DNA of 13,659 bases from Gammaproteobacteria bacterium UBA5338 (GTDB lineage: Bacteria; Pseudomonadota; Gammaproteobacteria; Pseudomonadales; UBA5862). Below the pieces are notes generated by a model. It had not been told where the DNA came from, made no database searches, and saw only the letters and a program-made list of their open reading frames with translations. Both the position numbers and the translations under genes were made by a program. The stretch spans positions 12,370 to 26,028 of the forward strand of contig DHQM01000144.1 of NCBI GenBank assembly GCA_002408105.1, written 5' to 3'. Below, piece after piece: positions 1 through 13,659 of this stretch. Position 1 is the first letter of the stretch; each line of letters starts with the position of its first letter.

Positions 1-123
1 GTTGTCGACCACCTCCTGCACCAGGTGGTTGGGGCGGGTGGTGTCGGTGTACATGCCTGGCCGGCGGCGGACTGGATCCAGCCCGGTCAGAACTTCAATC
101 GACTCAGCGGTGTATTGATTCAT
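1..123 (-). CDS. parE: DNA topoisomerase IV subunit B, N-terminal fragment (partial at window edge)
   Basis: Only the first 41 codons are in the window. The minus-strand translation begins [20 protein letters not shown] and continues through [14 protein letters not shown] to VVDN. This closely matches the start of the ParE GHKL ATPase domain, including the RPGMY segment and the beginning of the Mg/ATP-binding N-box (QEVVDN). ParE pairs with ParC to form topoisomerase IV, which unlinks daughter chromosomes in the cytoplasm. The ATG at 121-123 fits the usual ParE N-terminus. The frame stays open upstream into cpdA, but that stretch has no family similarity. No clear Shine-Dalgarno sequence precedes the ATG. 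The gene follows cpdA by 67 bases on the same strand. In E. coli the yqiA esterase gene lies between these two, and it is missing here. Confidence 0.93.
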
Positions 124-190
124 GCAATTGAACAGCGAAACGCGCGCAAACGGGGCACGAGGTGGGCGGGCATCGGCCAGTGCCTTCTGC

Positions 191-1012
191 TCAGTAGCCG
201 TCGGCGTCGTAGTGTATCGAAAAATCACCGGACACACGCACCACCTCGGTGTGGTGGCTGCCATCAGGGTAGAGCAGCAGGCGGCGATAGCCTGGCCCCA
301 GCGTATCCAGCGCAAAGCGGTCGCTGTGCGGTGCGAACTGGGCACAGGTCGAGGGGCTTGTCATCAGACGAAAGCCACCGTGGGTGGCACTGAACGCCTG
401 ATGGACATGGCCACAGAGGAGCATGCGGACCTGGTCAAAGCGCCCCAAGCACTCCATCAGCGCATCTCCGTTGACAATGCGCTGGGCATCCAGCCAAGGC
501 GTCCCGATCGGGACGGGTGGGTGATGCACGGCCACCAGCGTCGGCAGGTCAGGCTCAGCCTGCAACTGCGCATCAAGCCTTGCCAGCTCAGTCTCTGCCA
601 GCCGCCCTTCCGTGTGCCCAGCCCAATGCGAATTGAGGGTCAGAATGCGCCACCGCCCCAGGGTCAAGTCTACTCGGTTGAGCGCCAAAGTCCCCAAGCG
701 GCGCATCAGTTCAGGGGCATCGTGGTTGCCAGGCAGCCACAGCATCTCAGGGGCCCGGCCTTTTAGGTGGCTGAGCAGCCGATGATAGCTCGGCTCGGTT
801 TCATCCTGGGAAAGGTCGCCGGTCAGGAGCAGCAAGTCAGGCTCGGCGTGCCGGTCGATGTGTTCCAGCACCGCCCGCAGGCTGGCATCGGTTTGCACGC
901 CTGCCAAGCGGCCTTCAAGGTCGGCGAAAAGGTGACAGTCGGTGACCTGTACGACCTCAACGCACCCGCCATCGTCCTTGGCGTGGGTGGGGCGTGCCGG
1001 ATCAGCGGCCAA
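191..1012 (-). CDS. cpdA: 3',5'-cyclic-AMP phosphodiesterase (class III, calcineurin-like)
   Basis: This 273-residue protein should hydrolyse cAMP to 5'-AMP in the cytoplasm and so damp CRP/cAMP signalling. It carries the full metallophosphoesterase signature in order: D-x-H near residues 25-27 (TDCH), GD in LTGDLSQD near 66, GNHD near 95-98, HH in VAVHHPP near 168, and GHVH near 205. These residues hold the two active-site metals. Length and the C-terminal pattern ([17 protein letters not shown]) match CpdA/Icc, which is about 275 residues. The start is a TTG, chosen because no in-frame ATG or GTG precedes the first metal motif. It overlaps the end of the DUF1249 gene by 11 bases, which suggests translational coupling. 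It is part of the nudF-yqiB-cpdA-parE order conserved in Gammaproteobacteria. Confidence 0.95.
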
Positions 1013-1454
1013 GTGCAGCCGGCTCTACAACCTGCCCGTAGCGCAAACAGTGTTTCAGCCACTCACCCAAGAACGCGTTGAGCTGCCATTTTTCGTCGCG
1101 GTGGTGCATGTGCAGGTTGCGGTACGGGGGGGTGGGCCAGGGTGGGCGTTGTCCTTGGCAGCGGATCACTTCAGCCATGCGCAGGTCATGGTACAGGCGC
1201 ACCGAGATGTCGAGCGGGCGCAGCCAATCCGCGATTGCGTCGAGCTGGCGGAGGGCCAGGGTCTCGGTGTAGCGCGCTTGGTCGATCACCCGGATTTCGA
1301 CCAGTGACCGCTCATCGATCCAGCCGCTTGCCGGAAGTTCCACCTCGACGGGCTGGTCCAGGCCAATGCGGGGCACAAGCCGGCGCAAGCGCAGGTAGTT
1401 GGCCTCCGCTTCGCCTTGCTGTGCCTTCAAATTGACTCGGTAGTTGGGTCTCAC
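1002..1454 (-). CDS. yqiB: DUF1249 family protein (YqiB-like), function unknown
   Basis: This protein of about 150 residues matches the YqiB/DUF1249 family in its conserved segments: N-Y-x-RLRRLVPR near the N-terminus, SVRLYHDLRMAEVIRCQ in the middle, and LHMHHRDEKWQLNAFLGEWL near the end. The molecular function of the family is not established. It nearly always lies between nudF and cpdA, as it does here. Two GTG starts are possible. The one at 1454 gives the usual family length, with GGAG just upstream. The one at 1517 adds 21 basic residues without family similarity and would overlap nudF by 23 bases. I prefer 1454, but the choice is not certain. A run of seven G (plus strand, 1126-1132) lies in the coding sequence and could be a sequencing or slippage hazard, though the frame is intact. 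Confidence 0.88.
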   Translation of the reverse strand: MRPNYRVNLKAQQGEAEANYLRLRRLVPRIGLDQPVEVELPASGWIDERSLVEIRVIDQARYTETLALRQLDAIADWLRPLDISVRLYHDLRMAEVIRCQGQRPPWPTPPYRNLHMHHRDEKWQLNAFLGEWLKHCLRYGQVVEPAALGR

Positions 1455-1494
1455 GCTCCAAACGCCTGTGCCTGCCCCGTTGCGCAGCGCCCTA

Positions 1495-5583
<4,089 letters not shown>

Positions 5584-5588
5584 GCGAA

Positions 5589-5604
5589 AGCGGAAGGCGC
5601 CGCT
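5589..5604. terminator. Possible weak hairpin between convergent tolC and waaA
   Basis: Only 27 bases separate the stop codons of tolC and waaA. They contain a 5-bp inverted repeat, AGCGG (5589-5593) and CCGCT (5600-5604), with a 6-base loop. There is no T tract on either strand, so this is at best a weak or bidirectional pause site rather than a standard intrinsic terminator. Confidence 0.2.
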
Positions 5605-5610
5605 GGCCAC

Positions 5611-6921
5611 TCAATCCGGCGGTTGACGGGACTTCTCCAAGGGGTGAATGGCCGCCTCCAACATCTGCATCATGCGACCGGCCGCACCCTGGTTCTCAGC
5701 GACCACCGCAAGGCCAGCCGCACCCATTCGAGTCCGCTCGGCAGGATCGTCGAACAGCCGGCGCAGCGTCGCTGCAAGGGCAGCGCCGTCCGCAACCCGA
5801 ACACTGGCGCCGGCCTGGTCCAGAAGTTCATCGACCCGGGCGAAATTGAACACCCAAGGTCCCCAGAGCACCGGACGGCCACAGGCGGCAGGCTCCAGGG
5901 GATTGTGGCCGCCAACGCGCACCAGCGACCCCCCCACAAATGCCAGATCCGCGAGCTGATACCACAGCAGCAACTCCCCCATGCTGTCGCCCAACAGTAC
6001 TTGGACCCCAGAATCAACCGGCTGGCCTGTGCTTCGCCGCACGGTCTTGAACCCTTCCGCTTCACACAGCTTCATCACCCGATCAAAGCGCTCTGGATGC
6101 CGGGGGACCAAAATCAGCAGTGAGTCGGGCCGCTCGGCCAGCACATTGCGATGCGCCGCCAACACCTGGACCTCTTCACCCTCGTGGGTACTGGCTGCCA
6201 CCCATAGCGGACGCCCGCAGAGCAGCCACTGACTGCGCAACAGCTCGGCCTGCTCAATCACAGCTTCGGGTACGGCGATGTCAAACTTCAGACTCCCAGT
6301 CACCTCAAGCCGCGACGGAATGGCACCGAGTCCCAGCAATCGCTCCGCGTCAGCCCTGGACTGCGCCGCAACAGCTGTGGCCCCCTGCAGCAGTGGTTTC
6401 ACCAAGCCCCGAACCCGGCGGTAGCCTCGCGCCGACTTGTCTGACAGCCGCGCATTCAACACCAATGTCGGTACACGCCGACGGCGAAGACAGGCGTACA
6501 AAGCCGGCCAAAGTTCGGTTTCCATAAACACCGCCACTTCGGGGTGCACGCGCCGCAGAAACAGCCAATTGGCAACGAACTGATCATAGGGCAGCAGACG
6601 GTGCATCACCCGGCCCCCAAACAGCGTCCGAACCCGTTCTGCTCCGGTCGGCGTGGTGCTGGTGATAAGGACTGGGCGCGGCTCTTCGGCGCGCAGCAGC
6701 GCCTCGACGATGGGCACTGCCGCAACGGTTTCGCCGACGGACACTGCGTGAATCCAAACTGGGTTGGCTCCTCGGACTGCAGGACCCAAACCCAAGCGCT
6801 GCAGCCAGTCCTCTCGGTACGCAGGGGTACGCCGGCCTCGCCAAAACAGGCGCGCCAGCAGCACGGGAAGCGCTGCCGTCATCAGGGTTTGGTATCCGAC
6901 AAGCCACAGGCGCTCACCCAT
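5611..6921 (-). CDS. waaA: Kdo transferase, lipid A-specific (GT30)
   Basis: WaaA transfers 3-deoxy-D-manno-octulosonic acid (Kdo) from CMP-Kdo to lipid IVA on the inner face of the cytoplasmic membrane, founding the LPS inner core. From the start chosen here the protein is 436 residues (E. coli 425). Visible features are a hydrophobic N-terminal anchor (about 5-28), HAVSVGE with the catalytic-type glutamate near 64, METELWP near 133, NARLS near 156, SLKFD near 210, PRHPERF near 263, GDSMGEL near 301, and GGSL followed by GGHNPLEPA near 330-345, which binds the nucleotide sugar. Starts at 6969, 6966 (both GTG) and 6960 (ATG) would overlap hldE by 11-20 bases. The ATG at 6921 aligns with family N-termini and has GGTGA upstream. 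It is in one operon with hldE. Confidence 0.95.
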   Translation of the reverse strand: MGERLWLVGYQTLMTAALPVLLARLFWRGRRTPAYREDWLQRLGLGPAVRGANPVWIHAVSVGETVAAVPIVEALLRAEEPRPVLITSTTPTGAERVRTLFGGRVMHRLLPYDQFVANWLFLRRVHPEVAVFMETELWPALYACLRRRRVPTLVLNARLSDKSARGYRRVRGLVKPLLQGATAVAAQSRADAERLLGLGAIPSRLEVTGSLKFDIAVPEAVIEQAELLRSQWLLCGRPLWVAASTHEGEEVQVLAAHRNVLAERPDSLLILVPRHPERFDRVMKLCEAEGFKTVRRSTGQPVDSGVQVLLGDSMGELLLWYQLADLAFVGGSLVRVGGHNPLEPAACGRPVLWGPWVFNFARVDELLDQAGASVRVADGAALAATLRRLFDDPAERTRMGAAGLAVVAENQGAAGRMMQMLEAAIHPLEKSRQPPD

Positions 6922-6949
6922 TGAGCCGATCACCCTGAAGGGCGCTGTT

Positions 6950-8377
6950 TCAGCCGGCATTGTCACCACGAATCCGCGTGATCAGCTCTGTCGTCGAGCA
7001 GCCGGGAACGAAATCCACCACCACGACTTGACCCCCCGAGCCGCGCACGGAGTCACCGCCAACGATGTCTTCGATACGGTAGTCACCGCCTTTTGCAAGC
7101 ACATCCGGAAGCAGCCTCCGGATCAGCCGCTCCGGCGTGGGCTCATCAAAGGCCACCACCCAGTCGACAGACGCCAGGCCGGCCAACACCTCCATGCGCT
7201 CCTCAAGCGGCATGATGGGCCTATTGGGCCCTTTCAGTCGCTGAACCGAGCGGTCACTGTTGACCGCGACGATCAGACGATCACCGAGCGACCGGGCCGC
7301 CTGCAGATAGCGCACGTGACCCGCATGCAGCAGATCGAAACAGCCGTTGGTGAACACCACACGTTCTCCCCGACCCCGAGCGTCTGCCCGAGCCGAGATC
7401 ACCTCAACCTCCGTGCACACGCCGGCGGCGTCTTCCAGCTGCCCCCCGACTGCACGTTGTAGCTCATCGACCGAGATCGCCGCTGTACCGAGTTTGGCCA
7501 CCGCAAGACCCGCGGCAAGATTGGCGAGTTGCGCCGCTTGCTTCAAGGGTGCCTGCGCGGCGAGCGATGCCGCCAAAACAGCAACCACCGTATCGCCCGC
7601 CCCTGTAACGTCGTACACCTCCTTGGCCTGAGCGGACCAGCGCGTGACCTGCCCTTCGGCGTCCACCAGGGTCATTCCATGTTCACCTCGGGTGATCAGC
7701 AGCGCCTGAAGGTCAAGATGCTCAACCAACCGCTGGGCCCGCTCGATCAGTTGATCTTCGGTCTTGCACACACCCACCACGGCCTCGAACTCAGTGCGAT
7801 TCGGTGTCAACAGGGTGGCCCCACGGTACCGCTGAAAGTCGGCCCCCTTGGGATCGACCACCACAGGAATGCTCACTGCGCGCGCTGCCTGGATCCAGGT
7901 CTCGACCTTTGCGAGGGTGCCTTTCAGGTAGTCGGAGATCACCAGCAATTGATGGCCTTGGAGCAAAGACTGCGCAGCTTCAAGGTCATCGCTCAAGCCT
8001 TCGAATGGGGTTTCAAAGTCGAGCCGCAGCAGTTGTTGGTGCCGGCTGATCACGCGCAACTTGGTGACGGTTGGCCGGTCATGGATGCGCTCAACCGCTG
8101 TTTGCACGGCGGCGCCCTCTAGCAGCCCGATCAGCGTATCGCCGGGTTCGTCCCAGCCGACAAGCCCACGCACTTTGGCGTTTACACCCAAAGCAACGAG
8201 GTTCATGGCCACGTTGGCTGCTCCGCCCGGTCGGGCCTCGATGTCGCCCACACGGACGACTGGAACGGGCGCCTCGGGAGACACCCGCTGGGTTTCCCCA
8301 TGCCAGTAGCGATCCAGCATCAGGTCGCCCACGACCAGCACGGACGTGTCACGAAACCTCGGCAAGGACTCTGTCAT
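6950..8377 (-). CDS. hldE: Bifunctional heptose-7-phosphate kinase / heptose-1-phosphate adenylyltransferase
   Basis: HldE catalyses two steps toward ADP-L-glycero-D-manno-heptose, the inner-core LPS sugar donor. An N-terminal PfkB-type kinase makes heptose 1,7-bisphosphate, and a C-terminal nucleotidyltransferase later adds AMP. At 475 residues it has the full length (E. coli 477). The kinase shows the substrate-binding PGGAANVAMN (50-59) and the catalytic DVTGAGDT (256-263). The transferase starts with FTNGCFDLLHAGHVRYL (342-358), whose HAGH is the HxGH nucleotide-binding motif, and ends with the CSTTELI element near 460-466. The ATG at 8377 has GGAG 5 bases upstream. It is followed by waaA. 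The GmhA and GmhB partner enzymes are not in the window. Confidence 0.96.
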   Translation of the reverse strand: MTESLPRFRDTSVLVVGDLMLDRYWHGETQRVSPEAPVPVVRVGDIEARPGGAANVAMNLVALGVNAKVRGLVGWDEPGDTLIGLLEGAAVQTAVERIHDRPTVTKLRVISRHQQLLRLDFETPFEGLSDDLEAAQSLLQGHQLLVISDYLKGTLAKVETWIQAARAVSIPVVVDPKGADFQRYRGATLLTPNRTEFEAVVGVCKTEDQLIERAQRLVEHLDLQALLITRGEHGMTLVDAEGQVTRWSAQAKEVYDVTGAGDTVVAVLAASLAAQAPLKQAAQLANLAAGLAVAKLGTAAISVDELQRAVGGQLEDAAGVCTEVEVISARADARGRGERVVFTNGCFDLLHAGHVRYLQAARSLGDRLIVAVNSDRSVQRLKGPNRPIMPLEERMEVLAGLASVDWVVAFDEPTPERLIRRLLPDVLAKGGDYRIEDIVGGDSVRGSGGQVVVVDFVPGCSTTELITRIRGDNAG

Positions 8378-8446
8378 TCCGACTCCACCTGTGCTTCACC
8401 CCCCTGAATCGCCCTGCCATTTGTACACCGAATGCGACGACTCCTT

Positions 8447-8453
8447 TATTATA
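8447..8453. promoter_or_regulatory. Shared AT-rich -10 box between hldE and the methyltransferase gene
   Basis: A short AT-rich island in GC-rich DNA reads TATAAT on the minus strand (8448-8453, exact consensus) and TATTAT on the plus strand (8447-8452). The first would give hldE-waaA a leader of about 64 bases. The second would give the plus-strand methyltransferase one of about 32. The -35 regions are poor: TTGTAC at 8421-8426 for the plus strand is 20 bases away, and the minus strand has nothing close to consensus. Confidence 0.4.
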
Positions 8454-8490
8454 CCCGCGCTACGCAGCCCCAATGCCCAGGAGATCCGGC

Positions 8491-9108
8491 ATGCGCGCCC
8501 CACTTACCATCGACCTCGATTCGGTCAAAGGCTTCCTCGACCCTCGGGAAGGCGATGCCCTGTATCAACTGGCACGCGAACACTCGACACGGGGTCCATG
8601 TCTGGAAATTGGCAGCTACTGCGGTAAGTCAACGCTGTACCTGGCCACCGCCTGCAAAGAAACCGGTGCATTGTTGTATGCGATCGATCACCACCGTGGA
8701 TCCGAGGAACACCAGGTCGGTGAGGCGTACCACGACCCGGACCTGTACGACACTGGGGCAAAAGCGATGGACAGCTTTCGAGAATTTCGCTGGAATCTGC
8801 GCCGGGCAGCGCTCGAGGAGTACGTGGTCCCGATTGTCGCTCAATCCGAAGCTGCGGCTCGACATTGGTGCACCGGGTTGTCACTGGTGTTCATTGACGG
8901 GGGGCACAGTGAAGCGGCGGCGCTGGCAGACTACCGGGCCTGGGCACCCCGGGTGATGCCCGGCGGTATCCTCGCCATCCACGACATTTTCTTTGACCCG
9001 GAAGAAGGGGGCCAAGCCCCCCGCATGGTGTACGACCTGGCAATTGCCTCCGGCCTATTCGAGCCGCTCCCGATGGTGCACACCTTGGGCATCCTCAGGC
9101 GCATCTAA
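8491..9108 (+). CDS. Class I SAM-dependent methyltransferase (Methyltransf_24 / TylF-like)
   Basis: The 205-residue soluble protein has a Rossmann methyltransferase fold: motif I LEIGSYCGKST (about residues 33-43), the acidic strand-2 end in YAIDHHRGSEEH, the strand-4 VFIDGGHSEAAALADYRAW segment, and LAIHDIFFDP. The IDGGH and HD residues are the metal- and substrate-binding type seen in TylF/Methyltransf_24 O-methyltransferases, which often modify sugars. The substrate is unknown. The start is the ATG at 8491, because AGGAGA (8479-8484) lies 6 bases upstream. An ATG at 8473 lies before that site and is rejected. The gene is divergent from hldE. It converges with the helical-barrel gene, overlapping it by 54 bases at the 3' end. 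Its likely partners are the three minus-strand genes that follow. Confidence 0.85.
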   Translation: MRAPLTIDLDSVKGFLDPREGDALYQLAREHSTRGPCLEIGSYCGKSTLYLATACKETGALLYAIDHHRGSEEHQVGEAYHDPDLYDTGAKAMDSFREFRWNLRRAALEEYVVPIVAQSEAAARHWCTGLSLVFIDGGHSEAAALADYRAWAPRVMPGGILAIHDIFFDPEEGGQAPRMVYDLAIASGLFEPLPMVHTLGILRRI

Positions 9109-10134
9109 CAGCTGCACTTCCGTGAACAGTCGGCTTGCAGGCGTCGCCTGCGCCAGGGCGTCGGCCGCCAGCAAAACCGCGCCGGCCGTCCAGGTCGGCT
9201 GCTCCTCCGGCCAAAGCAGGTCCAGATCGAACTGGTACCCCGTCCAATAGACACCACTGTCGCAGCGAAACTCGTGAAGCCAACTGAACAGCTCGCTGGC
9301 TCGATGGCGGTCGCCTGCCGCCAACAGCGCCATGGTCAACTCGCAAGACTCAGCAACTGTCACCCAGGGCTCATCCGCGACGCAACGGCACCCAAGGTCC
9401 GCTTCGATGAATTCTTGCCATCGACCACGCAGGCGCGTGCGTGCCCCGTCGCCCTGAACCACCCCGGTTAAAATCGGGTAAAACCAATCCATTGAGTACC
9501 GAGATTTGCTCTGATCAAAGCGATCCGGTCGCGTGCGCAAGGCCTGACCCAACCGCTCTCTCGCCTGCTTCCACGCTGTTTGTGGTCGGGACAATGCCAC
9601 TGAAATGTTGTATCCGCACTCCAAGCTCTTGTAGATCGAACTGCAACCCGTGACCAACGCCCGGGGCAAGGGCTGGCCCTCAACGTTGCGGGCCCAATAG
9701 ACCTCGCCAGTGGTCGCCTGCAGCTCCAGTACATGCCCGATGGCGGAATTCACTGCGGGCCACATGCGCTGCAAGAATTCGAGGTCGCCGGTGATCAAAT
9801 AATGGTGCCACACCCCGGTCGCAATGTAGGCGACGAAATTGGACTCCTTGCGGCTCTCTGCATCGATGACGGCCTCTCCGGCCTCGTAGCGTGCCCACCA
9901 GCTGCCATCGTCCAACTGGTTTGCCGCGAGCCATTCGTATGCCGCCACCGCCTCAGCGTAGCGGCCGGCGATGCTCAACCCCATTGCTGCCTCAACATGG
10001 TCCCAGGGATCCAGGTGCCCGCCAATGAACCATGGAATGGAGCCGTCCGACTGCTGCACACCCAGCAAATAGTCAACCGAGGGTGCGAAATAGTCGATCG
10101 GCAGTGCGCCACGAGTTAAATACAGCTTGGTCAC
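9055..10134 (-). CDS. Alpha/alpha-barrel protein of the 'prenyltransferase-like' type, function unknown
   Basis: This 359-residue protein has repeated helix-hairpin units with QxxDGSW-like turns: QQSDGSIPWF (27-36), NQLDDGSWW (72-80) and a degenerate TTGEVYWARN (141-150). Such repeats form alpha/alpha barrels, as in terpene cyclases, prenyltransferase beta subunits and some glycoside hydrolases. Automatic annotation of such proteins often says prenyltransferase. I see no DxDD cyclase motif or prenyl-binding signature. Conserved-looking acidic and aromatic patches are HLDPWDHVE (40-48), KESNFVAYIATGVWHH (96-111), SMDWFYP (214-220), and FDLDLLWPEEQPTWTAG (302-318). With no signal peptide or membrane span it should be cytoplasmic. 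A carbohydrate-active role is my inference from the neighbouring glycosyltransferase. The GTG start at 10134 has AAAGGA 7 bases upstream, inside the end of the preceding methyltransferase gene. It is the last gene of the operon. Confidence 0.8.
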   Translation of the reverse strand: MTKLYLTRGALPIDYFAPSVDYLLGVQQSDGSIPWFIGGHLDPWDHVEAAMGLSIAGRYAEAVAAYEWLAANQLDDGSWWARYEAGEAVIDAESRKESNFVAYIATGVWHHYLITGDLEFLQRMWPAVNSAIGHVLELQATTGEVYWARNVEGQPLPRALVTGCSSIYKSLECGYNISVALSRPQTAWKQARERLGQALRTRPDRFDQSKSRYSMDWFYPILTGVVQGDGARTRLRGRWQEFIEADLGCRCVADEPWVTVAESCELTMALLAAGDRHRASELFSWLHEFRCDSGVYWTGYQFDLDLLWPEEQPTWTAGAVLLAADALAQATPASRLFTEVQLLDAPEDAQGVHHRERLE

Positions 10135-10138
10135 ACCA

Positions 10139-10843
10139 TTATCCTTTGGTGAAATACATCACAGTGCTTTTTCCGATAAGTGGATTCAAGACCTGTTCCA
10201 ACTTTCGCGTCAAAGCCGGGGCTTTCATCATGTCCCACACCAGCAAACGGTGGTAAGCCTTGACGAGTCGAGAGCACTCCCGACGCCTCCAGAGGGCACA
10301 TTGCAACCACCAATACGGGCTGTGCAGGGCGTGAGCGCGGTGGCGCGCGGACACCTCGAATCCGTGGTCCTCAATCTCGCGCTGCAGGGCCTTGCCGCAA
10401 AAAATGCGCACATGGCCGCCGGGCACCTCGTGGTACGCGTCGCTGAGCGCCCAGCAGAGCCACTCCGGGCCGTAGCTTGGAACACTGACGGCCAGCTTGC
10501 CACCGGGGCGCAAAACCCGGTTGAGCTCCGACAGAGCTGCCGCATAATCGGGAATGTGCTCCAGCACTTCGGAACAGACCACCACATCGAAGCAGGCATC
10601 GGGGAACGGCAACGACAAGCCGTCTGCCTGCAGCACGGCGGGATATCCAGACCCAGCGTGGGGGGGCGCCGCCTGCATGGCATCTCGAGCGGCGAGCAAG
10701 TCCTCAAAACCGAGGTCAACCCCCACAGACACCACTTCTGCATGGGCTGCCGCACCCAGGGTGTGTCGACCCTGTCCGCAGCCGAGGTCCAGCACCCGCT
10801 GGCCTGGCATCAGCTGCAGCCTGTCGAACTCAATGGTCTGCAT
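10139..10843 (-). CDS. Class I SAM-dependent methyltransferase (Methyltransf_11 / UbiE-like)
   Basis: The 234-residue protein shows a textbook methyltransferase core: motif I VLDLGCGQGRHTLG (17-30), acidic strand-2 end VGVDLG near 43, ADGLSLPFPDACFDVVVCSEVLEHI across 74-97 (motifs II-III), and LRPGGKLAVSVPSYGPEW near 111-128. The C-terminal part (SPYWWLQC, VWDMMKAPALTRKLEQVLNP) is extra and probably sets substrate choice. The substrate is not known; a sugar or glycolipid is inferred from context. The start at 10843 begins MQTIEFDRLQ and lies within the last 14 bases of the glycosyltransferase gene, so the two are likely translationally coupled. An upstream start at 10948 would add 35 residues read from inside the glycosyltransferase gene and without fold similarity. 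The following gene starts 5 bases beyond this stop. Confidence 0.9.
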   Translation of the reverse strand: MQTIEFDRLQLMPGQRVLDLGCGQGRHTLGAAAHAEVVSVGVDLGFEDLLAARDAMQAAPPHAGSGYPAVLQADGLSLPFPDACFDVVVCSEVLEHIPDYAAALSELNRVLRPGGKLAVSVPSYGPEWLCWALSDAYHEVPGGHVRIFCGKALQREIEDHGFEVSARHRAHALHSPYWWLQCALWRRRECSRLVKAYHRLLVWDMMKAPALTRKLEQVLNPLIGKSTVMYFTKG

Positions 10844-12119
10844 GGGACGACAGCAACCGGTCGTAGTGCGCAGACATCTGCTCGGCGCAAACCTGCCAGC
10901 AGAACAGTTCCTCAATGCGCTGCCGACCGCGGCGACCAAGCTCCTCACGAGTCGCGGGATCGGTCAGCAGGCCGGCAATGGCGCCCTGCAAGGCACCGCT
11001 GTCCGCGGGTGGCACCAAGACCCCAGCGTCCCCCACCACCTCGGGCAGGGCGCCGCCCGTGGTTGCCACAACAGGCGTGGCGCAGGCCATGGCCTCTCCA
11101 GCAGGCAACCCGAAGCCCTCATACAAGGACGGGACCACCGCCACTGTGGCCTGGGCGTACAGCTCGGCCACCGCTTCTGTCGAAAGGCCACTCAGAAACT
11201 GGATGCGGTCCTCGATGCCAAGGCGCCGGATCAACCGTTCGGTGTGCCCGCCCACCTTGGGTTTGCCCAGCACCACCAACTCGGTCTGCGGGTGCGCTGC
11301 AACCAATCCTGGGATCGCCTGCAACAGGTAGTCCAACCCCTTCAGTGGCGCATCCGCACTCGCGGTTGCCATGATTCGGTATGGAACCCGCTTGACCTCT
11401 GGCCGGGGGCGGAACTGGAGGGTATCAATGCCGTTATAGACCAGCCCGATGCGGTCACTCGGGATGGCGAAATCCGCGGCGATGTCACGCCGGGAACACT
11501 CGGAAACCGTCACCAGGTGGTCCAGCTTTCGGATCACCGCCTGCTGCATGTCCAAGAATGAATGCCAACGCCGAATCAATGCCCGGTGCCACCAGTGCCG
11601 GGCACTGTCGAGCTCGAGCTGGAGGTCGCGGGAAATCGGGTGATGGACCGTAGAAACCACCGGAATGCCCAGCTCCTGCAGCGCCAACACCCCCCAGGAC
11701 AGGCTCTGGTTGTCGTGCACCAGGTCGTAGTCCCCTCGGCGCTGCTCAAAGTAGCGCACCACCCGCCGGCCGAAGGTTTCCGGTTCGGGAAAGCCGCCCA
11801 GCAACTTGTCGATGTATTCTGCCCGATTGATTGGATCACGCAGCGCCGCGAAAGAGGCGCGGGGGAACAAGGTGGTCTGTGAGAAGAGGTCCAGGCTCGG
11901 CATCTTGATCAACCTCACCCGGGGATCCAGTTGCGGATAAGGCGGGCCAGAAAGCACATCCACCCGATGACCGGCATCGGTCAGCGCCTTGCTCAAAAAC
12001 CGGATATAGACGCCCTGGCCACCACAGTAGGGATGACTGCGGTAGCCCAATAAACATATGCGCAGTGGCTTGCGCAGGGATAGGCCAGGTTCCTCAACGA
12101 GGGCCGGAACACCTGTCAT
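10830..12119 (-). CDS. Glycosyltransferase family 4 protein
   Basis: The 429-residue protein is a GT-B fold retaining glycosyltransferase of the GT4 group. The N-terminal acceptor domain opens with ICLLGYRSHPYCGGQGVYIR, including the glycine-rich GGQGVY loop (33-38). The C-terminal donor domain has YNGID near 229, ASADAPLKGLDYLL near 254, and the EX7E motif in YEGFGLPAGEAMACATPVVA (E324 and E332), which contacts the nucleotide sugar. There is no signal peptide, so it should act at the cytosolic side of the membrane. Donor and acceptor cannot be read from sequence. The ATG at 12119 precedes the conserved region by about 20 residues and has only a weak GGA upstream. The longer frame to 12242 is rejected because it runs through the leader hairpins. 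It is the first gene of the operon. Confidence 0.92.
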   Translation of the reverse strand: MTGVPALVEEPGLSLRKPLRICLLGYRSHPYCGGQGVYIRFLSKALTDAGHRVDVLSGPPYPQLDPRVRLIKMPSLDLFSQTTLFPRASFAALRDPINRAEYIDKLLGGFPEPETFGRRVVRYFEQRRGDYDLVHDNQSLSWGVLALQELGIPVVSTVHHPISRDLQLELDSARHWWHRALIRRWHSFLDMQQAVIRKLDHLVTVSECSRRDIAADFAIPSDRIGLVYNGIDTLQFRPRPEVKRVPYRIMATASADAPLKGLDYLLQAIPGLVAAHPQTELVVLGKPKVGGHTERLIRRLGIEDRIQFLSGLSTEAVAELYAQATVAVVPSLYEGFGLPAGEAMACATPVVATTGGALPEVVGDAGVLVPPADSGALQGAIAGLLTDPATREELGRRGRQRIEELFCWQVCAEQMSAHYDRLLSSHADH

Positions 12120-12187
12120 TCGTTGTCCGCCAGTGTGTTTATCCTTCGGTCTTCTCAGCGGACCCGCACCAGCCATCCGCGCGGTGT

Positions 12188-12208
12188 GCAAGGAAGTCTG
12201 GTCCTTGC
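12188..12208 (-). promoter_or_regulatory. Leader hairpin 2 of the glycosyltransferase operon
   Basis: A perfect 7-bp inverted repeat, GCAAGGA (12188-12194) and TCCTTGC (12202-12208), has a 7-base loop. It lies in the untranslated leader between the predicted promoter and the glycosyltransferase ATG. No T tract follows, so it does not look like a terminator. Confidence 0.35.
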
Positions 12209-12216
12209 CACCGTGG

Positions 12217-12236
12217 GGCTGCTGCGCAAAGCAGCC
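12217..12236 (-). promoter_or_regulatory. Leader hairpin 1 at the 5' end of the glycosyltransferase transcript
   Basis: A perfect 7-bp inverted repeat, GGCTGCT (12217-12223) and AGCAGCC (12230-12236), has a 6-base loop. From the predicted start site near 12239 it would form at the very 5' end of the mRNA. Such stems can stabilise transcripts or act as regulatory folds. No T tract follows. Confidence 0.4.
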
Positions 12237-12245
12237 GTGCACACT

Positions 12246-12274
12246 ATTCTATGACGCGATTATTTCGCAGACAA
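12246..12274 (-). promoter_or_regulatory. Sigma70-like promoter of the glycosyltransferase operon
   Basis: On the minus strand, -35 TTGTCT (12269-12274, 4 of 6 consensus) is separated by exactly 17 bases from -10 TAGAAT (12246-12251, 5 of 6). The start would be near 12239, giving a leader of about 120 bases before the glycosyltransferase ATG. It lies just downstream of the HDOD gene stop, so the operon has its own promoter. No terminator is seen after the HDOD gene, and read-through is possible. Confidence 0.6.
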
Positions 12275-12313
12275 CACAGGGACTTAACCTGCGGGGTGAC
12301 CCGGGGAAAGGAG

Positions 12314-13225
12314 TTACACGGTGGGGTGTGCGACCGATGCGGCACCGGACAGGAATACGCTGGTGAGTTCCCAGGACTCAGCGCTCACATACCGCACCAC
12401 CTCCGGCAGCACTGCCGGGCGCAAGCCGCTCAGTTTCCAAGCGACTGGATCGATCAATCCCAGATACCCCTCGGAGGTGGCATCCGACACCGAGTCCTGC
12501 TCCAGGTGCAGTGCCACACGGTGCGCAATGTGAATGATCGCGCCAGCACCCTGGTGGTCGGGGCAGAGACTGAGCGGCGCGTGCAGGCCGGCGACCGGCT
12601 GAACCAACCGAGGAGGCATCGCCCACCGCTCCATCAGCGCGGCGCTCACTGCGGTGAGGGGATAGCCAAGGCGGTTCTGCTCCTGCCGCCAGACCGGTTC
12701 GGAGGCGGGCGCAGTCGCGAGCTCAACCGCCAATTGCGGAACGGATTCATAGAGGGCCAGCCAACCCAGGTGATGCAAGAGCCCAGCGGTGAACAGCTGC
12801 TCACGCCTCGGGTGGCTGCGCAGGCGGCCCAGCAAACGGGCGGCGAGCGCGCAGTGCACGTTGCGCGCCCAGAACGCATGCAGATCGACCTCAAGGGGCA
12901 CCGGCCCTCGGTACAGGTTGGCCGCCGATGCGGCGACTGCCAGATGATAGAGTTCGTCAACCCCAATCAAAGTGATGGCTTTGGCGACCGAGTCCACCTC
13001 CCCATAGCGGGCAAAGGTTGCGCTGTTGGTGAGGTGCAGCAAACGGGCAGTGAGGGCCGCGTCACAGGCAATCAACTGAGCAAAATCGCGTGCCGAGGCA
13101 CGCTCATCTTCCAGCAGAGCCTGAAGCTGCAGGCAAACCTCAGGCAAGGCAATCAGATGTTCGACCTGTTCCGCGAGCGTTCGAGGGTCAAATTGCGGGT
13201 CAGAGCAAGCGGAGCTTAAAGTCAT
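12314..13225 (-). CDS. HDOD domain-containing regulatory protein
   Basis: The 303-residue protein matches the HDOD domain, a relative of HD phosphohydrolases that usually lacks enzyme activity and serves as a signalling or scaffold module. Signature segments are CDAALTARLLHLTNSATF (54-71), SVAKAITLIGVDELYHL (79-95), FWARNVHCALAARLL (118-132), the GLLHHLGWLAL segment (148-158), ALMERWAMPP (206-215), and a final H in the GLHAPLSL segment. The usual HD pair reads HH in the GLLHHLG segment, so the metal site is probably not intact. No second domain such as GGDEF, EAL or a receiver is present. The ATG at 13225 has GAGG 6 to 7 bases upstream. An in-frame TTG further up at 13273 has no such support. 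The target process is unknown. It is divergent from a short-chain dehydrogenase and upstream of the glycosyltransferase operon. Confidence 0.88.
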   Translation of the reverse strand: MTLSSACSDPQFDPRTLAEQVEHLIALPEVCLQLQALLEDERASARDFAQLIACDAALTARLLHLTNSATFARYGEVDSVAKAITLIGVDELYHLAVAASAANLYRGPVPLEVDLHAFWARNVHCALAARLLGRLRSHPRREQLFTAGLLHHLGWLALYESVPQLAVELATAPASEPVWRQEQNRLGYPLTAVSAALMERWAMPPRLVQPVAGLHAPLSLCPDHQGAGAIIHIAHRVALHLEQDSVSDATSEGYLGLIDPVAWKLSGLRPAVLPEVVRYVSAESWELTSVFLSGAASVAHPTV

Positions 13226-13305
13226 CAATGGCCTCGAACTGATCGTTACTTGTTCAAGCTTAGACCGCTTCAACCAGCCAACAACTCACCATGGAGAAGA
13301 ATTTG

Positions 13306-13659
13306 ATGGACCTCGAAGTCCGCGGCAAAACCGCATTGATCACCGGCAGCGATCGAGGAACTGGCCGAGCGATTGCTCAGCGGTTTACGGAGGCCGGTGT
13401 TCGGGTGGTCCTGCACGGCAACGAACGTCTACCCGAACCGCTGCCCGGGGCATGCGACTGCGTCCAGGGTGACCTGTGCAGTGACGACGGCGCCGCGGCA
13501 GTCGTCGAGCAGGTGCGGGAACGGGTCGGTGATGTGGACATACTGGTCAACAACCTGGGGGCAGCCGTGCGCGGCGACTGGACCCACTTCGACCTCGAGT
13601 CATGGCTCGCAAGTTACGCGCGCAACACCCTGTCCGCGGTGCGCATGGCCCATGCATTA
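13306..13659 (+). CDS. Short-chain dehydrogenase/reductase, N-terminal part (runs off window)
   Basis: The first 118 codons are present. The translation begins MDLEVRGKTALITGSDRGTG and has the nucleotide-binding TGxxxGxG motif (TGSDRGTG, 13-20). It also has the DL pair in QGDLCSDD (near 56) and the NNLG version of the NNAG motif (82-85). The Asn in ARNTLSAVRMAHAL lies where the catalytic Asn is expected. The catalytic Tyr-x-x-x-Lys lies beyond the window, so activity cannot be judged. The fold oxidises or reduces alcohols and ketones with NAD(P). The substrate is unknown. The start at 13306 follows GGAG (13293-13296) at 9 bases. An in-frame ATG at 13291 has no ribosome-binding site. The HDOD gene is divergent across 80 bases, in which I see no convincing promoter. 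Confidence 0.88.
   Translation, partial: MDLEVRGKTALITGSDRGTGRAIAQRFTEAGVRVVLHGNERLPEPLPGACDCVQGDLCSDDGAAAVVEQVRERVGDVDILVNNLGAAVRGDWTHFDLESWLASYARNTLSAVRMAHAL

What the first reader, a model, noticed from the sequence alone, without database searches (positions are those of the whole stretch)
8491..12274. Candidate undescribed four-gene glycan pathway: GT4, two methyltransferases and a helical-barrel protein
A GT4 glycosyltransferase, a Methyltransf_11-type enzyme and an alpha/alpha-barrel protein form one overlapping minus-strand operon with its own promoter. A Methyltransf_24-type enzyme converges on it. All lack signal peptides, so they may act together in the cytosol on one substrate. 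From memory, unverified, very similar sets (GT4 opening GYR-x-GGQGVY, methyltransferase, 'prenyltransferase', and a methyltransferase with an HHRGSEE segment) occur in Actinobacteria. If so, this is a conserved module moving between phyla, making a methylated sugar, glycolipid or similar product. Its position beside hldE-waaA hints at the cell surface, but that is inference.
Basis: partly seen in the sequence, partly recalled or inferred. Interest (0 to 1): 0.7.

Follow-up and report, generated by a model that had tools for sequence, protein, structure and literature searches.

The report
Methylmannose polysaccharide genes in marine bacteria
The four genes match the known mycobacterial kit for making and recycling a methylated mannose chain, here complete in a gammaproteobacterium and many relatives that lack the fatty-acid enzyme which the chain was thought to serve.

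Summary
The four genes exist as described and belong together, but the pathway is not undescribed. They are manT, pmeT3, mmpH and meT1, the methylmannose polysaccharide (MMP) cluster characterised in nontuberculous mycobacteria (PMC9883506). Three proteins have mycobacterial MMP enzymes as best PDB matches: MmpH 7qsj (E 2.4e-96), ManT 7qsg (8e-114), MeT1 6g7d (9.6e-50). MmpH keeps all 11 compared active-site residues; ManT keeps the three residues mutated in that paper. Gene order equals that implied by M. hassiacum locus tags. What looks new is the distribution. In 145 genomes of the window's order, mmpH occurs in 50, pmeT3 in the same 50, meT1 in 49 of them, manT in 47. Distant Pseudomonadota, including 0.9-1.3 Mb genomes, and Nonomuraea carry it too. 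A FAS-I profile was found in 0 of 35 cluster-bearing genomes searched and not in the window's own. The MmpH tree separates sampled Actinomycetota from Pseudomonadota, so recent transfer is not supported. Likely product: cytosolic alpha-1,4-linked 3-O-methylmannan, renewed by cutting old chains into primers. No product was measured; ManT Asp293 is not conserved. I found no report of the cluster outside Actinobacteria in the open-access library searched.

The parts
10830..12119 (-). manT: GT4 glycosyltransferase, ortholog of the MMP alpha-(1->4)-mannosyltransferase (429 aa)
   Evidence: Best PDB match 7qsg, E 8e-114, 384 bits against 114 for the next; 7QSG is ManT by PMC9883506; K240, E313, E321, H142 and G15 (M. 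hassiacum numbering) conserved, D293 is Thr
10139..10843 (-). pmeT3: class I SAM methyltransferase, likely ortholog of the putative 3-O-methyltransferase of the MMP cluster (234 aa)
   Evidence: Methyltransf_11; in the same 50 of 145 genomes as mmpH; 47% identical to the protein between manT and mmpH in Nonomuraea
9055..10134 (-). mmpH: (alpha/alpha)-barrel MMP endo-alpha-(1->4)-mannosidase (359 aa, GTG start)
   Evidence: Best PDB match 7qsj MmpH, E 2.4e-96; 47% identity to the M. hassiacum stretch; 11 of 11 compared residues identical
8491..9108 (+). meT1: ortholog of the MMP 1-O-methyltransferase that caps the reducing end (205 aa); tail-to-tail overlap of 54 nt with mmpH
   Evidence: Methyltransf_24; only PDB match at E <= 0.001 is 6g7d, E 9.6e-50 (that 6g7d is MeT1 is recalled); D66 H67 H68 G70 S71 E73, F134 I135 D136 G137 H139, H164 D165 invariant in 65 of 65 rows
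12246..12274 (-). possible sigma-70-type promoter of the manT-pmeT3-mmpH operon
   Evidence: 9 of 12 consensus positions; 2 sites in the region against 0.9 expected; weak

Best explanation
The locus is a complete methylmannose polysaccharide (MMP) cluster. ManT adds alpha-(1->4)-linked mannose from GDP-mannose to oligomannoside primers. pMeT3 methylates the new residues at O-3. MeT1 blocks free reducing ends at O-1. MmpH cuts finished chains in the cytosol into short pieces that ManT extends and MeT1 caps, so new chains start from old ones (the partially conservative mechanism proposed for mycobacteria from enzyme and mutant work). In this bacterium the polymer would be free in the cytosol and would bind acyl chains or help growth in the cold without FAS-I. 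Shown here: gene identity, order, co-occurrence, conserved catalytic residues, a GDP-mannose enzyme in the genome, no match to the FAS-I profile. Inferred from mycobacterial biochemistry: the reactions and the product. Inference only: the physiological role.
For: PDB matches to MMP enzymes. MmpH 11 of 11 residues; ManT K240, E313, E321, H142 and G15 in 73 of 73 order loci. Gene order as MHAS_04402-04405 and MAV_2755-2758 and as Nonomuraea. Near-identical genome lists in 145 genomes: mmpH 50, pmeT3 50, meT1 49, manT 47. meT1 elsewhere in the genome in 13 of the 13 genomes searched out of 15 loci without it nearby. Four genes in 8 of 9 more distant Pseudomonadota loci fetched with flanks. GMP_PMI over cut-off in the window's genome, 715 bits. 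Enzymology: PMC9883506.
Against: No product has been measured in a gammaproteobacterium here. ManT Asp293, proposed to contact guanine, is Thr in the window and Asp in 0 of 73 order loci (48 T, 10 H, 7 N, 8 others), so the donor could differ. pMeT3 activity is only putative even in mycobacteria (PMC9883506). FAS-I was not found, so the role proposed through FAS-I cannot apply. The M. smegmatis tags printed in the paper (mmpH 6481, meT1 6482, pmeT3 6483, manT 6484) imply a different order there.
Confidence: 0.86

Rival explanations
1. A sister pathway: the same enzyme set builds a related but different cytosolic methylated polysaccharide (another donor sugar, another methyl pattern, or an acylated form).
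For: ManT Asp293 is replaced in 73 of 73 order loci; Streptomyces griseus makes an acetylated MMP (figure legend in PMC9883506); most Streptosporangiales-type MmpH differ at D50, F102 and W315, so the family's pocket can vary.
Against: The window's MmpH matches mycobacterial MmpH, not the Streptosporangiales type, at those positions, and so do nearly all order loci (D50 in 78 of 79, W315 in 79 of 79, F102 in 68 of 79 with Tyr in 11). MeT1, which in mycobacteria blocks the 1-OH of a dimethyl-mannobiose and of MmpH products (PMC9883506), co-occurs. GDP-mannose synthesis is present.
Confidence: 0.11
2. A cell-surface module: the proteins make a methylated sugar for LPS or another envelope glycan, as the hldE-waaA neighbourhood suggests.
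For: tolC, waaA and hldE lie near the cluster in 33, 22 and 10 of 80 related loci; dTDP-rhamnose-type genes lie on the other side in about 20-24 (named by eye from sequence).
Against: No export or ligase gene belongs to the four-gene set; the cluster stands without these neighbours in the held flanks of the Microbulbifer, Cellvibrio and Endozoicomonas loci; mycobacterial orthologs act on an intracellular polymer (PMC9883506, PMC2674218); an endohydrolase that recycles the product fits poorly with an exported glycan (inference).
Confidence: 0.03

Closest known systems
MMP cluster of nontuberculous mycobacteria (manT, pmeT3, mmpH, meT1; M. hassiacum MHAS_04402-04405)
   Same: Same gene set, same order by locus tag, conserved catalytic residues, no apparent export signals
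   Different: Gammaproteobacterial host without a FAS-I match; ManT Asp293 replaced; neighbours hldE-waaA-tolC; gene orientation in M. hassiacum not checked
MmpH of M. hassiacum (PDB 7qsj)
   Same: All 11 compared active-site and subsite residues; 47% identity over the aligned stretch
   Different: About half of the residues; the two lie on opposite sides of a well-supported branch
6-O-methylglucose lipopolysaccharide (MGLP) pathway of mycobacteria
   Same: Also a cytosolic polymethylated polysaccharide that binds acyl-CoA in vitro (PMC2674218)
   Different: Glucose-based, other genes; not looked for in this genome

Membership tests
MMP biosynthetic cluster | ManT ortholog with the mutagenised residues K240, E313, E321 | tested here: met
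   Conserved in the window and 73 of 73 order loci
MMP biosynthetic cluster | ManT guanine-contact residue Asp293 (a supporting feature, proposed in the paper by analogy with PimA; it is not among the three ManT variants reported there) | tested here: not met
   Thr in the window; 0 of 73 order loci have Asp
MMP biosynthetic cluster | MmpH with Asp47, Asp50, Glu262, Glu265 and the glycerol-binding subsite | tested here: met
   11 of 11 residues identical in the window
MMP biosynthetic cluster | MeT1 1-O-methyltransferase ortholog | tested here: met
   Only PDB match is 6g7d, E 9.6e-50 (its identity as MeT1 is recalled, the 2019 paper is not held); activity not tested
MMP biosynthetic cluster | pMeT3 between manT and mmpH | tested here: met
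   coordinates; 47% identical to the Nonomuraea protein at the same place; no direct comparison with a mycobacterial pMeT3 was made
MMP biosynthetic cluster | Gene order manT-pmeT3-mmpH-meT1 | tested here: met
   Equals MHAS_04402-04405 and MAV_2755-2758 by tag number; the MSMEG tags as printed differ; equals Nonomuraea
MMP biosynthetic cluster | GDP-mannose supply | tested here: met
   TIGR01479 over cut-off in G000
MMP biosynthetic cluster | Cell contains alpha-(1->4)-3-O-methylmannan | not testable with these tools
   Needs chemistry on cells
FAS-I regulation by MMP (proposed role) | FAS-I present in the same cell | tested here: not met
   PF08354 in 0 of 1 own genome, a draft 89% complete, and 0 of 35 cluster-bearing genomes; control: 1 of 14 well-known genomes rings, Corynebacterium glutamicum

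The most novel reading that the evidence does not exclude
MMP is not an actinobacterial speciality tied to FAS-I but an old, widely spread bacterial polymer, kept in about a third of the species sampled in one gammaproteobacterial order and even in genomes near 1 Mb, where it serves a FAS-I-independent function such as acyl-chain buffering or cold growth.
Probability: 0.6. Interest if true: 0.7.

Novelty: new member of a known kind. Interest (0 to 1): 0.55.

Why it matters
MMP has been studied as a mycobacterial and Streptomyces polymer (PMC9883506) and linked to FAS-I through in vitro work whose in vivo meaning is doubted (passages of PMC2674218). A complete cluster in many Gram-negative species without a FAS-I match separates polymer from enzyme and offers environmental organisms in which the disputed function can be tested. 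It also corrects a name: many of the barrel proteins that carry a name are called 'prenyltransferase'. The residue survey favours Asp47 over Asp50 as the catalytic acid of MmpH, a point the paper left open.

Tried and rejected
Undescribed pathway: rejected after the PDB sequence search. Prenyltransferase or squalene-oxidase repeat: a database label; the best solved relative is a glycoside hydrolase. Oligosaccharide amylase (TIGR01577): 38 bits against a cut-off of 820.7, a distant relative at most. Recent transfer from Actinobacteria: not seen in the tree, with the caveat that the named actinobacterial rows are Mycobacteriaceae and Streptosporangiales or near kin, that it is a quick tree, and that several distant proteobacterial rows have very long branches. 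Carriage by viruses: 16 pattern matches in viral contigs, none a relative. Plasmids: one match, Nonomuraea gerenzanensis, in an 11.85 Mb record filed as a plasmid. RNA elements: none in the window at gathering score. A manT query was out of frame; its manT numbers are discarded and one search replaces them. In one search one of 8 distant MmpH rows aligned Glu at position 47; the larger alignment gives Asp in all 449 rows. One search counted 30 of 72 tail-to-tail overlaps of mmpH and meT1, some of them too long because the script had run past the gene's own stop; one search recounts 28 of 72. Whether the window's own family shares the cluster could not be asked: the family held has only this genome. 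The 2019 paper on MeT1 is not held, so MeT1 active-site residues were not compared with it. No structure prediction was run, since three of the four proteins have solved relatives.

Full report
What is there. The window holds manT (10830-12119, minus), pmeT3 (10139-10843, minus), mmpH (9055-10134, minus) and meT1 (8491-9108, plus). The three minus-strand genes are tightly packed; mmpH and meT1 overlap by 54 nt at their 3' ends. On one side lies an HDOD gene; on the other lie hldE, waaA, tolC, thiC, a NUDIX-like protein, a DUF1249 protein and a metallophosphatase (thiC and NUDIX are my reading of the sequence, the others rest on Pfam). The genome is a 2.66 Mb draft of 248 contigs, 89% complete.

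What the proteins are. Sequence search of the PDB gives MmpH of M. hassiacum (7qsj, E 2.4e-96) for the barrel protein, 7qsg for the GT4 (E 8e-114; 384 bits against 114 for the next chain) and 6g7d for the Methyltransf_24 protein (E 9.6e-50, the only match). The paper names 7QSJ as MmpH and 7QSG as ManT; the PDB listing itself calls 7qsg a D-inositol 3-phosphate glycosyltransferase and 6g7d a methyltransferase domain protein. That 6g7d is MeT1 is recalled. The fourth protein has only general methyltransferase matches (best 6uv6, D-glucose O-methyltransferase, E 1e-15).

The known system. I read the abstract and sections 4, 6, 11, 14, 16 and 18 of PMC9883506 and passages found by term. MMP is a linear chain of 11-14 alpha-(1->4)-linked 3-O-methylmannoses. 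ManT elongates, MeT1 caps the reducing end, pMeT3 is the putative 3-O-methyltransferase, and MmpH cuts MMP into primers for new chains. The MMP-negative mmpH mutant of M. smegmatis grew more slowly at 15 C. The tags MHAS_04402 manT, 04403 pmeT3, 04404 mmpH, 04405 meT1 give the window's order, as do the MAV tags; the MSMEG tags as printed (6484 manT, 6483 pmeT3, 6481 mmpH, 6482 meT1) do not. Orientation could not be read, since figures are not held.

Active sites. MmpH residues D47, W49, D50, N101, F102, T163, M215, Y219, E262, E265 and W315 are all identical in the window. In an alignment of 449 sequences (79 order loci, 9 distant Pseudomonadota, Nonomuraea and 3 x 120 database hits; some hits may duplicate loci) D47, W49, M215, Y219, E262 and E265 never vary, whereas D50 is Asn in 125, of which 119 are Streptosporangiales-type rows; these mostly also change F102 and W315. 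The paper found strong loss of activity for both D47A and D50A and could not decide firmly which is the acid; this pattern favours D47, its own first choice. In ManT, G15, H142, K240, E313, G314, F315 and E321 are kept in 73 of 73 order loci, L317 in 69; D293, proposed to touch guanine, is Asp in none. This is the main point against a simple reading of the donor.

Distribution. Of these 80 loci, 60 hold matches to all four genes (58 as manT, pmeT3, mmpH with meT1 opposed, 2 with meT1 upstream; some cut by contig ends, 55 with four complete frames), 15 lack meT1 in the held DNA, and 5 lack manT (2 of them also pmeT3), where mmpH lies within about 2 kb of a contig end. For 13 of the 15 loci without meT1 nearby the whole genomes were searched, with one control: 14 of 14 have a strong meT1 (best E 2.4e-74 or lower). 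In an even draw of 145 genomes of the order, own genome included, mmpH is in 50 (E <= 1e-3), pmeT3 in the same 50 (E <= 1e-55), meT1 in 49 of these (E <= 1e-40) and manT in 47 of these (E <= 1e-90); lists compared. The exceptions are G479 (meT1) and G379, G471, G496 (manT), drafts of 230-510 contigs; in the three manT cases the position or truncation of pmeT3 suggests a contig end. Relatedness makes these genomes non-independent; the 50 fall in 30 of 91 genera. Further out, 10 of 369 genomes of the class matched, own included and one of them only weakly, and 5 of 398 of the phylum at E <= 1e-20, own included. I fetched flanks for nine of these distant loci (7 of the 8 strong class hits other than the own genome; G038 was left out; and the 2 outside the class): eight hold four genes and one (L128) lacks meT1 in 7.7 kb. 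Three of the eight come from genomes of 0.9, 1.2 and 1.3 Mb that are 96-97% complete.

Other phylum and history. Nonomuraea carries the same four genes in the same order with meT1 opposed, 1.1 kb away. In a quick tree of 62 MmpH rows (28 order rows and 25 actinobacterial rows chosen by me from many) the 25 actinobacterial rows lie on one side of a branch with SH-aLRT 100; the proteobacterial rows do not nest among them, but the other two groups are not single clades, the place of L126-L129 is unsure because of long branches, and no bootstrap was run. Pairwise distances of the four proteins over 64 loci plus the window correlate at 0.60-0.83, as expected for co-inheritance, though shared species history alone gives part of this.

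Function. PMC2674218 (passages) states that both polymethylated polysaccharides bind acyl-CoA and regulate FAS-I in vitro, and that the in vivo role is doubtful. The FAS-I family PF08354 gave no match in the window's genome nor in 35 cluster-bearing genomes, chosen from the 80 loci, while the control found it in C. glutamicum. From general knowledge Streptomyces, a maker of acetylated MMP, also lacks FAS-I, so the separation of MMP from FAS-I is not wholly new.

Literature. Searches for MMP with Gammaproteobacteria (no paper), with proteobacteria (two papers seen in the listing only, on other subjects by title), with marine (three papers, listing only) and general MMP, ManT and MeT1 terms listed no paper whose title or abstract concerns this cluster outside Actinobacteria. 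The library is open-access only. One of the 120 listed gammaproteobacteria-like hits (P0101) is already labelled 'MMP endo-(1,4)-3-O-methyl-alpha-D-mannosidase' by its source, so automated annotation has reached the idea.

Verdict. A known four-gene system, complete, in a phylum for which I found no published account of it. Gene assignment is firm; the product is a strong inference; the physiological role is open.

Noticed in passing
window 2135-4204 (-), upstream region 3700-4700: thiC-like gene without a TPP riboswitch in front: no Rfam hit in the window at gathering score and no TPP hit at E <= 1 in the 1 kb searched.
   Followed up: partly
window 9055-9108: mmpH and meT1 overlap by 54 nt tail to tail; among 72 loci where they face each other, 28 overlap and 30 are within 50 nt, so the convergent arrangement may be a regulatory trait.
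   Followed up: partly
L126, L127, L129: Divergent four-gene MMP clusters (pieces 30-52% identical to the window's proteins) in gammaproteobacterial genomes of 0.9-1.3 Mb; identity of the organisms not told.
   Followed up: partly
P0241-P0360 (database hits): Streptosporangiales-type MmpH mostly carry D50N (119 of 120), F102H (116) and W315Y (114), which may mark a different polymer such as an acetylated or otherwise altered MMP.
   Followed up: no
NZ_LT559118.1 (L118): An 11.85 Mb Nonomuraea gerenzanensis record, chromosome-sized, is filed as a plasmid.
   Followed up: no
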